NCBI GenBank assembly: GCA_020629715.1
Contig: JAHDCU010000003.1
Location: 310,879-374,878 of the forward strand
Direction of reading: 5' to 3'
DNA: 64,000 nt
Origin: Saprospiraceae bacterium
GTDB taxonomy: Bacteria; Bacteroidota; Bacteroidia; Chitinophagales; Saprospiraceae
The position numbers and the translations under genes are program-made. The notes beneath the pieces are model-generated. The model did no database searches and was not told the origin of the DNA. It saw only the letters and a program-made list of their open reading frames with translations. Below, piece after piece: positions 1 through 64,000 of this stretch (its first letter is position 1; every line of letters begins with the position of its first letter).

Positions 1-2
1 TG

Positions 3-1568
3 ATTCATGGATTAATAAAAAGAGCAATAAAAAGTGAATCCATTTTTAATTCCATTGATCTCCGAGTTTCCTGTTGGCTAAAAATCTGGACAGGTTTACT
101 CAATGAAGAAAAACCTTTTAGTTACGGGATTAAAAGCAAAGAACAAGAAGTCGTTTTCAGTGTATTAGATTTGGCACTTCAGGGAATACAAATTGATGAA
201 GTAATATTCGATAAAATTGCTGACACTACCTACTCAGACATCTTTGAATATAAAAACCGTAGAAATGTTTGGGACTACATCCCATTAAGTTATCGAACCA
301 AATTTATTGAAGCAACAGCAGGCACAATTATAGATAAGTTAGTTAGAGAAGAAATTGATAGCTTATCAATTGAAAGTATCCTGGCTGAATATATCGGCTC
401 AAAATCCTTCATGGCATCATTTTTAAGTAAAAATAGAAGGAAAATGGAATCAGTGTTAAAGATATTTGAAAGTTTGGATATTCATTCCGACAGATTTCTG
501 AGCGATTATATCACTAAATATCAATCAAATATTACTGAAAATCAATCAAGACGACTTGGCTCACTAATTTTATCAAGGAATTACACCAATTCCGCGAGGT
601 CAATTTATGATAAATCTCTTTACTATGGATCTTTCTCCTTGGCATATAACATATGTAAATCTTTGGTGAATTTGAATTGGTTTGAATCTTTTAAGTTAAG
701 TCGTTTATTTAAAAATAAATCAAATTACTATTCAATGGAACAAACGCAAAACACTGAAATTGACCCTATGGGAAATATGCCAAAAGTTGTTATACTTACA
801 GCAATCAAAGAGGAATATATGGCTGTTCGGGAGCATTTGGTACAAACAGTTGATGCCACTCATAAAAGTACGAGCTATGAAGCAGGAATATTCGAATTAA
901 ATGACAGATCAATAGCTTGTGTTGTAATTCGAGAGTGCGGTCCGAAGAATACGAATGCTGCACAAGAAACTGAACGTGCTATTCAATATTTTTCACCTGA
1001 TTTAATTCTATTCGTTGGTATAGCTGGATCGAGGAAACCAAAAGATTTCTCAATAGGAGACGTTATTTACCCTACAAAAATTTATTCCTACGAAGGAGGT
1101 AAATCAGAAAAAAAATCATTTAGTTCAAGACCAGATATGGGAGCCACAACATTTCATTTGGACGAAATTGCTAAAAAAGAAAGATTAAAGAATGACTGGA
1201 AAAAATTAATAAAAAATGGACAGTCAAAAGACGTAAAAGCTGATTTAGGAGTTATCGCTTCGGGAGAAAAATTGGTTGAACATTATGATTCTAGAATAGG
1301 AAAAATTCTTTCAGAACATTTTAATGATACTTCAGCGGTTGAAATGGAAGGTTTTGGATTTGCTAAAGCAGCAACTAATCAAGGAAAAGAATATAGCAAT
1401 ATGATGGTTGGAGTAGTAAGAGGAATTTCTGATGTAATTGGACAAACTAATGATGAGGATCAAAATAGGACAACCGACCGAAGACCTGATAATGTTAAAC
1501 AATTGGCATCTAACACAGCAGCGGCATTTGCATTCTGGTTGATATATAAGGACTTTACCGATCACTAA
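3..1568 (+). CDS. C-terminal part of a protein ending in a nucleoside phosphorylase-like (PNP/MTAN) domain
   Basis: The reading frame is open to the left edge, with no stop upstream of the first possible TTG at 171, so the gene starts outside the window. The last ~215 residues form a COG0775-type nucleosidase/phosphorylase domain. It begins at PKVVILTAIKEEY (DNA ~781) and contains LFVGIAGS, DLGVIASGEKLV, the ribose-contact-like SAVEMEGFG and VRGISDVIG. The preceding ~250 residues are helix-rich, look unrelated to that domain, and I do not recognise them. In established families such PNP-like domains often sit at the C-terminus of large NTPase or effector-associated proteins of prokaryotic conflict systems, where they are thought to degrade nucleotides or cofactors. 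A defence role here is inference, because the N-terminal sensor/NTPase part is not visible. A plain housekeeping MTA/SAH nucleosidase is unlikely given the long N-terminal extension. The gene lies in AT-rich island-like DNA. Confidence 0.8.
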   Translation: MHGLIKRAIKSESIFNSIDLRVSCWLKIWTGLLNEEKPFSYGIKSKEQEVVFSVLDLALQGIQIDEVIFDKIADTTYSDIFEYKNRRNVWDYIPLSYRTKFIEATAGTIIDKLVREEIDSLSIESILAEYIGSKSFMASFLSKNRRKMESVLKIFESLDIHSDRFLSDYITKYQSNITENQSRRLGSLILSRNYTNSARSIYDKSLYYGSFSLAYNICKSLVNLNWFESFKLSRLFKNKSNYYSMEQTQNTEIDPMGNMPKVVILTAIKEEYMAVREHLVQTVDATHKSTSYEAGIFELNDRSIACVVIRECGPKNTNAAQETERAIQYFSPDLILFVGIAGSRKPKDFSIGDVIYPTKIYSYEGGKSEKKSFSSRPDMGATTFHLDEIAKKERLKNDWKKLIKNGQSKDVKADLGVIASGEKLVEHYDSRIGKILSEHFNDTSAVEMEGFGFAKAATNQGKEYSNMMVGVVRGISDVIGQTNDEDQNRTTDRRPDNVKQLASNTAAAFAFWLIYKDFTDH

Positions 1569-1944
1569 GCCTACTAGCATTCTAAAAATCAAAGGTTATA
1601 AGTGGTTTCTAATAATATCTAAAATACTTCAAAAGCCTTGACATTAATTTCAGGTTTTTTATTCTCAGTGAGATTTAAAAATAGATATCTGAACAAGAAA
1701 TTTACGCTTCAGAGCATTAATGCTAAATATTATGTTGAAGCCTATTTTGTTCCCTATGAATTTTACATGCTTTTTTGATCAATTTGCACCATCGAGAACG
1801 CTTATCTAAATAATAGAGATTCACTTAACTACCATATTCTTTTTGGATTACAAACATTTTAGGGTCTACCTTAAATTAATGTGTAATTTACGACCGCTTA
1901 TACTACTTAGCTCTCAATGAGAAGACGACGGTATATTATAATTT
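1569..1944. other. intergenic stretch without recognised gene
   Basis: About 375 bases of AT-rich DNA lie between two convergent genes. I see no convincing ORF, RNA gene or repeat before the terminator at 1945. Confidence 0.5.
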
Positions 1945-1976
1945 AAGAGTGAAAGGCGTAAGCCTCTCACTCTTTT
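1945..1976 (-). terminator. intrinsic terminator, possibly bidirectional
   Basis: An eight-base arm AAGAGTGA (1945-1952) pairs with TCACTCTT (1967-1974). After one mismatch the stem continues as AGGC/GCCT around a GTAA loop. Short T tracts exist on both sides. It sits just past the stop of the minus-strand gene at 1988 and is the first strong stem after the plus-strand gene. Confidence 0.7.
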
Positions 1977-1987
1977 ATCCTTTACAA

Positions 1988-2413
1988 TCATTCATAAATC
2001 CTAGGCGGATGAAGTTTTAATATTTTCGCCTTCAATCCAGAATTAGCTTTATTCTCTTCTTTGATCTCTTTAGTTAGTAAGTCTCTCCTCTTTAACTCCT
2101 CGACAGCCAAAAAACTGTAAGGATTAGTAGGGAATCTCGCTGCAGATTTAACAAATACATCAGACTCCCACTTCAGATAACTCCTATAAAAACATATCGT
2201 CTTTGAATAATGATCATAGAATCTATTAGGGATTACCACTATTTGAAGAACTAATTCTCGAATACTCAATATTTGCTCTTCGGTACAATCTTTAAATTTG
2301 GGAATAAAGTCTTTATCGAATAATTTATAATTCGAATCAATAACTTTCTTTGAATTGGGTTTGATTAGATACTCGGATAGGATTTCGTAAAAGCTTAATT
2401 TCTTAGTAGACAT
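1988..2413 (-). CDS. hypothetical protein, 141 aa
   Basis: I do not recognise this protein. It is mostly charged and predicted helical, with many Lys, Glu and aromatic residues, and shows no signal peptide, membrane segment or catalytic motif. It starts MSTKKLSFYEIL and ends KLHPPRIYE. The ATG start is supported because an AT-rich leader with a large inverted repeat (2453-2495) precedes it and a terminator (1945-1976) follows the stop directly. It stands alone on the minus strand in the accessory segment. A role in the mobile element is possible, but nothing in the sequence shows it. Confidence 0.55.
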   Translation of the reverse strand: MSTKKLSFYEILSEYLIKPNSKKVIDSNYKLFDKDFIPKFKDCTEEQILSIRELVLQIVVIPNRFYDHYSKTICFYRSYLKWESDVFVKSAARFPTNPYSFLAVEELKRRDLLTKEIKEENKANSGLKAKILKLHPPRIYE

Positions 2414-2452
2414 AACTGATTATTGAAAATTTGATAATCACATGTCTCTCGT

Positions 2453-2495
2453 GGACATGCTCCCAAAAAGAATTCTTCTTCTTGAGAGCATGTCC
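2453..2495. repeat. perfect 10-bp inverted repeat (hairpin)
   Basis: GGACATGCTC (2453-2462) and GAGCATGTCC (2486-2495) are exact reverse complements around a 23-base loop that itself contains AAGAATTCTT. The element lies 40 bases upstream of the minus-strand gene starting at 2413. It could be an operator, a leader hairpin or part of the origin-like region to its right. Confidence 0.6.
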
Positions 2496-2652
2496 AGCAC
2501 TGATTCAATGAATGATTTATAAGAACTGACTGAAAATTTCTAATGCGAAATAATTCAGTACGAGAAAAAAATAATTTAATCAAGGGGTTTTGTCAAGTCC
2601 ATTTTGTTCTATCCCTAGCCATATAAAATGAAAGCATGCTCATAATTCGTTC

Positions 2653-2748
2653 TTATCAAACCAGTTATCCACATATCTAAATATTTGTACAAATCACATA
2701 CAGCTAGATTTTAATATGTTATACATATTATCCACACTTTGTTGATAA
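2653..2748. other. cluster of DnaA-box-like sites; candidate replication origin
   Basis: Two perfect TTATCCACA sites lie at 2665-2673 and 2728-2736. A one-mismatch copy TTATCAACA is on the minus strand (2740-2748), and a weaker TTATCAAAC is at 2653-2661. All fall within about 95 bases, next to very AT-rich DNA (2750-2940). Two exact matches to the DnaA consensus so close together are unlikely by chance. Whether this is the chromosomal oriC, an element or plasmid origin, or incidental cannot be decided here. No dnaA, dnaN or rep gene is adjacent, and the genes to the right do not run predominantly away from it. Confidence 0.4.
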
Positions 2749-2940
2749 GTTTCAGTTTTAAGAGTTTGATGAATAGCGTAATATTGAGCAGAGAATTTAG
2801 CTATTCAATTTTTAATCTTTCAATATCAATAACATACATATTGTAATAATAATTATACTGAAAAATACCATATATATTTATTTGATTTGTCATAAATCAA
2901 CAACCTTTGTAGAAACTATAAAAAATAGCAAAAAGAAAAT

Positions 2941-3068
2941 GGCTCTAATAGATTAAAATAATCAATTAGAGCCGAGGAAGTAAGGAAGAGAGGTTTGCAC
3001 CCTCATGCCTATATTTTAAATGTGATACCTCAAGATATAATTCTCCTACGACTTCCTCCCTCTTATTT
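2941..3068 (+). ncRNA. possible structured RNA or leader upstream of the HNH gene
   Basis: GGCTCTAAT (2941-2949) pairs perfectly with ATTAGAGCC (2965-2973), and inner bases GATT/AATC extend the stem. Directly after it GAGGAAGT (2974-2981) pairs with ACTTCCTC (3051-3058), enclosing about 70 bases, and is followed by CCTCTTATTTTTTTAA. Nested stems ending in a T tract resemble a small RNA with its terminator, or a structured leader of the HNH gene that starts at 3125. I cannot match it to a known RNA family. Confidence 0.3.
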
Positions 3069-3124
3069 TTTTAATCTTTTTATTTCCTCAATCTGAGTAG
3101 GAAATAGAACTAAAACTTTAAACA

Positions 3125-3451
3125 ATGAACAATTCGTTCGGGAGGCGTCCCAGTACGCGTCGTAATGGTGGTTCTTTTAGCGAAGCGGAGAAGTTAGCCG
3201 TTTGGAAAAAGGGAAGAATTGATTTTGAACTAGATCCAACCGGAGTTGCCTTTAGAAGGGATGCATGTGGTGCACCAATGCGATATTCTGAATATGGAAA
3301 TACCAGGTCAAGACTTGGATGGGAAATTGATCATATTCGCCCAGTGAGTAGAGGTGGATCAGATTTACTCTTTAATCTTCAACCACTTCAATGGCAAAAT
3401 AATCGAACCAAAGGAGATAGCTTAATCCTTATTTGCAAAATTAGAGCTTAA
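3125..3451 (+). CDS. HNH endonuclease, 108 aa
   Basis: This is a small stand-alone HNH nuclease. The core is near residues 67-100: GWEIDHIRPVSRGGSD followed by NLQPLQWQNNRTKGDS. This is the H-N-H signature of the family, with the DH pair, the Asn of NLQPL and the downstream NNRTKGD. The N-terminal part (SEAEKLAVWKKG..) is also typical of this short HNH family. Such proteins are common in islands and phages and may nick or cut DNA; the target is unknown. The usual CxxC zinc pairs are absent. The ATG start fits the family length. A possible structured RNA ends about 60 bases upstream. A hairpin at 3459-3484 follows the stop. Confidence 0.85.
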   Translation: MNNSFGRRPSTRRNGGSFSEAEKLAVWKKGRIDFELDPTGVAFRRDACGAPMRYSEYGNTRSRLGWEIDHIRPVSRGGSDLLFNLQPLQWQNNRTKGDSLILICKIRA

Positions 3452-3458
3452 CACCAAT

Positions 3459-3484
3459 GTGCGGCTTGCTTCGGTAGGCTGCAC
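3459..3484 (+). terminator. weak hairpin after the HNH gene
   Basis: GTGCGGCT (3459-3466) pairs with GGCTGCAC (3477-3484) with two G-T wobbles around a ten-base loop, starting 8 bases after the HNH stop codon. There is no T tract, so terminator function is uncertain. Confidence 0.3.
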
Positions 3485-3629
3485 TATTCAAATTGTTGAA
3501 TTTATAATTGGAAGTACTTTTGGGAAAGACTTCATTATAATTGCGATGGTAAATAGAATTAGATATACTAAGATGATGTGATGACCTTATGATTTTTTTT
3601 AATGCCAATAATTTGATAAAAAATTAAAG

Positions 3630-4256
3630 ATGAATGATTTAACAGGACTTACTCTCAATGGATTTCAGGAACCATTGGAAGAATTTGATTCAGCGATATT
3701 TGACTCAATTCAGTCCGTTCCAATTCTTCGTAAAGAAATTAAGAAATTCTTAGAACCACGATTAACAAATAACAGATCATTTGGCTCTTATGGATTGAAA
3801 CATCACGCTGAAAAGCATATTGGTGAATATGTTGAGAATGGTACGTTTATCTATGCTATGCACTTAGAGGGCTATAAAATATTTAAATCAGGTATTAATT
3901 GTACCTTCAACATATCGACTCCAAGCATTGACCATTTTAGATGTGCAAAAAGCTTTTTAGATATGTTAAAGTCTACAACTTTTAACTCGAATATATTTTA
4001 TTTAAGATTCAGTAATACCTACAAAAAATACAAGTATCACATCTTATCTACAATCCATGAAAAGCTTGAGGGGGTGGATCGAAGAAAAAAGAAATTAGCT
4101 CTTCCTATTGTTGCAAAAGAGCTTGGAATCAATATTAGAACCTTTGAGTCTTGGTGTAATTTAAAACAATATGATAGTGAAGAAATCCCAGATTTAGAGC
4201 TAGCTAGAATTGCCAAAGTCCTTGATTTATCAATTAGTGATCTAACAAACAACTAA
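3630..4256 (+). CDS. hypothetical protein with plasmid/phage-type SYGLKH domain and C-terminal HTH, 208 aa
   Basis: The N-terminal ~110 residues contain RSFGSYGLKHHAEKHIGEYV, then NGTFIYAMHLEGY and a CTFNIS stretch. This resembles a small family of orphan proteins on plasmids and phages whose function I do not know. The C-terminal ~55 residues (ALPIVAKELGINIRTFESWCN...LARIAKVLDLSISDLTNN) have the pattern of a helix-turn-helix DNA-binding domain. A DNA-binding regulator or maintenance protein of the mobile element is therefore plausible. It is the last gene before the tRNA-derived scar at 4481-4525. The ATG start gives the full SYGLKH domain. Confidence 0.65.
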   Translation: MNDLTGLTLNGFQEPLEEFDSAIFDSIQSVPILRKEIKKFLEPRLTNNRSFGSYGLKHHAEKHIGEYVENGTFIYAMHLEGYKIFKSGINCTFNISTPSIDHFRCAKSFLDMLKSTTFNSNIFYLRFSNTYKKYKYHILSTIHEKLEGVDRRKKKLALPIVAKELGINIRTFESWCNLKQYDSEEIPDLELARIAKVLDLSISDLTNN

Positions 4257-4381
4257 GGATAATATTTAACTACATTTAATCAAGTTCATCAGGTAAACTC
4301 CAATTATAACGGATAAAATGCATCACCGATCTTTGATTTAAATAGGAAAACTTGACTTATAAATTAAGTCATTTACAATCT

Positions 4382-4421
4382 ACCCGAAGGTCTCATTTTT
4401 TGTTCTCGAAAAGACCAGTAA
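4382..4421 (+). other. possible decayed copy of the tRNA-fMet attachment site
   Basis: ACCCGAAGGTC (4382-4392) repeats the anticodon-arm sequence of the tRNA fragment at 4487-4497. About 20 bases later a TTCTCGAA stretch and ACCAGTAA echo its T-arm and its CCA plus flank. The middle is degenerate. It may be an older integration scar, about 105 bases before the better preserved one. This is a weak inference. Confidence 0.3.
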
Positions 4422-4480
4422 AATCTTAGGAAAGCCGCTCAGGTAAAGGGAAAACCAAGTATATAAATACAACAAAATCC

Positions 4481-4525
4481 CTCATAACCCGAAGGTCGCA
4501 GGTTCGAATCCTGCCTCCGCAACCA
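4481..4525 (+). other. 3' half of an initiator tRNA (tRNA-fMet, CAT): integration scar / att site
   Basis: The sequence from the anticodon loop (CTCATAA) through ACCCGAAGG, a perfect T-arm (GCAGG-TTCGAAT-CCTGC) and acceptor strand CTCCGCA, A73 and CCA is present. The 5' half is missing: the bases before 4481 do not form a D-arm or the pairing GGG. The A at position 72 before A73-CCA and the three G-C pairs implied in the anticodon stem are initiator features. A 3' half alone beside tyrosine recombinase genes is the usual scar of an element integrated into a tRNA gene. By polarity the element should lie to the left, with the reconstituted full tRNA beyond the window. Confidence 0.8.
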
Positions 4526-4561
4526 GTAAGTCCTTCTGAGATTGACGATTCGAGAATTGAA

Positions 4562-4580
4562 AAGCCCTAAAAAAGGGCTT
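4562..4580. terminator. short hairpin before the recombinase gene
   Basis: AAGCCCT (4562-4568) pairs with AGGGCTT (4574-4580) across an A5 loop. A short T tract follows it on the minus strand. It lies between the tRNA scar and the recombinase, so it may insulate the two or be an arm-type site. Confidence 0.35.
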
Positions 4581-4603
4581 CTGTGACCTTCGGGCTCGCC
4601 ACG

Positions 4604-5505
4604 ATGTCACACAGTCTCATGCTTACTCTTCCAATCGTCCACGAAAAGTATTGTAATTACGCCCTTGCTTTCAAGGGGCTAACACCTCGGACCATTCAGG
4701 GGTATCGAGAAGTATTTCGCTATTTTCTTCAATCAGTACCAGTGACTAAGCTTCACGAGGTCAATCAATTTATGATTGAAGATTGGCTTATGAAAGGCAA
4801 GCTAGAAAAGGATTGGAGTGCTAAGACTATCAGAAATCGATTATTGCCCTTAGAAGCTTTTTTAAGTGGTGCAGAGAACGCCAATTAATCCAGAATGATC
4901 CTACCGAATTTATTCCGAAGCCAAAGCTTCCAAAAACGCTGCCTAAATCCTTATCACTAAAAGATGCCGAAAAACTACTCGACTGGACAAAGCATTTGCG
5001 ATACTACTACAAGTTTGAGAAGAATAGAGCTGTCGCCATTATTGCGATGTTTCTCTACACGGGAATCCGCATAGGCGAATTATACAACCTCAAGATGTCG
5101 GATGTCAAATTAGAAGAAAAGGTAGTTCATATAATTTGTGGAAAGGGGCAAAAAGATCGTAAAGTGCCCATTAATCATAGTCTCTACTTTATTCTTGAAG
5201 CATATTTGAAAGACAGAACCAAAAGGAAAGTCAGCTGTCCCTACTTCTTTGTTTCTCTAAAACTGGATGAAAAGATGAGCACAAACGTTATCAAGCGATT
5301 GGTGATAAAACTTCGTAAGAAATCAGGTATTTACTTTTATCCACATATCCTTCGTCATACATTTGCTACCCTGATGCTCGAAGGCGGTTGTAATCTCTAT
5401 ACATTGAGCAAATTAATGGGACATAGTGATATTAAGACAACTACAATTTATTTGGGGACAACAACGGCTCATCTTCACGCTGAGATGTGTAAGCATCCAT
5501 TATAA
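4604..5505 (+). CDS. tyrosine recombinase, split by a -1 frameshift at a slippery heptamer
   Basis: This is a phage-integrase/XerD-like site-specific recombinase encoded in two frames. The first frame (4604-4888) holds the N-terminal SAM-like core-binding domain, ending ..LLPLEAFLSGAENAN. A -1 shift at 4858-4864 restores the expected EAFFKWCRERQLIQNDP and continues into the catalytic domain with R (GIRIGEL), K (GKGQKDRK), HILRHT, GHSD and the Tyr of TTTIYL, ending at 5505. All catalytic residues are intact. The break is either a one-base loss in a T run (pseudogene) or programmed -1 frameshifting. ATG 4604 is chosen over the upstream GTG at 4583, which lies inside an inverted copy of the att sequence. 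It is convergent with the next recombinase, overlapping by 6 bases. Confidence 0.75.
4858..4864 (+). other. slippery heptamer T TTT TTA in -1 frameshift phase
   Basis: In the zero frame the codons are GCT TTT TTA, so the heptamer is positioned exactly as in known -1 frameshift sites, and slipping back one base gives the frame that encodes the rest of the recombinase. No obvious downstream pseudoknot or upstream Shine-Dalgarno-like stimulator was seen. Confidence 0.45.
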
Positions 5506-6378
5506 GAGACGAATTTTCTGAAAGGCTTCTTTCACCTTTTGATTAGAAAGAGAAACGTATATCTGTGTTGTTGAAATATCCGCATGTCCGAGAATACTTT
5601 TGAGCATAAAGGGGTTAAGATTTGCTTCAATCGACATCTTGCCCATAGTGTGACGAAGCATATGAGGAGTCACTTTGAAATTACATTTATTCTCAAGAAT
5701 CTTAAATACCCGGTAAAGATTTTTAGCGGTAAGCTTGCTGTCTGATCTCACACTTGAGAAGAAGTATCGAGTGGGATTACTCTTAGCTTGATTATACGAT
5801 TTGAGATAAGGCATTAAATCAAAGTGTATAGGAATAATTCTGTCCTTACTCCCCTTCCCTTCTTTGACCGTAATTTGGTATTCATCAAAATTGATATAAC
5901 GAGTCTCAAGGTTCAATAATTCCGAAAGTCGCATCCCCGTAAATAGAAAAGTCCTGATTATGGCTCGATTTCTTTTCGCCTCTAGTTCATTATACCAATC
6001 ATATGTATCAACATGTAGTAGAAGAGTATCTACCTCCCTTTTACTCAAGCATCGCGGGAGGTCTTTTGGAATTTTTGGCTTTTGAATTTTATCAACTGGA
6101 TTATTTCTCAGGAATTCGTGGTTAATACAGAAATCGAAAAAGATTTTTAGGTACTGACGTTTATTTCTAAACGTTCGATTCTTCCAGTTTCTCAAAATCT
6201 TCTGATGGGAGAGAAACCCACGAATAACATTAGTCGTCATACCTGAAAGCCTTGACTTTTTCGAATACTCTGAAAGCTTTATGACCGTAGAAATGATCTC
6301 TTTAGTCGTTCCTCCTGTTATCCCCTTCTCTATGATTGCATACCTCTTAAACTGAATCAACAAATCTGAAATTCTCAT
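5500..6378 (-). CDS. tyrosine recombinase/integrase (XerC/D-like), 292 aa
   Basis: This is a complete site-specific tyrosine recombinase. Residues 1-105 form the N-terminal SAM-like DNA-binding domain. The catalytic domain carries R (TGMRLSELL), K (GKGSKDR), HxxR (HMLRHT), H (GHADIS) and the nucleophile Tyr (TTQIYVS), so it should be active. It is related to but clearly different from the convergent recombinase at 4604-5505, and the two genes overlap by 6 bases at their 3' ends. Upstream, the stop of a 51-codon ORF directly abuts the ATG, which suggests translational coupling. With the tRNA scar at 4481-4525 it most likely served integration of an element; a XerC/D-like chromosomal role is less likely. 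Confidence 0.9.
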   Translation of the reverse strand: MRISDLLIQFKRYAIIEKGITGGTTKEIISTVIKLSEYSKKSRLSGMTTNVIRGFLSHQKILRNWKNRTFRNKRQYLKIFFDFCINHEFLRNNPVDKIQKPKIPKDLPRCLSKREVDTLLLHVDTYDWYNELEAKRNRAIIRTFLFTGMRLSELLNLETRYINFDEYQITVKEGKGSKDRIIPIHFDLMPYLKSYNQAKSNPTRYFFSSVRSDSKLTAKNLYRVFKILENKCNFKVTPHMLRHTMGKMSIEANLNPFMLKSILGHADISTTQIYVSLSNQKVKEAFQKIRLL

Positions 6379-6534
6379 TTATTGATCGTCAGATAGGGAA
6401 TTATGTTTTCGCTGATCACAGACTAACAGTATCTCATCGAATTTTAGCTTTGCTTCTCTTAGAGGAAGCTTTTCACCTGTCTCATCCTTCCAAAGAAGAA
6501 TGAACTTATTAAGAACCGATAATGGAATTTTCAT
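6379..6534 (-). CDS. small ORF (51 aa) coupled to the recombinase
   Basis: This is a 51-codon frame starting MKIPLSVLNKFILLWKDE and ending SLSDDQ. Its TAA touches the ATG of the recombinase gene with no spacer. It is charged, probably helical, and lacks known motifs. The exact stop/start abutment and common direction argue for a real co-translated gene, perhaps an excisionase-like or recombination directionality protein. That role is a guess from position only. Confidence 0.45.
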   Translation of the reverse strand: MKIPLSVLNKFILLWKDETGEKLPLREAKLKFDEILLVCDQRKHNSLSDDQ

Positions 6535-6715
6535 AAGGAAGTAGAATAAAGAACATCAGCCCTGAAACAAGACTCATATATGGTTTTTGAATCTGGATAT
6601 ATCCAAGATCTCCGAACTGACATGAATATTATAATAAAACACAAGACGAAGACACGAATAAAAAAAGTGCTTTTTTCATTCTTGTTTTGACCTCTTGATG
6701 TGGTAAAATCATGCG

Positions 6716-6748
6716 AAGGCTTTTCCCAAGCGGGGAAGGCCTTTTTTT
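6716..6748 (+). terminator. intrinsic terminator upstream of small ORF
   Basis: A 12-bp stem with two G-T pairs (6716-6727 with 6732-6743) around an AAGC loop is followed by a T7 run. It ends about 22 bases before the ATG at 6770. It could therefore terminate an unseen short plus-strand transcript or act as a leader attenuator for the small ORF. Confidence 0.7.
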
Positions 6749-6769
6749 GTATTCCTAATTTTATTTAAG

Positions 6770-6967
6770 ATGAAAAACATCATCATTTTTAATAAGAGCC
6801 TACATTCTCGGCTCTATTGGTTCAATATCGGTAAGGGGGCTAAGATAAACCTCCTAAATGCAGAAATGCCACTGCTTTGTTTTGCATGGCATATGTACTT
6901 GGAAGATCAGAGGGTGATCAGCGGTGATCTGGAAAAGTTGGAAGAATTAATCTTTAGGCCATCTTAG
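6770..6967 (+). CDS. hypothetical small protein, 65 aa
   Basis: I do not recognise this protein. It begins MKNIIIFNKSLHSRLYWFN and has a hydrophobic stretch NAEMPLLCFAWHMYL but no signal peptide or clear membrane helix. It is bracketed by a terminator just upstream (6716-6748) and another just downstream (6996-7028), which defines a small transcription unit and supports it as a possible real gene. Coding potential is modest. Confidence 0.35.
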   Translation: MKNIIIFNKSLHSRLYWFNIGKGAKINLLNAEMPLLCFAWHMYLEDQRVISGDLEKLEELIFRPS

Positions 6968-6995
6968 GTATTTAGATCAGGCTTTTCAAAAAAAT

Positions 6996-7028
6996 GGTGA
7001 GGAGTTTTTATAAAACTTCTCGCCTTTT
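6996..7028 (+). terminator. intrinsic terminator
   Basis: A 13-bp stem, GGTGAGGAGTTTT with AAAACTTCTCGCC, encloses a TAT loop and is followed by TTTT. It ends the small plus-strand unit at 6770-6967. Confidence 0.7.
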
Positions 7029-7108
7029 GAAAACCACCATAAACCAGCTTATTCGTTGCAATTATTTTGCAAATTATATTTTAACTTATATGTAATTGGC
7101 TGATTATT

Positions 7109-7185
<77 letters not shown>

Positions 7186-7195
7186 AAAATATATA

Positions 7196-7273
7196 TGGTG
7201 AGACTAGGGGGATTCGAACCCACGACCTCTACCCTGTCAAGGTAGCGCTCTAAACCAACTGAGCTATAGTCTC
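7196..7273 (-). tRNA. tRNA-Val (GAC)
   Basis: On the minus strand, acceptor GAGACTA pairs with TAGTCTC. D-arm AGCTCAGTTGGTTAGAGC, anticodon stem CTACC/GGTAG with loop TTGACAG, and the T-loop TTCGAAT are present. The anticodon is GAC. The discriminator is A and CCA is encoded. It lies 10 bases upstream of tRNA-Pro(GGG), and the two are probably cotranscribed. Confidence 0.95.
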
Positions 7274-7368
7274 ATTCAAATAAAACAGCCTAAGCGTTAT
7301 CAGAGTGCAAATAAAACAAGATAATCTGATAGTTAAAAATAGATAACAGCATTGTAACAATTAGTTCA

Positions 7369-10362
7369 TCACGCTACCTGAGGTTTATCCACCGAAAATC
7401 GTACATCCTCCACATACGCCATACGCTCCATAGCTTCCACTTCTAATGTATAAAATCCAAACTCTTCTACTACCTTACCCTGTAACTTATAGATTCCTTT
7501 TCCTCTAAATGGATACTTTTTAGCTACAGGTGGAAAATGTACTGTATCAATCCACTCACCCTCATAGTCTAGAAATGTACCGAATTGCATGATCTTACGA
7601 TTAGTCGTTTTGGTATTCTTGACAGATATCAAGTATCCATAAACGACAACTCTTTTCCCACTGAACTTTTGAAAATCTGAAGCTATAATCTTCTCATCAG
7701 GTAATGCATCTCTCAATAACTGGAAAGGGTGTGATAGCGGAAAACCCAAAAGTTCTATTTGGTCAAATGTAGATTCCAGTGCCTCGTAATCAAACCGTGG
7801 AAGTGCAAAATCTTTTCTGGGTACTGTTTTGAAAAGTGAATTTTGCTGACTTTTTGGTACCGCAGCACCTACTGCCATATTCGCTTTCCAAAGTAATGTT
7901 TTTCTATCCAAGCCTGTAAAACGGAATGCATCAATTCGTATCAGTATACTGAGTTGCTCTATCGATATATGTACTCGATCTAGAAAATTATCTAAGGATA
8001 GGAATAGTCCATTTTGACGTCGTTCCTTTTTGATACGCAATGCTACATTCACCTCTAAGCTATGAAGTAAGTGAAACCCCAAATAGATATCATCACCATA
8101 CAACCAGGTCTCATATTGGCTCTTATTGATACAAGGGGCATGTATGCAACCACCACACTTACGTGCCTCATGCACATATAGCTCTGTACGATAAAAACCA
8201 CCGCCATTATTAATCACCGCTACCATATATTCTAGTGGATAATAGGTCTTGAGATACAGACTTTGATAACTCTCCACCGCATAAGAGGCACTATGCCCCT
8301 TAGCAAAAGCATAGCCTGCAAAGCTTTCTATTTGTCTCCAGATCTCTAAAGTAGTATCCTTTCCATATCCTTTTTCTTTACAGTTGGACATAAATTTCAT
8401 ACGTACTTTATCAAACTCCTCGCGAGATCGATATTTACCACTCATCCCACGGCGCAACACATCAGACTCCGCTAGGTCGAGTCCTGCAAAGTGATGCGCT
8501 ACTTTGATCACATCCTCCTGATACACCATGATACCGTATGTCTCGGGCATGATTTTCTCTAGGACAGGATGCGCATTTTTTCTTCGCTCTGGATTTTTAT
8601 GCCTGAGGATATACTCTCTCATCATACCACTTTGCGCCACTCCAGGTCTGATAATAGAACTAGCTGCCACTAGTCCCAGATAGCTATCTACTTCCAACTT
8701 TCGCAATAACATCCGCATCGCTGGAGACTCTACATAAAAGCAGCCAATACACTCCGCCCTACTCACCATTTTATTGATATTATCATCTTTAAAAAATGGT
8801 TTTACATCATGAATATCCACTTTCGGTGCATCAGGTCTATTGATCCTCACGAGCTGCATGGCATCTTTGATCTTACCTAAACCACGCTGACCCAAAATAT
8901 CGTATTTATACAGCCCTACATCCTCTGCAACGATCATATCAAACTGTGTCGTAGGGAAACCCTTGGGTGGTAAATCCGTAGCTGTAAAGTAATGGATCGG
9001 CTTCTCTGCGATGATAATACCTCCGGCATGGATACTCAAATAATTAGGGCGACCATCAAGCTCTTGTGCATAAATGATAACTAGCTGCGATAGCTTATCC
9101 AGTGCCCTATAGTTAAACTTACCACTACTGAGTTTATCGATTTCATGCTTGGGTAAGCCAAATACTTTCCCCAGCTCTCGGACTGCTGCGCTATGCTTAA
9201 ATGTATTATAGGTAGCAAGCAAGGCTACCTGATTTTTATCACCAAATCGCTCGAAGATATATCGTGTCACATCCTCACGATCTCGCCATGAAAAATCGAT
9301 GTCAAAGTCGGGCGGACTTGTACGATACAGATTCATAAATCGCTCAAAATACAGGTCTAACTCTATAGGATCCACATCTGTAATACCGAGTAGATAGGCG
9401 ACGATACTATTGGCACCACTCCCTCGCCCTACATGGAAGTAACCCTTACTTTTGGCATACTGGATGATATCCCAATTGACTAAAAAAAATGGAATAAAAT
9501 CCATCTGATCGATCATATCCAACTCCTTTTCCATTCGAGATAGTATCTGATCGGTCACTACTGGATAGCGATATTCTAGTCCTTGCTGGCATAATTGTTT
9601 GATCAATTTCTGATCTGATTCTTTACTGTCGGAGTAAATGATTTTATTTTGATGAGGTCTATTTTGTGAAAAATCAAAATGCACCTTACATGTAGATAGT
9701 ATCCGATCAGTATTCGCTATCAGTGTAGGAAACTCCTTAAACTTGTCTTTCAGTTCATCATAGCTGATCATCACATCTTCTATACTTGCCTGATCAGCTG
9801 GTTGTAACTTACTGAGTAGTATATTATTATCGATGGCTCTCAAGAGCCTATGCGTATTGAAGTCTCGCTTATTGCGAAAGCTTACGCTCTGTAAGATGAC
9901 GATCTTATCTTGCCGTTGAAAAAGGCTAGTAAATCTCACCTTGGGTATATCCTGCCAAGCGACACCTATATATTCATGGTCATGGTAGTCTGATTTATTG
10001 AGTTCTAAAGCTTTCTTAAAAGGGTATATAAAAATGACATCTTCCAACAAAGGTGCTTCCTCAGGAAAATTCATTTTATGATGTGAATGCTGTGATAAAA
10101 ACTGATTCAAATGTAAAAATCCAATATTACTCTTTGCAAGCCCTACGTATCGCTGGTCTACCCCATTTCTAAAATCAATACCTACCACGGGATCGACCTT
10201 ATACTTAGGTGCCAATCGCATAAAATTGAGGCAGGCCGAAGTATTATTGATATCTGTCAGTGCTATACGTGTATAACCATGACTATGCGCTTGCTGTAGC
10301 AAATCTTCTTCCGAAAATGTACCATATCGTAAAGAGTAATAACTATGGTTATTGATGAGCAT
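7369..10362 (-). CDS. dnaE: DNA polymerase III alpha-type (DnaE; probably error-prone, DnaE2/ImuC-like), 997 aa
   Basis: This is a C-family DNA polymerase. Residues 1-~70 are a PHP domain (HSYYSLRYG, ALTDIN) in which the usual TDH has become TDI, so the PHP metal site is probably degenerate. The catalytic palm motif PPDFDIDF is near residue 351. GYAFAKGHSASYAVESYQ and the helix-hairpin-helix and OB-like C-terminal parts follow. At 997 residues it is shorter than replicative DnaE (~1160) and close to error-prone DnaE2/ImuC. An internal QQNSLF (~residue 840) resembles a beta-clamp motif. The gene starts 12 bases after the SRAP gene, downstream of a Y-family polymerase and opposite a LexA-like repressor, which points to damage-induced translesion synthesis. 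Function as a second, mutagenic polymerase is inference. Confidence 0.92.
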   Translation of the reverse strand: MLINNHSYYSLRYGTFSEEDLLQQAHSHGYTRIALTDINNTSACLNFMRLAPKYKVDPVVGIDFRNGVDQRYVGLAKSNIGFLHLNQFLSQHSHHKMNFPEEAPLLEDVIFIYPFKKALELNKSDYHDHEYIGVAWQDIPKVRFTSLFQRQDKIVILQSVSFRNKRDFNTHRLLRAIDNNILLSKLQPADQASIEDVMISYDELKDKFKEFPTLIANTDRILSTCKVHFDFSQNRPHQNKIIYSDSKESDQKLIKQLCQQGLEYRYPVVTDQILSRMEKELDMIDQMDFIPFFLVNWDIIQYAKSKGYFHVGRGSGANSIVAYLLGITDVDPIELDLYFERFMNLYRTSPPDFDIDFSWRDREDVTRYIFERFGDKNQVALLATYNTFKHSAAVRELGKVFGLPKHEIDKLSSGKFNYRALDKLSQLVIIYAQELDGRPNYLSIHAGGIIIAEKPIHYFTATDLPPKGFPTTQFDMIVAEDVGLYKYDILGQRGLGKIKDAMQLVRINRPDAPKVDIHDVKPFFKDDNINKMVSRAECIGCFYVESPAMRMLLRKLEVDSYLGLVAASSIIRPGVAQSGMMREYILRHKNPERRKNAHPVLEKIMPETYGIMVYQEDVIKVAHHFAGLDLAESDVLRRGMSGKYRSREEFDKVRMKFMSNCKEKGYGKDTTLEIWRQIESFAGYAFAKGHSASYAVESYQSLYLKTYYPLEYMVAVINNGGGFYRTELYVHEARKCGGCIHAPCINKSQYETWLYGDDIYLGFHLLHSLEVNVALRIKKERRQNGLFLSLDNFLDRVHISIEQLSILIRIDAFRFTGLDRKTLLWKANMAVGAAVPKSQQNSLFKTVPRKDFALPRFDYEALESTFDQIELLGFPLSHPFQLLRDALPDEKIIASDFQKFSGKRVVVYGYLISVKNTKTTNRKIMQFGTFLDYEGEWIDTVHFPPVAKKYPFRGKGIYKLQGKVVEEFGFYTLEVEAMERMAYVEDVRFSVDKPQVA

Positions 10363-10374
10363 TCAGTCCACTTT

Positions 10375-11199
10375 TTAGAATAGTCCTAGCTGTTCGTTTT
10401 GTTTTCGTTTCCTTGCGGTGGTCTCTCCCATACCCTGCAGCTCTAAGTCTTGATAAAAGACATAATCATACTCCTTACGCAGGCGATCTCCAGTGGGCTT
10501 CAGTAGATCTATTCCTTTATCTTTTGGTGATTTGATATCTGTAGATATCGGGTACGCATTGAAGTCTGTATCATCAAATGGTTGTAATAGAGCTGTGATC
10601 TGATCTAGACTAGCATCTTGATCAATCCACTGCCTTTCTGTCTCTTCCGTAAGTACGAGTGGGCTTCTATGATGAGGTATTTTCTGCATTAGTGGCGTAG
10701 GGGCAGTTGTCAATATGGCGAAACTTCTAGTGACTTCTCCTGTAGATTTATCAATCCACTCATCCCATATCCCCGCCATTGCAAATGGTCTTTTTTTACC
10801 TCCCCGATATACTAAATATGGGTCACTGAGTCTGTGCTTCGTACTACCTTCTACAAATGCATCTGCTATGACCAAGCACCGCTGCTGACGTATCGCTTTC
10901 CTAAACATCGGTTTATTGATGATGCCCTTTGCTCCAGTGTAAGCACTTTGATTTTCCTTGTTATGATCGCCTTCACTCCGAGCATTGATGACATACATCT
11001 TCTTTTTTGCCCAGTGTGGAGTGAAGCCAAACTGGAATAACTGTACTCGGTCAGGAGCAGCATCCGTGATCACGAGCGCATCATCTCCTGGAGCAATATT
11101 GGGATTGGCAATAAAACGATCTAGTACTTCGGATACATCTACCTGAAATTCCTTTTCTATGATCTTAAGTTTACTGACTACGGTGTATCGTCCACACAT
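10375..11199 (-). CDS. SOS response-associated peptidase (SRAP; YedK/HMCES family), 274 aa
   Basis: SRAP proteins covalently trap abasic sites in single-stranded DNA through Cys2. Here MCGRYT gives the Cys2. NARSEG supplies the conserved Asn and Glu, and HHRSPLVL the conserved His, all in the usual order. Length is slightly above the ~230 of YedK because of a C-terminal tail that ends in the pentapeptide QLGLF, a textbook bacterial beta-clamp-binding motif. I know of no standard tail of this kind in the family. The gene lies between the Y-family polymerase (268 bases upstream) and DnaE (12 bases downstream). A hairpin (11251-11275) sits in its leader. The product probably protects abasic sites at stalled forks while the cassette's polymerases act. 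Confidence 0.93.
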   Translation of the reverse strand: MCGRYTVVSKLKIIEKEFQVDVSEVLDRFIANPNIAPGDDALVITDAAPDRVQLFQFGFTPHWAKKKMYVINARSEGDHNKENQSAYTGAKGIINKPMFRKAIRQQRCLVIADAFVEGSTKHRLSDPYLVYRGGKKRPFAMAGIWDEWIDKSTGEVTRSFAILTTAPTPLMQKIPHHRSPLVLTEETERQWIDQDASLDQITALLQPFDDTDFNAYPISTDIKSPKDKGIDLLKPTGDRLRKEYDYVFYQDLELQGMGETTARKRKQNEQLGLF

Positions 11200-11250
11200 A
11201 TTTGTGTTTTTTGTTTTTTATAAAAAGGATCTTTTCATACTGACCCTGCT

Positions 11251-11275
11251 TGCCTCGACTTGGCAAGTAGAGGCA
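11251..11275. repeat. hairpin in the dinB-SRAP gap
   Basis: TGCCTC (11251-11256) pairs with GAGGCA (11270-11275), and after a mismatch ACTT pairs with AAGT around a GGC loop. It lies in the 268-base gap between the two minus-strand genes. A T-rich tail exists only on the plus strand, so it is more likely a leader structure or processing site than a dinB terminator. Confidence 0.45.
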
Positions 11276-11467
11276 TCTTTTAAATTCGAACTACCTATTC
11301 ATATTATAACTCTTGTCATTTAACACAAATTCTTGATAGACATTTTACAATACTTTTTATGTTCTCTTTATTTCAAAATCATCCTTTCTTCGATTTAAAA
11401 GATCTCTCAATCCACTTTTGGCGAGACAGGCTCTATTGGAGATGAAAAGCATTCGTAGTAAAAAACA

Positions 11468-12679
11468 CTACGCTGTCCGATGTGCCAATACAATTGGAGG
11501 TTCACCATTGAAAGGGTTTGTCATATTTCCTATGGTTTTTGCTCCGAAAGTGGATGCTCTATATACACTGCGCTCACCATACTTATTACGAATACCATCC
11601 ATTGCTTGATATAGTTGAGCCGTTTTTGCGGTATTCTCAAAGAGATTCATCTGGTGATTTCCTGATACGATACTACTAAATCGTACCCCTACCAGTCTGA
11701 TCAATAAGCGTTTAGCATATAATTGCTCAAATAACTCTAATACTTTAGGAATCAAGTTATGATCCGCAGCAGTATAGGGTACATGAGCCTGTTTGGTATG
11801 TGTATTAAAATCCGAATATCGTATTTTGACCGTAATGCATGATGTGAGTTTTTGCCCCTTCCTTAGCTGGTATCCAAGGTTCTCCGCCATAGCTCTGATG
11901 ATGGTTTTCAACTTATATACATCAATCGTATCCTTTCCTAAGGTCCGTTCGCTAGATATTGATTTTCTCTCATGATATTGTACTAATTGACTATTGTCGA
12001 TACCGTTAGATTTGAGCCAAATGGCTTTCCCGTGCTTCCCGAATACAGACTCCATCATCTCCATGGGCATCTGCTGCACAGTAGCTACTTTTTTGATACC
12101 TAAATGGCATAACGACTGAAAGGTCTTGTCACCTACAGAGGGTATTTTTTTAATAGACAGTGGTGCTAAAAATGGCTTTTCAAAACCCTCATCAATCTTG
12201 ATCTGATTGCTTGGCTTTGCCTCTCCTGTCGCTACTTTTGAGACGGTTTTGCTTGTAGATAAACCAAAGGAAATCGGCAATCCCGTCTCTTTAGTGATAC
12301 GGGTACGTAGCTCTGAGGCAAACTTGTAGCAACCAAAATATTTGTCCATTCCCGTGAGATCTGCATAGAATTCATCGATACTGGCTTTCTCTAAAATGGG
12401 TACATCTTCTTTTAGGATATCTGTCACCGCTTTTGAGTATTTGGTATACGTACCTGCATTCCCTTTGATCACGATGGCCTCAGGGCACAGCTGTCTTGCC
12501 ATTTTCATAGACATACCTGAGTGAACACCGAATACTCGTGACTCGTAGCTAGCTGCTGATACTACCCCACGATTCCCAGTACCACCTACCAATATGGGAA
12601 GTCCATTTAAGCGACTATCAAGCAAACGCTCCACGGATACAAAAAAGGTATCTAAATCGAGATGTAGAATGGCTCTCAT
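11468..12679 (-). CDS. dinB: Y-family DNA polymerase (DinB / Pol IV), 403 aa
   Basis: This is a translesion polymerase. The catalytic carboxylates are in LDLDTFFVSVE (N-terminus) and SIDEFYADL (~residue 100), and PILVGGTGNRGVVSAASYESR with VHSGMSM form the finger region. The HhH thumb (IPSVGDKTFQSLCHLGI) and little-finger domain follow. All catalytic residues are kept, unlike ImuB. A motif NHQMNLFENT around residue 350 fits a beta-clamp-binding QxxLF. The ATG at 12679 faces the repressor gene across a 104-base divergent region full of operator-like repeats, so it is probably the first gene of the damage cassette. It could equally be called UmuC-like, but length and finger motifs fit DinB better. 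Confidence 0.93.
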   Translation of the reverse strand: MRAILHLDLDTFFVSVERLLDSRLNGLPILVGGTGNRGVVSAASYESRVFGVHSGMSMKMARQLCPEAIVIKGNAGTYTKYSKAVTDILKEDVPILEKASIDEFYADLTGMDKYFGCYKFASELRTRITKETGLPISFGLSTSKTVSKVATGEAKPSNQIKIDEGFEKPFLAPLSIKKIPSVGDKTFQSLCHLGIKKVATVQQMPMEMMESVFGKHGKAIWLKSNGIDNSQLVQYHERKSISSERTLGKDTIDVYKLKTIIRAMAENLGYQLRKGQKLTSCITVKIRYSDFNTHTKQAHVPYTAADHNLIPKVLELFEQLYAKRLLIRLVGVRFSSIVSGNHQMNLFENTAKTAQLYQAMDGIRNKYGERSVYRASTFGAKTIGNMTNPFNGEPPIVLAHRTA

Positions 12680-12700
12680 CTAGTTAATTTTCATCAATTT

Positions 12701-12774
12701 GGTTATTTTTACAAATAAATAGAATATTTACGAATAATTGGTGATTTTTACCAATTTATGTAATATTTATAAAT
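12701..12774. promoter_or_regulatory. operator array between dinB and the LexA-like repressor
   Basis: Four direct repeats of TTTA(C/T)NAAT occur at 12708, 12727, 12747 and 12766. Their start-to-start spacing is 19, 20 and 19 bases, about two helical turns. The third lies in a perfect dyad, AATTGGT (12736-12742) and ACCAATT (12750-12756). A larger 20-base near-repeat links 12701-12720 with 12740-12759 (16 of 20 identical). This is the expected binding region for the adjacent XRE-S24 repressor. Confidence 0.7.
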
Positions 12775-12777
12775 TTG
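12770..12777 (+). promoter_or_regulatory. -7 promoter element of the repressor gene
   Basis: TAAATTTG matches the Bacteroidota -7 consensus TAnnTTTG and ends 6 bases before the ATG at 12784, implying a leaderless or near-leaderless mRNA. It overlaps the last operator repeat. No clear -33 TTTG is seen. Confidence 0.4.
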
Positions 12778-12783
12778 TAATAT

Positions 12784-13536
12784 ATGAGCCTTGAGATACA
12801 ATGCCAGCGACTACGGCAAATCCGTGAAGAATTGGGATATACACAATCCAGCTTTGCACAGAAACTTGGAGTAGGAAATACTACCACTGAATATGAACGA
12901 GGACGTACCAAATTGACTGGAGAGCTTGTGCTCAGGCTATTGAGTGATTATAATGTAAATCCACTTTGGCTCTATGGGGAAAGTGATCGTAAATACCTTG
13001 ATCCTCGTGCTAAGGAGGTAAGTCCTAGTGTGGTAAGTGTAGATAATTCGGGCTTTGAAAACATACTGATGGTCAATCAAAAGGCTGCCGCAGGTTATGC
13101 TGGCAACCTCAATAATGAGGAGTTCCATGAGCAATTACCTGCATTTTCCTTTCCTATACCTGAGTATCGCAATGCGACTTTTCGGTGTTTTCAAGTGGAA
13201 GGTTTTAGTATGTCGCCATCTATTCTTCCTGAAGAGTGGGTCATCACCGAAGCATTAGAAAATATCAATCAGATCAAAGATGGGATGATCTACGTGATCG
13301 TAGATCCTGAAAGTATCAGAATCAAACAAGTACATAACAATCCTGATATGCGATGTTTGACACTAGTATCTCTAAATCCAGAATATCCTCAAGAGCTCGT
13401 AGGCTACGATCAGGTGATGGAGATCTGGAAGTTTCATAGCAGGATATCAAAAGAACTCATCGTAGATGTTACACAGCATAAGTTGGATAGCATCTATCAT
13501 GATGTCAAGGCTATGAAGGAAAAGATACTCGGATGA
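12784..13536 (+). CDS. XRE-family HTH plus S24 peptidase repressor (LexA/CI-like), 250 aa
   Basis: Residues ~8-62 form a phage-type helix-turn-helix (RQIREELGYTQSSFAQKLGVGNTTTEYERGRTK). Residues ~130-235 are an S24 peptidase domain with the nucleophile Ser142 in EGFSMSPS and general base Lys181 in SIRIKQV, 39 residues apart as in LexA/UmuD. A candidate self-cleavage Ala-Gly lies at 103-104 (AAAGY). It is therefore expected to bind DNA, respond to RecA filaments by self-cleavage and derepress its targets. It is divergent from dinB across the operator array, which indicates control of the dinB-SRAP-dnaE genes and of itself. It has no winged LexA-type DNA-binding domain, so it is a CI-like functional analogue of LexA. 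It is followed by a terminator at 13692-13731. Confidence 0.9.
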   Translation: MSLEIQCQRLRQIREELGYTQSSFAQKLGVGNTTTEYERGRTKLTGELVLRLLSDYNVNPLWLYGESDRKYLDPRAKEVSPSVVSVDNSGFENILMVNQKAAAGYAGNLNNEEFHEQLPAFSFPIPEYRNATFRCFQVEGFSMSPSILPEEWVITEALENINQIKDGMIYVIVDPESIRIKQVHNNPDMRCLTLVSLNPEYPQELVGYDQVMEIWKFHSRISKELIVDVTQHKLDSIYHDVKAMKEKILG

Positions 13537-13691
13537 GGTATTATTCAAATCTTGATCATATAAAATTACCAGAGTCTTGTATTGATACCCGTTTTAAATA
13601 ATTCTTTGCTATGTAGCACGAGCCACTAGGTCTAGTCATTCGTTGGTTATACAGACTATTCCATGGTATTTAACACGTATTAATTATCAAC

Positions 13692-13731
13692 AAAAAAAGC
13701 CCAAATCTACCGATGTAGATCTGAGCTTTTT
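13692..13731. terminator. bidirectional terminator
   Basis: The arms AAAAAGCCCAAATCTAC and GTAGATCTGAGCTTTTT pair with two mismatches around CGAT, with A and T tracts on both sides. It separates the convergent repressor gene and the giant secreted-protein gene. Confidence 0.8.
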
Positions 13732-13810
13732 GGTAAACACCCTTTACCTTTTTTTTATAAAAAAGATGGAAGAGTAACATATCATAAATAGTATTCTCCC
13801 ACTCCCTTTT

Positions 13811-16800
13811 TTAGTTCTTCAAGACAATCAATCGCTTGTTGATCACCTGTGTTCCAATATTCACTCGTACTGTGTATACTCCATTGACTAAGTAGCTGAT
13901 ATCTACTTGGTTGTTATGGAAGCCAGCACTTAATTCTTTATCCAGTACATCTGCTCTCACTAACTTTCCTTCCGCATCCCAGATGCTTACTCGGATCGTA
14001 CTTGTTCTACTTAGCGTCACATCGATATTCACCATATCTACCGTTGGGTTCGGATATAGCTCAATCTTATCGTCACCTACTCTAACCACATTCACACTTA
14101 CTACTTCACTGTAGTCATACTTGCCATCTACATCTACTTGCTTCACGCGGTAGTAGTAGACACCATCTTCTGCTATATCGTAGTCGTCACTGCTGTAGTC
14201 ATTCACGTCACTTGTCGTACCGTTTGCCGCTACTTTACCCACTTGTACATAATCTTGCTCTGTCTCATATCTGCGCTCTACTGCATAGTGGCTTGCATTC
14301 TGCTCGCTTGCTGTACTCCACTTCACTCGGTTGTACTCGCCCATATGCTCTGCTTCGATACTCAACCACTCTACTGGTAATACGCTGCTCACCTTGAAGC
14401 CTACATCTACCGTTGGTATATCATCACCTGGCATCAGACTATACATACTCGTCGTATTCGCTCCATAGCTGCCATCTACATCACTATCCATGGATTCATC
14501 ATTTCCTACATTCGCTATCGTCGCTGACATTCCTGATGGTGGTGTGAAGTGGAGATAGTAATCATCTTTTGCTAAGTAATCTAACTTGTAGTTACCATTT
14601 GCATCTGTTACACTTTCTGCTACTTTAACACCTGCCATATCGTAGGCTTTAACCACTACTCCACTGATCGGTGCTTCTCCAGTATCTTGGATACCATTTT
14701 CATTCGCATCATTCCATACGCGATCTCCTAGCTCTGCCATCGGATAGTAGCCATGGCCTAGATCACACTTCTCTTGTCCACTCAATACCGTGAAGCTATC
14801 TGTCGTGCCTATTCCATTAGCATTCGTAACATCACTGTCATTCTCTTCATTGCCGCCTACATTCGCTACCGCTGGTACTAGACCATATGGTGGTAATACT
14901 ACCTCTACATAATAAGTGCCTGGAGGTGCACAGAACTTATAGTAACCGTCATCTGATGGTGTACCTGGCTTATGACCTGTATATGTCGTCTCATAGATAC
15001 TATATGTACCATCTGCATTCTCTCTCCATAGATTCACCACAAGTCCATTGATACCATTCTCATTACTATCCCATACATCATCTTCATCAACATCATACCA
15101 CACTAGATCTCCGATCGGTACACAGATATAGTATCCTGCATCCCAGTCTAGATCATTCTCCCCTGGACTTAAGGTCGTCACTTGTGTCGTACCAGGTCCA
15201 TTCGTACCATCTACATCACTATCCGTACCGTCATTGATACCCATATTTGGGAAGGTCAATTCATAGCCTTCTGGCGTGATAAACTCTACATAGTAGTCGC
15301 CTGGATACAATAGATCGAATAGGTAGTATCCTGTCGCATCTGTCGTCGTCGTGCCTACAAAGTTGCCGTCTCCGTCGTATAGATTTACCACTACACCTCC
15401 AATACCTGGCTCATTGCCATCTTGGATGCCGTCACCATCTAAATCATGCCATACATAATCTCCTAGGCTCGCTAGGATCAATAATCCAGCATCATAGGTA
15501 CTATCGTACTCTCCTCCTTCGATACTGACACATGGTCCTAGTCCTGTAAGATCAACATCACTATCGATCTCATCATCATTACCTACATCTTGATAGGTAA
15601 AGTCACAGCCTTCTGGTAACCCACTGATATCAAACTGTACTTGGTAATCTCCTGGTATCAAATTATTGAAGAAGAAGAAGCCTTCTGCATCCGTTACTTG
15701 TGTAGCAATTACATTGCCCTCACAGTCCGTCAACGTGGCTAGTACACCTTCTACTCCTGGCTCATTTACATCTTGTATACCGTCACCATCTAGATCTTTG
15801 AATACCGTATCTCCAAGTCCTCCTACGACTAGGATATCTGCTGCATCATTATCATCTTCATCATCATCGCCTAGACCAAATGGATCACTTGGATCTTCAT
15901 CGATCACATTGTCATTGTCATCTTCTTCATCGAAGATAGGATCTTCATCGTCGCCATCCACTAGATCATTATCGTTATCTGGATCTGTATCCGGAGTACT
16001 ATCTGCATCTACTGGATCTTCATTGTTTGGATCGGTATCATCATCCGCTCCACTGATCTCTGCTTCGTTGTACCAACTATTGATATCTGCTCCGTCTGGT
16101 ACGAATACTTCTAGATTTAATACTAACTCTACACTATCTCCTGGTGCTATTGGACCCGCTACTGTTGTCTGTACCAAATCACCTGTCTGTGTCCATCCTG
16201 CATTGATCGCTGGATCAAAGATGTAGCCTTCATTTAAGTAATCAGTCACTTCTACATTGTATGCTTCCACATTACCTTGGTTGTATACCGTCATCTTATA
16301 TTCCGCTATATCACCTGGGTTATATGGTCCTTTGTCATCAATGTATTTGATAAACGCTAAGTCAAAGATCTCATTCGTCGCTGGATCATGATCATCCTCA
16401 TCTGGATCTGGTCCTAGACACTCACTACATGTAAAGTAGAACTCTTCTCCTCCATTGATATTGAAGCTTTCAAAGTCTTGACCTGGATACAGAACTGCAA
16501 TCGATACGATTCCTGTTGCTGGATCTAAGGTCTCTTGTACGTTGTAGCCTAGTGCTAAACAATCCGCTAAGAATTGCGCTGCCTGTGCTGGATCATTTAG
16601 ATCATATGGATAATTTGGTAATACTAATGGTGCTCCATCTACCATTACTGCTTCTACCACAACATCGGTGCCCGCTCCTAGAGGTACTTCTACCGTCTGG
16701 ATACAGTTCGCACAACTACCAACTCCTGTCGTCTCATCATCCGTAGGCTCGCCATCATTATCTGGATCATTGTCTGGATCACTGTCAATATCCTCACCTG

Positions 16801-19800
16801 GATTACCATCCTCATCTTCTGCTCCTGTGATCTCCGTTACATTCGTCCATGCATCAGCTTCGCCTTCATAACATGGCTGTACTTGTAATTCTATGCTATA
16901 ACTCTCTACGCCTGCAGGGGCTATAGGCCCTGCTATTGTTCTCGTGGCTTGTCCTGTCGAAGCATCGTAGCTCCAACCATCGGCATCATTACTACTCATA
17001 TAGATGTATCCACATGGTATGTAATCTACGATATCAATATTCTGCGCCGTGATCGTTCCTTGGTTAATCAAGGTAAAGCTGAACTCTACGATATCGCCGT
17101 AGCTAAATGGCCCCTGAGTTACAGGCTGCTTGATCGTAGCCAAATCGAAGAATTCTGGTCCTGCTGGATCACTATCGTCCTCATCATCCTCATTTGGATC
17201 ATTTGGATTTTCCTCGACCTCATCATCGTTGTCATCACCTGGATCTACTGGATTATCATTGTCTGGATCATTATCTGGATCACTATCCGCATCTGTAGGA
17301 TCTTCATCTCCTGGATTCGTATTGTCATCTGCATCACTGATCTCTGCTCTGTTGTAATAGTCGCTTCCACCACTGCCTGACTCTATCAATTCTAATCTGA
17401 TCGAAATAGTCTCTGTCGTACCAGCTGCTACATATGGAATTGTATACGTTGCTACTCCATTGCTAAGCGTCCAGCCTACATTCATACCATTATCAAAGCT
17501 ATAGCCTGCAGGGATATAATCGCTCACCTCTACATTATAGGCGTCTACATTTCCTTGATTGATCACATTGAAGTTGAACTCCAATATATCACCATACGCA
17601 TAAGGCGCTGTAGTCACTAATTGTTTCTGTAGTGCTAAGTCAAATATCTCAATCGTCTCTGGATCGTGATCATCCTCATCTGGATTATCTGGATCATTTG
17701 GATCACCATCGACCTCATCATCCGTAGGATCTCCATCATTATTTGGATCATCATCTGGAGTACTGTCTACATCGTCCTGAGGATTACCCTCTTCGTCTTC
17801 TGCGCTTTCGATCTCTGTTGCATTCGTCCAAGCACTAGTTACATTATCATAGCAATCTTGTACTTCTAAGGTCAATTCAACTACGGCGCTTGCACCTGGA
17901 TTAATAATGCCTGTAAAGGTCGTCGTCGCTAGTCCTGTACCAGCGTCGTAACTCCAATTACTATCATTACTGCTTAAGTATGCTAATCCACACGGTAAGT
18001 AGTCATTCACCACGACATTCGTCGCCGGTACATTTCCTTGGTTATACACCGTGATGGTATACGTTACTTCATCTCCATATCGGAATGGTCCTTCATCTGT
18101 GGTAGTCTTCGTCTGTGCTAAGTCAAATACATCCACTGACGCTGGATCACTATCATCCTCATCACCACCATTCATACCATCTTCGTTGATCTCATCATCG
18201 TTTTCATCGCCTGGATCTACTGGATTATCATTGTCAGGGAAGTCATCCATCTGTGAATCGGTATCCTCTTGAGGATTGCCATCTTCATCTGTGGCATCAC
18301 TGATCTCTGCTCTATTCGTCCAGTCATCTTCTCCTCCTGTAGTTGGCTCGAGTGTCAGACTCAATGGAATACTTGTACTTGTACCGATCTCCAATATATC
18401 AGTAATCACATACTTTAAGGTACCATCAACTTGCTCTATCCATCCTGGATTTAATCCGGCATCAAAACTATAGCCTGAAGGCACATATTCTGTGATCTCA
18501 ATATTATCAGCAGGAACATTACCTTGATTAAATACATTGATTCCGAATACTACTTGATCTCCATAACTATAGGGACCACTGCTCGTTACTACCTTCTGTA
18601 GCGCTAAGTCAAAGTTGGGCTCTACAGTAAATACTTCTGGATCATGGTCATCTTCATCACCATTCGTACCATCCGTAACATTATCTTCTCCAACCGTATC
18701 ATTATCTGGATCATTATCTGGAGTACTATCGATATCCGTCACTGGATCGCCTGATCCATCCGTAGCATCGCTGATCTCGGCATAGTTCGTCTGATCGCCT
18801 GCTTCGCATGCACCTATTTCAAAAGTAATCTGCACTAAGGCACTTTGTCCAGGTGTAAGCGGTGACGCTAACTCACCTCCAGCCACACTTAATGTCGTCG
18901 TCGCAGTATTATCTCCGTTATCCGTCCAGTCACTATCTGTTAAAATCAAACAGCTTGGGTGGGCATCGGTGATCTCAATGTTATCCGCGGCGATATCACC
19001 CTGATTCGTTACTTGGATTTCAAACGTGATTACATCTCCTTCACTCACTTGATTAATCTGACCTGGCGCTAATACTTTGATTAAGGCTAAATCAAACTGG
19101 TCTGGTGTTGGATCTGTAATGACCTCCAATACTTCTGGATCGCTATCGTCTTCATCTTCTCCATTGTTTCCATCGCCATCGATATAATCATCATTGGTAA
19201 ATACATCATTCGTATTATCATCATCTGGAGTACTATCAATATCCGTTACTGGATTTCCATCACTATCTGTGGCATCTTCAATTTCAGCAAAATTTACGAT
19301 CGGTCCATCTGCACAATTATTTAATTGTACTGTTATCGGTACCATAATATTCTGACCTGGTCCTAATGGTGCAGCTAGATCTCCTCCAGCTACCGTTAAG
19401 AATCGAACCGCCTCATGATTTGCAGCATCATAGAACCAATTTGGATCTAATAAGTCTACACATGCAGGTAAGTAATCTACTAACTTTATATTATCCGCAG
19501 GAACATTACCTTGATTAAATACTGTAATCTCAAATACCACTACATCACCATTGCTTACCTGATCCGTCTGACCTGGAGCCAATGTCTTGATCAAGGCTAA
19601 ATCAAACTCTTCATCTACAATAGGACTGATCGTAATCGTCTCAGGATCGTGGTCATCTTCATCACCACCATTAGATCCATCGCCATTCACATCATCATTC
19701 GTCGTATACGTATCATTACCTTGATCATTATCAGGAGTACTATCAGTATCACTTACTGGATCACCATTACCATCTGTAGCATCTGTAATCTCTGACCAGT

Positions 19801-22800
19801 TCGTAATATCTCCAACTGGACATCCCTGTAGATCCATCGTGATCGGTACACTTACATTCTGACCAGGTGCTAAGGCTACACTTAATGCACCATTAGCCAC
19901 ACTCAATACTCGACTCGCTGTACCGTCTCCATTATCTGTCCATGCTGCATCTTGTAGTGTTGCGCATGATGGTAGATAATCGATAATCTCAATATTATCT
20001 GCACTTACGTTACCTTGATTAAATACATTGATATCAAAAGTCACGACACTATTGAGTGGTACTGTACTACTCGCTCCGAATGGTAAAGTCTTACTCAACG
20101 CTAAGTCAAATACCTCATCTAATTCATCTTCAACTGTAACCGTCTCAGGATCATGATCATCCTCATCATCCGTTCCATTACCGTCTGTCTGATCATCATC
20201 TCCCTCTGCATCATTATTTGGATCATTATCTGGAGTACTATCAACATCCGTCACTGGATTGCCATCGCCATCTGTAGCATCACTAATCTCTGCATAGTTA
20301 GTCTGGCTAGTGCCACTACAGTTACCTACTTGTAGACTTACCGCAACAGCTACACTCTGACCTGGTAATATCGGTCCAGCCAATGCACCATTGGCAACGC
20401 TTATCGTGATACTTGCCGTACCATCTCCATTATCTGTCCAATCTGGATCTGCTAATGTGAAGCAACCCGGTATGTAATCTGTAATCATTACGTTATCTGC
20501 ATTTACTTCTCCTTGATTAATCACATATATATCATAATCGACAATCTCTCCTGTCATTACCGTAGCACTCTGACCTGGCTGCAATGTCTTGATCAAAGCT
20601 AAATCAAACTCTGGTGCTGGATCTGGATTATCGACTTCAATTACCGCTGGATCGTGATCATCTTCATCATCTGTACCATTACCATCTGTCTGGTCATCAA
20701 CACCTTCTGGATCGTTATCTGGATCATTATCGGGAGTACTATCGATATCTGTTACTGGATCGCCATTACCATCTGTAGCATCACTGATCTCTGCATAGTT
20801 CACGATATCTCCTTCACTACAGTTATTAAGTTGTGTCGTAATAAATGTTACAACATTATTACCTGGTTGTAATGGTGCTGTTAGACCACCATTAGCAACA
20901 CTTAATATTCTGCTCGCAGTACCATCTCCATTATCTGTCCATGCAGCATCATTGAGGCTCATACATGATGGGATATAATCCACCAGCACTATATTATCTG
21001 CTGCAACATCTCCTTGATTAAACACCGTAATTTGGTAACTGACTAAGTCGCCATTCGCTACTGGTGTAGTCTGTAATGGTGCTAATTGCTTAATTAATGC
21101 TAAATCAAAATCGCTTGGCGCCACCGGATCTATAATCACTGATTCTGGATCATGATCATCTTCATCCGTCAAGGCATTATCATCTCCTGGTGTTCCGCTT
21201 CCGTCTCCACCCGTGGTATTATCACTATTTCCATCAGGATTACCTCCAGCATCATTACTAGGATCACTATCTGGAGTACTATCTACGTCTTCTACTGGAT
21301 CACCATTACCATCCGTAGCAGCACTGATCTCCGCATAATTGGTCAACGTACCACTACAACTATTACTCAAACTAATCGTAATCGGTACTGTTACACTTGC
21401 ATTCGGACCTAATGGATTGCTCAAGCCACCATTCCCTACACTCAATACTATACTCGCTGTACCATCTCCGTTATCTGTCCAATCACTGTCATTTAGACTT
21501 GTACAGCTCGGTAGGTAGTCTGTAATCTCGATATTATCTGCCAATACACCTGCCTGATTGAATACCGTGATCTCAAAAGTCACACTACTTCCTGGTGCTA
21601 CAATTCCTGACTGACCAGGGGCTAATTGCTTCACTAATGCTAGATCAAACTCTGGATCTACTGGGTTACCATCTGGATCAAATGGTACTACCGCTGGATC
21701 ATGATCATCTTCATCGGTACTTGGATCATCATCACCTGGATTACCACTTCCATCTCCATCGATCACATCATCACTATTTCCATCTGGATTACCACCGCCA
21801 TCATTTGTAGGATCTCCATCTGGAGTACTATCTACATCTGTCACTGGATTTCCATCATCATCCGTAGCATCACTGATCTCCGCATAGTTCACTACACTCG
21901 TACCAGTGCATGCGCCCACGATAAAGTTAATCGTCACCGTCACATTCTGACCTGGTGCTAATGGAGTGCTTAATCCACCATTTGCCACACTTAAAGTCCT
22001 CGTGGCTACATCACCCCCTGCATCAGTCCAATTCGCATCCGCTAATGTGAAGCAACTTGGGTGACTATCACTCAGTTCAATGTTATCCGCAGCAATATCA
22101 CCTTGGTTATATACCGTAATATCAAAACTTAATAAATCGCCCTCTACAATTGGTAACTGCTGTAGTGGTGTTAAAGTTTTTGTTAAGGCTAAGTCGAACT
22201 CTGGATCTACTGGATTATCGATCGGTACAAAGGCTGGGTCATGATCATCTTCATCATTGGTACCATCTCCGCTTGTATCATTATCCGTCATGTATGCATC
22301 ATTCTCCTGATCACTATCAGGGGTACTATCTACATCCGTCACTGGATTACCTGCTCCATCTGTCGCTCCACTAATCTCTGCCCAGTTAATCTCCGTACCA
22401 TCACTACAACTATTGACTTCTACTGTGATTTCTACCATTATACTCGCTCCTGGTAGCAATGGAGTTGTCAATCCACCATTAGCTACGCTCAGCTCTATGG
22501 TCGCTGTATTATTAGCGCCCGCAGTCCAATCTGCATCATTTAAGCTCATACAACTCGGGATATAATCGATTACTTCGATATTATCCGCGGCTATATTACC
22601 TTGATTAATCACCGTGATCTCAAAACTTACCATATCACCATTTGCAACAGGAACACTTTGACCTGCACTTAACACCTTACTCAAGGCTAAGTCAAAGTCC
22701 ATTGGTACGGTCTCATCGATCGTAATAACCGCTGGATCATGATCATCTTCATCAGTAGTAGGATCGTTATCACCTGGCTGTCCACTTCCATCACCATCTA

Positions 22801-25800
22801 CGACATCATCACTATCTCCATTTGGATTACCACCGGCATCATTACCTGGATCACTATCTGGAGTACTATCGATATCTGTAACAGGATTACCTTCACCATC
22901 TGTAGCCTCACTGATCTCAGCAAAGTTGACTACATCTCCCGCTGTACAATTCACTAAGATCGTCGTCAATGGTACGACTATACTCATATTTGGTTGTAAT
23001 ACAGTACTTAGACCGCCATTCGCTACACTTAAAGAAATACTCGCCGTACCGTCTCCGTTGTCTGTCCAATTTGGATCACTCAACATCGCACAACTTGGTA
23101 GATAATCCGTAACTACAATATTATCCGCAGCTACATCGCCTTGGTTCGTTACCGTAATATCATATGTCACGGTCGCTCCTGCCCCTACACTGGTAGGTTG
23201 TCCCGCAGCTAATGCCTTGGTCAACGCTAAATCAAAGTCTGTAGGCGTTGGATCTATCACTGTAATGTCCGCTGGATCGTGATCATCTTCATCACCACCT
23301 TGCGTTCCATCTTCATCCGTTACATCATTACCATTGAAATTATCATTATCCTCGATGCTATCTGGAGTACTATCTACATCCTCTTGATTATTACCATCTT
23401 CATCTGTGAAATCACTGATCTCTGCCCAGTTGGTATTTAGTCCTACTGCGCATGGTTGAACATTTAAAATAATATCAACCACTACACTCTGTCCTGCAGC
23501 TAATGGAGCAGTTAATCCACCATTCGCTACGCTTAGGGTAATACTAGCCGTACCATCTCCATTATCGGTCCAGTCTGGATCATTTAATGTCAAGCAATCA
23601 GGCATATAATCGATTAATTCGATATTATCTACAACTGCATTCCCTTGATTAGTAACTTGTATATCGAAGCTTACATCATCACCTATTTCTACTGGATTAG
23701 GCTGACCCAAACTCAAAGTCTTGATCAAGGCTAAATCGTAAATCGGTGGTGCTGGCATAATAATGATCTCTTCTGGATCATGATCATCTTCATCTGTGGT
23801 GGCATTATCGTCTCCTGGTGTACCCGTACCATCTCCATCCGTTTCATTGTCACTTACACCATCCGATACTCCACCGGCATCATTACCATTGGTGGTATCT
23901 GGGGTGCTATCTACATCCGTAACTGGATTACCTACTCCATCTGTCGCTCCGCTGATCTCAGCATAGTTTATTTGGCTCGTCTCTGTACATGCTAGTACTT
24001 CTAGCGTGATACTAACAATTGTACTTTGATTTGGCGCCAACGGACTGCTCAGCATACCATTTGCTACACTCAACACGATACTAGCTGTACCATCTCCATT
24101 ATCGGTCCAATCTGAATCATTTAATTCTAAACAACTAGGTATGTAATCAATCACGCTGATATTATCCGCGGGTACATTACCTTGGTTGGTCACTTGTATA
24201 TCGAAACTTACGATATCACCTTGCATCACTGAATTAGCCTGACCTGGACTCAATATTTTGATCAATGCCAAATCAAACTCATCTGGTACATCATTCACTA
24301 TATCAATAGTTTCTGGATCATGATCATCTTCATCATCGGTACCATCACCATCTGTTTGGTCATCATTGCCATATACGTCATTGCTATCATCAGAATCTGG
24401 AGTACTATCAATATCCGTTACAGGATCTCCATTACTATCTGTAGCACCGCTGATCTCTGCAAAGTTTGTCGTTTCTCCTACTGCACATCCATTGACCTGA
24501 GTAGTAAATGGTATAATCACTGATGTACCCGGTAATAATGGGCTAGATAATCCTCCGTTAGCTGTACTTAGCATGATAGTAGATGTATTATCACCATTAT
24601 CCGTCCAATCAGGATCGATATCAGCTAGACAACTCGGTCTGTAATCCACAACTTCTATATTGTCAGCTGGAATATCTCCTTGGTTGATTACCGTAACATT
24701 AAATACTACTATATCACCGTCATCTACTGGATTAATTTGCCCAGGAGCTAATGTTTTTATCAATGCTAAATCAAAATCACCTGGCGTAACAGGAACAACA
24801 TCTACCTGCGCTGGATCATGATCATCTTCATCTCCTCCTGTATTTCCATTACCACTCGTGTCATTATCGTTAATGTAGGTATCATTACCCTGAACTGTAT
24901 CTGGGGTACTATCTACATCTGTCCATACATTACCATCATCATCTGTCGCTCCGCTAATCTCAGCCCAATTGGTGATTGTCCCGTTACATGTAACTGCTTG
25001 TAAATCAATCGTTATATAAACACTCTGCCCTGGTGCTAATGGTGTGGTCAATCCACCGTTCGCTACACTCAATGTGATACTTGCAGTTCCATCTCCATTA
25101 TCAGTCCAATCATTATCAACCATATTCATACAACTCGGTACATAGTCAATCACATCGATATTATCGACTTGGTATGTACCTTGATTTTGAACTTCTATCT
25201 GGAAAACTACTATATCTCCTGTACCTATCGTACTAGGTTGACCAGGTGCTAACGTTTTCGCTAAAGCTAAGTCAAAAATATCTTCCTCTGTATCAACCAC
25301 TACAATTTGCTCTGGATCGTGATCATCTTCATCTCCTCCATTACTACCGTCTCCAGTGGTATCATTATTGGTAGTATACGTATCATTGGTCAACATATCA
25401 TCAGGAGTACTATCGATATCATCTAATGGTTCTCCTCCTGGACCAGTAAATCCACTAATCTCTGCCCAGTTCTCTACAATACCGTTGCTACAACCATTCG
25501 CCACAAAATCGATCATTACGATTACACTTGCTCCTGGCATCAATGGTCCAGTAAGACCACCATTTGCGACACTTAGTAATATACTTGCCGTACCATCATT
25601 GTTATCTGTCCAATCTGTACTCGTCAAATCTAAACATGGAGGTACATAATCAGTAATCTCGATATTATCCGTAGGAATTATTCCTTGGTTAAATACTTGA
25701 ATCTGGAATGTTACAGGATCTCCATTCATCACTGGATTAGGCTGTGTATTACCTAGCGTCTTGATCAAAGCTAAATCGGCATATACTTGTACTTGTACTT

Positions 25801-28800
25801 GCTCTGGATCATGATCATCTTCATCTGTAGTCGGGTCATCATCACCATTCGTACCAGTACCATCACCATCGATCACGTCATCACTATTACCATCTGGATT
25901 ACCTCCGGCATCATTACCATTGGTATCATCAGGAGTACTATCAATATCTACAACTGCATTCCCTTCATCATCAGTAGCATCACTGATCTCAGCATAGTTC
26001 ACCTGAAACTCACCTTGACATAGTCCTACTGTCACTGTTATACTTACTGTTGCCGTTTCAGCAGCAGCTAGACTATTAGGAAGTGTTATGCTTGCAGTTC
26101 CATCACCATTATCAGTCCATGCTGAATCATTGAGACTCATGCAGCTAGGCATATAATCCGTGACAACAATATTATCAGCAGTAACATTTCCTTGATTGGT
26201 TACTGTGATTTCAAAGGTGATATCATCACCCAATGTATATGGTCCCGGATCAGCTAACGTCTTCACTAAAGCTAAATCAAATACATCTATAATTGCTGGA
26301 TCACTATCATCCTCATCTGTGGTAGGATCATCATCTCCAGGTGTTCCTGTGCCATCTCCATCCACTACATCATCACTATTCCCATCAGGATTACCGCCGG
26401 CATCGTTAGTCGGATCATCATCTGGATCACTATCTATATCTTCATCACTTACGTCATTGCCTTCTTCGTCTTCCATACCGCTAACCTCTGCAACATTGGT
26501 AAAAGCTTCGGCACCTAACTCTGTACATGGTGTCAATTCTAGTATTATCGTGATATTTTCTATCTCGCCTGGATTGATTGGTCCTGGCAACAATGTAGTT
26601 GCAGTACCCGTAGCTGGATCATAGGTCCACTCTGGCGCATTACTGTTTTGATAAGTGTAACCGCATGGGATATAATCGCTTACCTCAACATCCGTCAATG
26701 TCACTGAGCCTTGGTTGATGACATCAATACTAAACTCTATGATATCACCATAGGTATATGGTCCTGTAGTAACTATCGTCTTCACTAATGCTACGTCAAC
26801 TGACTCTAAGTCTTGACACTCGTCATCTTCTAAGTCTGGAGTGCCATCATTATTGGTATCTAAAAGTGCCTCATTGTACAGTCCCTCTCCCGGTGAACCC
26901 GGTGTATTTCCACCTTCTCCACAAGACGTATAGCTATCATCACCTACTGTACCGTCAAAGAAATCATAATCCACATTAACGGTAAGTGTATAGGTATCTA
27001 CCCCACCAGCTATGATCGCTTGATCATCAGCTAATTGCCAGCCGCTCGCTGGGACTGTAGTAGGTAATGCTGCATTACTTGGTCCTGCATCACTCACGTA
27101 AGAGGCTCCAAGAATCACTATATCATCATCAAATCCTGGTAGATCATTTAGATCATATTCACCATCCGCTCCTCCTATATTGCTTACTACAATAGTATAT
27201 ACTATGTTGTAAGTACCATCTGCTTGGAGAGTTGCCTCGCTCTGGTCTTTTTCAAGAACAAAGTAAGGTACATCATCACATGCCTCAGCCTCTTGGTCTG
27301 AAGTACCATCATTATTGGTATCTAGTGTCGCCTCATTGAATAAACCTTCTCCACTTGTAGGATCTGTTGGACCATTCGCTGTACCACAACTAGCGTCGTA
27401 CACATCATTGCCCGTAGCTCCATCTTCTAGATCAAGGCAGACACCTATGGTTACAGTATACGTATCAAGCTTGCCTGCTGCTATCACCTGATCATCCGCT
27501 AGCTCATATACCGCTGGTGTAGTACCTAGTGAATTATTTGGATTACCTACTGCATCCGTGGTATAACCCGCACTCGTGATCGTAAAGTCATTATCAAACA
27601 TAGGACTATCCACTAAGTCATAGTCGCCTGTAGCTCCTCCGATATTCTCTACTGTCAAGGTATACGTCACATCGTAGCAGTTGAGGCTCGTCTCAACTGT
27701 ACTCGTATGTACTTTATCTAGTACTAAGAATGGTAAATCTCCACATGCATCATCTACATCATCTATCACTCCATCATTATTATCATCTATGCTTGCTATG
27801 TTATACAATCCTTGGCCTGGTGCCGGTACTCCTCCTGTACCCTCTCCACAGGCGGTATAGTCATTATCATCTACCGCTGTAGTAGCTAGTAAATCCATAC
27901 TAACATTGATCACTACGGTATACGTCTGTGTCAACATGCTTCCGATCGTCTGATCATCTGCTAATAGCCAACCTGGTGTCGCTGGTACTGTCGTACTGAG
28001 TACTCCACTTGTTGGTATGTCACTCGTATAACTTGCACTATTGATTACAATGTCACCGTCGAATACTGGTAAATCATATAAGTCATACGTTCCTATATCA
28101 CCTGCTGCGTTTGTAACTTCGATCTCATAGGTAACATCGTAGCTTCCATCTGCATTTTGATCACTTACTGAAACTAGACTCTTTGTCATCATCAGGTCAC
28201 TGATATCTGTACAGGCATCTTCTACCTCATCTATCACTCCATCATTATTGACATCTAACTGTGCTTCATTGAATAAGCCTTCTCCAGCTTGGGGATCTCC
28301 TCCATTGCTTTGTCCACATTCTGTATAGGTATCATCTCCATTACCATCTGTCAACTCTAGGCTAACATTGGCTGTCAATGTATAGGTATGTAGTACACCT
28401 GCTCCTATACCTTGATCATCCGCCAATAACCAGCCTGGCGCAGCCGGTAACGTTGTACTTAAGGTACCACTGTTTGGCGTATCACTCGTATAGCTTACGC
28501 TATTGAATACAAAATCATCATCTGGACTTGGTAAGTCATATAAATCATATTCACCATCTGCTCCTCCGATATTTTGCACCGTGATCGTATATACAACATC
28601 AAAGCTGCCATCTGGCTGTATCGTCATGCTAGCGATATTCTTCGTCAATACTAGATACGGTACATCATCACATGCCTCAGCCTCTTGGTCTGAAGTACCA
28701 TCATTATTAGTATCTAGTGTCGCCTCATTGAATAAACCTTCTCCACTTGTAGGATCTGTTGGACCATTCGCTGTACCACAACTAGCGTCGTACACATCAT

Positions 28801-31800
28801 TGCCCGTAGCTCCATCTTCTAGATCAAGGCAGACACCTATGGTTACAGTATACGTATCAAGCTTGCCTGCTGCTATCACCTGATCATCCGCTAGCTCATA
28901 TACCGCTGGTGTAGTACCTAGTGAATTATTTGGATTACCTACTGCATCCGTGGTATAACCCGCACTCGTGATCGTAAAGTCATTATCAAACATAGGACTA
29001 TCCACTAAGTCATAGTCGCCTGTAGCTCCTCCGATATTCTCTACTGTCAAGGTATACGTCACATCGTAGCAGTTGAGGCTCGTCTCAACTGTACTCGTAT
29101 GTACTTTATCTAGTACTAAGAATGGTAAATCTCCACATGCATCATCTACATCATCTATCACTCCATCATTATTATCATCTATGCTTGCTATGTTATACAA
29201 TCCTTGGCCTGGTGCCGGTACTCCTCCTGTACCCTCTCCACAGGCGGTATAGTCATTATCATCTACCGCTGTAGTAGCTAGTAAATCCATACTAACATTG
29301 ATCACTACGGTATACGTCTGTGTCAACATGCTTCCGATCGTCTGATCATCTGCTAATAGCCAACCTGGTGTCGCTGGTACTGTCGTACTGAGTACTCCAC
29401 TTGTTGGTATGTCACTCGTATAACTTGCACTATTGATTACAATGTCACCGTCGAATACTGGTAAATCATATAAGTCATACGTTCCTATATCACCTGCTGC
29501 GTTTGTAACTTCGATCTCATAGGTAACATCGTAGCTTCCATCTGCATTTTGATCACTTACTGAAACTAGACTCTTTGTCATCATCAGGTCACTGATATCT
29601 GTACAGGCATCTTCTACCTCATCTATCACTCCATCATTATTGACATCTAACTGTGCTTCATTGAATAAGCCTTCTCCAGCTTGGGGATCTCCTCCATTGC
29701 TTTGTCCACATTCTGTATAGGTATCATCTCCATTACCATCTGTCAACTCTAGGCTAACATTGGCTGTCAATGTATAGGTATGTAGTACACCTGCTCCTAT
29801 ACCTTGATCATCCGCCAATAACCAGCCTGGCGCAGCCGGTAACGTTGTACTTAAGGTACCACTGTTTGGCGTATCACTCGTATAGCTTACGCTATTGAAT
29901 ACAAAATCATCATCTGGACTTGGTAAGTCATATAAATCATATTCACCATCTGCTCCTCCGATATTTTGCACCGTGATCGTATATACAACATCAAAGCTGC
30001 CATCTGGCTGTATCGTCATACTAGCGATATTCTTCGTCAATACTAGATACGGTACATCATCACATGCTTCAGCCTCTTGGTCTGGAGTACCATCATTATT
30101 GACATCTAAGGTTGCTTCATTGAATAAGCCTTCTCCATTTGTAGGATCTGTTGGACCATTCGCTGTACCACAACTAGACGTGTATACTTCATCTCCCGAA
30201 CTCGCTGGATCTTCTAAATCTATACATACACCTATAACAATTGCAAAGCTATCTACTTTTCCAGCTGTGATAGTTTGATCATTAGCAAGTACATAGGTAC
30301 TACTCGTTGTTGGCAAACTACCACCAGGGTTACTGAATGCATCTGTTGTAAATATTGCGCTTACAATATCAAAGTCATCATCGAAATCTGGATCGTCAAT
30401 AAGGTCATATACTCCTTCAGCTCCTCCACTATTCGTCACTTTGATAGAATAAGTAACATCATAGCAATTAGCACTAGTACTTACTGTACTCTCATGTGCT
30501 TTTTCTAAACTTAAATATGGTAACTCACCACAATCATCGTCTTGTACCTCTTCTGTAGTAGGATCATTGTCTAAATCAAGACTTGCACTATTGTACAATC
30601 CTTCACCTGGACCTGCATTGGCCGGACCACTACCTTGACCGCAAGACGTATAGCTATCGTCACCTACTGTACCATCTGCTAAATCAATGGTCACTACATA
30701 ACTAATCGTATAGGTATGGATAGCACCGCCAGCGATAGATACATCATCACCTAGCAACCATCCTGGTGCAGCAGGAGCTGGAAGTGTAAGACCTCCTCCT
30801 GTAACTCCAGTAGCATCGCTTGTATAACTTGCTACACTCGCAACAATATCCGTATCAAAGCCTGGTACATCATATAAGTCATATTCTGTAGCTAAGCTTC
30901 CTGGATTTTCTACCGTGATATCATACACTACTGTATACTCATTAGGATTTGCTGTAGGCGTTATACTAGTCAAGCTCTTTTCCATTAATGGACATGCATT
31001 TACATTGAATACATTACTTCTAATTGCACATACTGCTCCTAGATTTCTATACTCCACATAATACTGTCCTTCTGCTGTCGCTGTATAACTACTCTCGCTT
31101 CCACTTGCAACAGTCGTCTCACTTCCATCACTATTTACTCTTATCCAATCATAATTACTATAGCCTGTCGGCGCCTCTAGTGTCGCCTGATCAGTACTAC
31201 ATAAATTACCATCTTCTATCACTTCCTCTGTAACTTGCTCCTCAACTGTCACCGGATAGTTGGCTGTATATGTACACATTCCTTCCTCGGTCATGAAATT
31301 TAAGGTCACAAAGTAGTTCACATCACTCGCTGGATCACAGATGGTTGGTGTGAGACTTGTATTGTCATCTAAATATTGATTTGGTAACCATTCCACGGTT
31401 ACACTACTTTCGTAACTAGCAGGAATATTTAAATTGAGCTGCTGGCAGCCGACATTACATGCGTCTACACCTGCAAATGGTCCAAATTCAAAATCACTTA
31501 AACTATATAACTCAATCGGGAAAGTAAATGTACTACAGCCACCACTTGTACTCATTACATTTAATATCACTGGACTTCCGTTACCAAAACCTGGATTTAA
31601 ATTGATGAATAAACTATCATTAGCTGCATTCGGTGTAATACTTGCTCCATTACTTGGACTTACACTATAATCCCAGCTTCCACAATTTGGTATACCAAAA
31701 GGTGTATCTGGACATAAGGTATAGCTCGTTTGTAAATCATCATTCACCGCCGGTTCGATACTGTCATAGTAATAATCTAAATTATCACATACGCAATCTG

Positions 31801-34800
31801 TCGTTTGCATAATCATCAAAAATACAGGGCAACTCTCTGCCTCATTGACTGTGAAACAACCCTCTAACGTTGCAGTCTCGCCCGTATTCACTAATACTAA
31901 CTCTGTAGTCTCCGCTATCTTAGGATCGATGATTGGATCATCTATTAGACCATTACCATTTACATCTCTGATCAAGGCAATCGTCACATCACTACTATAG
32001 AATGCACCTGGATTACTCAAGGTAACACTGTAGCATAAATCTACTGTACCATCTGGATTTGGACACTTCGTCATCAAGGTTTGATCATCAACATTCAATG
32101 GTGGTAAAAAGTCGATCTGAATCTGTGGATTCACACTATTTAATACCTGAACACTACACATCTCTCCACTCTCGATACAGGTCTGATCCATGATCTCACT
32201 ACTCACCGCAACGCCTAAGTCTTGGGATCCGCAAGCGATATCTTCAGGTACACTATAATCTAAACTTACTTGGAAAGCTTCCCCTGGTCCTATACCATCG
32301 GGTATGTTGAAACATATATTCGTTATCGGCCCATTCATCGTCTCCGTAAACGTTGGCGTATGAGTACTCGGTGCCAACCATTGAACACTACCACTCATAT
32401 AATCAAAGGTCTCCGTCTCCAAATCCATACAGACTGTACTCTCTTCACTCTCTCCAAATGGACTGATATTCAAATAGGTCAATACTAAACTCGCGTCCTC
32501 TCCACAATTCGCCATTGCTGGCTCCGCAAATACGAAAAATTGTGCAAAATCCACTGGATTTGCATTTTCGATAATAATCGCATCACTATCTACAAACATA
32601 CTCTGTACCGTACTCTCACATGGATCTGCACCTGCAGCTTGATAATAGACACTCGTACCACTTACAAACTCATCACAGATCGTCTCTACCTCAAATAAAA
32701 TCTGTACCTGGTTACTATCCATCTGGATAGGATCGCCACTTGGCCCTAATATTCCAGGTAAACCATTCTGATCAATATAGGTACTCCAATCTGCATCTTC
32801 ATCCCAACTATAATTAGTACCAAATATACTATTCTCTGCTGCATTGATCTGTGGCTCATTTGCTACTGGAATTGGAACACAAGGTCCTGTAAAATTAGGT
32901 CCACCTGGATAACATACCTGCCATGATCCACTTACAGGCAATAAGCCTGACGGAAAGGCAAAATCTTGTGTAATCGTCGTCAATACCGATGGCTTTACAT
33001 TTTTGATACGTACACCCATAGGGATCGTCTCACATAAACTGTATTCGCCCATTGGCTGCGGATCCCATTCTACTTGGATATCTGCTTCTTCAGCCACATA
33101 TTGATAACATGCGCTTACTAAATCACAACTTCCTCCTGCTGCACTTAATGCCGCAGCTTTCGCTGGATCTAAACAACCACTCACTGTGCTGATACAAACC
33201 TCCGTATCTACATCTAATCCTACTGGACAGAATAATAACTCCGTCACAATCGTGATCTCCTGACACTCCCCTGGTGCCAAATCACTCATCGTCACACCAT
33301 ATATCTTGCTATCGGGTAATGTCTGTGCCAATGTCCACGGTAAAGAATTACCCATATCGTCTTGTACATCAATAAACTCAATCGAATTTGGTAATTCTAT
33401 ACTCGTCACTACATTGGTATGCGTTGCTCCTGTAGCACCTGGATCTCCTGCACATACCTCATATACATTCATCTCATTAATCCCTGCTAAATCCGCTAAG
33501 AGTAAATTCTGTAGCATCGGTATTAACTTAGGAAAATCTTGACTATTATCTATGAATTGGTCAGGGTTGGTCACATTCACTCCACCTGTTCTAGATGGAT
33601 TGACTCGCCAATCACTACCCACTGGATGTGGGAAAATACGATCATAGTACGCAATACAACCATCATCAGCCCCGGCTTCTCCACATCGAGAACCAAATGG
33701 GTTGATTGGGAATCGATTACGGTATGAATTAACATAGAGTACTCCTAGAGAATTTTGTCGAGACCCTCGATAGGTATTTCTACCCGTAAAATTCGGAATA
33801 TATGGCTCGGCAAACTGATATTCTAGTTCGAAATCTGTAGACTCTACATCTTCTGGACAGAGCGAAGTCAAATTATACTTAAGACCATAACTCAGGCATG
33901 GAACCGCACCCCCTACTGGTATATGAGGGAAAGGATCCATATTAGTATGTACTAAAGGTTGTGAATCACACAAATCAGAGCTTGTGCCTGGCACTCCGGC
34001 ATTAATTAATTCATTTTCACTAGCAGAAAGGATCGTTAAACCTCTTGTATAATCTTGATCTACAAATCTGATTGCTGCTAAACTATTGGTATCCTGTGCC
34101 GTACAACATATACCTCCAGTTCCGTCTGGAATACAAGCCAAGTTACCTGCTGATTGATCTATGTACTGAGAGGGTAAAGGCACTTCACTACCGTCGGGTA
34201 GCACAAGGACCCCATTATCTCCATAAACCATATTGGTCGGAAATCGAAACTCTAAATATTCCGTTGCCATGAAGGGTCGATACTCATTTTCATACCATGG
34301 TAATTCACCTGCATCCGTATTCACCGATGGTAGAGGATTTTGTAAGGTAAATTCATACTCTACCTGTACATCACAGTCCTCGACCACTACATCTGGTGTC
34401 ACACTTATTGGCCCAGGGATATGACCTTCATACCCCTGAGTAGTATGACAAATATTAGCAAGATTATAATCAGAACAAGCTGTTGTTTGTGCAACAACAT
34501 TTCCCCAAGGTCTTAGATACATAAAATTACCTAACCCTGAATTATTAATCTGTTCTAAGTCATATGCAGGATTATGAATCATAGGTGCATATACATCAAA
34601 ATAAATCTTATCACCATCCTTCAGTGGAAATTGCTGCAAAAACTCTTGTCTACAATTATTAGTGTAAGCATCATCTGCATTTCCATCAGTACTACTACCT
34701 GTGTCAGCACATTCTTCATTTTCTCCCCAGTAAATTAATATTCGCTGTCGATCAGTGACTTGTGATGTTGCTCCATCATCATTGGTCATCATATAATTTA

Positions 34801-37800
34801 TAGCTGACTCTGGTGGATAATTAGGGTTAATATTATCATCATTTAGACAAGTTTGATAAGCGTCATTATTGCGATCTATCCAAGAACTAGATTTATTAGC
34901 AACTCCAAAATTACGTAACTGCATCGAAGGCCAAGTATATGCATCCCTTGTCGCATCTGGATAGTTTTGCAAACAATCAGGTACTCCAATCTCAGTGATT
35001 ACACCAGTTGCACTATCTTCCCAAAACCAACCACCGAAAGTAGAGTTGTTAATATCTATCATCACAGGCCCTGCATCCTCTCGCGGATTAACATAAAACT
35101 GCCAATATCGGTGTCTATCCGTATTATCATAAAAAGGTGCTGCATTTCTAATTTCAAACCCTGCCCTATAATACATGGTATCACCTGGAAGGAATCTTTG
35201 TTTGTCAATTTCTGGAACATCCGCAGAAGTAAGAGGTTGTGTCATGGCCTTGTCTGCAAATCCATAGTTAGTTCGATACAGCGTATCTATAAATGCAAAT
35301 AAATCACATTCACATGTACATCTATTCCATCTAACATAGGTCCGAGTACCATCACAAGCTCTTACAATCTCACATGGATCGGCACTATTACAAGCGTCAC
35401 AAGTTTCTACTACTTTATAACTAATATATACCCAATCAGATGGAGAACAATTACCTCTATAATCTATATTAAAGTCATAATTATGTGGTTCTACCCCATC
35501 CAGGGCAGTATCTCCCGCAGGAATTCTTATTTCGTAAGCAAAGGTATCCAATCCTCCACCTTCATTTACGGCAGTTAAATATGTACCCGTTACTCCAGTT
35601 ACTGGTGCTCCTTCGTAAGTTGCACTACCTGGACTATATCGAAGATCACGCATTCTTTCTGCTCCAGATGCTTGTACAGTAACAACGAGCTCTATGTTGT
35701 CACCTCCTGACGGGCATGGATCTATATTATTACTTCCAAACTCATACGAAAACTGATATCCATTATTTGTCGGAGACCAAACATCGCAGGTAGGATAAAA
35801 ATCCTCTGTAGCTAAAGAACCATTGCTGAATATTCCTATTTCCGTTACTTCCGATCCTTGATTACCATAAAAGAAATTGATCGGTCCATCGCCTCCAATA
35901 GTCGCAAATTGCTGGAAATCTTGACCACAATTTCGTTTACCATTTACTTCTAACTGTGTCAAAGAACAAGATATAGACGAACAATCAGCACCGTCCATAG
36001 CACATCCAATATCTAAGATGGTACTTATTGTAATCACATTACCGCCTGGTATATCATCAAAAATCCCATCTCCATCGGTATCTTCTATCCCTCCAGGGCC
36101 ATCAAAGTCCGTCATATTGAGTTTCAAATCTATCTCTACTGTTCCGTTTTCTGCCGTCCATAAATCTGAGGGTACGTCTACACCATTCATCTGTAGCGAT
36201 GTAATCATGGTATTATTGATAATACAGCCTTTGTACTTAAAGCTTACATCTTCCCACAATCCATCTAAAGGATTAGAATTTGCGCTTTGAACTACAAGGT
36301 TATATGCTAGATCAGCACCACAAATTTGACCATATTGTACATCTCCCGAAACTACAACCGCTGTTGCACCATAGTTAGGAGTAAAGTTTACAGCTCCTTG
36401 CATCTGAGAGATATCGCCACATACTTGATTATTACATCCATAAAAGGCATTATACATCAAGAAATTAGCCTCATCCGTACATCCCATTACTTGGTAGCAT
36501 ACATCTATAAATATTCTTTCGTTTGCCTCAAAAAATAGGTCCCCATCTGTACTTGCTGGTGATGGACTTGCTGCGAAATAGTTATCGGTAATCGTGAGAC
36601 TTACCGTCTGTGTAGCAGCATCATAGCTATAATCACTTGCTGGTACGGGTACATCTGATATGTCTATACTGGTCACTTGATATACACTCTGGTCTACTCC
36701 ATTAATCTCAAACTGAAATCCATCTAAGAAAGCCTGTATACCGTCTTGGGATATCAATATTCGTTGGCATTGCGGAGTATTAGACTGTGATATATTTAGA
36801 TCACTTGGTGATACTTGTAATACATTGACTACTGGCACTCTTATACCAGAGTTATATGCCCCTACTTCTTCAATACCTTCATTACAAGAAGGTGAAGTAC
36901 CATTATCATCATCATAAGTAAAAGTCACCATCGCATCAAAGTTTATGGCTTCTTCTGACTCTGTATCTACAGCACAATCTGCTTGTACTGCTACATTGAT
37001 GATGAATGCCTCCGCACTATCGATCTGTGATATGGTAAAGGTAGGTTGAGCTAAATCTGATAAATCAGATGGTGCTACGGTACCTGTGCCCGTACTATTC
37101 TCATCCATAAATACAAAACCTCCATACGATAATCCCTCATCGAATGTAATCATCAACTCAACGTCTCGTAGCATACACTCCCCTGAGTTATAAATCAATA
37201 TACTTGCTGTATCAGGAGCACTACATAGATTCAATAGGTCGATGGTCGGAAAGTTAGGTACTCCATCCAAACTTACTACACTGATATCAGGACATCCGTC
37301 ACAAGTAGTTGCCGGTGGATCCGGTACATCATAGGTGATGCATAACTCTGGAGCTTGAGCCGCTCCATTTTCAAAGTCAACCGCTTGTCTTTGTCCTTTT
37401 CCGGTAATAGCCAGGGTAATGTTATTTCCCATTGCATATCCTGGTCTATTGACTATCTCTTGTATAATACTGGTAAGATCGGGAGTCTGCTGGGCTGTAC
37501 CTGCATCTCCTGCCGTCCATGTCCCTGGTGACCAATTCACTGTAGCTGCCGTGGCTGTACGACCTACTATATCATTGGCAGCACTAAATAGTGCGGAATT
37601 ATCCGCAGCCTCTCCATATATCGTAAAAGCAGCTGCCCCAGTACTACTCGATAGCGCAGTAAACTGGATCGAAGCACTTGTGATTGTCGCTCCTGGTGGT
37701 ATAGTCCAACCTCCCCAGTTTAGAGCCGTAATATTCCTACGATTTGCTTGTACTCCGATATCGAGATCTGTCAAGCCTGGATCTCCACATATCTGAAGAT

Positions 37801-38092
37801 TACCGCCATCTGACCATTGCTCGGCATCGCCTTCACAACTGGCTATACGTTGGCATTCTTTTACTTCTGCCATCATGGATGCGGCACTACTTTCGGCACG
37901 ATATTGAGCCGATCGGTATGCTTCAAGCAATATTGCTTCATCGTCACAATCTGCATGCTGGTAGGCAAGATGTAGATTGTCTACATGTTTTTTGTGAGGA
38001 TCATGATCAGCGTATAAGCATGATACGCTTGTTATCATAAATAGCACTACTAAAAAACTAAAGTTGAGCGTTGAGTTTAAGATGGTCTTCAT
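13811..38092 (-). CDS. giant T9SS-secreted DUF11/SdrD repeat protein, 8093 aa
   Basis: One uninterrupted 24.3-kb frame. Residues 1-28 are a signal peptide (FSFLVVLFMITSV). Residues ~95-255 resemble a secreted beta-sandwich (WTIPPGATITSASIQF ... APELCITYD). To ~2370 come long Cys-containing beta-rich regions without a confident family. Residues ~2370-3760 hold nine ~150-aa repeats. Residues ~3765-7265 hold 21 DUF11-like units opening (F)DLALxKxL, most followed by Asp-rich linkers of the VDSTPD...DEDDHDPE type that probably bind calcium. Residues ~7420-7900 hold four SdrD/Cna-B-like domains (GDxVWxDxDGDGIQD). A fibronectin-like spacer and a type A T9SS sorting domain (ELYPNPTVD...KRLIVLKN) end it. 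It should be exported by T9SS and surface-anchored or released as a long fibre or adhesin. Asp/Gly/Thr-rich composition sets it apart. Ligand and role are unknown. Confidence 0.95.
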   Translation of the reverse strand: MKTILNSTLNFSFLVVLFMITSVSCLYADHDPHKKHVDNLHLAYQHADCDDEAILLEAYRSAQYRAESSAASMMAEVKECQRIASCEGDAEQWSDGGNLQICGDPGLTDLDIGVQANRRNITALNWGGWTIPPGATITSASIQFTALSSSTGAAAFTIYGEAADNSALFSAANDIVGRTATAATVNWSPGTWTAGDAGTAQQTPDLTSIIQEIVNRPGYAMGNNITLAITGKGQRQAVDFENGAAQAPELCITYDVPDPPATTCDGCPDISVVSLDGVPNFPTIDLLNLCSAPDTASILIYNSGECMLRDVELMITFDEGLSYGGFVFMDENSTGTGTVAPSDLSDLAQPTFTISQIDSAEAFIINVAVQADCAVDTESEEAINFDAMVTFTYDDDNGTSPSCNEGIEEVGAYNSGIRVPVVNVLQVSPSDLNISQSNTPQCQRILISQDGIQAFLDGFQFEINGVDQSVYQVTSIDISDVPVPASDYSYDAATQTVSLTITDNYFAASPSPASTDGDLFFEANERIFIDVCYQVMGCTDEANFLMYNAFYGCNNQVCGDISQMQGAVNFTPNYGATAVVVSGDVQYGQICGADLAYNLVVQSANSNPLDGLWEDVSFKYKGCIINNTMITSLQMNGVDVPSDLWTAENGTVEIDLKLNMTDFDGPGGIEDTDGDGIFDDIPGGNVITISTILDIGCAMDGADCSSISCSLTQLEVNGKRNCGQDFQQFATIGGDGPINFFYGNQGSEVTEIGIFSNGSLATEDFYPTCDVWSPTNNGYQFSYEFGSNNIDPCPSGGDNIELVVTVQASGAERMRDLRYSPGSATYEGAPVTGVTGTYLTAVNEGGGLDTFAYEIRIPAGDTALDGVEPHNYDFNIDYRGNCSPSDWVYISYKVVETCDACNSADPCEIVRACDGTRTYVRWNRCTCECDLFAFIDTLYRTNYGFADKAMTQPLTSADVPEIDKQRFLPGDTMYYRAGFEIRNAAPFYDNTDRHRYWQFYVNPREDAGPVMIDINNSTFGGWFWEDSATGVITEIGVPDCLQNYPDATRDAYTWPSMQLRNFGVANKSSSWIDRNNDAYQTCLNDDNINPNYPPESAINYMMTNDDGATSQVTDRQRILIYWGENEECADTGSSTDGNADDAYTNNCRQEFLQQFPLKDGDKIYFDVYAPMIHNPAYDLEQINNSGLGNFMYLRPWGNVVAQTTACSDYNLANICHTTQGYEGHIPGPISVTPDVVVEDCDVQVEYEFTLQNPLPSVNTDAGELPWYENEYRPFMATEYLEFRFPTNMVYGDNGVLVLPDGSEVPLPSQYIDQSAGNLACIPDGTGGICCTAQDTNSLAAIRFVDQDYTRGLTILSASENELINAGVPGTSSDLCDSQPLVHTNMDPFPHIPVGGAVPCLSYGLKYNLTSLCPEDVESTDFELEYQFAEPYIPNFTGRNTYRGSRQNSLGVLYVNSYRNRFPINPFGSRCGEAGADDGCIAYYDRIFPHPVGSDWRVNPSRTGGVNVTNPDQFIDNSQDFPKLIPMLQNLLLADLAGINEMNVYEVCAGDPGATGATHTNVVTSIELPNSIEFIDVQDDMGNSLPWTLAQTLPDSKIYGVTMSDLAPGECQEITIVTELLFCPVGLDVDTEVCISTVSGCLDPAKAAALSAAGGSCDLVSACYQYVAEEADIQVEWDPQPMGEYSLCETIPMGVRIKNVKPSVLTTITQDFAFPSGLLPVSGSWQVCYPGGPNFTGPCVPIPVANEPQINAAENSIFGTNYSWDEDADWSTYIDQNGLPGILGPSGDPIQMDSNQVQILFEVETICDEFVSGTSVYYQAAGADPCESTVQSMFVDSDAIIIENANPVDFAQFFVFAEPAMANCGEDASLVLTYLNISPFGESEESTVCMDLETETFDYMSGSVQWLAPSTHTPTFTETMNGPITNICFNIPDGIGPGEAFQVSLDYSVPEDIACGSQDLGVAVSSEIMDQTCIESGEMCSVQVLNSVNPQIQIDFLPPLNVDDQTLMTKCPNPDGTVDLCYSVTLSNPGAFYSSDVTIALIRDVNGNGLIDDPIIDPKIAETTELVLVNTGETATLEGCFTVNEAESCPVFLMIMQTTDCVCDNLDYYYDSIEPAVNDDLQTSYTLCPDTPFGIPNCGSWDYSVSPSNGASITPNAANDSLFINLNPGFGNGSPVILNVMSTSGGCSTFTFPIELYSLSDFEFGPFAGVDACNVGCQQLNLNIPASYESSVTVEWLPNQYLDDNTSLTPTICDPASDVNYFVTLNFMTEEGMCTYTANYPVTVEEQVTEEVIEDGNLCSTDQATLEAPTGYSNYDWIRVNSDGSETTVASGSESSYTATAEGQYYVEYRNLGAVCAIRSNVFNVNACPLMEKSLTSITPTANPNEYTVVYDITVENPGSLATEYDLYDVPGFDTDIVASVASYTSDATGVTGGGLTLPAPAAPGWLLGDDVSIAGGAIHTYTISYVVTIDLADGTVGDDSYTSCGQGSGPANAGPGEGLYNSASLDLDNDPTTEEVQDDDCGELPYLSLEKAHESTVSTSANCYDVTYSIKVTNSGGAEGVYDLIDDPDFDDDFDIVSAIFTTDAFSNPGGSLPTTSSTYVLANDQTITAGKVDSFAIVIGVCIDLEDPASSGDEVYTSSCGTANGPTDPTNGEGLFNEATLDVNNDGTPDQEAEACDDVPYLVLTKNIASMTIQPDGSFDVVYTITVQNIGGADGEYDLYDLPSPDDDFVFNSVSYTSDTPNSGTLSTTLPAAPGWLLADDQGIGAGVLHTYTLTANVSLELTDGNGDDTYTECGQSNGGDPQAGEGLFNEAQLDVNNDGVIDEVEDACTDISDLMMTKSLVSVSDQNADGSYDVTYEIEVTNAAGDIGTYDLYDLPVFDGDIVINSASYTSDIPTSGVLSTTVPATPGWLLADDQTIGSMLTQTYTVVINVSMDLLATTAVDDNDYTACGEGTGGVPAPGQGLYNIASIDDNNDGVIDDVDDACGDLPFLVLDKVHTSTVETSLNCYDVTYTLTVENIGGATGDYDLVDSPMFDNDFTITSAGYTTDAVGNPNNSLGTTPAVYELADDQVIAAGKLDTYTVTIGVCLDLEDGATGNDVYDASCGTANGPTDPTSGEGLFNEATLDTNNDGTSDQEAEACDDVPYLVLTKNIASMTIQPDGSFDVVYTITVQNIGGADGEYDLYDLPSPDDDFVFNSVSYTSDTPNSGTLSTTLPAAPGWLLADDQGIGAGVLHTYTLTANVSLELTDGNGDDTYTECGQSNGGDPQAGEGLFNEAQLDVNNDGVIDEVEDACTDISDLMMTKSLVSVSDQNADGSYDVTYEIEVTNAAGDIGTYDLYDLPVFDGDIVINSASYTSDIPTSGVLSTTVPATPGWLLADDQTIGSMLTQTYTVVINVSMDLLATTAVDDNDYTACGEGTGGVPAPGQGLYNIASIDDNNDGVIDDVDDACGDLPFLVLDKVHTSTVETSLNCYDVTYTLTVENIGGATGDYDLVDSPMFDNDFTITSAGYTTDAVGNPNNSLGTTPAVYELADDQVIAAGKLDTYTVTIGVCLDLEDGATGNDVYDASCGTANGPTDPTSGEGLFNEATLDTNNDGTSDQEAEACDDVPYFVLEKDQSEATLQADGTYNIVYTIVVSNIGGADGEYDLNDLPGFDDDIVILGASYVSDAGPSNAALPTTVPASGWQLADDQAIIAGGVDTYTLTVNVDYDFFDGTVGDDSYTSCGEGGNTPGSPGEGLYNEALLDTNNDGTPDLEDDECQDLESVDVALVKTIVTTGPYTYGDIIEFSIDVINQGSVTLTDVEVSDYIPCGYTYQNSNAPEWTYDPATGTATTLLPGPINPGEIENITIILELTPCTELGAEAFTNVAEVSGMEDEEGNDVSDEDIDSDPDDDPTNDAGGNPDGNSDDVVDGDGTGTPGDDDPTTDEDDSDPAIIDVFDLALVKTLADPGPYTLGDDITFEITVTNQGNVTADNIVVTDYMPSCMSLNDSAWTDNGDGTASITLPNSLAAAETATVSITVTVGLCQGEFQVNYAEISDATDDEGNAVVDIDSTPDDTNGNDAGGNPDGNSDDVIDGDGTGTNGDDDPTTDEDDHDPEQVQVQVYADLALIKTLGNTQPNPVMNGDPVTFQIQVFNQGIIPTDNIEITDYVPPCLDLTSTDWTDNNDGTASILLSVANGGLTGPLMPGASVIVMIDFVANGCSNGIVENWAEISGFTGPGGEPLDDIDSTPDDMLTNDTYTTNNDTTGDGSNGGDEDDHDPEQIVVVDTEEDIFDLALAKTLAPGQPSTIGTGDIVVFQIEVQNQGTYQVDNIDVIDYVPSCMNMVDNDWTDNGDGTASITLSVANGGLTTPLAPGQSVYITIDLQAVTCNGTITNWAEISGATDDDGNVWTDVDSTPDTVQGNDTYINDNDTSGNGNTGGDEDDHDPAQVDVVPVTPGDFDLALIKTLAPGQINPVDDGDIVVFNVTVINQGDIPADNIEVVDYRPSCLADIDPDWTDNGDNTSTIMLSTANGGLSSPLLPGTSVIIPFTTQVNGCAVGETTNFAEISGATDSNGDPVTDIDSTPDSDDSNDVYGNDDQTDGDGTDDEDDHDPETIDIVNDVPDEFDLALIKILSPGQANSVMQGDIVSFDIQVTNQGNVPADNISVIDYIPSCLELNDSDWTDNGDGTASIVLSVANGMLSSPLAPNQSTIVSITLEVLACTETSQINYAEISGATDGVGNPVTDVDSTPDTTNGNDAGGVSDGVSDNETDGDGTGTPGDDNATTDEDDHDPEEIIIMPAPPIYDLALIKTLSLGQPNPVEIGDDVSFDIQVTNQGNAVVDNIELIDYMPDCLTLNDPDWTDNGDGTASITLSVANGGLTAPLAAGQSVVVDIILNVQPCAVGLNTNWAEISDFTDEDGNNQEDVDSTPDSIEDNDNFNGNDVTDEDGTQGGDEDDHDPADITVIDPTPTDFDLALTKALAAGQPTSVGAGATVTYDITVTNQGDVAADNIVVTDYLPSCAMLSDPNWTDNGDGTASISLSVANGGLSTVLQPNMSIVVPLTTILVNCTAGDVVNFAEISEATDGEGNPVTDIDSTPDSDPGNDAGGNPNGDSDDVVDGDGSGQPGDNDPTTDEDDHDPAVITIDETVPMDFDLALSKVLSAGQSVPVANGDMVSFEITVINQGNIAADNIEVIDYIPSCMSLNDADWTAGANNTATIELSVANGGLTTPLLPGASIMVEITVEVNSCSDGTEINWAEISGATDGAGNPVTDVDSTPDSDQENDAYMTDNDTSGDGTNDEDDHDPAFVPIDNPVDPEFDLALTKTLTPLQQLPIVEGDLLSFDITVYNQGDIAADNIELSDSHPSCFTLADANWTDAGGDVATRTLSVANGGLSTPLAPGQNVTVTINFIVGACTGTSVVNYAEISDATDDDGNPVTDVDSTPDGDPTNDGGGNPDGNSDDVIDGDGSGNPGDDDPSTDEDDHDPAVVPFDPDGNPVDPEFDLALVKQLAPGQSGIVAPGSSVTFEITVFNQAGVLADNIEITDYLPSCTSLNDSDWTDNGDGTASIVLSVGNGGLSNPLGPNASVTVPITISLSNSCSGTLTNYAEISAATDGNGDPVEDVDSTPDSDPSNDAGGNPDGNSDNTTGGDGSGTPGDDNALTDEDDHDPESVIIDPVAPSDFDLALIKQLAPLQTTPVANGDLVSYQITVFNQGDVAADNIVLVDYIPSCMSLNDAAWTDNGDGTASRILSVANGGLTAPLQPGNNVVTFITTQLNNCSEGDIVNYAEISDATDGNGDPVTDIDSTPDNDPDNDPEGVDDQTDGNGTDDEDDHDPAVIEVDNPDPAPEFDLALIKTLQPGQSATVMTGEIVDYDIYVINQGEVNADNVMITDYIPGCFTLADPDWTDNGDGTASITISVANGALAGPILPGQSVAVAVSLQVGNCSGTSQTNYAEISDATDGDGNPVTDVDSTPDNDPNNDAEGDDDQTDGNGTDDEDDHDPETVTVEDELDEVFDLALSKTLPFGASSTVPLNSVVTFDINVFNQGNVSADNIEIIDYLPSCATLQDAAWTDNGDGTASRVLSVANGALSVALAPGQNVSVPITMDLQGCPVGDITNWSEITDATDGNGDPVSDTDSTPDNDQGNDTYTTNDDVNGDGSNGGDEDDHDPETITISPIVDEEFDLALIKTLAPGQTDQVSNGDVVVFEITVFNQGNVPADNIKLVDYLPACVDLLDPNWFYDAANHEAVRFLTVAGGDLAAPLGPGQNIMVPITVQLNNCADGPIVNFAEIEDATDSDGNPVTDIDSTPDDDNTNDVFTNDDYIDGDGNNGEDEDDSDPEVLEVITDPTPDQFDLALIKVLAPGQINQVSEGDVITFEIQVTNQGDIAADNIEITDAHPSCLILTDSDWTDNGDNTATTTLSVAGGELASPLTPGQSALVQITFEIGACEAGDQTNYAEISDATDGSGDPVTDIDSTPDNDPDNDTVGEDNVTDGTNGDEDDHDPEVFTVEPNFDLALQKVVTSSGPYSYGDQVVFGINVFNQGNVPADNIEITEYVPSGYSFDAGLNPGWIEQVDGTLKYVITDILEIGTSTSIPLSLTLEPTTGGEDDWTNRAEISDATDEDGNPQEDTDSQMDDFPDNDNPVDPGDENDDEINEDGMNGGDEDDSDPASVDVFDLAQTKTTTDEGPFRYGDEVTYTITVYNQGNVPATNVVVNDYLPCGLAYLSSNDSNWSYDAGTGLATTTFTGIINPGASAVVELTLEVQDCYDNVTSAWTNATEIESAEDEEGNPQDDVDSTPDDDPNNDGDPTDDEVDGDPNDPDNPDEDDHDPETIEIFDLALQKQLVTTAPYAYGDILEFNFNVINQGNVDAYNVEVSDYIPAGYSFDNGMNVGWTLSNGVATYTIPYVAAGTTETISIRLELIESGSGGSDYYNRAEISDADDNTNPGDEDPTDADSDPDNDPDNDNPVDPGDDNDDEVEENPNDPNEDDEDDSDPAGPEFFDLATIKQPVTQGPFSYGDIVEFSFTLINQGTITAQNIDIVDYIPCGYIYMSSNDADGWSYDASTGQATRTIAGPIAPAGVESYSIELQVQPCYEGEADAWTNVTEITGAEDEDGNPGEDIDSDPDNDPDNDGEPTDDETTGVGSCANCIQTVEVPLGAGTDVVVEAVMVDGAPLVLPNYPYDLNDPAQAAQFLADCLALGYNVQETLDPATGIVSIAVLYPGQDFESFNINGGEEFYFTCSECLGPDPDEDDHDPATNEIFDLAFIKYIDDKGPYNPGDIAEYKMTVYNQGNVEAYNVEVTDYLNEGYIFDPAINAGWTQTGDLVQTTVAGPIAPGDSVELVLNLEVFVPDGADINSWYNEAEISGADDDTDPNNEDPVDADSTPDTDPDNDNDLVDGDDEDPIFDEEDDNDNVIDEDPSDPFGLGDDDEDDNDAADILVVGGLGDTVFKDLDGDGIQDVNEPGVEGVLATLTDCEGNVIATQVTDAEGFFFFNNLIPGDYQVQFDISGLPEGCDFTYQDVGNDDEIDSDVDLTGLGPCVSIEGGEYDSTYDAGLLILASLGDYVWHDLDGDGIQDGNEPGIGGVVVNLYDGDGNFVGTTTTDATGYYLFDLLYPGDYYVEFITPEGYELTFPNMGINDGTDSDVDGTNGPGTTQVTTLSPGENDLDWDAGYYICVPIGDLVWYDVDEDDVWDSNENGINGLVVNLWRENADGTYSIYETTYTGHKPGTPSDDGYYKFCAPPGTYYVEVVLPPYGLVPAVANVGGNEENDSDVTNANGIGTTDSFTVLSGQEKCDLGHGYYPMAELGDRVWNDANENGIQDTGEAPISGVVVKAYDMAGVKVAESVTDANGNYKLDYLAKDDYYLHFTPPSGMSATIANVGNDESMDSDVDGSYGANTTSMYSLMPGDDIPTVDVGFKVSSVLPVEWLSIEAEHMGEYNRVKWSTASEQNASHYAVERRYETEQDYVQVGKVAANGTTSDVNDYSSDDYDIAEDGVYYYRVKQVDVDGKYDYSEVVSVNVVRVGDDKIELYPNPTVDMVNIDVTLSRTSTIRVSIWDAEGKLVRADVLDKELSAGFHNNQVDISYLVNGVYTVRVNIGTQVINKRLIVLKN
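16290..26810 (-). repeat. array of 21 DUF11-like coding repeats
   Basis: Within the giant gene 21 units begin with a FDLALxK-type motif and mostly end in an Asp-rich linker. The linker codons give a recurring plus-strand pattern GATCATGATCATCTTCATC roughly every 450-550 bases. Units are diverged from each other, unlike the recent duplication at 27268-30051. Confidence 0.85.
27268..30051 (-). repeat. near-perfect 1392-bp tandem duplication inside the giant gene
   Basis: Bases 27268-28659 recur at 28660-30051 with a constant offset of 1392 (464 codons, three ~155-aa repeats). By eye I found only two or three single-base differences, for example near 27319/28711 and near 28629/30021; the 464-residue translations appear identical. 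The frame is kept. It must be very recent, subject to gene conversion, or an assembly effect. Confidence 0.9.
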
Positions 38093-38538
38093 CTTCTTAA
38101 TTTGAGTTTAATATTAAATTGATGATGCCTTACTTATCGAGGGGTAAAGTTGAACATCACTAGTAACCATAATCACATCTATGGAATATTTCTATTCGCA
38201 TAGATTCGGTTCTATTAAACTCGCCTTAGGTGGGTGTATAAGCTTCGTCTGTATATACCTCTGGAAGGTGAATACGCATTATACACAGAGCAAATATATT
38301 AAATAATTTGATAATATGTTAAATGAGCAAATAAAAAGAATAAAAAATTTCAAGTTTTAGATGCAGTAAGTTTATGTGGTATCAACCATTCACTTTTAAG
38401 TATTGAATAAGGAATCAATACTTGTAGTAATTAAACATTGAGATATGTATATACCCCAGCTACCATATACAAACGAGCACTGAGGTATAATACAATATTA
38501 GGTCTAATTCAAGCAGTTTATCTGCTCCTACTTGTATT
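38093..38538. other. intergenic region upstream of the giant gene
   Basis: 446 bases without a convincing ORF. It must hold the minus-strand promoter of the giant gene. TATATTTG on the minus strand (38291-38298) matches the TAnnTTTG -7 element, but no -33 element is at the right distance, and the leader would be ~190 bases long. Confidence 0.35.
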
Positions 38539-39858
38539 TTAGATTTTTATAAATAACTTCTGTCCTCTACTTATACCACTTCTATACTCCAATATATAGG
38601 TTCCGTTTTCAAGTTCAGAGATATCAAGCTTATATTCATCATGATCAGAAAATGTGATATTTTTAACAGAAGCACCTGTTAAGGAATATATATTAATATC
38701 TACTAGATCCTCTTTAGGTAAATAAGAAGGATAGTTAAAAACAAGACTCTCACGTGTAGGATTAGGATATATAAGAGTAATATTTTTATTTCTATTCATT
38801 GCAGTTTCTACAGATATCGTATGACTCAAATCTTGAGTGCCATCTGTATTAGTGGTTTGTAGAACATAGTAATATGTCTCCTGAAAATCTAAATTATTAT
38901 CTTCAAACTTATAATACCTTAAGTCCGAGTGATCTTCTAATTTCATTTCAAAAACTGAAATATACTTTTCATCTTGTTTTCTTTTTCGTAGTAAGTTCAG
39001 ACGCTCTGTATTTATACTTGAAAAGATTTCCCATTCTATGATAGCTTGATTGTCTTTAACTAAGGAAGCTTCAAAACTGCCTAATTCTATAGGTAGAGGA
39101 GCGTTGGCATTAGAAGGACTATTATCATATAAACAAATCTGTTGATCACCAGTAGCGAATGAGAAAATTTGAACTTGAATATAATATGTGTTTCCATCAG
39201 TAAGACCCCCTATCTTAATATCTGAGGTATTTGGAGTAGTAAAACCGCAGGCGATTTCTGAATTAGCTGCACATCCAGAGTAAGCCGCCCATCTAGCAAA
39301 TGTTCCTGGTAAGCTTCCTAAGTTCATCCATACCTCAATATCATTGGCTTCAAATGAATACCAAAGATCTTTCAATCCTGAAGAACCACAACTAGCAATG
39401 ACACCTGATTCAGTTGAATTATTCACATCGAATTCTGAAAATGAACATGTATTATAATTAACCGTTAGCGGTGCAGCCGTAGCGCAGTTATCATTGGTTC
39501 CAGCTACACATGTATGGCTTAGCGTAGCGCTAGAAAATGGAGAAGGTAATACAGCACATCCTAAATCCGTACTTGTAGTCTCAAAAGTAATCGTAAATGG
39601 ACTATTATCTGATGGTTGGACTTCAATGAAAAAAGAAGTTTGACCGTTTTCCACTTCATAACTAACCACATTTCCGGCAGTATTTACACCGCCCGAAATA
39701 GTAACATCAACAAAACCATTAAAATTGCAATCAAAGGTAGCTTCAATATTAGTCGCTCCGCATGACACTGAAGTTTGGTTAAGGCTAACCTGCATTGCAT
39801 GACCACTACCTACTGTACATAATCCGAATAATAAAATTAAACACCACTTCATAAACAC
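38539..39858 (-). CDS. secreted protein with T9SS type A sorting domain, 439 aa
   Basis: Residues 1-~21 are a signal peptide (KWCLILLFGLCTVGSGHA). The middle (~125-250) has the pattern of pre-peptidase C-terminal-like beta-sandwiches (NDNCATAAPLTVN ... LKDLWYSFEAN ... GNTYYIQVQIFS). A fibronectin-like spacer (PLPIELGSFEASLVKDNQAIIEWE) follows, and the final ~80 residues are a T9SS sorting domain (LIYPNPTRESLVF ... LENGTYILEY). No catalytic motif is seen. It shares transport route and orientation with the giant protein 446 bases downstream, but the gap argues against a tight operon. An adhesin or matrix component is the best guess; the substrate is unknown. Confidence 0.85.
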   Translation of the reverse strand: MFMKWCLILLFGLCTVGSGHAMQVSLNQTSVSCGATNIEATFDCNFNGFVDVTISGGVNTAGNVVSYEVENGQTSFFIEVQPSDNSPFTITFETTSTDLGCAVLPSPFSSATLSHTCVAGTNDNCATAAPLTVNYNTCSFSEFDVNNSTESGVIASCGSSGLKDLWYSFEANDIEVWMNLGSLPGTFARWAAYSGCAANSEIACGFTTPNTSDIKIGGLTDGNTYYIQVQIFSFATGDQQICLYDNSPSNANAPLPIELGSFEASLVKDNQAIIEWEIFSSINTERLNLLRKRKQDEKYISVFEMKLEDHSDLRYYKFEDNNLDFQETYYYVLQTTNTDGTQDLSHTISVETAMNRNKNITLIYPNPTRESLVFNYPSYLPKEDLVDINIYSLTGASVKNITFSDHDEYKLDISELENGTYILEYRSGISRGQKLFIKI

Positions 39859-40470
39859 TCTTTTAAAACATTAAATAATATAAACAGCACAAGCATATAC
39901 TTATGTCTGGTTAGATTGTTTCCAAGGTTAATTGGGTGTTTTTTTTGATTTAATCCATCTGACAATGAACTATGAGCAAGTTATTGCCTCTACTTGTAAA
40001 ATTCTAGTCCCATTTGAATCAAATATGACGTCTATTTATCAAAACTTTGGATTAGGGATATAAACTAGAAACACTACTTTAATTATAGTCCTATCTGGAA
40101 AAGTAAAATGTAATACATCATCTAATACAAGTTGCTATTCATAGAATCTACTTTGGCATCATTTGAAATCATCAAAACCGATATTCTACAATAATTATGC
40201 ACTAAAAAAATATCAACACTGCTTTGTTGTACTATAACTATTAATTACTGAGTGTGGGGACGCATGATTAAAAATCATAATATAAATTTAATAAAAAACT
40301 GAAATACACCACAATATTTAGAGCTTATATATTGCAATTATTTTAAATCTGTTTTTCATCTACAATACTAATCGATTTACAATAATCAAGAGTCGCAGGT
40401 TATCTCGTTTTAGATATTTATAGTATTGTTTATATTTTATTATAATCTCATCATGAATAAGTAAAAAGTA
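39859..40470. other. 612-base intergenic region with no recognised feature
   Basis: AT-rich DNA between two minus-strand genes. A small hairpin ATGATT-AAAA-ATCAT occurs near 40264. I see no ORF, RNA gene or clear repeat. Confidence 0.5.
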
Positions 40471-41094
40471 TCAATCCATCAATAAAGCAATACCTAATCC
40501 GATCAATACCGTCATTTTAAGACATTTACAGTATACCCAAAATCGAGGTTCATTGAGATATCGTGTAAGACCACCAGCTAAGTAAGCGATACTCGAAAAT
40601 ACAAGGAGAGAAGCTATCATGAATAATACTCCTAAAAGAATCAATTGAATACTCACCTGCCATCCATCCGCGACTACAAATTGTGGTAAAAAGGCAATAA
40701 AAAATAGTGTTACTTTTGGATTGAGCACATTCATAAAAAAACCTGTTGAGATCAACTGAAGATTAGTTTCTAGATTATCTGATTTGCTAGTAGCCGTATT
40801 GACATCCATTGGTTTTTCATGATATGCCTGACAAGCTAAGTATAATAAGTATGCAGCTCCTAGGTATTTGATGACAGAGAATAGTAAGGTTGAGCTCTGC
40901 ACAATAAGTGAAATACCTGATGCCGCGGCTAAGGTATGGATCAGTACTCCCAAACATAATCCAACCGAAGTCAATATTCCATTTTGCTTTCCTTTGGTGA
41001 TACTCTCTGTCAATACATAGATATTGTCAGGACCGGGCATAATAGCAAGTGCTATAGAAGCTACCATAAATGAAACAAGTACTGTAAAATCCAT
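40471..41094 (-). CDS. LysE/RhtB-family amino-acid exporter, 207 aa
   Basis: This is an inner-membrane translocator of the LysE superfamily. The N-terminus MDFTVLVSFMVASIALAIMPGPDNIYVLTESITKGKQNG carries the family's PGP motif after the first membrane helix. About six hydrophobic segments and a LNPKVTLFFIAFLPQF motif follow, and the length is typical. It would export amino acids or related metabolites by proton exchange. It is divergent from the tryptophan dioxygenase gene, with 129 bases between them containing a small dyad TCAAG-N7-CTTGA (41117-41133) that might be an operator. Export of tryptophan, kynurenine or anthranilate is a possibility from context, not shown by sequence. Confidence 0.9.
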   Translation of the reverse strand: MDFTVLVSFMVASIALAIMPGPDNIYVLTESITKGKQNGILTSVGLCLGVLIHTLAAASGISLIVQSSTLLFSVIKYLGAAYLLYLACQAYHEKPMDVNTATSKSDNLETNLQLISTGFFMNVLNPKVTLFFIAFLPQFVVADGWQVSIQLILLGVLFMIASLLVFSSIAYLAGGLTRYLNEPRFWVYCKCLKMTVLIGLGIALLMD

Positions 41095-41223
41095 AAGTAC
41101 ATTTAAAATAAAAGAATCAAGCCAAAAACTTGAACATAGAGCATACCAATATTAATTTTTCACAATACTGATCGATATGCGTAGATTGTAGTGATTATTT
41201 AAACAGAAAGCAGCAGACCTGAC

Positions 41224-42333
41224 ATGAGCTATATTACAGAATCAAAAGGCAAGTACTCGACAATACATTATCAAAAATATCTCGAGCTTCAGAAAATACT
41301 AGGGGCACAGCAGTTGAGAAGTGCAGAACTTGAGACGCCCGCCCATGAAGAGATGCTTTTCATTATAACACATCAAGTCTATGAGCTATGGTTCAAACAA
41401 ATATTACATGAACTAAAATCTGTTATCACATTATTTAAAGATAATAAGGTAGACGAGCGCAATATCGGTGTTGCAGTAGGAAGACTCAATCGTGTAGAAG
41501 AAGTCATGAAACTACTTGTAGAGCAAATAGGTGTCATGGAAACCATGACTCCTCTCGACTTTTTAGATTTTAGAGCTTACCTATTTCCAGCATCAGGATT
41601 TCAGAGTTTTCAATTTAGAGCTATCGAATGTATGCTGGGCTTACCTGATGAGCAGCGCATGACGTATCATAATACCAAGTACAGTTCTGTATTTCCTGAA
41701 GAACAACAAAAAGAGCTTGAAGGTATTTATAAAGATGGAACACTCTATGATCTTATACAACATTGGCTTGAGCGGACTCCATTTTTAAAACTTAAAAACT
41801 TTGATTTTGTCCGCTTATACAGTCAAGCTGTAAAAGGTATGCTAACACGAGAGACGAAATCCATCCAGGAATCTGATTATCTCAATGATAAAGAAAAGGA
41901 AATGCGTACTAAAATGGTTGGAGGCACTGATAGCTATTTTCAATCAGTATTAGACAAAGAAGCACATAAAGCAATGATACAAAATGGTCAAAAGAGGCTT
42001 TCTTATGAAGCCACGCTTGCTGCACTTTTTATCAATCTGTATCGCGACGAACCTATCCTACACCTACCATTTCAGCTACTTACTAGCTTAATCAATATCG
42101 ATGACCTTCTGACCACTTGGCGATATAGGCATGCGCAGATGGTACTCCGTATGCTCGGGAATAAAATAGGTACTGGCGGCTCATCAGGTCATGATTATCT
42201 TGCAAAAACTGCGAAAACTCATCAGATCTTTACTGACTTTCATAATATCTCTACTCTATTGATCCCAAGGTCTGCCCTACCCGCATTACCCGATGAGATC
42301 AAGAAGCAACTAAGTTTTCAATTTTCTAATTAG
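41224..42333 (+). CDS. kynA: tryptophan 2,3-dioxygenase, 369 aa
   Basis: This enzyme oxidises L-tryptophan to N-formylkynurenine using heme and O2 in the cytosol. Recognisable blocks are the N-terminal HEEMLFIITHQVYELWFKQILHE, FLDFRAYLFPASGFQSFQFRAIE (substrate-binding Phe/Arg) and the C-terminal WRYRHAQMVLRMLGNKIGTGGSSGHDYL containing the heme-ligand His and the GTGGSSG loop. Length is that of eukaryote-type and Bacteroidota enzymes, longer than proteobacterial ~280 aa forms. The ATG start keeps the N-terminal helix. It is first in a three-gene unit: kynU starts 13 bases after it and the formamidase-like gene overlaps kynU. This gives the route tryptophan to kynurenine to anthranilate plus alanine. 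Confidence 0.96.
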   Translation: MSYITESKGKYSTIHYQKYLELQKILGAQQLRSAELETPAHEEMLFIITHQVYELWFKQILHELKSVITLFKDNKVDERNIGVAVGRLNRVEEVMKLLVEQIGVMETMTPLDFLDFRAYLFPASGFQSFQFRAIECMLGLPDEQRMTYHNTKYSSVFPEEQQKELEGIYKDGTLYDLIQHWLERTPFLKLKNFDFVRLYSQAVKGMLTRETKSIQESDYLNDKEKEMRTKMVGGTDSYFQSVLDKEAHKAMIQNGQKRLSYEATLAALFINLYRDEPILHLPFQLLTSLINIDDLLTTWRYRHAQMVLRMLGNKIGTGGSSGHDYLAKTAKTHQIFTDFHNISTLLIPRSALPALPDEIKKQLSFQFSN

Positions 42334-42346
42334 CACTTACTTTACT

Positions 42347-43609
42347 ATGCCATCCACATATTTACTTAAAGCTCAAGAACTTGATGCTCAAGATCCATTA
42401 AAAGAGTATCGATCACAGTTTCACTTTCCAAAAACTGAAGATGGGTCAGATGCCATATACTTATGTAGTAATTCTCTAGGACTACAACCAAAAACAACTA
42501 GAAATCAAATCAATGAAGTCTTGGACGATTGGCAAGCATTGGGTGTAAAAGGGCATTTTCAAGCTAAGCACGACTGGGTCAGCTATCATGAAAATCTAAC
42601 GAAAGCCACAGCTAATATTGTTGGTGCAAAGGCTCATGAAGTCGTCGTCATGAATACGCTTACGGTAAATCTGCACCTCATGATGGTTTCTTTTTATAGA
42701 CCTAAAGGCATACGAAATAAAATTATCATTGAAGCAGGAGCATTCCCATCAGATATTTATGCTGTCACTTCTCAAATCCGATTTCATGGTTTGGATCCTG
42801 CGGAGTGTTTAATCCAAATTCAACCTAGAGCTGGTGAGGCAATTATTAGAGCAGAGGATATCAAGGAGCAAATCGAAAAACATGGGTCACAAACTTCACT
42901 TATCATGTTTGGTAATACCAACTACCTCACGGGGCAGTATTTTGATATGAAACAAATCACTCAATGGGGTCATGAGCAGGGATGCATGGTAGGTTTTGAT
43001 TGTGCTCACGGTGCTGGAAATCAAGATCTTCAGTTACATGATACTGGCTGTGATTTTGCAGTATGGTGCAATTATAAGTATTTGTGTTCTGGGCCGGGGA
43101 GCTTGGCAGGAGCATTCGTACATGAGAGGCATGCAGAAAATACTGATATCCCTAGACTCGAAGGATGGTGGGGAACCAAAAAAGAAACTAGATTTTTGAT
43201 GAAAGATCAATTTGAACCGATGCATGGAGTAGAAGCTTGGCAACTTAGCTGCCCTACAGTACTCTCTATGGCTAGTATCTGGGCATCATTGCGCCTGTAT
43301 GATGAGGTCGGTATAAAAGTCTTACGTCAGAAATCAATACTACTTACAGGATTTCTTGAAGAATTAATGGATGAAATACAAGGTGATATTATATCTGTAA
43401 TCACTCCTCATGGTCCTGCACAACGCGGATGTCAGCTATCCATACAAGTCAAAGATGCTGATAAGTCATTATTCTATGCATTATCTGAAAAAGGTATCAT
43501 CTCAGACTGGCGAGAACCCAATATCATCCGAATAGCTCCAGCTCCTATATACAACAGTTTTGTTGATGTTTATAGATTTGCCGAAACCTTAAAATCATGT
43601 CTATCATGA
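42347..43609 (+). CDS. kynU: kynureninase, 420 aa
   Basis: This PLP enzyme splits kynurenine (or 3-hydroxykynurenine) into anthranilate (or 3-hydroxyanthranilate) and alanine. It is a fold-type I aminotransferase-like protein with YLCSNSLGLQPK near the N-terminus, MNTLTVNLHLM, GFDCAHGAGNQDL (Asp binding PLP nitrogen), and the PLP-lysine motif WCNYKYLCSGPG, then GWWGTKKETRF. Length matches the family (410-460). It lies 13 bases after kynA and overlaps the cyclase-family gene, so the three are surely cotranscribed. No kynurenine 3-monooxygenase is in the window, which favours anthranilate as product. Confidence 0.96.
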   Translation: MPSTYLLKAQELDAQDPLKEYRSQFHFPKTEDGSDAIYLCSNSLGLQPKTTRNQINEVLDDWQALGVKGHFQAKHDWVSYHENLTKATANIVGAKAHEVVVMNTLTVNLHLMMVSFYRPKGIRNKIIIEAGAFPSDIYAVTSQIRFHGLDPAECLIQIQPRAGEAIIRAEDIKEQIEKHGSQTSLIMFGNTNYLTGQYFDMKQITQWGHEQGCMVGFDCAHGAGNQDLQLHDTGCDFAVWCNYKYLCSGPGSLAGAFVHERHAENTDIPRLEGWWGTKKETRFLMKDQFEPMHGVEAWQLSCPTVLSMASIWASLRLYDEVGIKVLRQKSILLTGFLEELMDEIQGDIISVITPHGPAQRGCQLSIQVKDADKSLFYALSEKGIISDWREPNIIRIAPAPIYNSFVDVYRFAETLKSCLS

Positions 43610-44361
43610 TCATTACATTGACCCATCAGCAAATTAAATACCTATGTAATCTATCTGAGCCACTTGATATATCGATTCCTATCGGTCAAGTGAGATGCTT
43701 TAATGCCACAGTATATCAAGCCAAGCCTTACAAATCTGGAGATTTTATTGGATCTGTAAAACACGGTGCTCCTGTCAATTTTTTTGATGTACAGCTCAAT
43801 CCTCATGGCAACGGTACTCATACTGAATGTCTAGGTCATATCACTAAAGTTCAAGAGTCTGTAAATGATCAATTAAAGACTTATCACCATCTGGCATCTT
43901 TGATTACAATAGTGCCTACTACCTTAGAAAATGGTGATCAGGTGATAGATCGTGAGCAGCTAGAAGTACTCATTAGCGACAATGATATACCCGCTTTGAT
44001 AATAAGGACACTACCAAATGAAGAGGCCAAACTAAGTAAAGATTACTCTGGAACCAACCCCTGCTATCTTACCGGTTCTGCAATGAAATATATAGTTTCG
44101 CTCAATGTAAAGCACCTATTACTAGACCTCCCATCCGTAGATCGTGAAGTCGATGAAGGAAAGCTAAAGGCACATCATATTTTTTGGGGTATTACTAAAG
44201 AAAACAAAGTAACAAGTCGAAGCCATTGTACTATTACAGAGCTAATTTATGTACCCAACGATATAGAAGATGGCATTTACCTACTGAATATACAAATACC
44301 TTCTATGGAGTTAGATGCTGCTCCTAGTAAGCCTGTGTTATATCGATTGCTTGAGAATTAA
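43597..44361 (+). CDS. cyclase-family hydrolase, probable kynurenine formamidase, 254 aa
   Basis: This is a metal-dependent hydrolase of the KynB/cyclase family. The zinc-binding motif is HGNGTHTECLGHI near residues 69-81, a variant of HxGTHxDxxxH with Glu in place of Asp. Typical C-terminal blocks LLLDLPSVDRE and HHIFWGI are present. In the kyn operon it would hydrolyse N-formylkynurenine to kynurenine and formate, the step missing between its two upstream neighbours. Two starts are possible. ATG 43597 overlaps kynU by 13 bases. ATG 43606 gives the usual 4-base ATGA overlap and may be the true start. At ~254 aa it is longer than proteobacterial KynB (~210). Confidence 0.85.
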   Translation: MSIMIITLTHQQIKYLCNLSEPLDISIPIGQVRCFNATVYQAKPYKSGDFIGSVKHGAPVNFFDVQLNPHGNGTHTECLGHITKVQESVNDQLKTYHHLASLITIVPTTLENGDQVIDREQLEVLISDNDIPALIIRTLPNEEAKLSKDYSGTNPCYLTGSAMKYIVSLNVKHLLLDLPSVDREVDEGKLKAHHIFWGITKENKVTSRSHCTITELIYVPNDIEDGIYLLNIQIPSMELDAAPSKPVLYRLLEN

Positions 44362-44376
44362 ATCATACAACATAAC

Positions 44377-45495
44377 TTAATAAAGAATACTTTCGATCGT
44401 TTCGATAAGTAACTGATTAGCCTCGCGAGTCCCTATCGTAATCCTTGCACAATCTTGAGCTCCGAAAGGACCAGCATCTCTTATCATGATTCCTCCACGA
44501 AAGAGCTTTTCTTCAAACTCTGCTATATGCATGGTAGGTTTAATGAGTATAAAATTGGCTTGGGTCTTCCAATAGTCGATCTCTAAACGATCAAAATGCA
44601 GATACAAGTAATCTCGCTCTCGATGTATGCTTTCAACAGTACTGGAAATAAACTCGTGATCTTGCAAAGCTCCAATCGCTGCATCCATAGAAACTGCATT
44701 GATCATAAATGGTCGTTGTAGTTGTCTAAGATATCTAGCTATTTCTGGCGTAGAATACGAGTAACCTACTCTCAATGCTGCAAGACCATAAGCCTTAGAG
44801 AAGCTGTTTACACCAATTACGTTTTTACCTTCTTTTACATAAGGAATACCTCGTACATAATCATCAGCATCAGCAAACTGAAAGTACACTTCATCGTAAA
44901 CTACGACCACATGGTCTGGTACACCGGACATAAGTGCATCGACTTGATCTTTAGGGATATAAGTCCCCGTTGGATTATTCGGACTCGTGATAAATATAAG
45001 TCTTGTATGTTCATTGATCGCTCCAAATATAGCATCTACATCAAGATGTAAATCATTACCAACTAACGGTACATCTACTACGGTAGCACCAAATTTTCTA
45101 GCAAAATCATCATAAGCACCAAAAGCAGGATTGCAGATAATACATTCGGTACCTTCCTCTAAAAAACCACTCATGATCATCTCTATATTAGCTACCCCAC
45201 TGTTAGTAGTGATAAACTGATCGGCACTGAAAACACTTCCATAAAATTGCTCTAATGCTTTACACAATCTATGGTCGGTACGATCAGGATATAGAGATAA
45301 TGTTTTAAGACTAGTCTCCATAGCTTCTATGGCCATAGGCGAACTACCAAACTGGTTTTCATTAGATGATAACTTATAAATCTTTTTATCAGAGCTTACC
45401 TCAGAAAGGGATTTCCCTCCTTTGTAGGATGATGGTTTATTGAGATATGATTTGAAGTGTAATGGCATGAAGTCTGCGTTTTCATAAAAGTACAA
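44377..45495 (-). CDS. class I/II aminotransferase (HisC-like), 372 aa
   Basis: This is a PLP-dependent aminotransferase close to histidinol-phosphate aminotransferase. Motifs are LSSNENQFGSSP near the N-terminus, TSPNNPTG, VVYDEVYFQF and the PLP-lysine block NSFSKAYGLAALRVGY. The final Arg-containing DCARITIGT is also present. It is convergent with the kynurenine genes, with only 15 bases between stops. HisC-like enzymes outside his operons often act on aromatic amino acids, so transamination of kynurenine (to kynurenate) or of tryptophan or phenylalanine is possible; sequence alone cannot set the substrate. ATG 45495 is the longest start; an internal Met 10 codons later (MPLHFK) is an alternative. 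Confidence 0.88.
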   Translation of the reverse strand: MYFYENADFMPLHFKSYLNKPSSYKGGKSLSEVSSDKKIYKLSSNENQFGSSPMAIEAMETSLKTLSLYPDRTDHRLCKALEQFYGSVFSADQFITTNSGVANIEMIMSGFLEEGTECIICNPAFGAYDDFARKFGATVVDVPLVGNDLHLDVDAIFGAINEHTRLIFITSPNNPTGTYIPKDQVDALMSGVPDHVVVVYDEVYFQFADADDYVRGIPYVKEGKNVIGVNSFSKAYGLAALRVGYSYSTPEIARYLRQLQRPFMINAVSMDAAIGALQDHEFISSTVESIHRERDYLYLHFDRLEIDYWKTQANFILIKPTMHIAEFEEKLFRGGIMIRDAGPFGAQDCARITIGTREANQLLIETIESILY

Positions 45496-45539
45496 CTCGT
45501 CGGCTAGAAAATTCTTGAATTAAAATAGATTAGAGTTCA

Positions 45540-46622
45540 TTAATGTATACTCCCCTCTCGATCTTTCAAAAAACCTGCATCTCTTGACCTCATCACAGAG
45601 ATAATTTCTGAACAAATGGCTAAAGCGATTTCTTCAGGAGTTTCGGCTCCAATATCTAAGCCAATGGGACTATGGAGTTTTTTATCCAACTGAAGTGATT
45701 TTAATGAATCCTCACCCATAATTTTTTGGAGACGTTTTCTTGGGCCAAGCATGCCGAAATAAAAGTGTTCTTTTTTTAAAATTTCAGGTATCAGTTTGAT
45801 ATCCCAATTGTAGTCATGTGTCATCAAAACAAATGCAGTAAATCGATCAGAGGACAGCTCTTGAAGCGATTCATATTCAAATATTCCATGAGCATGCTCA
45901 GTCATGTATTTATTCATCTTTTTGAGTCTGCCTACTATAAAAATATTCCACCCTAACTCATTGACAATCCCGATCAGGGCATTAACATCATAGTTATCTC
46001 CTATGATCACTAGGTTGGTCTCGGGTCGTATATATTCAACAAGTATATCAGATTCTATTGCTGCTGTATCTCTCTTCAAAATCTGAGGTCTACCTTTCCT
46101 AAAGGCGTCTTTGATAACGGTATTTAGATCCGCTCTATGAAAATCCACTGGGATGTCATTTATATCTGACTCTTCTACTAGACAATGATTACCGAGTTGC
46201 TCTGGATATTCTGGACTTATTTTCTTGAGCAATACACGAGGTTGTTGGCTATTTGCTATAGTCCTTAGTTGCTCAATGATATTGCTAGCATCTGATATGT
46301 CGATAGGTTCGAAGAGGATATCTATTTTTCCATTACATCCTAGACCTACTCCTATTTGATTTTCATCGTCTTCTAGCGTATCATAAGTAACAATTGAGCA
46401 CTTATTCTTAAAAATGGCTATTTGGGCTCTTTTTAGTGCATCACCTTCCAAACAACCACCTGATATCCCACCCTCCCAAATGCCGTTGCTGCATACGAGC
46501 ATACGAGCACCTATACGGCGATAAGACGATTGTTCTACCGAGACTACTGATGCCAGCGCCATAGAGACTGGCAGCTCAGTATACTCATCGTATTTTGCAA
46601 TGATCTTTCGTATTTCTTTCAC
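45540..46622 (-). CDS. XdhC/CoxI-family molybdenum hydroxylase maturation protein, 360 aa
   Basis: XdhC-type proteins bind molybdenum cofactor, help to sulfurate it and insert it into xanthine dehydrogenase-type enzymes. The N-terminal domain has ALASVVSVEQSSYRRIGARMLV and the hallmark GGISGGCLEGD, then GVGLGCNGKIDILFEP. The C-terminal half is the Rossmann-like XdhC_C domain with LVIIGDNYDVNAL, FVLMTHDYNWD and SPIGLDIGAETPEEIALAICSEI. It is divergent from the TauE-MoaD-MoaE genes (85 bases apart), matching a Moco function. No xdh, cox or aldehyde-oxidase structural gene is in the window, so the client enzyme must be elsewhere. Confidence 0.93.
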   Translation of the reverse strand: MKEIRKIIAKYDEYTELPVSMALASVVSVEQSSYRRIGARMLVCSNGIWEGGISGGCLEGDALKRAQIAIFKNKCSIVTYDTLEDDENQIGVGLGCNGKIDILFEPIDISDASNIIEQLRTIANSQQPRVLLKKISPEYPEQLGNHCLVEESDINDIPVDFHRADLNTVIKDAFRKGRPQILKRDTAAIESDILVEYIRPETNLVIIGDNYDVNALIGIVNELGWNIFIVGRLKKMNKYMTEHAHGIFEYESLQELSSDRFTAFVLMTHDYNWDIKLIPEILKKEHFYFGMLGPRKRLQKIMGEDSLKSLQLDKKLHSPIGLDIGAETPEEIALAICSEIISVMRSRDAGFLKDREGSIH

Positions 46623-46707
46623 TGATGATAAAACTACGTATTGAAATGAAGCTAACGAATAATTTTCGATAGTTTAGAATATTGATTCATTCTAGAGCAT
46701 ATTAGGT

Positions 46708-47454
46708 TTGTCTTTTACGATTTTAATTCTTCTATTCTTTATCATTGCCATTGTATATTCATCGGCAGGATTTGGTGGTGGATCTAGTTATTTGGCACTT
46801 CTATCACTTACGCTTTTACCACATGATCAGATACGAATCATGGCACTAAGCTGTAATATTGTAGTGGTACTTAGTTCTGTAATCATACTATATAGATCAG
46901 GGAAGTATAAGGGTGTCAAAGCATGGCCGTTGATTTTATTAAGTATTCCTATGGCTTATCTGGGTGGGAAAATGCAGCTCAGTCAAGAGATCTTCTTCAA
47001 TCTTCTAGGTGCAACACTTATACTTGTAGCCATAGTCATGCTGATACCCATTGAGTTAAAGAAACTTGCGATACCTAAATACGGAGAACTTGCGATAGGA
47101 GGAGGTATAGGTTTTTTATCAGGTCTAGTCGGTATAGGAGGCGGAATATTTTTATCACCTATTCTTCATTTATCTAAATGGTCCCGAGCTATTTCAATTG
47201 CAGCTTGTACAGCACTTTTTATATTGGTCAACTCTATAGCTGGACTCATAGGTCAGCTAAATTCGTCGGTGTTTGTGTTTAAAATAGAATATCTTTTGCT
47301 AATACTTGCTGTAACTATAGGTGGTCAAATAGGTATTAGACTGAGCCTTTCAAAATTTACTACCAAAACTATCCGCACAATTTCGGCCATTCTGATTTTT
47401 ATCGTTGGTATCCGATTAGTTTATAAATATTTGATCTTAAATTGGTTAGTATGA
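46708..47454 (+). CDS. TauE/SafE-family membrane transporter, 248 aa
   Basis: This is a multi-pass inner-membrane protein of the sulfite exporter TauE/SafE family. It has about eight hydrophobic segments and the family's two glycine-rich repeats, YSSAGFGGGSSYLAL (N-terminal half) and GFLSGLVGIGGGIFLSP (C-terminal half). The start is TTG at 46708; an in-frame TAG lies 15 bases upstream and no earlier ATG exists. Its stop overlaps the MoaD start as ATGA. Being first in a moaD-moaE unit suggests movement of a sulfur- or molybdenum-related anion, but the substrate cannot be read from sequence. Confidence 0.9.
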   Translation: MSFTILILLFFIIAIVYSSAGFGGGSSYLALLSLTLLPHDQIRIMALSCNIVVVLSSVIILYRSGKYKGVKAWPLILLSIPMAYLGGKMQLSQEIFFNLLGATLILVAIVMLIPIELKKLAIPKYGELAIGGGIGFLSGLVGIGGGIFLSPILHLSKWSRAISIAACTALFILVNSIAGLIGQLNSSVFVFKIEYLLLILAVTIGGQIGIRLSLSKFTTKTIRTISAILIFIVGIRLVYKYLILNWLV

Positions 47455-47687
47455 AAGTATTGTGTTTTGGCATTGCTCGAGATATTGCAGGAGCATCAGA
47501 AATAAAGATTACTACCGAAGAGGTGCAATCTGTTTCACAGCTTCGGCGTTATTTGGAGGAGCAATTCCCAAAGTTTCAGTCAATCAATCAATATATGGTG
47601 GCCATCAACGAAGCGTACGCCGAAGACACTACCGAGATAAAGTCATCAGATCACATTGCTATAATACCTCCTGTAAGTGGTGGATAG
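47451..47687 (+). CDS. moaD: MoaD, small subunit of molybdopterin synthase, 78 aa
   Basis: This ubiquitin-like sulfur carrier ends in the diagnostic PPVSGG, whose terminal Gly is adenylated by MoeB and thiocarboxylated. Core features are MKVLCFGIARDIAG and YMVAINEAY. ATG 47451 is preferred over the upstream TTG because it gives the exact 4-base ATGA overlap with the TauE-like gene. MoaE follows with an 11-base overlap. With MoaE it converts cPMP to molybdopterin; moaA, moaC, moeA and mogA are not in this window. Confidence 0.93.
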   Translation: MKVLCFGIARDIAGASEIKITTEEVQSVSQLRRYLEEQFPKFQSINQYMVAINEAYAEDTTEIKSSDHIAIIPPVSGG

Positions 47688-48105
47688 TTCAATTGATATA
47701 CAAATTCTTGATCAAGCGTTATCCATCGATCAATGCTATGATTATGTTATCCACGAGTCGTGTGGTGGTATATGTCTATTTGTAGGCACTGTACGAAATC
47801 ACAATAAAGGTGAAGATGTTAAGTACTTAGAATTTGAGTCTTACAAATCTATGGCTATCAAAGAAATACATAAGATATGTTTGATAGCAAAAGAGCAATT
47901 TCATACTCAATCGATAGCAGTTCATCATCGTTTGGGACATGTGGAGATAACAGAGAAGGCCGTGATTATTGCGGTCTCTACTGTACATAGGAAAAATGCT
48001 TTTCAAGCTTGTGAGTTTATTATTGATAAACTAAAAAAGACCGTTCCGATCTGGAAAAGAGAATTTCTCGAAAATGGATCTTATTGGGTAAATGCTACTC
48101 CTTAG
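47677..48105 (+). CDS. moaE: MoaE, large subunit of molybdopterin synthase, 142 aa
   Basis: This is the catalytic subunit that transfers sulfur from MoaD to cPMP. Family blocks are GGICLFVGTVRNHNKGEDVKYLEFE (substrate-binding Arg and loop), VHHRLGHVEITEKAVIIAVST, HRKNAFQACEFIIDKLKKTVPIWKREF with the catalytic lysines, and a terminal GSYWVNATP. The start is GTG at 47677 or the next GTG at 47680, overlapping moaD. Its 3' end overlaps the convergent MoeB-like gene by 11 bases. Confidence 0.94.
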   Translation: MVDSSIDIQILDQALSIDQCYDYVIHESCGGICLFVGTVRNHNKGEDVKYLEFESYKSMAIKEIHKICLIAKEQFHTQSIAVHHRLGHVEITEKAVIIAVSTVHRKNAFQACEFIIDKLKKTVPIWKREFLENGSYWVNATP

Positions 48106-49147
48106 ATAATACGGACCTGAGTCCGCCTTTAAGACTGTAAACATCTGCTTTAGTGAAGTTATTACTTATATGTCTTACTACTTGAGCCGAACGTATTCCT
48201 GATAAACAATAAATCACTGTCGGTTGATCAAGCGTTTCAATTTCGAAATCATTATTCAAAAAATCTGACATTGCAATTCGCTTTACGGGATCAGAAATAT
48301 CTTGATGTTCGTGATCTTCTAATATGGATATCAGTTGGTAATTTTCAATCCGATTCTTCAAGTCTGACCAAGTTAGCTCAGGCAACGGTTTGCATGAAAT
48401 CCCTAAGTACTGTTCAGTTTCATATAACTGTTGCAAATCTCCGGTCCAGCTTTTTTTCAGCTTAAGTTTTAGTTGTGAATTGTTAAGTGCATTGTAACTT
48501 AATAGTATCCCGCTTAATGACTCCCCAATATTTAGCAAATATTTTAGAGCTTCATTGGCTTGCAACAAGCCCATAATACCAGCTATTGTTGGCAAAACAC
48601 CAACTTCCGAGCAAGAGGGTACATCAAGGTTTGGTATAGGAAAGATATCTCGGAGATGAATACTCTCTTCAGACCTATTTTCGAAAAGCGAGACATAACC
48701 ATCAAACTTATAGATTGCTCCATAAACTACAGGAATAGCGTTTAAGCGACAATAGTCATTTACCAAATATTTGGTCATCATATCATCTGTACACTCTATG
48801 ACAAGATCAACATTGGTTAGTATCTTTTCAATATTCGATTTATTAAGATACTCTTCAAAAACAATCGTTTGTACATCTGGATTAGTCTTAGCGATATGGT
48901 TTCGTAATGCTCTTGATTTTGTTGCTGTTTCTCCAGTTTGAAAAAATACTTGTCTATGCAAATTCGACAAATCAGGACTATCTCCATCTACCAATATTAA
49001 AAGTCCAACACCCGCATTGGCAAGATATGGTGCAACAATCGAACCCAATCCACCACAACCTATGATAACCACCTTTGCAGCGAATAGCTCATCTTGACCG
49101 TCTAAGCCAATTTCTTGAAGTATAGTTTGCCTAGAATATCTTTCCAT
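48095..49147 (-). CDS. moeB: MoeB/ThiF-family E1-like adenylyltransferase with C-terminal rhodanese domain, 350 aa
   Basis: The protein adenylates the C-terminus of a ubiquitin-like sulfur carrier, here most likely MoaD. Residues ~1-235 are the E1-like domain: SRQTILQEIG, nucleotide loop VIIGCGGLGSIVAPYLANAGVG, LVDGDSPDLSNLHRQ, ECTDDMMTKYLVND and the Cys of VPSCSEVG. Residues ~255-350 form a rhodanese-like domain with active-site CLSGIR. Unusually, the structural zinc CxxC pairs of typical MoeB are not visible: the first site reads HLRD before IFP and only single cysteines remain. It is convergent with moaE (11-base overlap). A terminator-like hairpin lies just upstream of its start. ThiF is an alternative, but the neighbours favour MoeB. 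Confidence 0.88.
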   Translation of the reverse strand: MERYSRQTILQEIGLDGQDELFAAKVVIIGCGGLGSIVAPYLANAGVGLLILVDGDSPDLSNLHRQVFFQTGETATKSRALRNHIAKTNPDVQTIVFEEYLNKSNIEKILTNVDLVIECTDDMMTKYLVNDYCRLNAIPVVYGAIYKFDGYVSLFENRSEESIHLRDIFPIPNLDVPSCSEVGVLPTIAGIMGLLQANEALKYLLNIGESLSGILLSYNALNNSQLKLKLKKSWTGDLQQLYETEQYLGISCKPLPELTWSDLKNRIENYQLISILEDHEHQDISDPVKRIAMSDFLNNDFEIETLDQPTVIYCLSGIRSAQVVRHISNNFTKADVYSLKGGLRSVLSKE

Positions 49148-49160
49148 TTTTAGTACAAAT

Positions 49161-49187
49161 AAAAAAACCTCAGTCGTGAGACCGAGG
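49161..49187 (-). terminator. terminator-like hairpin right before the moeB start (possible attenuator)
   Basis: On the minus strand CCTCGGTC-TCAC-GACTGAGG (one mismatch) is followed by seven T and ends only about 13 bases before the ATG at 49147. It could end a short upstream transcript or attenuate moeB. Confidence 0.6.
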
Positions 49188-49332
49188 CCGTATTCTTCGA
49201 TTACTCTATCTCTCAGGTTGATTGAAATCTAAAATAATCGGATACTTAAAAAGGATCTTAACATGAATATAGATAAAGTGATAGCAGTACAAAAGGAAAT
49301 TTAAAATAATTTAGAATTCAAGTATAAAACGG

Positions 49333-49362
49333 TTGCATTTATTAGAGACTCTACTATCTTTG
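49333..49362 (+). promoter_or_regulatory. Bacteroidota-type promoter of the tRNA-Ser/tRNA-Pro unit
   Basis: TTG at 49333-49335, a 19-base spacer and TATCTTTG at 49355-49362 match the TTG / TAnnTTTG consensus of the Bacteroidota primary sigma factor. It lies ~113 bases upstream of tRNA-Ser. Confidence 0.65.
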
Positions 49363-49475
49363 CGATCTCTTTAAGAAAGAGCTATACCTAAAAGTGGTTA
49401 TAGAATATATACGATACTATTCATGGCGAAGGAGAGTAGATGTTTTCATTGAATTCTAAGTCCTCTGAACATACT

Positions 49476-49565
49476 GGAGAGGTGGCTGAGTGGCTGAAAG
49501 CGGCACCCTGCTAAGGTGTTATACTCTTACGGGTATCGGGGGTTCGAATCCCCCTCTCTCCGCCA
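49476..49565 (+). tRNA. tRNA-Ser (GCT)
   Basis: Acceptor GGAGAGG pairs with TCTCTCC, and D-arm GCTGAGTGGCTGAAAGC is present. The anticodon loop is CTGCTAA (GCT). A long variable arm (ACTCTTACGGGTAT region), T-arm GGGGGTTCGAATCCCCC, G73 and encoded CCA complete a class II serine tRNA. Confidence 0.95.
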
Positions 49566-49583
49566 GTGTTAAAATAAAGGTAT

Positions 49584-49661
49584 CGGGGCGTAGCGCAGTC
49601 CGGTTAGCGCACCTGCTTTGGGAGCAGGGGGTCGCAGGTTCGAATCCTGCCGCCCCGACCA
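49584..49661 (+). tRNA. tRNA-Pro (TGG)
   Basis: Acceptor CGGGGCG pairs with CGCCCCG. D-arm AGCGCAGTCCGGTTAGCGC, anticodon loop TTTGGGA (TGG), T-arm GCAGGTTCGAATCCTGC, A73 and encoded CCA are present. It is 18 bases after tRNA-Ser, and a terminator follows. Confidence 0.95.
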
Positions 49662-49671
49662 CTGAAAATCA

Positions 49672-49702
49672 AGGAGTTACATTAAATTGTAGCTCCTTTT
49701 TT
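49672..49702 (+). terminator. terminator of the tRNA-Ser/tRNA-Pro unit
   Basis: AGGAGTTACA (49672-49681) pairs with TGTAGCTCCT (49688-49697) with one G-T pair and is followed by a T6 run. It starts 10 bases after the tRNA-Pro CCA. Confidence 0.8.
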
Positions 49703-49944
49703 GTTTTACGGTGTAAGCCATTAGTAACTCAAATCTAGCTTTTTAGTAATTTTATAGTGATTATTTTTAGACAGATACTTCAACTTTCTTTTAGAGTAGA
49801 ATACATATAAGGGGGCATAAAAGGTATGGTCTTTCATGAAGTCGTTTTCCTTTTGACTTAAATGCCCGAAGCCGTATGATGAAGACTTCATTAGATAATT
49901 AAATGACATTGATCGTAGTCCACGCATCACGCTAGGGCGAGAGA

Positions 49945-50019
49945 ATCGCAGTTTCGAATAATACCGCCCATACTACTGAAAATCAAGGAGTTACATTAAT
50001 TTTCAGCTCCTTTTTTTTG
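49945..50019 (+). repeat. degenerate duplicate of the tRNA-Pro 3' end and its terminator
   Basis: Bases 49945-49974 match the tRNA-Pro T-arm/acceptor (49631-49660) at 22 of 30 positions. The next 25 bases (49975-49999) are identical to 49661-49685, and a second GGAG..CTCC stem plus T8 follows. The constant offset is 314 bases. The 5' half of the tRNA is absent, so this looks like an integration or duplication scar. The ~260 bases between copies hold no recognised gene. Confidence 0.75.
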
Positions 50020-50152
50020 TTAGCAGACTCGTTAATTTATTCCTATTTCATAATCATAATGACTCAAATTGTAGTTAAACTACCATATTAAAAATAATCT
50101 ACTAGGTCGTTTTAATAATATATTTAAGTGAAAACTAGTAAAAGAAGTATCT

Positions 50153-50554
50153 ATGATTTATAGCTATACTATTGTTTATGTAAGTGACGTACCCTCAAGT
50201 TTAGAATTCTATGAGACCGCATTTGGGTTTCCGAGAAAAATGATGACTCCCGAAGAAGATTATGGAGAACTAATAAGTGGAAAAACTACTATTGCATTCG
50301 CATCTCATCAATTAGGTGATTCAAACTTTTCAAATGGGTTTACAAAATCTGTTTCACTTAATAAACCCATTGGCATTGAGCTAGTCTTCATCAGCAATCA
50401 AATTAATGAAGATTTTCAAAAGGCTCTTGATGCTGGAGCAGAACTTCTTGAACCGATTAGCCATAAACCTTGGGGCCAAAGTGTAGGTTATCTCAAAGAT
50501 CCAAATGGTGTAATCATAGAAATTTGTACCCCTGTGCAGGGGACGTCAGACTAA
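50153..50554 (+). CDS. VOC-superfamily (glyoxalase-like) protein, 133 aa
   Basis: A single vicinal-oxygen-chelate domain pair (two beta-alpha-beta-beta-beta modules). The first opens YTIVYVSDVPSSLEFYETAFGFP. The second has KPIGIELVFISNQINEDFQKALDAGAELLEPISHKPWGQSVGYLKDPNGVIIEICTP, with Glu of IEI as a likely metal ligand. Members include glyoxalases, dioxygenases and antibiotic-binding proteins, and this short cytosolic type cannot be assigned a substrate. It is followed 35 bases later by a DUF4442 gene in the same direction. Confidence 0.9.
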   Translation: MIYSYTIVYVSDVPSSLEFYETAFGFPRKMMTPEEDYGELISGKTTIAFASHQLGDSNFSNGFTKSVSLNKPIGIELVFISNQINEDFQKALDAGAELLEPISHKPWGQSVGYLKDPNGVIIEICTPVQGTSD

Positions 50555-50588
50555 CGAAAAACTTGGACAGATTGTATATCTTCGGTTT

Positions 50589-51056
50589 ATGAACTATGTC
50601 ATTAAATTATACGAAAAGACGAAAAACCTTCCTTTAGGTAAACGAATATTCTCTTACGCCATAGCTCGAAAATCACCTTATTTCCATTCCATTGCTGCAC
50701 AAATAGAGCATATTGAACATAATAAGATAGAGGTCAGTCTAAGGAAAAGAAGAAAACTACACAACCATATCAAAACTGTGCATGCCATTGCGATGTGTAA
50801 CCTTTGTGAATTTGCTGGAGGGGTACTCATGGAGGCAAGTATACCTAAGCACAGGAGATGGATTCCTAGGGGAATGTCTGTTAAATACCTTAAAAAAGCG
50901 GAAACTAATCTTATTGCTACTTGCGATCTGAACGGTACAGATTGGGAACAGTGCGACCATGTAATCTGTCATGTATCCGTCAAAGATCTAAATGGTGTAA
51001 AAGTTATGGTTGCGGATATTGATATGAAAGTATCTGATAAGCCAAAAAAATCATAA
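50589..51056 (+). CDS. DUF4442 / hotdog-fold protein, 155 aa
   Basis: This protein has the pattern of DUF4442 hotdog-fold proteins related to PaaI-type thioesterases: KIEVSLRKRRKLHNHIKTVHAIAMCNLCEFAGGVLM (hotdog helix) followed by WIPRGMSVKYLKKAETNLIATCDL and C-terminal strands. Thioesterase activity on an acyl-CoA is possible, but a catalytic Asp/Glu is not obvious. It has the same direction as the VOC gene (probable two-gene unit) and is convergent with the M14 peptidase, with 7 bases between stops. Confidence 0.85.
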   Translation: MNYVIKLYEKTKNLPLGKRIFSYAIARKSPYFHSIAAQIEHIEHNKIEVSLRKRRKLHNHIKTVHAIAMCNLCEFAGGVLMEASIPKHRRWIPRGMSVKYLKKAETNLIATCDLNGTDWEQCDHVICHVSVKDLNGVKVMVADIDMKVSDKPKKS

Positions 51057-51063
51057 GTTTTCA

Positions 51064-53598
51064 TCAGAAAAACAGTCCATTACAGAATATCTGCTTACCA
51101 TTTTGCCAGAACATACGGAATAATGGATTGTCAATCATATAAACGACCGACCCACTACCCTTTTGCTCATGCGCATAGCTTACTGTATCCATCAATTTCT
51201 TTTTAGCCTTAGACCCTACAAAACCTATAACACGAGCATCTTTTTCGGTATAAGCCACATTCCATGCTCCTTTCAATGGTGGATAAGCTAATCTTGAGGT
51301 CTTTAAAGTGAAATAGCGGTCTTCCATAGCAAATCCAAGCGGATGTGTATTATCCATGACTGTTTCAAAAATAGCTCCTGGTACTTCATTAGCAATAGAT
51401 CTACGATCTTGGTTGTGAAATCGATTGTATCTAGCTTTCAGCTCGATTTCTTCTCGCTCTTTCTCACTTGCAGATTTGTCTTTTTCTGTAGCAAATGATG
51501 TCAGAGCATATCCTTTCTGATCCGCAAAGCTTCTATTAGCATTACCAATGGCTATAATTTTACCACCTGAGGATACCCAATCAGATACCACATTTAGTTG
51601 GCTTTCGGAAAGCCTATAGTAACCGTCTGGCAAGATGAGCGTATTAAACCCAGCCAATTTAGACGATGATAAAGCATCTTTATTAATAATCGTGAGCGGA
51701 TAATCCAATTCTCGTTCCATAAAAAACTTTACCTGACCAAAAGCATTTGTACCGACACCTTCTCCTCGTATAGTAAGTACTTTTGGCATTTTAGCAATAG
51801 TCCAGTAGCTCGATCCTAAATCAGGTCCTGACTCCGCCCATCCCGTAGTAATTGGGATCCAGCGACCTCTCTTTTCCCTAACGATCTTGACTATTTCATT
51901 TTTAAAATCTGATAAGTTAGCTCTATTGTCAGCCTTGGTAATCATTATAGTTCCTTCGCGATACGACTTTCCCTCTACGCTATAAGGCTTAGTAGAATAT
52001 CTAAAATTGACCTTATGCTTATGAAGATGTGCAACCATGGAAGCCTGCTCTACACCACCCCACGGAATAAGTATTCCATAAATATCACGAGGAGTTGATA
52101 GTCCTTCCTTGACCAACTCATCTCTAAAATCTTCTCCTTCGAATCGCTGATCTAAGCCATAAGCTTGAAGGCCATAGGCTAGCGGTAGTGACCAGGCAGT
52201 AATATCATACGTCAAGGAGTCTTCAAGGTTACTTACTGGATCTAGTAATACCTGAGTAAGGACTCCTTTAGGCTGATGAGCACTGACTACTAAATCACCT
52301 TCTTCTGCTTTGAAACTCACATTTTTATCTAAATTATAGTCATATCCGCTAAAGCTACGCTCGCTATAAATTGTCTTATATTGGATGCGTTGTCGGCGAA
52401 GCATCGTCATCAGATCACTAAGCTTGTCAGGTCTTTCCGCGTCTTTCTTGATCACATAAGATCTAAACTTTCCTTGCGGATTATTTATTGATGTCTCGAA
52501 AAATTGCTTAAAATTATCAACGATGCGACTTGCATTTTTAGATGCGGTTTCTATCGTAGAAAGTGCCGTAGTCTTATGATGATCTATACGATCTTGAAGT
52601 GTCAACACCTGATTTGACTCTGTTTTTATGGCTCGTCCACCGCGACTATGCCCTGCTTGCTCATAAGTCATACCAATAGCTCCATGAAATGTCGGATATG
52701 TATCTCCGTAACTTGGATAGAATAAATCAAATATCTCTTTGGTAAAGTATAACCATCCTTGATCATCAAAATACCGAGCATGGTTTTTACCGATCTCCAC
52801 TTGAAAATTTCGTTGCCATTTAGAAATATACTCATGGTACGGCCTAGCTGCTGGAGCAAAATAATATGGATTATTAAAGCCCTGCTCGTGGAGATCTGCC
52901 AATATATGAGGCATCCAATTATTGTATTGATCCATTCGCTTTTGAGACTCAATCTGTGTTTGCCAAGCCCAATCCCGATTGAGATCAAATAAGTAATGAT
53001 TGACACGACCTCCTGGCCATGGTTCGTTGTGCTCGATATCATGTGGATCTTCATTAGCCTTTAGACCACCCACATTTCTGATCCAATGTGTATATCTAGA
53101 GTAGCCATCAGGATTGACGGATATATCCATGATTACAACCGTATTTTCGAGCCATTCTTTGTTTTCAGGATGCTCATCGCTCAGTAGCTCATATATTACT
53201 GAGGGAGATGCCTCAGCACCTCCAGCTTCATTGCCATGAATACTGAAGCTTAACCATACGATGGCAATGTCATCATCTAACGCTACATCATAAGTATCAA
53301 GTCCAGTCAATGAGAGATTTTTCTTTCTGATATCCTCTAATCGCTCGATATTCTCAGCACTAGATACAAAGGCAAGCATCAAGGGTCTGTCTTGATTGGT
53401 ACGACCGTACTCTATAAGCTTTACCTGATCAGAATTAGCTGCTACGTACTCAAAGTAATCGACTAAAATATGATGCGGAGTAAACTGCTTACCATACTCC
53501 GTAGGATGGTGTTCTGCAGGACTCATAATTTGTCCTATAAGTGAAACAGTAACAAATAAAAAAATAAATAAACTACATAATCGTACAGCGAACGGCAT
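51064..53598 (-). CDS. secreted M14-family zinc carboxypeptidase, 844 aa
   Basis: An N-terminal signal peptide (LCSLFIFLFVTVSLIGQ) is followed by an M14 peptidase domain at ~40-360. Zinc ligands are HGNE (first His and Glu, ~residue 118) and the His of DLHEQG (~235); VDLNRD-like FDLNRDWAW carries the substrate-binding Asn-Arg. The C-terminal ~480 residues resemble the long extension of the Bacteroidota M14 group, including a glutamine-amidotransferase-like segment (NTLILPDGYYRLSESQLNVVSDWVSSGGKIIAIG). No T9SS tail or lipobox is seen, so it is probably periplasmic. It would trim C-terminal residues from peptides. A lone gene between two unrelated units. Confidence 0.92.
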   Translation of the reverse strand: MPFAVRLCSLFIFLFVTVSLIGQIMSPAEHHPTEYGKQFTPHHILVDYFEYVAANSDQVKLIEYGRTNQDRPLMLAFVSSAENIERLEDIRKKNLSLTGLDTYDVALDDDIAIVWLSFSIHGNEAGGAEASPSVIYELLSDEHPENKEWLENTVVIMDISVNPDGYSRYTHWIRNVGGLKANEDPHDIEHNEPWPGGRVNHYLFDLNRDWAWQTQIESQKRMDQYNNWMPHILADLHEQGFNNPYYFAPAARPYHEYISKWQRNFQVEIGKNHARYFDDQGWLYFTKEIFDLFYPSYGDTYPTFHGAIGMTYEQAGHSRGGRAIKTESNQVLTLQDRIDHHKTTALSTIETASKNASRIVDNFKQFFETSINNPQGKFRSYVIKKDAERPDKLSDLMTMLRRQRIQYKTIYSERSFSGYDYNLDKNVSFKAEEGDLVVSAHQPKGVLTQVLLDPVSNLEDSLTYDITAWSLPLAYGLQAYGLDQRFEGEDFRDELVKEGLSTPRDIYGILIPWGGVEQASMVAHLHKHKVNFRYSTKPYSVEGKSYREGTIMITKADNRANLSDFKNEIVKIVREKRGRWIPITTGWAESGPDLGSSYWTIAKMPKVLTIRGEGVGTNAFGQVKFFMERELDYPLTIINKDALSSSKLAGFNTLILPDGYYRLSESQLNVVSDWVSSGGKIIAIGNANRSFADQKGYALTSFATEKDKSASEKEREEIELKARYNRFHNQDRRSIANEVPGAIFETVMDNTHPLGFAMEDRYFTLKTSRLAYPPLKGAWNVAYTEKDARVIGFVGSKAKKKLMDTVSYAHEQKGSGSVVYMIDNPLFRMFWQNGKQIFCNGLFF

Positions 53599-53697
53599 AA
53601 TAATACTTTGAATGAATGGCTAAAATACTAATAGCTTATAAATTAATTGACAGATCACAATGCATTCATATATTGTGTAGCATAATGAGACTGCTAA

Positions 53698-54199
53698 AGA
53701 GTAAAAGACGCCTGCGTAAGCGTAAAAATCAATACCTCAGATGTCGATGATAGTCATTCTACCATTAAACGTCTATTCGTTAACTCGCTTGAAAAGCTTA
53801 CATGTAAGCGAAATATTAACAAGATCTATGAGCAGGTACACCATCTAGCAGCCCATGCTACAAAATTTTTGGAAAACAATCCTTCAAGAACTTCATATAC
53901 ATGCTAACTATGATAAAAGCTTATTGAATCAAATTCCTAAAACTGGTCCTTTAGTTGTGGTGGCTAATCATACTTACGGTGTGGTAGATGGTCTAATCCT
54001 TGGGTCTATTATAAATAAGGTTAGACCTGATCTGACACTTTTAATTTAACAAATTATTGTGTCGTGAGATTGAGCTAAAGCAGTTTTTTCTTCCTGTAGA
54101 TTTTAATGAAAATAAAAGAGGCGCCCGTCAAAATAGGTCAATTAATCTCCTACGATAATCTAAAAAACTTTAATAATAGGCAAGATTTGGTAGTTTAAT
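53698..54199 (+). pseudogene. lysophospholipid acyltransferase (PlsC-like) remnant, several frameshifts
   Basis: Pieces of one PlsC-type acyltransferase lie in successive frames. Around 53737-53850: TIKRLFVNSLEKLTCKRNINKIYEQ. From 53855: FWKTILQEL...IPKTGPLVVVANHTYGVVDGLILG, with the H-x4-D active-site motif; it stops at 54049. After dropping one base near 54045: NKLLCREIELKQFFLPVDFNENKRGARQN up to the stop at 54154. Then DNLKNFNNRQDLVV up to 54199. These follow the usual order of the family (hemolysin-type acyltransferases), whose FPAG block and C-terminus are missing. At least three frame changes and a truncated end show a dead gene, unless sequencing errors are involved. Confidence 0.85.
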
Positions 54200-54239
54200 T
54201 AAGAGACGTCACCTTTAATATTGATTTGTAAGTCTGACA

Positions 54240-56489
54240 TCATAATTCGATGACTTGCTCCATTAAATCTGTTGAGTTCGGGCCTACCATGATACTAAAT
54301 TTACCGGGCTCGAAAATATACTTTCCTTGATTATTGAAGAATCCAAGTTCTTTTTCTGAAAGCTGAAATTTTACCGTTTTTGATTCTCCTTTTTTTATTG
54401 CTAGCTTTTCAAAACCTTTCAGTTCTTTAATCGGACGTACTACACTTGAATGATGGTCTCTGATGTATATTTGTACAACTTCTTCTCCATCATAGTTACC
54501 CGTATTTGTTACTGTTATCGATACTTCAACGGTATTTTGAGATGAAGAAACTATTAGATTTTCATACTTAAAAGAAGTATAACTCAAGCCAAATCCAAAA
54601 GGATACAGAGGAGCATTAGTCTGATCAATATAATGAGACCAAAAAACGAGATCGGCATTGTAAGGTCGTCCTGTATTTTTATGATTATAGTATATCGGTA
54701 CTTGTCCAATACTACTTGGGAAAGTCATAGGTAGCTTACCGCTCGGATTATAATCACCAAATAAAACTTGAGCAATGGCATGACCGCTCTCTGTACCCAG
54801 CTGCCATGCATTGATGATCGCTGGTACATGATCATCCGCCCATGTAATCGTGAGTGGTCTTCCTGTCTGTAATACTAAAACAACATTTGGATTAGCCTCA
54901 TATACGGCTTCTAAAAGCTCTTGCTGTAGGCCTGGTAGACTCAGTGTTGCCCTGCTCCTTGCCTCTCCTGACATAAAACCATGCTCACCGAGATTCATGA
55001 TCACGATATCTGATTCTTTGGCCAACTTTACCGCTTGTTCAATACCAGACCGATCTTCGGTATTGATCTTGAGTTCATAGATAAATTTTTCTCTACCCTC
55101 ATATAATCTCACTCCTTGAGTGTAAGAATACTCATTTCCATCATACTTGGATATCCCTTCTAATAGTGACACTGCACTATTATCGTCTGCCGCTAAAATC
55201 CAGTTGCCCAAAGGACTACTCTCACTATCTGCAAGATGACCAATGATTGCTATCTTTTTACCTGATTTAGATATTGGTAGAAAGCTTTTATCATTTTTAA
55301 GCAATACTATAGATTTTCTGGCCATATCGAGAGCAGCATCTTTATTTTCTTTGCTCATCGTTATTTCTCGTTCTCGAGTTTCATCACAATATCTATATGG
55401 ATCATCAAATAATCCCAATCTGTATTTCACTCTTAAAATTCGACTGGCTGCCTCATCTACAACAGAAATATCCACTCTACCTTTTTCTATGAGTGATACT
55501 AAGTATTCTTTATAAGCATGGGATTCCATATCCATATCTGAGCCTGCATTAGCTGCATATTGAGCTGCATGCTCCTCATCTTGAGCGTAGCCATGTATGA
55601 CTAATTCATCAATAGATCCCCAGTCAGATACCACAAATCCATCAAACCCCCAATCTCCTTTCAATACATTTCGTTGCAAAAATTTATCAGCAGTAGCAGG
55701 AATACCATTAAGTTCATTAAAGCTATTCATAAAGGTCATCACACCTGCATCTACAGTTGCTTTAAAAGGTGGTAATACCACATTGTAGAGGGTAGACGTA
55801 CCTATATCAGCTGTATTATAGTCTTTACCTGATTCTACAAATCCGTATGCTGCAAAGTGCTTAGTACAAGCTGCCAATGTATAGTTGGCTGAAAGATCAT
55901 CGCCCTGAAAACCTTGAACTCTAGCTGCTGCAATTCTTGAACCTAAATATGGATCTTCTCCAGCGCCTTCCATGACTCTACCCCACCTAGCATCTCTTGA
56001 GATATCGACCATAGGCGCAAAAGTCCAATTCAATCCTGCCGCCGTGGCCTCAGTGGCTGCGACACGTGCTGACCTCTGAATTGCTTGTAAATCCCAACTT
56101 GCAGCCTCTGCCAAGGGAATCGGTGATATTGTTTTATATCCATGAATCACATCATATCCAAAGATCATCGGTATACCCAATCGAGAATTTTCCACCGCCA
56201 GCTTCTGCATTGCTCTTACCTGATCCGCACCTTTAACATTGAGCATGGATCCTACTCGTCCATTTTTGATATCATCGTACTTTCTTCTGTTATCTCCGCT
56301 TATAGGTGCTGGTCCTGTGATATCAAAAAATCCAGTATACTGAGTCATTTGACCTACCTTCTCTTCGATGGTCATTTTTGATATCAAGTCAGAAATGAAC
56401 TGATTTTCCTTAGAGCTTGCGTCCGTGCCCTGACTGAAAGTTGTATTGTACAATAAAACGAAAAGACAGCTAAAAAATAGAATTCTCAT
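54240..56489 (-). CDS. bglX: GH3 beta-glucosidase (BglX-like), 749 aa
   Basis: A signal peptide (ILFFSCLFVLLYNTTFSQG) leads to the periplasm. The GH3 N-terminal TIM barrel shows IPMIFGYDVIHGYKTISPIPLAEAASWD, KHFAAYGFVESGKDYN and the nucleophile Asp of GFVVSDWGSIDE (~288). The GH3 C-terminal sandwich begins near KSIVLLKNDKSFLPISKSGKKIAIIG, and a fibronectin III-like domain ends the protein. It removes terminal beta-linked glucose from oligosaccharides and would finish products of the two GH16 enzymes of the same locus. It lies 112 bases downstream of the GH16 gene, behind a terminator-like hairpin, so its expression may be partly uncoupled. Confidence 0.95.
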   Translation of the reverse strand: MRILFFSCLFVLLYNTTFSQGTDASSKENQFISDLISKMTIEEKVGQMTQYTGFFDITGPAPISGDNRRKYDDIKNGRVGSMLNVKGADQVRAMQKLAVENSRLGIPMIFGYDVIHGYKTISPIPLAEAASWDLQAIQRSARVAATEATAAGLNWTFAPMVDISRDARWGRVMEGAGEDPYLGSRIAAARVQGFQGDDLSANYTLAACTKHFAAYGFVESGKDYNTADIGTSTLYNVVLPPFKATVDAGVMTFMNSFNELNGIPATADKFLQRNVLKGDWGFDGFVVSDWGSIDELVIHGYAQDEEHAAQYAANAGSDMDMESHAYKEYLVSLIEKGRVDISVVDEAASRILRVKYRLGLFDDPYRYCDETREREITMSKENKDAALDMARKSIVLLKNDKSFLPISKSGKKIAIIGHLADSESSPLGNWILAADDNSAVSLLEGISKYDGNEYSYTQGVRLYEGREKFIYELKINTEDRSGIEQAVKLAKESDIVIMNLGEHGFMSGEARSRATLSLPGLQQELLEAVYEANPNVVLVLQTGRPLTITWADDHVPAIINAWQLGTESGHAIAQVLFGDYNPSGKLPMTFPSSIGQVPIYYNHKNTGRPYNADLVFWSHYIDQTNAPLYPFGFGLSYTSFKYENLIVSSSQNTVEVSITVTNTGNYDGEEVVQIYIRDHHSSVVRPIKELKGFEKLAIKKGESKTVKFQLSEKELGFFNNQGKYIFEPGKFSIMVGPNSTDLMEQVIEL

Positions 56490-56524
56490 TTTGGAATATT
56501 TATGACAATTATCGCTTGTTTATT

Positions 56525-56555
56525 AAAAAAGGGAACCCATATTTATGGATTCCCT
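56525..56555 (-). terminator. intrinsic terminator between the GH16 and GH3 genes
   Basis: On the minus strand AGGGAATCCAT and ATGGGTTCCCT (one mismatch) enclose AAAT and are followed by five to six T. It starts ~47 bases after the GH16 stop and ends 36 bases before the GH3 start. Confidence 0.75.
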
Positions 56556-56601
56556 AAGTTATTATGTTTCACATTAAACTGCCTTTCAAAGGCGTAATTA
56601 T

Positions 56602-57801
56602 CTATTGAAATACTCGGATATAATCGACAATCATACGTTGTGGAAACTGTGTAGTAGCATCAGGACTACCAGGCCAATCACCACCTACTGCTACATTGAA
56701 GATTAAGAAGAAGTCGTCATTAAAAGGCCACTCATTATTACCTACATCTGCGGGAGTAAGTCTAAAATACTCCTCACCATCGCGGTACCATCTTATCTCA
56801 TTTTCTTTCCAAAAAATAGAATATACATGAAACTGATCATTGAAGGTCTCACCAATCAAGAATGACTGCGACCCTTTAAATTGCCTATTCGCAGGGTTAG
56901 GTCCCCAGTGAGCAGTACCATGAACAATATTCGGTTGATTACCAACAAGCTCCATAATATCTATTTCGCCACAAGAAGGCCAACCTACTGTACGAAAATC
57001 TGCCCCTAGCATCCATAATGCTGGCCATAGACCTCTTCCCGTAGGTAGCTTTGCTCGTATATCTATTCGCCCATATTTAAACTCTTTTTTCCCTTCTGTG
57101 ATCATACGTGCAGATGTATAATCGCTACCTCCCATACTCTCTTCAAGAGCTTCAATCACAAGATAACCACCCGCCTGAAAACTATTTCGTGGACTATCAG
57201 TATAGAATTGTAGTTCGTTGTTTCCCCAACCGCTATTTCCTATCTCATGAGTCCAAATGTCAGAGTCTATTGTAGATCCATCAAATTGCTCTTCCCATAC
57301 AAGATCAAGTCCTTGATAGCTCGTAGGAGAAGTAGGACCAGAGTCATCCACAAAAAAGTCGGCATCATCATCCATGACCAAAACTCTACCCGAAGACTTG
57401 ATTATCACTCCGAGCTGTGCATTACTGATAAATAACTCTATGCTTTCATTGTCCTCGCTAATTGGATCAGCTAATAAATCGATATCTACCAATTTTTCAG
57501 TTTCTCCTGGAGCAAATACAACCGTACCACTTGTTGAATTGAAGTCTTCACCTACCTTAGCTGTAACGATCGTATCTATATCTAGTGTTCTCACCACATA
57601 ATCTACAGTCACTTCGCTCGTATATGCCCAGCTCAAGCTTATTTTACCAAAAGTATCATCCGCATCCTCTTCTACTACAACATCCTCAGCCGTAATCCTT
57701 GGAAACTGTGTAATATCTGAAACAGGAGTGCTATCCTCACAAGAAGATAAAAAGGCAATACATAGTAATATTGCAGTTATTTTATTGATATATCCTAACA
57801 T
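56602..57801 (-). CDS. GH16 endo-beta-glucanase lipoprotein with N-terminal Calx-beta-like domain, 399 aa
   Basis: The lipoprotein signal LLCIAFLSSCEDS has its lipid-attachment Cys at about residue 21. Residues ~35-150 look like a Calx-beta repeat (VEEDADDTFGKISLSW ... VGEDFNSTSGTVVFAPGETEKLVDIDLL ... DNESIELFI). Residues ~165-399 are a GH16 jelly roll with LVWEEQFDGSTID, NNELQFYTD and the catalytic block CGEIDIMELVG (~278; nucleophile and acid/base Glu, laminarinase type with the extra Met). It would cut internal beta-1,3 (or 1,3-1,4) glucan bonds at the cell surface. Its start overlaps the previous GH16 gene by 20 bases, showing cotranscription. Confidence 0.94.
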   Translation of the reverse strand: MLGYINKITAILLCIAFLSSCEDSTPVSDITQFPRITAEDVVVEEDADDTFGKISLSWAYTSEVTVDYVVRTLDIDTIVTAKVGEDFNSTSGTVVFAPGETEKLVDIDLLADPISEDNESIELFISNAQLGVIIKSSGRVLVMDDDADFFVDDSGPTSPTSYQGLDLVWEEQFDGSTIDSDIWTHEIGNSGWGNNELQFYTDSPRNSFQAGGYLVIEALEESMGGSDYTSARMITEGKKEFKYGRIDIRAKLPTGRGLWPALWMLGADFRTVGWPSCGEIDIMELVGNQPNIVHGTAHWGPNPANRQFKGSQSFLIGETFNDQFHVYSIFWKENEIRWYRDGEEYFRLTPADVGNNEWPFNDDFFLIFNVAVGGDWPGSPDATTQFPQRMIVDYIRVFQ

Positions 57802-58582
57802 AGTCTATTTCTAGTTTTGAAGGTAATTCTTCAGGTTTGATACCTTTCGAACCTCCTAAATTGCCACCGTAGGCAAGATTTATTAATAAATGAAAATTTT
57901 GTTGAAAAGGCCATACAGAACTGTCATTGGACTCCTTTTCATATCTAAAATAACGCTGGTCGTTGGCATAAGTTTCATAAAAATCCTCAGTCCATATGAG
58001 CTTATATACATGAAATTCCTCGGTTGCAGTACTTAAATTTAAAGCACCACTTTTATGGGTACCTTTGATGTGATTGTAACTCTCACAATGTACTGATCCA
58101 GTAATAGTATCAGGCGCTGATCCCACATGCTCCATGATATCGATTTCTCCACTTTTGGGCCATCCACCATATTCATTAGACTCAGGCAACATCCATATTG
58201 CCGACCAGCAACCTATACAATCAGGCACTTTTGCTTTTATTTCAAATGTGCCATATTTCCATGATGCTTTCCCTCTAGTTGCCAATCTAGCAGAAGTGAA
58301 CATACTATTTTCATTACGATTATTATCAAGAGTAATGATGAGTTTCTCACCATCTACATAAGCGCTTTCAGTAGTGTAATACTGCAGCTCATCATTGCCC
58401 CATCCACAACCTGCAGGTAGGTCACAAGCATCGCCAAGATCATAATCCCAATTCTGTATATTAGGTGCACCTTCATAATCAAACTCATCACTCCAAACTA
58501 GGGTCTGCGTAGTAGACTGACTAGCTTGGCATGCACTTAGCATTACTATTGTAACTGATATGAAGCTACCTAATTGAATCAT
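57782..58582 (-). CDS. GH16 endo-beta-glucanase (laminarinase-like) lipoprotein, 266 aa
   Basis: The signal with lipobox (SVTIVMLSACQAS, Cys ~18) precedes a single GH16 domain: TLVWSDEFDYEG, GWGNDELQYYT, catalytic SGEIDIMEHVG (~144) and a C-terminal PFQQNFHLLINLAYGG ... LEIDYVRIYQ. It belongs to the same subfamily as the neighbouring GH16 but lacks the Calx-beta domain. It would hydrolyse beta-1,3-glucan. It overlaps the PKD gene by 4 bases (ATGA type) upstream and the second GH16 by 20 bases downstream. Confidence 0.94.
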   Translation of the reverse strand: MIQLGSFISVTIVMLSACQASQSTTQTLVWSDEFDYEGAPNIQNWDYDLGDACDLPAGCGWGNDELQYYTTESAYVDGEKLIITLDNNRNENSMFTSARLATRGKASWKYGTFEIKAKVPDCIGCWSAIWMLPESNEYGGWPKSGEIDIMEHVGSAPDTITGSVHCESYNHIKGTHKSGALNLSTATEEFHVYKLIWTEDFYETYANDQRYFRYEKESNDSSVWPFQQNFHLLINLAYGGNLGGSKGIKPEELPSKLEIDYVRIYQ

Positions 58583-59415
58583 TGCACTCTTACCATCGTA
58601 TAAGTAAAAAATCCTGGAGACTCAGAACCATCGCAGGGCTCTATAGGAGTCACTACCGTCATAATATCACCATCGATCTCAAATATATCATAGAATGGTC
58701 CAGAATCTTCTGTACCCCACCATGCGATAGGATTATCGAGTATAATACGATCTGTTCCTTGAATGCCTCCAGCTGGTATAAACTGCCAAGTGGATTCTGA
58801 CGGAGAAGCTACAGGGTAATTGGTATCTTCTACAAATCCTTGACATGATGAAAATGAAGAACCTTGATTTTGATAGTCTAAAAGAAATCCTTCTCCATCA
58901 AAACACCAGATATCATCATTCTGTGTTGGCTCTAGTCCGTTACTGGTAAACCACTCACCATTTAAAGGGGTTGGACCTACCTTTACTACGTCGGGGTCAC
59001 CAGCAAACTGCCAGCATCCGATCATACATTCATTCGTAAAGTTAGATAGCGTACCATCGCAACCTAACTCGGCATCTTCGGCAATCACAATAGTTTCTCG
59101 CTTAAAATTTGTACCAGTACCGTTAGCATCCGCCAAGTGAAGTGTCACTACATAAGTACCTTTTGTAGGAAACTGTACCAATACCTCATCCAGAGTACTT
59201 GTACTAGGTCTAGCCTCAGAACCAAAATCCCATACAATACCTAATGCATTTTGAGATTCATTTTTAAATACAAAGGTATTAGTTCCGTCAGCAAGGTCAG
59301 TATAGCTAAATGCTGGTACTTCTGGATCACCTTCTGGTAGCTGAAAATCCGTATTTTCATTACAAGCGTATGCCATACACAGCATCGCCAGTGCCATTAT
59401 CTTAAATATTCTCAT
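58579..59415 (-). CDS. PKD-domain lipoprotein, probable surface glycan-binding protein (SusE-like position), 278 aa
   Basis: The signal IMALAMLCMAYACNENT has its lipid Cys at about 18. Residues ~35-115 are a PKD-like domain (FSYTDLADGTNTFVFKNES ... VWDFGSEARPS ... FPTKGTYVVTLHLADANGTG). The C-terminal ~150 residues are Trp- and Cys-rich with no catalytic motif (ECMIGCWQFAGD ... DIWCFDGEGF). Such PKD proteins directly follow SusD in many laminarin loci and bind glucan at the surface. The gene starts on the last base of the susD-like stop codon and overlaps the GH16 gene by 4 bases. Confidence 0.85.
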   Translation of the reverse strand: MRIFKIMALAMLCMAYACNENTDFQLPEGDPEVPAFSYTDLADGTNTFVFKNESQNALGIVWDFGSEARPSTSTLDEVLVQFPTKGTYVVTLHLADANGTGTNFKRETIVIAEDAELGCDGTLSNFTNECMIGCWQFAGDPDVVKVGPTPLNGEWFTSNGLEPTQNDDIWCFDGEGFLLDYQNQGSSFSSCQGFVEDTNYPVASPSESTWQFIPAGGIQGTDRIILDNPIAWWGTEDSGPFYDIFEIDGDIMTVVTPIEPCDGSESPGFFTYTMVRVQ

Positions 59416-60941
59416 TAGTAACCTGGGTTTTGTTGGTATACACCGTTAGACTTATTAATTTCTAGATCAGGGATAGGCAAGAAATTATGAATACCCTCTT
59501 GATAACCTAATGGTCCGAGAACATCCGCTGCTCTGCCTGTACGGACAAGATCTATAAATCTATGTCCTTCCATGGCTAACTCTATTCTTCTCTCTTTATA
59601 GATTCTATCTAGCAATGATGCACCAGATAAGCCGGGCAATTCACCTAAACCTACACGAGCACGTACTTGATTGACTGCATCAATTGCCGCAGCTTCGTCA
59701 CCCGTATGGTATGCCGCCTCTGCAAATAATAATAACATATCAGCATATCTAATCACTCGATCATTGCTGCCTCCATTTGGAGCTGTATCTCCAAATGGAG
59801 CTTCTTCATCTTTTCGATTAAAAGTCTTTTTAGTATAATAATCGTGCGGTTGATTTCCTGTAGCATCTTTTGTGAAAATACCACGATCACCCATCTCATC
59901 TCCTACTCTGAATACTGTAGATACCAACCTAGGATCTTCATTACCGGCAGCATCAAAAAACTCATCTACTAAATCTTGTGATGGAATATTGAATCCAAAT
60001 CCTTCAAATTGTCCACGTGCTCTTTGGAATACATTACTAAATGTACCTTCATTGGCATTGTTTCTACCCCAGTTACCACCAGAAGCGTTCATATATTGAA
60101 TTTCAAAAATTGATTCAGCACAGTTTTCTCCTGCTTCCGTAAAAATGAAACTGAAATCAGACTCCAGCATATACTGGTTGCTAGCAATCAAATCATCTAA
60201 TATTCCTTTTGCTTCTTGCCACTTATTTCTATAGGCATAGGTTTTGGCTAGCAGTCCGCGAGCTGCACCTTTCGTGATTCTACCGATATCTTCAGAACTA
60301 TACTCTGATCTTAAACTAAGATCGTCAATCGCCAGTAGAAGATCACTTTCGATAAAATCCAATAACTCATCGGAATTACTCTGAGCAATACTATACTCTT
60401 CAGGAGAAAGTACCCGATCTACCAATGGTACATTACCAAAAAGAGTAGTCAGGTTGTAGTGAAAATAAGCTCTAATAAATCTAGCTTCAGCTAAAATTCT
60501 TGCCTTCAGCTCAGCATTCATATCTATTGGAGGTACTCGCTCCAAAACGATATTAGCTCTATAGATGCCTTCGTAATCGGCTTCCCATTCTGCTTGTAAG
60601 TATTCCGTATTAGTAGGACCTTGAAATTCTTCAAGCTGTTTCAGTAGGAATTGATCATTGTCACCTTCTCCACCCTTTGATGAATCATCCGACATGATAT
60701 CCCCCCAAAACCATCTGAAGTGTCCAGCAGGAGTAAGTTCAAATTGTAGTGCGGCATAAGCTGCATTTACAGCAGCAATGGCATCAGATTCAGATTTATA
60801 AAAATTTTCTTCTACTTGACCAATAACTGGATCTTTTTGTAAAAAATCATCAGAACAGGATGCTAAGCAACAAAGTGCTAATATCCCGATAGATGACCTT
60901 AACAGGTTTAATTTAATATTCATTTGTTTCTTGGTTTTCAA
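59415..60941 (-). CDS. SusD/RagB-family nutrient-binding outer-membrane lipoprotein, 508 aa
   Basis: The signal peptide with lipobox (SIGILALCCLASCSDDFL) is followed by the SusD N-terminal pattern (FYKSESDAIAAVNAAYAAL), TPR-like helices (ILAEARFIRAYFHYNLTTLFGNVPLVD), and the C-terminal RagB block (RYADMLLLFAEAAYHTGDEAAAIDAVNQVRARVGL ... ERRIELAMEGHRFIDLVRTGRA). It binds glycan and acts as the lid of the SusC pore. The gene starts on the base right after the SusC stop. A second Met at residue 7 could also be the start. Substrate is inferred as beta-glucan from the GH16/GH3 neighbours. Confidence 0.96.
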   Translation of the reverse strand: MKTKKQMNIKLNLLRSSIGILALCCLASCSDDFLQKDPVIGQVEENFYKSESDAIAAVNAAYAALQFELTPAGHFRWFWGDIMSDDSSKGGEGDNDQFLLKQLEEFQGPTNTEYLQAEWEADYEGIYRANIVLERVPPIDMNAELKARILAEARFIRAYFHYNLTTLFGNVPLVDRVLSPEEYSIAQSNSDELLDFIESDLLLAIDDLSLRSEYSSEDIGRITKGAARGLLAKTYAYRNKWQEAKGILDDLIASNQYMLESDFSFIFTEAGENCAESIFEIQYMNASGGNWGRNNANEGTFSNVFQRARGQFEGFGFNIPSQDLVDEFFDAAGNEDPRLVSTVFRVGDEMGDRGIFTKDATGNQPHDYYTKKTFNRKDEEAPFGDTAPNGGSNDRVIRYADMLLLFAEAAYHTGDEAAAIDAVNQVRARVGLGELPGLSGASLLDRIYKERRIELAMEGHRFIDLVRTGRAADVLGPLGYQEGIHNFLPIPDLEINKSNGVYQQNPGY

Positions 60942-63900
60942 TTAAAAAGTCAATTGTACTCCTCCTAAAATCGTACGAGAAGCAGGATAAAATCCTCTAT
61001 CAATTCCTAGATCTAATGATCCCGTTGCGCCCACTTCAGGATCAAATCCTGAGTAATTAGTCCATGTGTAAAGATTCTGACCAGAGAGGTAGACTCTAAA
61101 TTTCTGTATATTCCAACGATCTAAAAAGTTACTAAAGTTATAACCTAGTTGGACATTTCTTAGTTTAAGGAAAGATCCATCTTCTATAAATCGATCTGAT
61201 ATTCTCGCATTGTTATTAGGATCGGTGACACCGACTTTTGGTTCGAAATTTGAAGTCCCTGGCCCTGTCCATCTGTCTAAGATACTTGCAGGACGGTTAC
61301 CACCTATCTTATCATATCGTACCCATGCATTGTAGACTTCATTACCCTGAACTCCTTGGAAGAATAGACTCAAATCAAAATCACCATAGCCTAATCTAGT
61401 ATTGAAACCATAAGTGATATCAGGTGTAGGATTACCAATAAATGTTTGATCATTTTCATCGATGATACCATCCATATTGAGATCGGCAAATCGGATATCA
61501 CCTGGAGCAGTATTCTCATTTTGAAATGCATGTGCAGTCACTTCTGATTGATCCTGGAAAATACCGTCAGTTACGTAACCATAGAATGATGCAATAGGAT
61601 GTCCTACATCTGTACGAGAAGTAGCACCGCCAAAGATATTACCAGAAATAGTAGGATCTCCACCAGCTAGATCAATGACTTCATTGGATACAAAACTTAT
61701 ATTACCTCCTATATCATAGGTAAACTCTCCGATTCTATTTCTGTATTGAGATGAAAATTCAAAACCAGAGTTCCGCACTTTTCCAATATTTTGAAAAGGT
61801 GCAGCTGCTCCCGCAACCGTCAGTATCGGAGCAAGATAAAGCATATCATCTGTATCCTTGATATAATAATCTGCCACCAAGCTTAGCCTTCCTTCCCAAA
61901 ACTCGGCATCGACTCCAACATTAGTTTGTGTTACAGTCTCCCATTTGAGATCTGGGTTGGCTAAAGTAGGTGCTACAGAACCATTAGTAATTGATTGATC
62001 AGTACCAAAGGTATAGTTTTGACCACCCAATACGACTGAGGTAAATGAATATAGACCTATACGATCATTACCATTCTGACCCCAACTAGCTCTCAATTTG
62101 AGAGAGGATACCCAATCTACATTAAAAAATGATTCTCTATCAATATTCCAACTACCTGAGGCAGCAAAGAAATTACCGTATCTATTATTGGGTCCAAATT
62201 TAGAAGATCCATCTCGACGGAATGTAAATACGGCATTATACCTATCTAAGAAAGTATATTGAGCCTGACCGATATAAGAGAAAAAAGCACTTTCGTTAAT
62301 TCCCTCATATGTGCTTTGTGACTCAATAGTGGCAATGGTATTACCAATAAAGGCATCATCAGGATCGTTAGAAGGTAGGTCTGTATTGGCTCCACCGTTG
62401 AAGTATTGACTTCCTTCAATAGCAGATGTACCTACCATGATATTGAGCTTATGATCTTCAAATTCTCTATCGTATAATAGGAAATTATCCCATTGCCAGT
62501 TTCTAAATCTATTATTATTGAAGCCAACAGTATTGATCCTATTGATTTCTTGTACAGGTGCATCAAACTCATCTACACTTAGATTGAAGGTTGGTATAAA
62601 GAACTTCTGGTTTAAGTGATTGACATCTATGCTGTACGTAGATCTAACAGATATATGATCCGTAAGGTTAAGTGTAGCACCTACTGAACCGACAATACGA
62701 TTGGCACTCGTTTCATCAAAGGTTGTAGCTAAAGCACCAAGCGGATTTCTAATATCCGTATCTACAAAATCACTATATGCAAAAGTACCATCAGGTTTCG
62801 TGACAGGCGTAAGCGGATCCATATTCAATGCAAATACCACCGGAGCGGCAAACTGATTGTTTTCAATAATACCTCTGTTATTAATATTAGTCAAACCAAT
62901 ATTAGCATTCAATTTGAGATAAGATTTTGGCTTAAAATCTGCTATCAATCGTGCCGTTTGTCTTTCGTATCCAGATTTCTCATTTCCAACTATACCTTGC
63001 TGCTCAAAAAGACTACCCGATAATCCATAAGAGAACCCATCTTGACCACCATTGATCGTAATCTGATGATTCTGCATAGGGGCATTTTCAAAAAGAGAAC
63101 TTTGCCAATTGTTGCCTTCACCAAAAATTGTAGTGTTCTGAAGATTGGTCTCTGGTACAATACCTGAGTTGATATAGGCTTCATTCCATATTACGGCATA
63201 TTCATTGGCATTCAATAAGTCAATCTCTTGTTGAGCTGATTGCACTCCATAATATCCCTCGTAACTAATTGAAGACGTTGATACCTTAGCACCTGATTTA
63301 GTAGTAATCAAAACCACACCATTTGCTGCTCTTGCCCCATACGCCGCTGCACTCGCTGCATCTTTCAATACAGAAACACTAGCTACATCATTAGGACTTA
63401 GAAAATCGATACCTTCAACAATGACACCATCCACAACATACAATGGATTACTATCTTGTAAAGTACCAATACCCCTAATCCGAACTGATAATGCTGATCC
63501 TGGCGACCCTGAATTTTGAGTAACCGTAACACCAGCACTACGTCCCTGGAGAGCTTGCTCCATTCTAAGTATGGGTGTTTCTTTGATCTCTTCTGCGGTA
63601 ATAGTACCTACGGCACCAGATATCTCACTTCTCTTCTGATTACCATATGCAACTACAACCAGTTCATCAAGTACCTGAGAATCTGCAACCATAAGTACAT
63701 CAAGTACTTGATCAGAATCGATTACAAAAGTCTGTGATTGATATCCTAAATAAGATACCTCCACCTCAGTACCCATAGGTACGGTAAGCTCATACGAGCC
63801 GTCTATATCAGTAGTCGTACCAATGCCAAGTGTCTCGACATTAACGACTGCGCCTATTAGCGGATAATCCGCATCACTTATTACACCTTTGATAGTAACA

Positions 63901-63962
63901 TCTTGAGCGAAAATAAATGATGCAGAAAACGCCAAAATTATTGTTGAAATAAAATTTCTCAT
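60942..63962 (-). CDS. SusC/RagA-family TonB-dependent outer-membrane transporter, 1006 aa
   Basis: The signal peptide (STIILAFSASFIFAQ) is followed by a carboxypeptidase-regulatory-like domain (VTIKGVISDADYPLIGAVVNVETLGIGTTTDIDG...), the SusC signature plug domain (LDELVVVAYGNQKRSEISGAVGTI ... PLYVVDGVIVEGIDFLSPNDVASVSVLKDAASAAAYGARAANGVVLITTKSG) and a ~22-strand barrel ending GVQLTF with terminal Phe. It imports oligosaccharides bound by SusD with TonB/ExbBD energy. It is the first gene of the locus; the promoter lies beyond ~63963. A small dyad TCTAA-N6-TTAGA is at 63979-63994. The locus regulator is not in this window. Confidence 0.97.
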   Translation of the reverse strand: MRNFISTIILAFSASFIFAQDVTIKGVISDADYPLIGAVVNVETLGIGTTTDIDGSYELTVPMGTEVEVSYLGYQSQTFVIDSDQVLDVLMVADSQVLDELVVVAYGNQKRSEISGAVGTITAEEIKETPILRMEQALQGRSAGVTVTQNSGSPGSALSVRIRGIGTLQDSNPLYVVDGVIVEGIDFLSPNDVASVSVLKDAASAAAYGARAANGVVLITTKSGAKVSTSSISYEGYYGVQSAQQEIDLLNANEYAVIWNEAYINSGIVPETNLQNTTIFGEGNNWQSSLFENAPMQNHQITINGGQDGFSYGLSGSLFEQQGIVGNEKSGYERQTARLIADFKPKSYLKLNANIGLTNINNRGIIENNQFAAPVVFALNMDPLTPVTKPDGTFAYSDFVDTDIRNPLGALATTFDETSANRIVGSVGATLNLTDHISVRSTYSIDVNHLNQKFFIPTFNLSVDEFDAPVQEINRINTVGFNNNRFRNWQWDNFLLYDREFEDHKLNIMVGTSAIEGSQYFNGGANTDLPSNDPDDAFIGNTIATIESQSTYEGINESAFFSYIGQAQYTFLDRYNAVFTFRRDGSSKFGPNNRYGNFFAASGSWNIDRESFFNVDWVSSLKLRASWGQNGNDRIGLYSFTSVVLGGQNYTFGTDQSITNGSVAPTLANPDLKWETVTQTNVGVDAEFWEGRLSLVADYYIKDTDDMLYLAPILTVAGAAAPFQNIGKVRNSGFEFSSQYRNRIGEFTYDIGGNISFVSNEVIDLAGGDPTISGNIFGGATSRTDVGHPIASFYGYVTDGIFQDQSEVTAHAFQNENTAPGDIRFADLNMDGIIDENDQTFIGNPTPDITYGFNTRLGYGDFDLSLFFQGVQGNEVYNAWVRYDKIGGNRPASILDRWTGPGTSNFEPKVGVTDPNNNARISDRFIEDGSFLKLRNVQLGYNFSNFLDRWNIQKFRVYLSGQNLYTWTNYSGFDPEVGATGSLDLGIDRGFYPASRTILGGVQLTF

Positions 63963-64000
63963 TGATTTCTTTGGTTAATCTAAACTCGATTAGACTATTG

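Follow-up and report, generated by a model that had tools for sequence, protein, structure and literature searches.

We find that the SRAP protein of an SOS-type operon in a Saprospiraceae genome ends in QLGLF, a candidate beta-clamp peptide, and that tails of this kind recur in many of its relatives. We predict from the sequence, with a probability of roughly 0.7, that this protein joins a SRAP domain of the cross-linking type to a leash whose terminal peptide docks in the cleft of the sliding clamp DnaN. Our best reading is that many Bacteroidota SRAP proteins would be held on DnaN through a peptide at their C-terminus, in parallel to the PCNA motif proposed for human HMCES. All coordinates refer to the window, i.e. 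the whole stretch of 64,000 nucleotides that was analysed.

Proteins of the operon and their candidate clamp motifs

The operon lies on the minus strand and includes an accessory, DnaE2B-like DnaE (7369-10362, 997 aa), the YedK/HMCES-type SRAP protein (10375-11199, 274 aa) and a Y-family polymerase of the DinB type (11468-12679, 403 aa). A regulator with HTH and S24 domains is encoded divergently on the plus strand (12784-13536, 250 aa). The reading frames and domains are those given in the initial annotation. The SRAP domain (PF02586, E 3.2e-46) scores 158 bits against a curated cut-off of 27.1, and this SRAP copy is the only one found in the genome. Its residues C2, N72, E117 and H176, which correspond to the AP-site cross-linking site, are invariant across the 24 homologues in the alignment; the cross-linking chemistry of such a Cys2/Asn/Glu/His site is described in passages of PMC9436759. 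A Foldseek search with the SRAP model matched BT_1218, HMCES and YedK (best E 2.3e-19). The cassette SRAP is predicted to be of the same abasic-site cross-linking kind as HMCES and YedK.

The last five residues of the SRAP protein, 270-274, form the pentamer QLGLF (10378-10392, minus strand), as had been annotated. It fits the beta-clamp consensus QL[S/D]LF except at position 3, which is G instead of S/D, as in Pol II. The pentamer is located in the low-pLDDT end of the SRAP model, where pLDDT falls from 62 to 39 from residue 241 onwards and is below 50 from residue 257. It terminates a predicted leash behind the SRAP domain (about residues 250-274; 10378-10452, minus strand), the length of which varies among relatives. 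Since the model draws a helix with low confidence at residues 247-270, we infer rather than observe that the leash is flexible.

The two neighbouring polymerases carry clamp motifs of their own. In the Y-family polymerase, the catalytic residues are present (DLD at 8, SIDE at 100) and the motif QMNLF, previously placed near residue 350, is located at residues 343-347 (11639-11653, minus strand). It is followed by a segment at residues 356-376 (11552-11614, minus strand) that, judged by eye, we take to resemble the RecA N-terminal helix. For DnaE, the initial annotation proposed the hexamer QQNSLF near residue 840; the site was confirmed (residues 840-844; 7831-7845, minus strand), but the motif is better taken as the pentamer QNSLF. 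The identical QNSLF is found in the DnaE1 of the genome. The PHP motif of the accessory DnaE is degenerate (TDINN compared to TDHGN in DnaE1) and PDFDID is kept. The DnaN of the genome ends in MPVM and is related to solved clamps. Thus, the earlier description of a candidate clamp tail on SRAP, adjoining two polymerases with their own clamp motifs, holds, and such a tail is present in many relatives.

The S24 regulator is LexA-like in its sequence, with an A-G site (AAAG) at 101, the serine (GFSMSP) at 140 and the lysine (SIRIKQV) at 177; SOS regulators of Bacteroidetes that combine HTH and S24 are a described family (PMC8565304, in part). Neither GGA-N5-TCC nor CTAA-N5-TTAG operators were found in the gap between the DinB and regulator genes (window 12680-12783), and GGA-N5-TCC occurs in the equivalent gap of three of the seven relatives inspected (L046, L218 and L219). 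The whole window contains 21 copies of GGA-N5-TCC compared to 10 expected; 12 of the 21 are inside the giant ORF at 13811-38092, and we give this excess no weight.

Recurrence and conservation of the tail

We scored a tail as Qxx[LMI]F (strict) or as an [LMI]F core (relaxed) within the last 14 residues. Open or partial SRAP frames, proteins lacking an MC start or shorter than 190 aa, and duplicates were excluded before counting. Cassette-type SRAPs number 56 in the tail and linkage counts and 54 in the analyses of GMG spacing and the tree because the filters differ. The Saprospiraceae SRAP set consists of the fetched loci, and second loci of a genome are mostly outside it.

The SRAP tail is beyond chance expectation. 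The strict pattern occurs in 27 of the 56 cassette-type SRAPs and in 31 of 101 Saprospiraceae SRAPs outside the cassette-type group, compared to 9 of 519 non-SRAP ORFs of the same loci; for the relaxed core, the numbers are 29/56, 78/101 and 37/519. When the last 25 residues of the cassette-type SRAPs were shuffled 1000 times, the strict pattern was found 0.23 times on average and at most three times, compared to the 27 observed. Outside Saprospiraceae, 20 of 59 SRAPs of other Bacteroidota are tailed. Among the 74 SRAPs of the outside group (69 viral-contig and five plasmid records, no chromosomes), only two have the [LMI]F core, and just 49 of the 74 are distinct in the last 25 residues.

Of the cassette-type tails, 29 have the core; in these, Q is at position 1 in 27, D, S or T is at position 3 in 22, F is the last residue in 13 and D follows F in nine. 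Outside the cassette-type group, 47 of the 78 Saprospiraceae tails start with a residue other than Q, often P (PPTLF), a deviation from the E. coli consensus that counts against docking on the clamp. The family's polymerases show a similar pattern. In DnaE1 of the same lineage (loci from 30 of 40 genomes with a DnaE match), xx[ST]LF is found in 30/30 and Q at position 1 in only eight, and a strict Q as the sole criterion was dropped for this reason. Furthermore, xLF is present in all 25 aligned rows of the accessory DnaE (24 distinct), and all DinB sequences inspected in the motif region have Q[MI]x[LM]F. As a pattern of residues, the SRAP tail matches the family's own replicase motif.

SOS proteins are often degraded by proteolysis. 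The tail, with its hydrophobic end, might be a degron. A ClpXP-, Lon- or Tsp-type protease would then bind the exposed LF and eliminate SRAP once the SOS response is over, or strip it from cross-links. Tails that stop exactly at F would fit this; they make up 13 of the 29 in the cassette-type group and 37 of the 78 in other Saprospiraceae SRAPs. However, residues beyond F are present in 16/29 and 41/78 tails (LFD, LFGS, LFDNEVI), which a degron based on a free carboxylate should not tolerate, and neither the Q that opens 27 of the 29 cassette-type tails nor the match to the DnaE motif would be explained. We consider a degron quite unlikely.

The tail could also be neutral and result from lineage composition or functionless inheritance. 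It is missing from about half of the cassette-type SRAPs (26 of 54) and changes its state, by gain or loss, at least seven times on a tree of 57 rows, so that it appears dispensable or frequently lost. L002/L040, the closest relative at about 85% identity, lost the tail via a frame change, and QLDLF is still readable in another frame. The tail is thus kept in many close homologues but not in all of them, the nearest (L002) being tail-less. Against neutrality stand the comparison with non-SRAP ORFs, the shuffles and the frequency of the core outside the cassette-type group (78 of 101 Saprospiraceae SRAPs), as well as two further observations. First, synonymous codons turn over while residues stay fixed: at L4 of the tail, the codon differs in 298 of 378 pairs and the residue in none, where M or I would pass the filter. 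Second, the fixed motif sits on a variable leash, with 5-23 residues between GMG and the pentamer in 25 of 28 tails (the other three were not measured properly). A neutral tail is very improbable. For docking on the clamp, we counted the codon turnover, the varying leash length and the low model confidence of the leash in favour, and the weak helix at 247-270, the presence in only 20/59 other Bacteroidota SRAPs, the loss in L002/L040 and the 26 of 54 tail-less cassette-type SRAPs with their at least seven changes of state against.

Linkage to dinB and dnaE

The linkage of SRAP to dinB and dnaE extends beyond one genome: 21 of the 56 cassette-type SRAPs have both genes within 6 kb in the same orientation, and in 18 of these 21 loci the S24 regulator is matched too, in some cases weakly. 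Linkage could not be judged for 11 of the 56 owing to short flanks. The initial annotation read the tail as specific to this SOS cassette, where it would couple abasic-site protection to translesion synthesis. Both cassette polymerases have clamp motifs, and of the 21 SRAPs that share a strand with both DinB and DnaE, 15 are tailed. However, linkage does not predict the tail (17 of 29 linked compared to 6 of 16 unlinked cassette-type SRAPs, p = 0.22), and the core is also present in most Saprospiraceae SRAPs that are not of the cassette type (78/101). The tail does not hold up as a cassette feature, and we regard this cassette-specific reading as unlikely.

Alternatively, the tail could be a short linear motif recognised by a different protein (one of the adjacent polymerases, RecA or SSB, for example) that only resembles a clamp peptide. 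The tie to the clamp is a likeness in sequence only, and DinB and DnaE often adjoin SRAP in the cassette-type group. Nevertheless, among the 59 non-cassette-type Saprospiraceae SRAPs flanked by 2.5 kb or more on each side, 43 are tailed, and only one, itself tail-less, has a DinB/DnaE match nearby, as judged from these short flanks. Tailed SRAPs without DinB or DnaE nearby make a partner from the cassette unlikely, and the tail shares its pattern with the internal motif of DnaE1. Another partner is thus unlikely overall. Beyond the scored flank, an accessory-length DnaE is located about 2 kb from a tail-less SRAP in G034 and about 7 kb from a tailed SRAP in G019.

Proposed mechanism and comparison with known systems

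We propose that the C-terminal SRAP peptide docks in the hydrophobic cleft of DnaN. This would keep the SRAP domain near single-stranded DNA at a stalled fork or gap, where Cys2 of the held protein could cap an abasic site ahead of a strand break. In the SOS-type operon, SRAP and the DnaE2B-like and Y-family polymerases may share or compete for the clamp clefts. From the features above, we infer that SRAP binds DnaN, caps abasic sites at forks and competes with the polymerases or hands over to them. More tentatively, and at somewhat less than even odds, clamp tethering could be a general route by which Bacteroidota SRAPs are delivered to forks; several SRAP subfamilies, of the MCGR and MCY types, would each have acquired xxLF clamp tails on their own and separately from HMCES-PCNA, and the SOS SRAP would share the DnaN ring with DnaE2B/PolY, so that competition decides between capping and bypass at one abasic site. 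The recurrent tail offers a directly testable recruitment route of bacterial SRAP to forks, and raises the question of how one clamp is shared by an AP-site cap and translesion polymerases.

The components of the cassette are already known from PMC3765255 and PMC12926913. SRAP-DinB operons (PMC3765255) combine DUF159/SRAP with DinB and, in certain cases, LexA or a DnaE paralog, as here; the word "clamp" is absent from the main text. The DnaE2B-PolY-RecA module of Bacteroidetes (PMC12926913) resembles our cassette in its degenerate-PHP DnaE and its Bacteroidota host; its active PolY with a RecA-NT motif has a probable counterpart in our Y-family polymerase, with its catalytic residues and putative RecA-NT-like segment. 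Sections 20-22 of that paper do not assign SRAP to the module, and the paper links SRAP to UmuC-like polymerases. The initially suggested imu-like mutasome, in which DinB would take the place of ImuB, is therefore not new. An Imu mutasome (ImuA-ImuB-DnaE2) was rejected: the genome search gave two Y-family proteins, both with the acidic catalytic residues in their sequences, and no catalytically dead ImuB.

E. coli YedK and YoqW of phage SPbeta share the SRAP domain with active-site Cys2, Glu and His (PMC9436759, in part), but have no QLGLF-type tail: in YedK chains 226-229 residues long, the alignment stops at residue 221-222, and YoqW ends in ...ELIESH. The same five letters form the extreme C-terminus of E. 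coli Pol II, where the carrier is a polymerase, whereas here it is an AP-site protein. Two papers report that a crystal structure shows the Pol II peptide together with the clamp (PDB 3D1E, PMC3716654) and that changing QLGLF to QLGAA shortens its lifetime on the clamp (PMC5731819). Human HMCES is an AP-site cross-linker, the kind predicted for the cassette SRAP, and has the same fold (5ko9: Foldseek E 3.2e-16, TMq 0.70). A C-terminal motif has been proposed to let HMCES ride PCNA, with its type, PIP or APIM, being debated (PMC8053108, in part), whereas the candidate clamp here is DnaN. As 72 of the 74 viral and plasmid SRAPs have no tail, the bacterial tail looks independently gained. If true, HMCES-PCNA and SRAP-DnaN would be parallel solutions across two domains of life, and the similar tails across the phylum suggest that bacteria reached the trick proposed for human HMCES.

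Composition of the cassette

The initial annotation had placed four damage-response genes next to each other, and their coordinates and domains were confirmed: an accessory DnaE (7369–10362, minus strand), the SRAP protein (10375–11199, minus strand), a Y-family polymerase (PolY/DinB; 11468–12679, minus strand) and a divergent HTH-S24 regulator (12784–13536, plus strand). The three pentamers claimed as clamp motifs are likewise present, namely QLGLF as the last five residues of SRAP (270–274; hereafter the tail), QMNLF at residues 343–347 of PolY and QNSLF at residues 840–844 of DnaE. Family searches of the source genome detected one SRAP, two Y-family polymerases, two DnaE proteins and one DnaN, the sliding clamp. 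The PHP motif reads TDINN in the cassette DnaE versus TDHGN in the replicative DnaE1, and PDFDID is kept in the former. The cassette PolY retains DLD and SIDE, and its RecA-NT-like segment (judged by eye) sits C-terminal to the clamp motif.

Neither published operator of Bacteroidetes SOS regulators was found in the intergenic region (12680–12783) that separates PolY from the regulator. This region contains inverted repeats, e.g. AATTGGT-N7-ACCAATT, and GGA-N5-TCC occupies the corresponding gap in three relatives (L046, L218 and L219). Three other loci (L153, L154 and L055) carry open frames of 502–577 aa with DinB homology, which in L153 and L055 share about 10 bases with the start of SRAP. 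Beside the cassette, we observed tyrosine-recombinase-like ORFs on both strands (4583–6378, judged by eye). A single ORF spanning 13811–38092 encodes 8093 aa, contains many near-identical repeats and looks like a giant surface protein.

The SRAP model (24 sequences) has a mean pLDDT of 82.5 and a pTM of 0.83, and its closest structural matches are BT_1218, human HMCES and E. coli YedK. C2, N72, E117 and H176 do not vary across the aligned homologues. The pLDDT is below 50 over residues 257–274, and a weak helix is drawn at 247–270.

Distribution and constraint of the tail

SRAPs were surveyed using one genome per species. Pfam searches detected SRAP in 111 of 120 Saprospiraceae genomes, 46 of 90 genomes of the class and 40 of 70 genomes of the phylum. 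With the window SRAP as the query, matches were found in 28 of 398 Saprospiraceae genomes (E 1e-55), 30 of 395 genomes of the class and 5 of 296 genomes of the phylum (E 1e-35), its own genome included each time; the nearest named relatives are Saprospiraceae. We call an SRAP cassette-type when its score against the window SRAP reaches 190 bits or more, a label that does not imply adjacency of dinB or dnaE. The background set consisted of 519 ORFs from the same loci that do not encode SRAP and are 250 aa or longer. The outside group comprised 74 SRAPs taken from records of viruses and plasmids, among which 49 differ in the last 25 residues.

The motif Qxx[LMI]F occurs within the last 14 residues in 27/56 cassette-type SRAPs, 31/101 other Saprospiraceae SRAPs, 0/24 other Bacteroidota SRAPs and 9/519 background ORFs. 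For the [LMI]F core within the last eight residues, the corresponding counts are 29/56, 78/101, 7/24 and 37/519. Shuffling the last 25 residues of the cassette-type and other Saprospiraceae SRAPs (1000 times per set) yielded at most three matches. In a larger set, the core or full motif was present in 126 of 214 Bacteroidota SRAPs versus 2 of 74 viral and plasmid SRAPs, and in 20 of the 59 that come from Bacteroidota outside Saprospiraceae and are not cassette-type. Other SRAP subfamilies are also tailed, with ends such as KQLGLF (L359) and QGSLF (L343); LF-type tails end MCY/MCF-type SRAPs from other Bacteroidia families at these two loci and at L356, L363, L369, L370 and L377.

Among 28 cassette-type tails, the codon of L4 differs in 298 of 378 pairs and the residue in none, although M or I would also have passed the row selection; F5 and motif presence follow from how the rows were chosen and carry no information on constraint. 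Between the conserved GMG and the pentamer lie 5 to 23 residues (25 measured tails). In a quickly built tree with 57 rows, of which 15 of 54 inner branches are weak and several branches are long, tail presence requires at least seven changes. In the nearest relative (L002, 6001–6843; L040 is identical in sequence), scored as tail-less, a small length change has put the end out of frame, and a different frame still encodes QLDLF and then a stop.

The lineage's own clamp motifs serve as a yardstick. At the DnaE site that we take to be the clamp motif from its place in E. coli DnaE, DnaE1 has xx[ST]LF in 30/30 Saprospiraceae loci (L388–L417), with Q at position 1 in only eight. The accessory DnaE keeps xLF in 25/25 aligned rows (24 distinct) and has often lost Q; the remaining three rows comprise two entries of DnaE1 from the source genome (QNSLF) and a DnaE1-like protein (L233, APTLF). 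Q[MI]x[LM]F is kept in every DinB whose region was compared, three long DinB frames lying outside the comparison. The DnaE1 motif suggests that the Saprospiraceae clamp consensus has a relaxed first position. Since DnaE1 and the accessory DnaE keep LF, often without Q, SRAP tails such as PPTLF or QGTLF, which look unusual against the E. coli consensus, are similar to the replicase motif of the lineage.

Tail and linkage to dinB and dnaE

The proposal that the tail is a feature of the cassette found no support. Among cassette-type SRAPs, 17 of the 29 linked to a same-strand DinB or DnaE are tailed versus 6 of 16 without such a link (p=0.22; a further 11 of 56 were not judgeable). Flanks of 2.5 kb or more on each side are available for 59/101 of the other Saprospiraceae SRAPs; 43 of the 59 are tailed, and the only DinB or DnaE match lies beside a tail-less one. 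The latter figures describe close linkage only, and a looser linkage may exist, because accessory-length DnaE genes lie beyond the scored stretches about 2 kb from a tail-less SRAP (genome G034) and about 7 kb from a tailed one (G019).

Possible role and comparison with known systems

Judging from its sequence, the tail most likely docks in the DnaN cleft. The docked tail would then, most likely, keep the SRAP domain close to single-stranded DNA, where an abasic site would most likely be capped by Cys2, as expected from homology. More speculatively, both polymerases of the SOS cassette would use the DnaN cleft too and compete with SRAP; as all three would share one cleft, the order in which they reach the clamp would determine whether a site is capped or bypassed.

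By their motifs, the cassette DnaE and PolY appear to fit the DnaE2B-PolY-RecA module of Bacteroidetes, as outlined in excerpts of PMC12926913. The regulator matches the non-canonical LexA described in Bacteroidetes; DinB-DnaE operons and an SOS-response associated peptidase belong to the network reported for that LexA (excerpts of PMC8565304). Among the open-licence papers listed for SRAP or YedK together with the clamp, we recognised none that describes a clamp motif on a bacterial SRAP. In all five letters, the QLGLF tail equals the clamp peptide at the C-terminus of E. coli DNA polymerase II; this peptide has been crystallised with the clamp (PDB 3D1E), and the Pol III and UmuC motifs have an aspartate directly after the phenylalanine (excerpts of PMC3716654), as do 9/29 cassette-type SRAP tails. 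Pol II with QLGAA instead has a shorter lifetime on the clamp (excerpts of PMC5731819). For human HMCES, it has been suggested that the protein rides PCNA via a C-terminal PIP box, with an APIM as the alternative (excerpts of PMC8053108).
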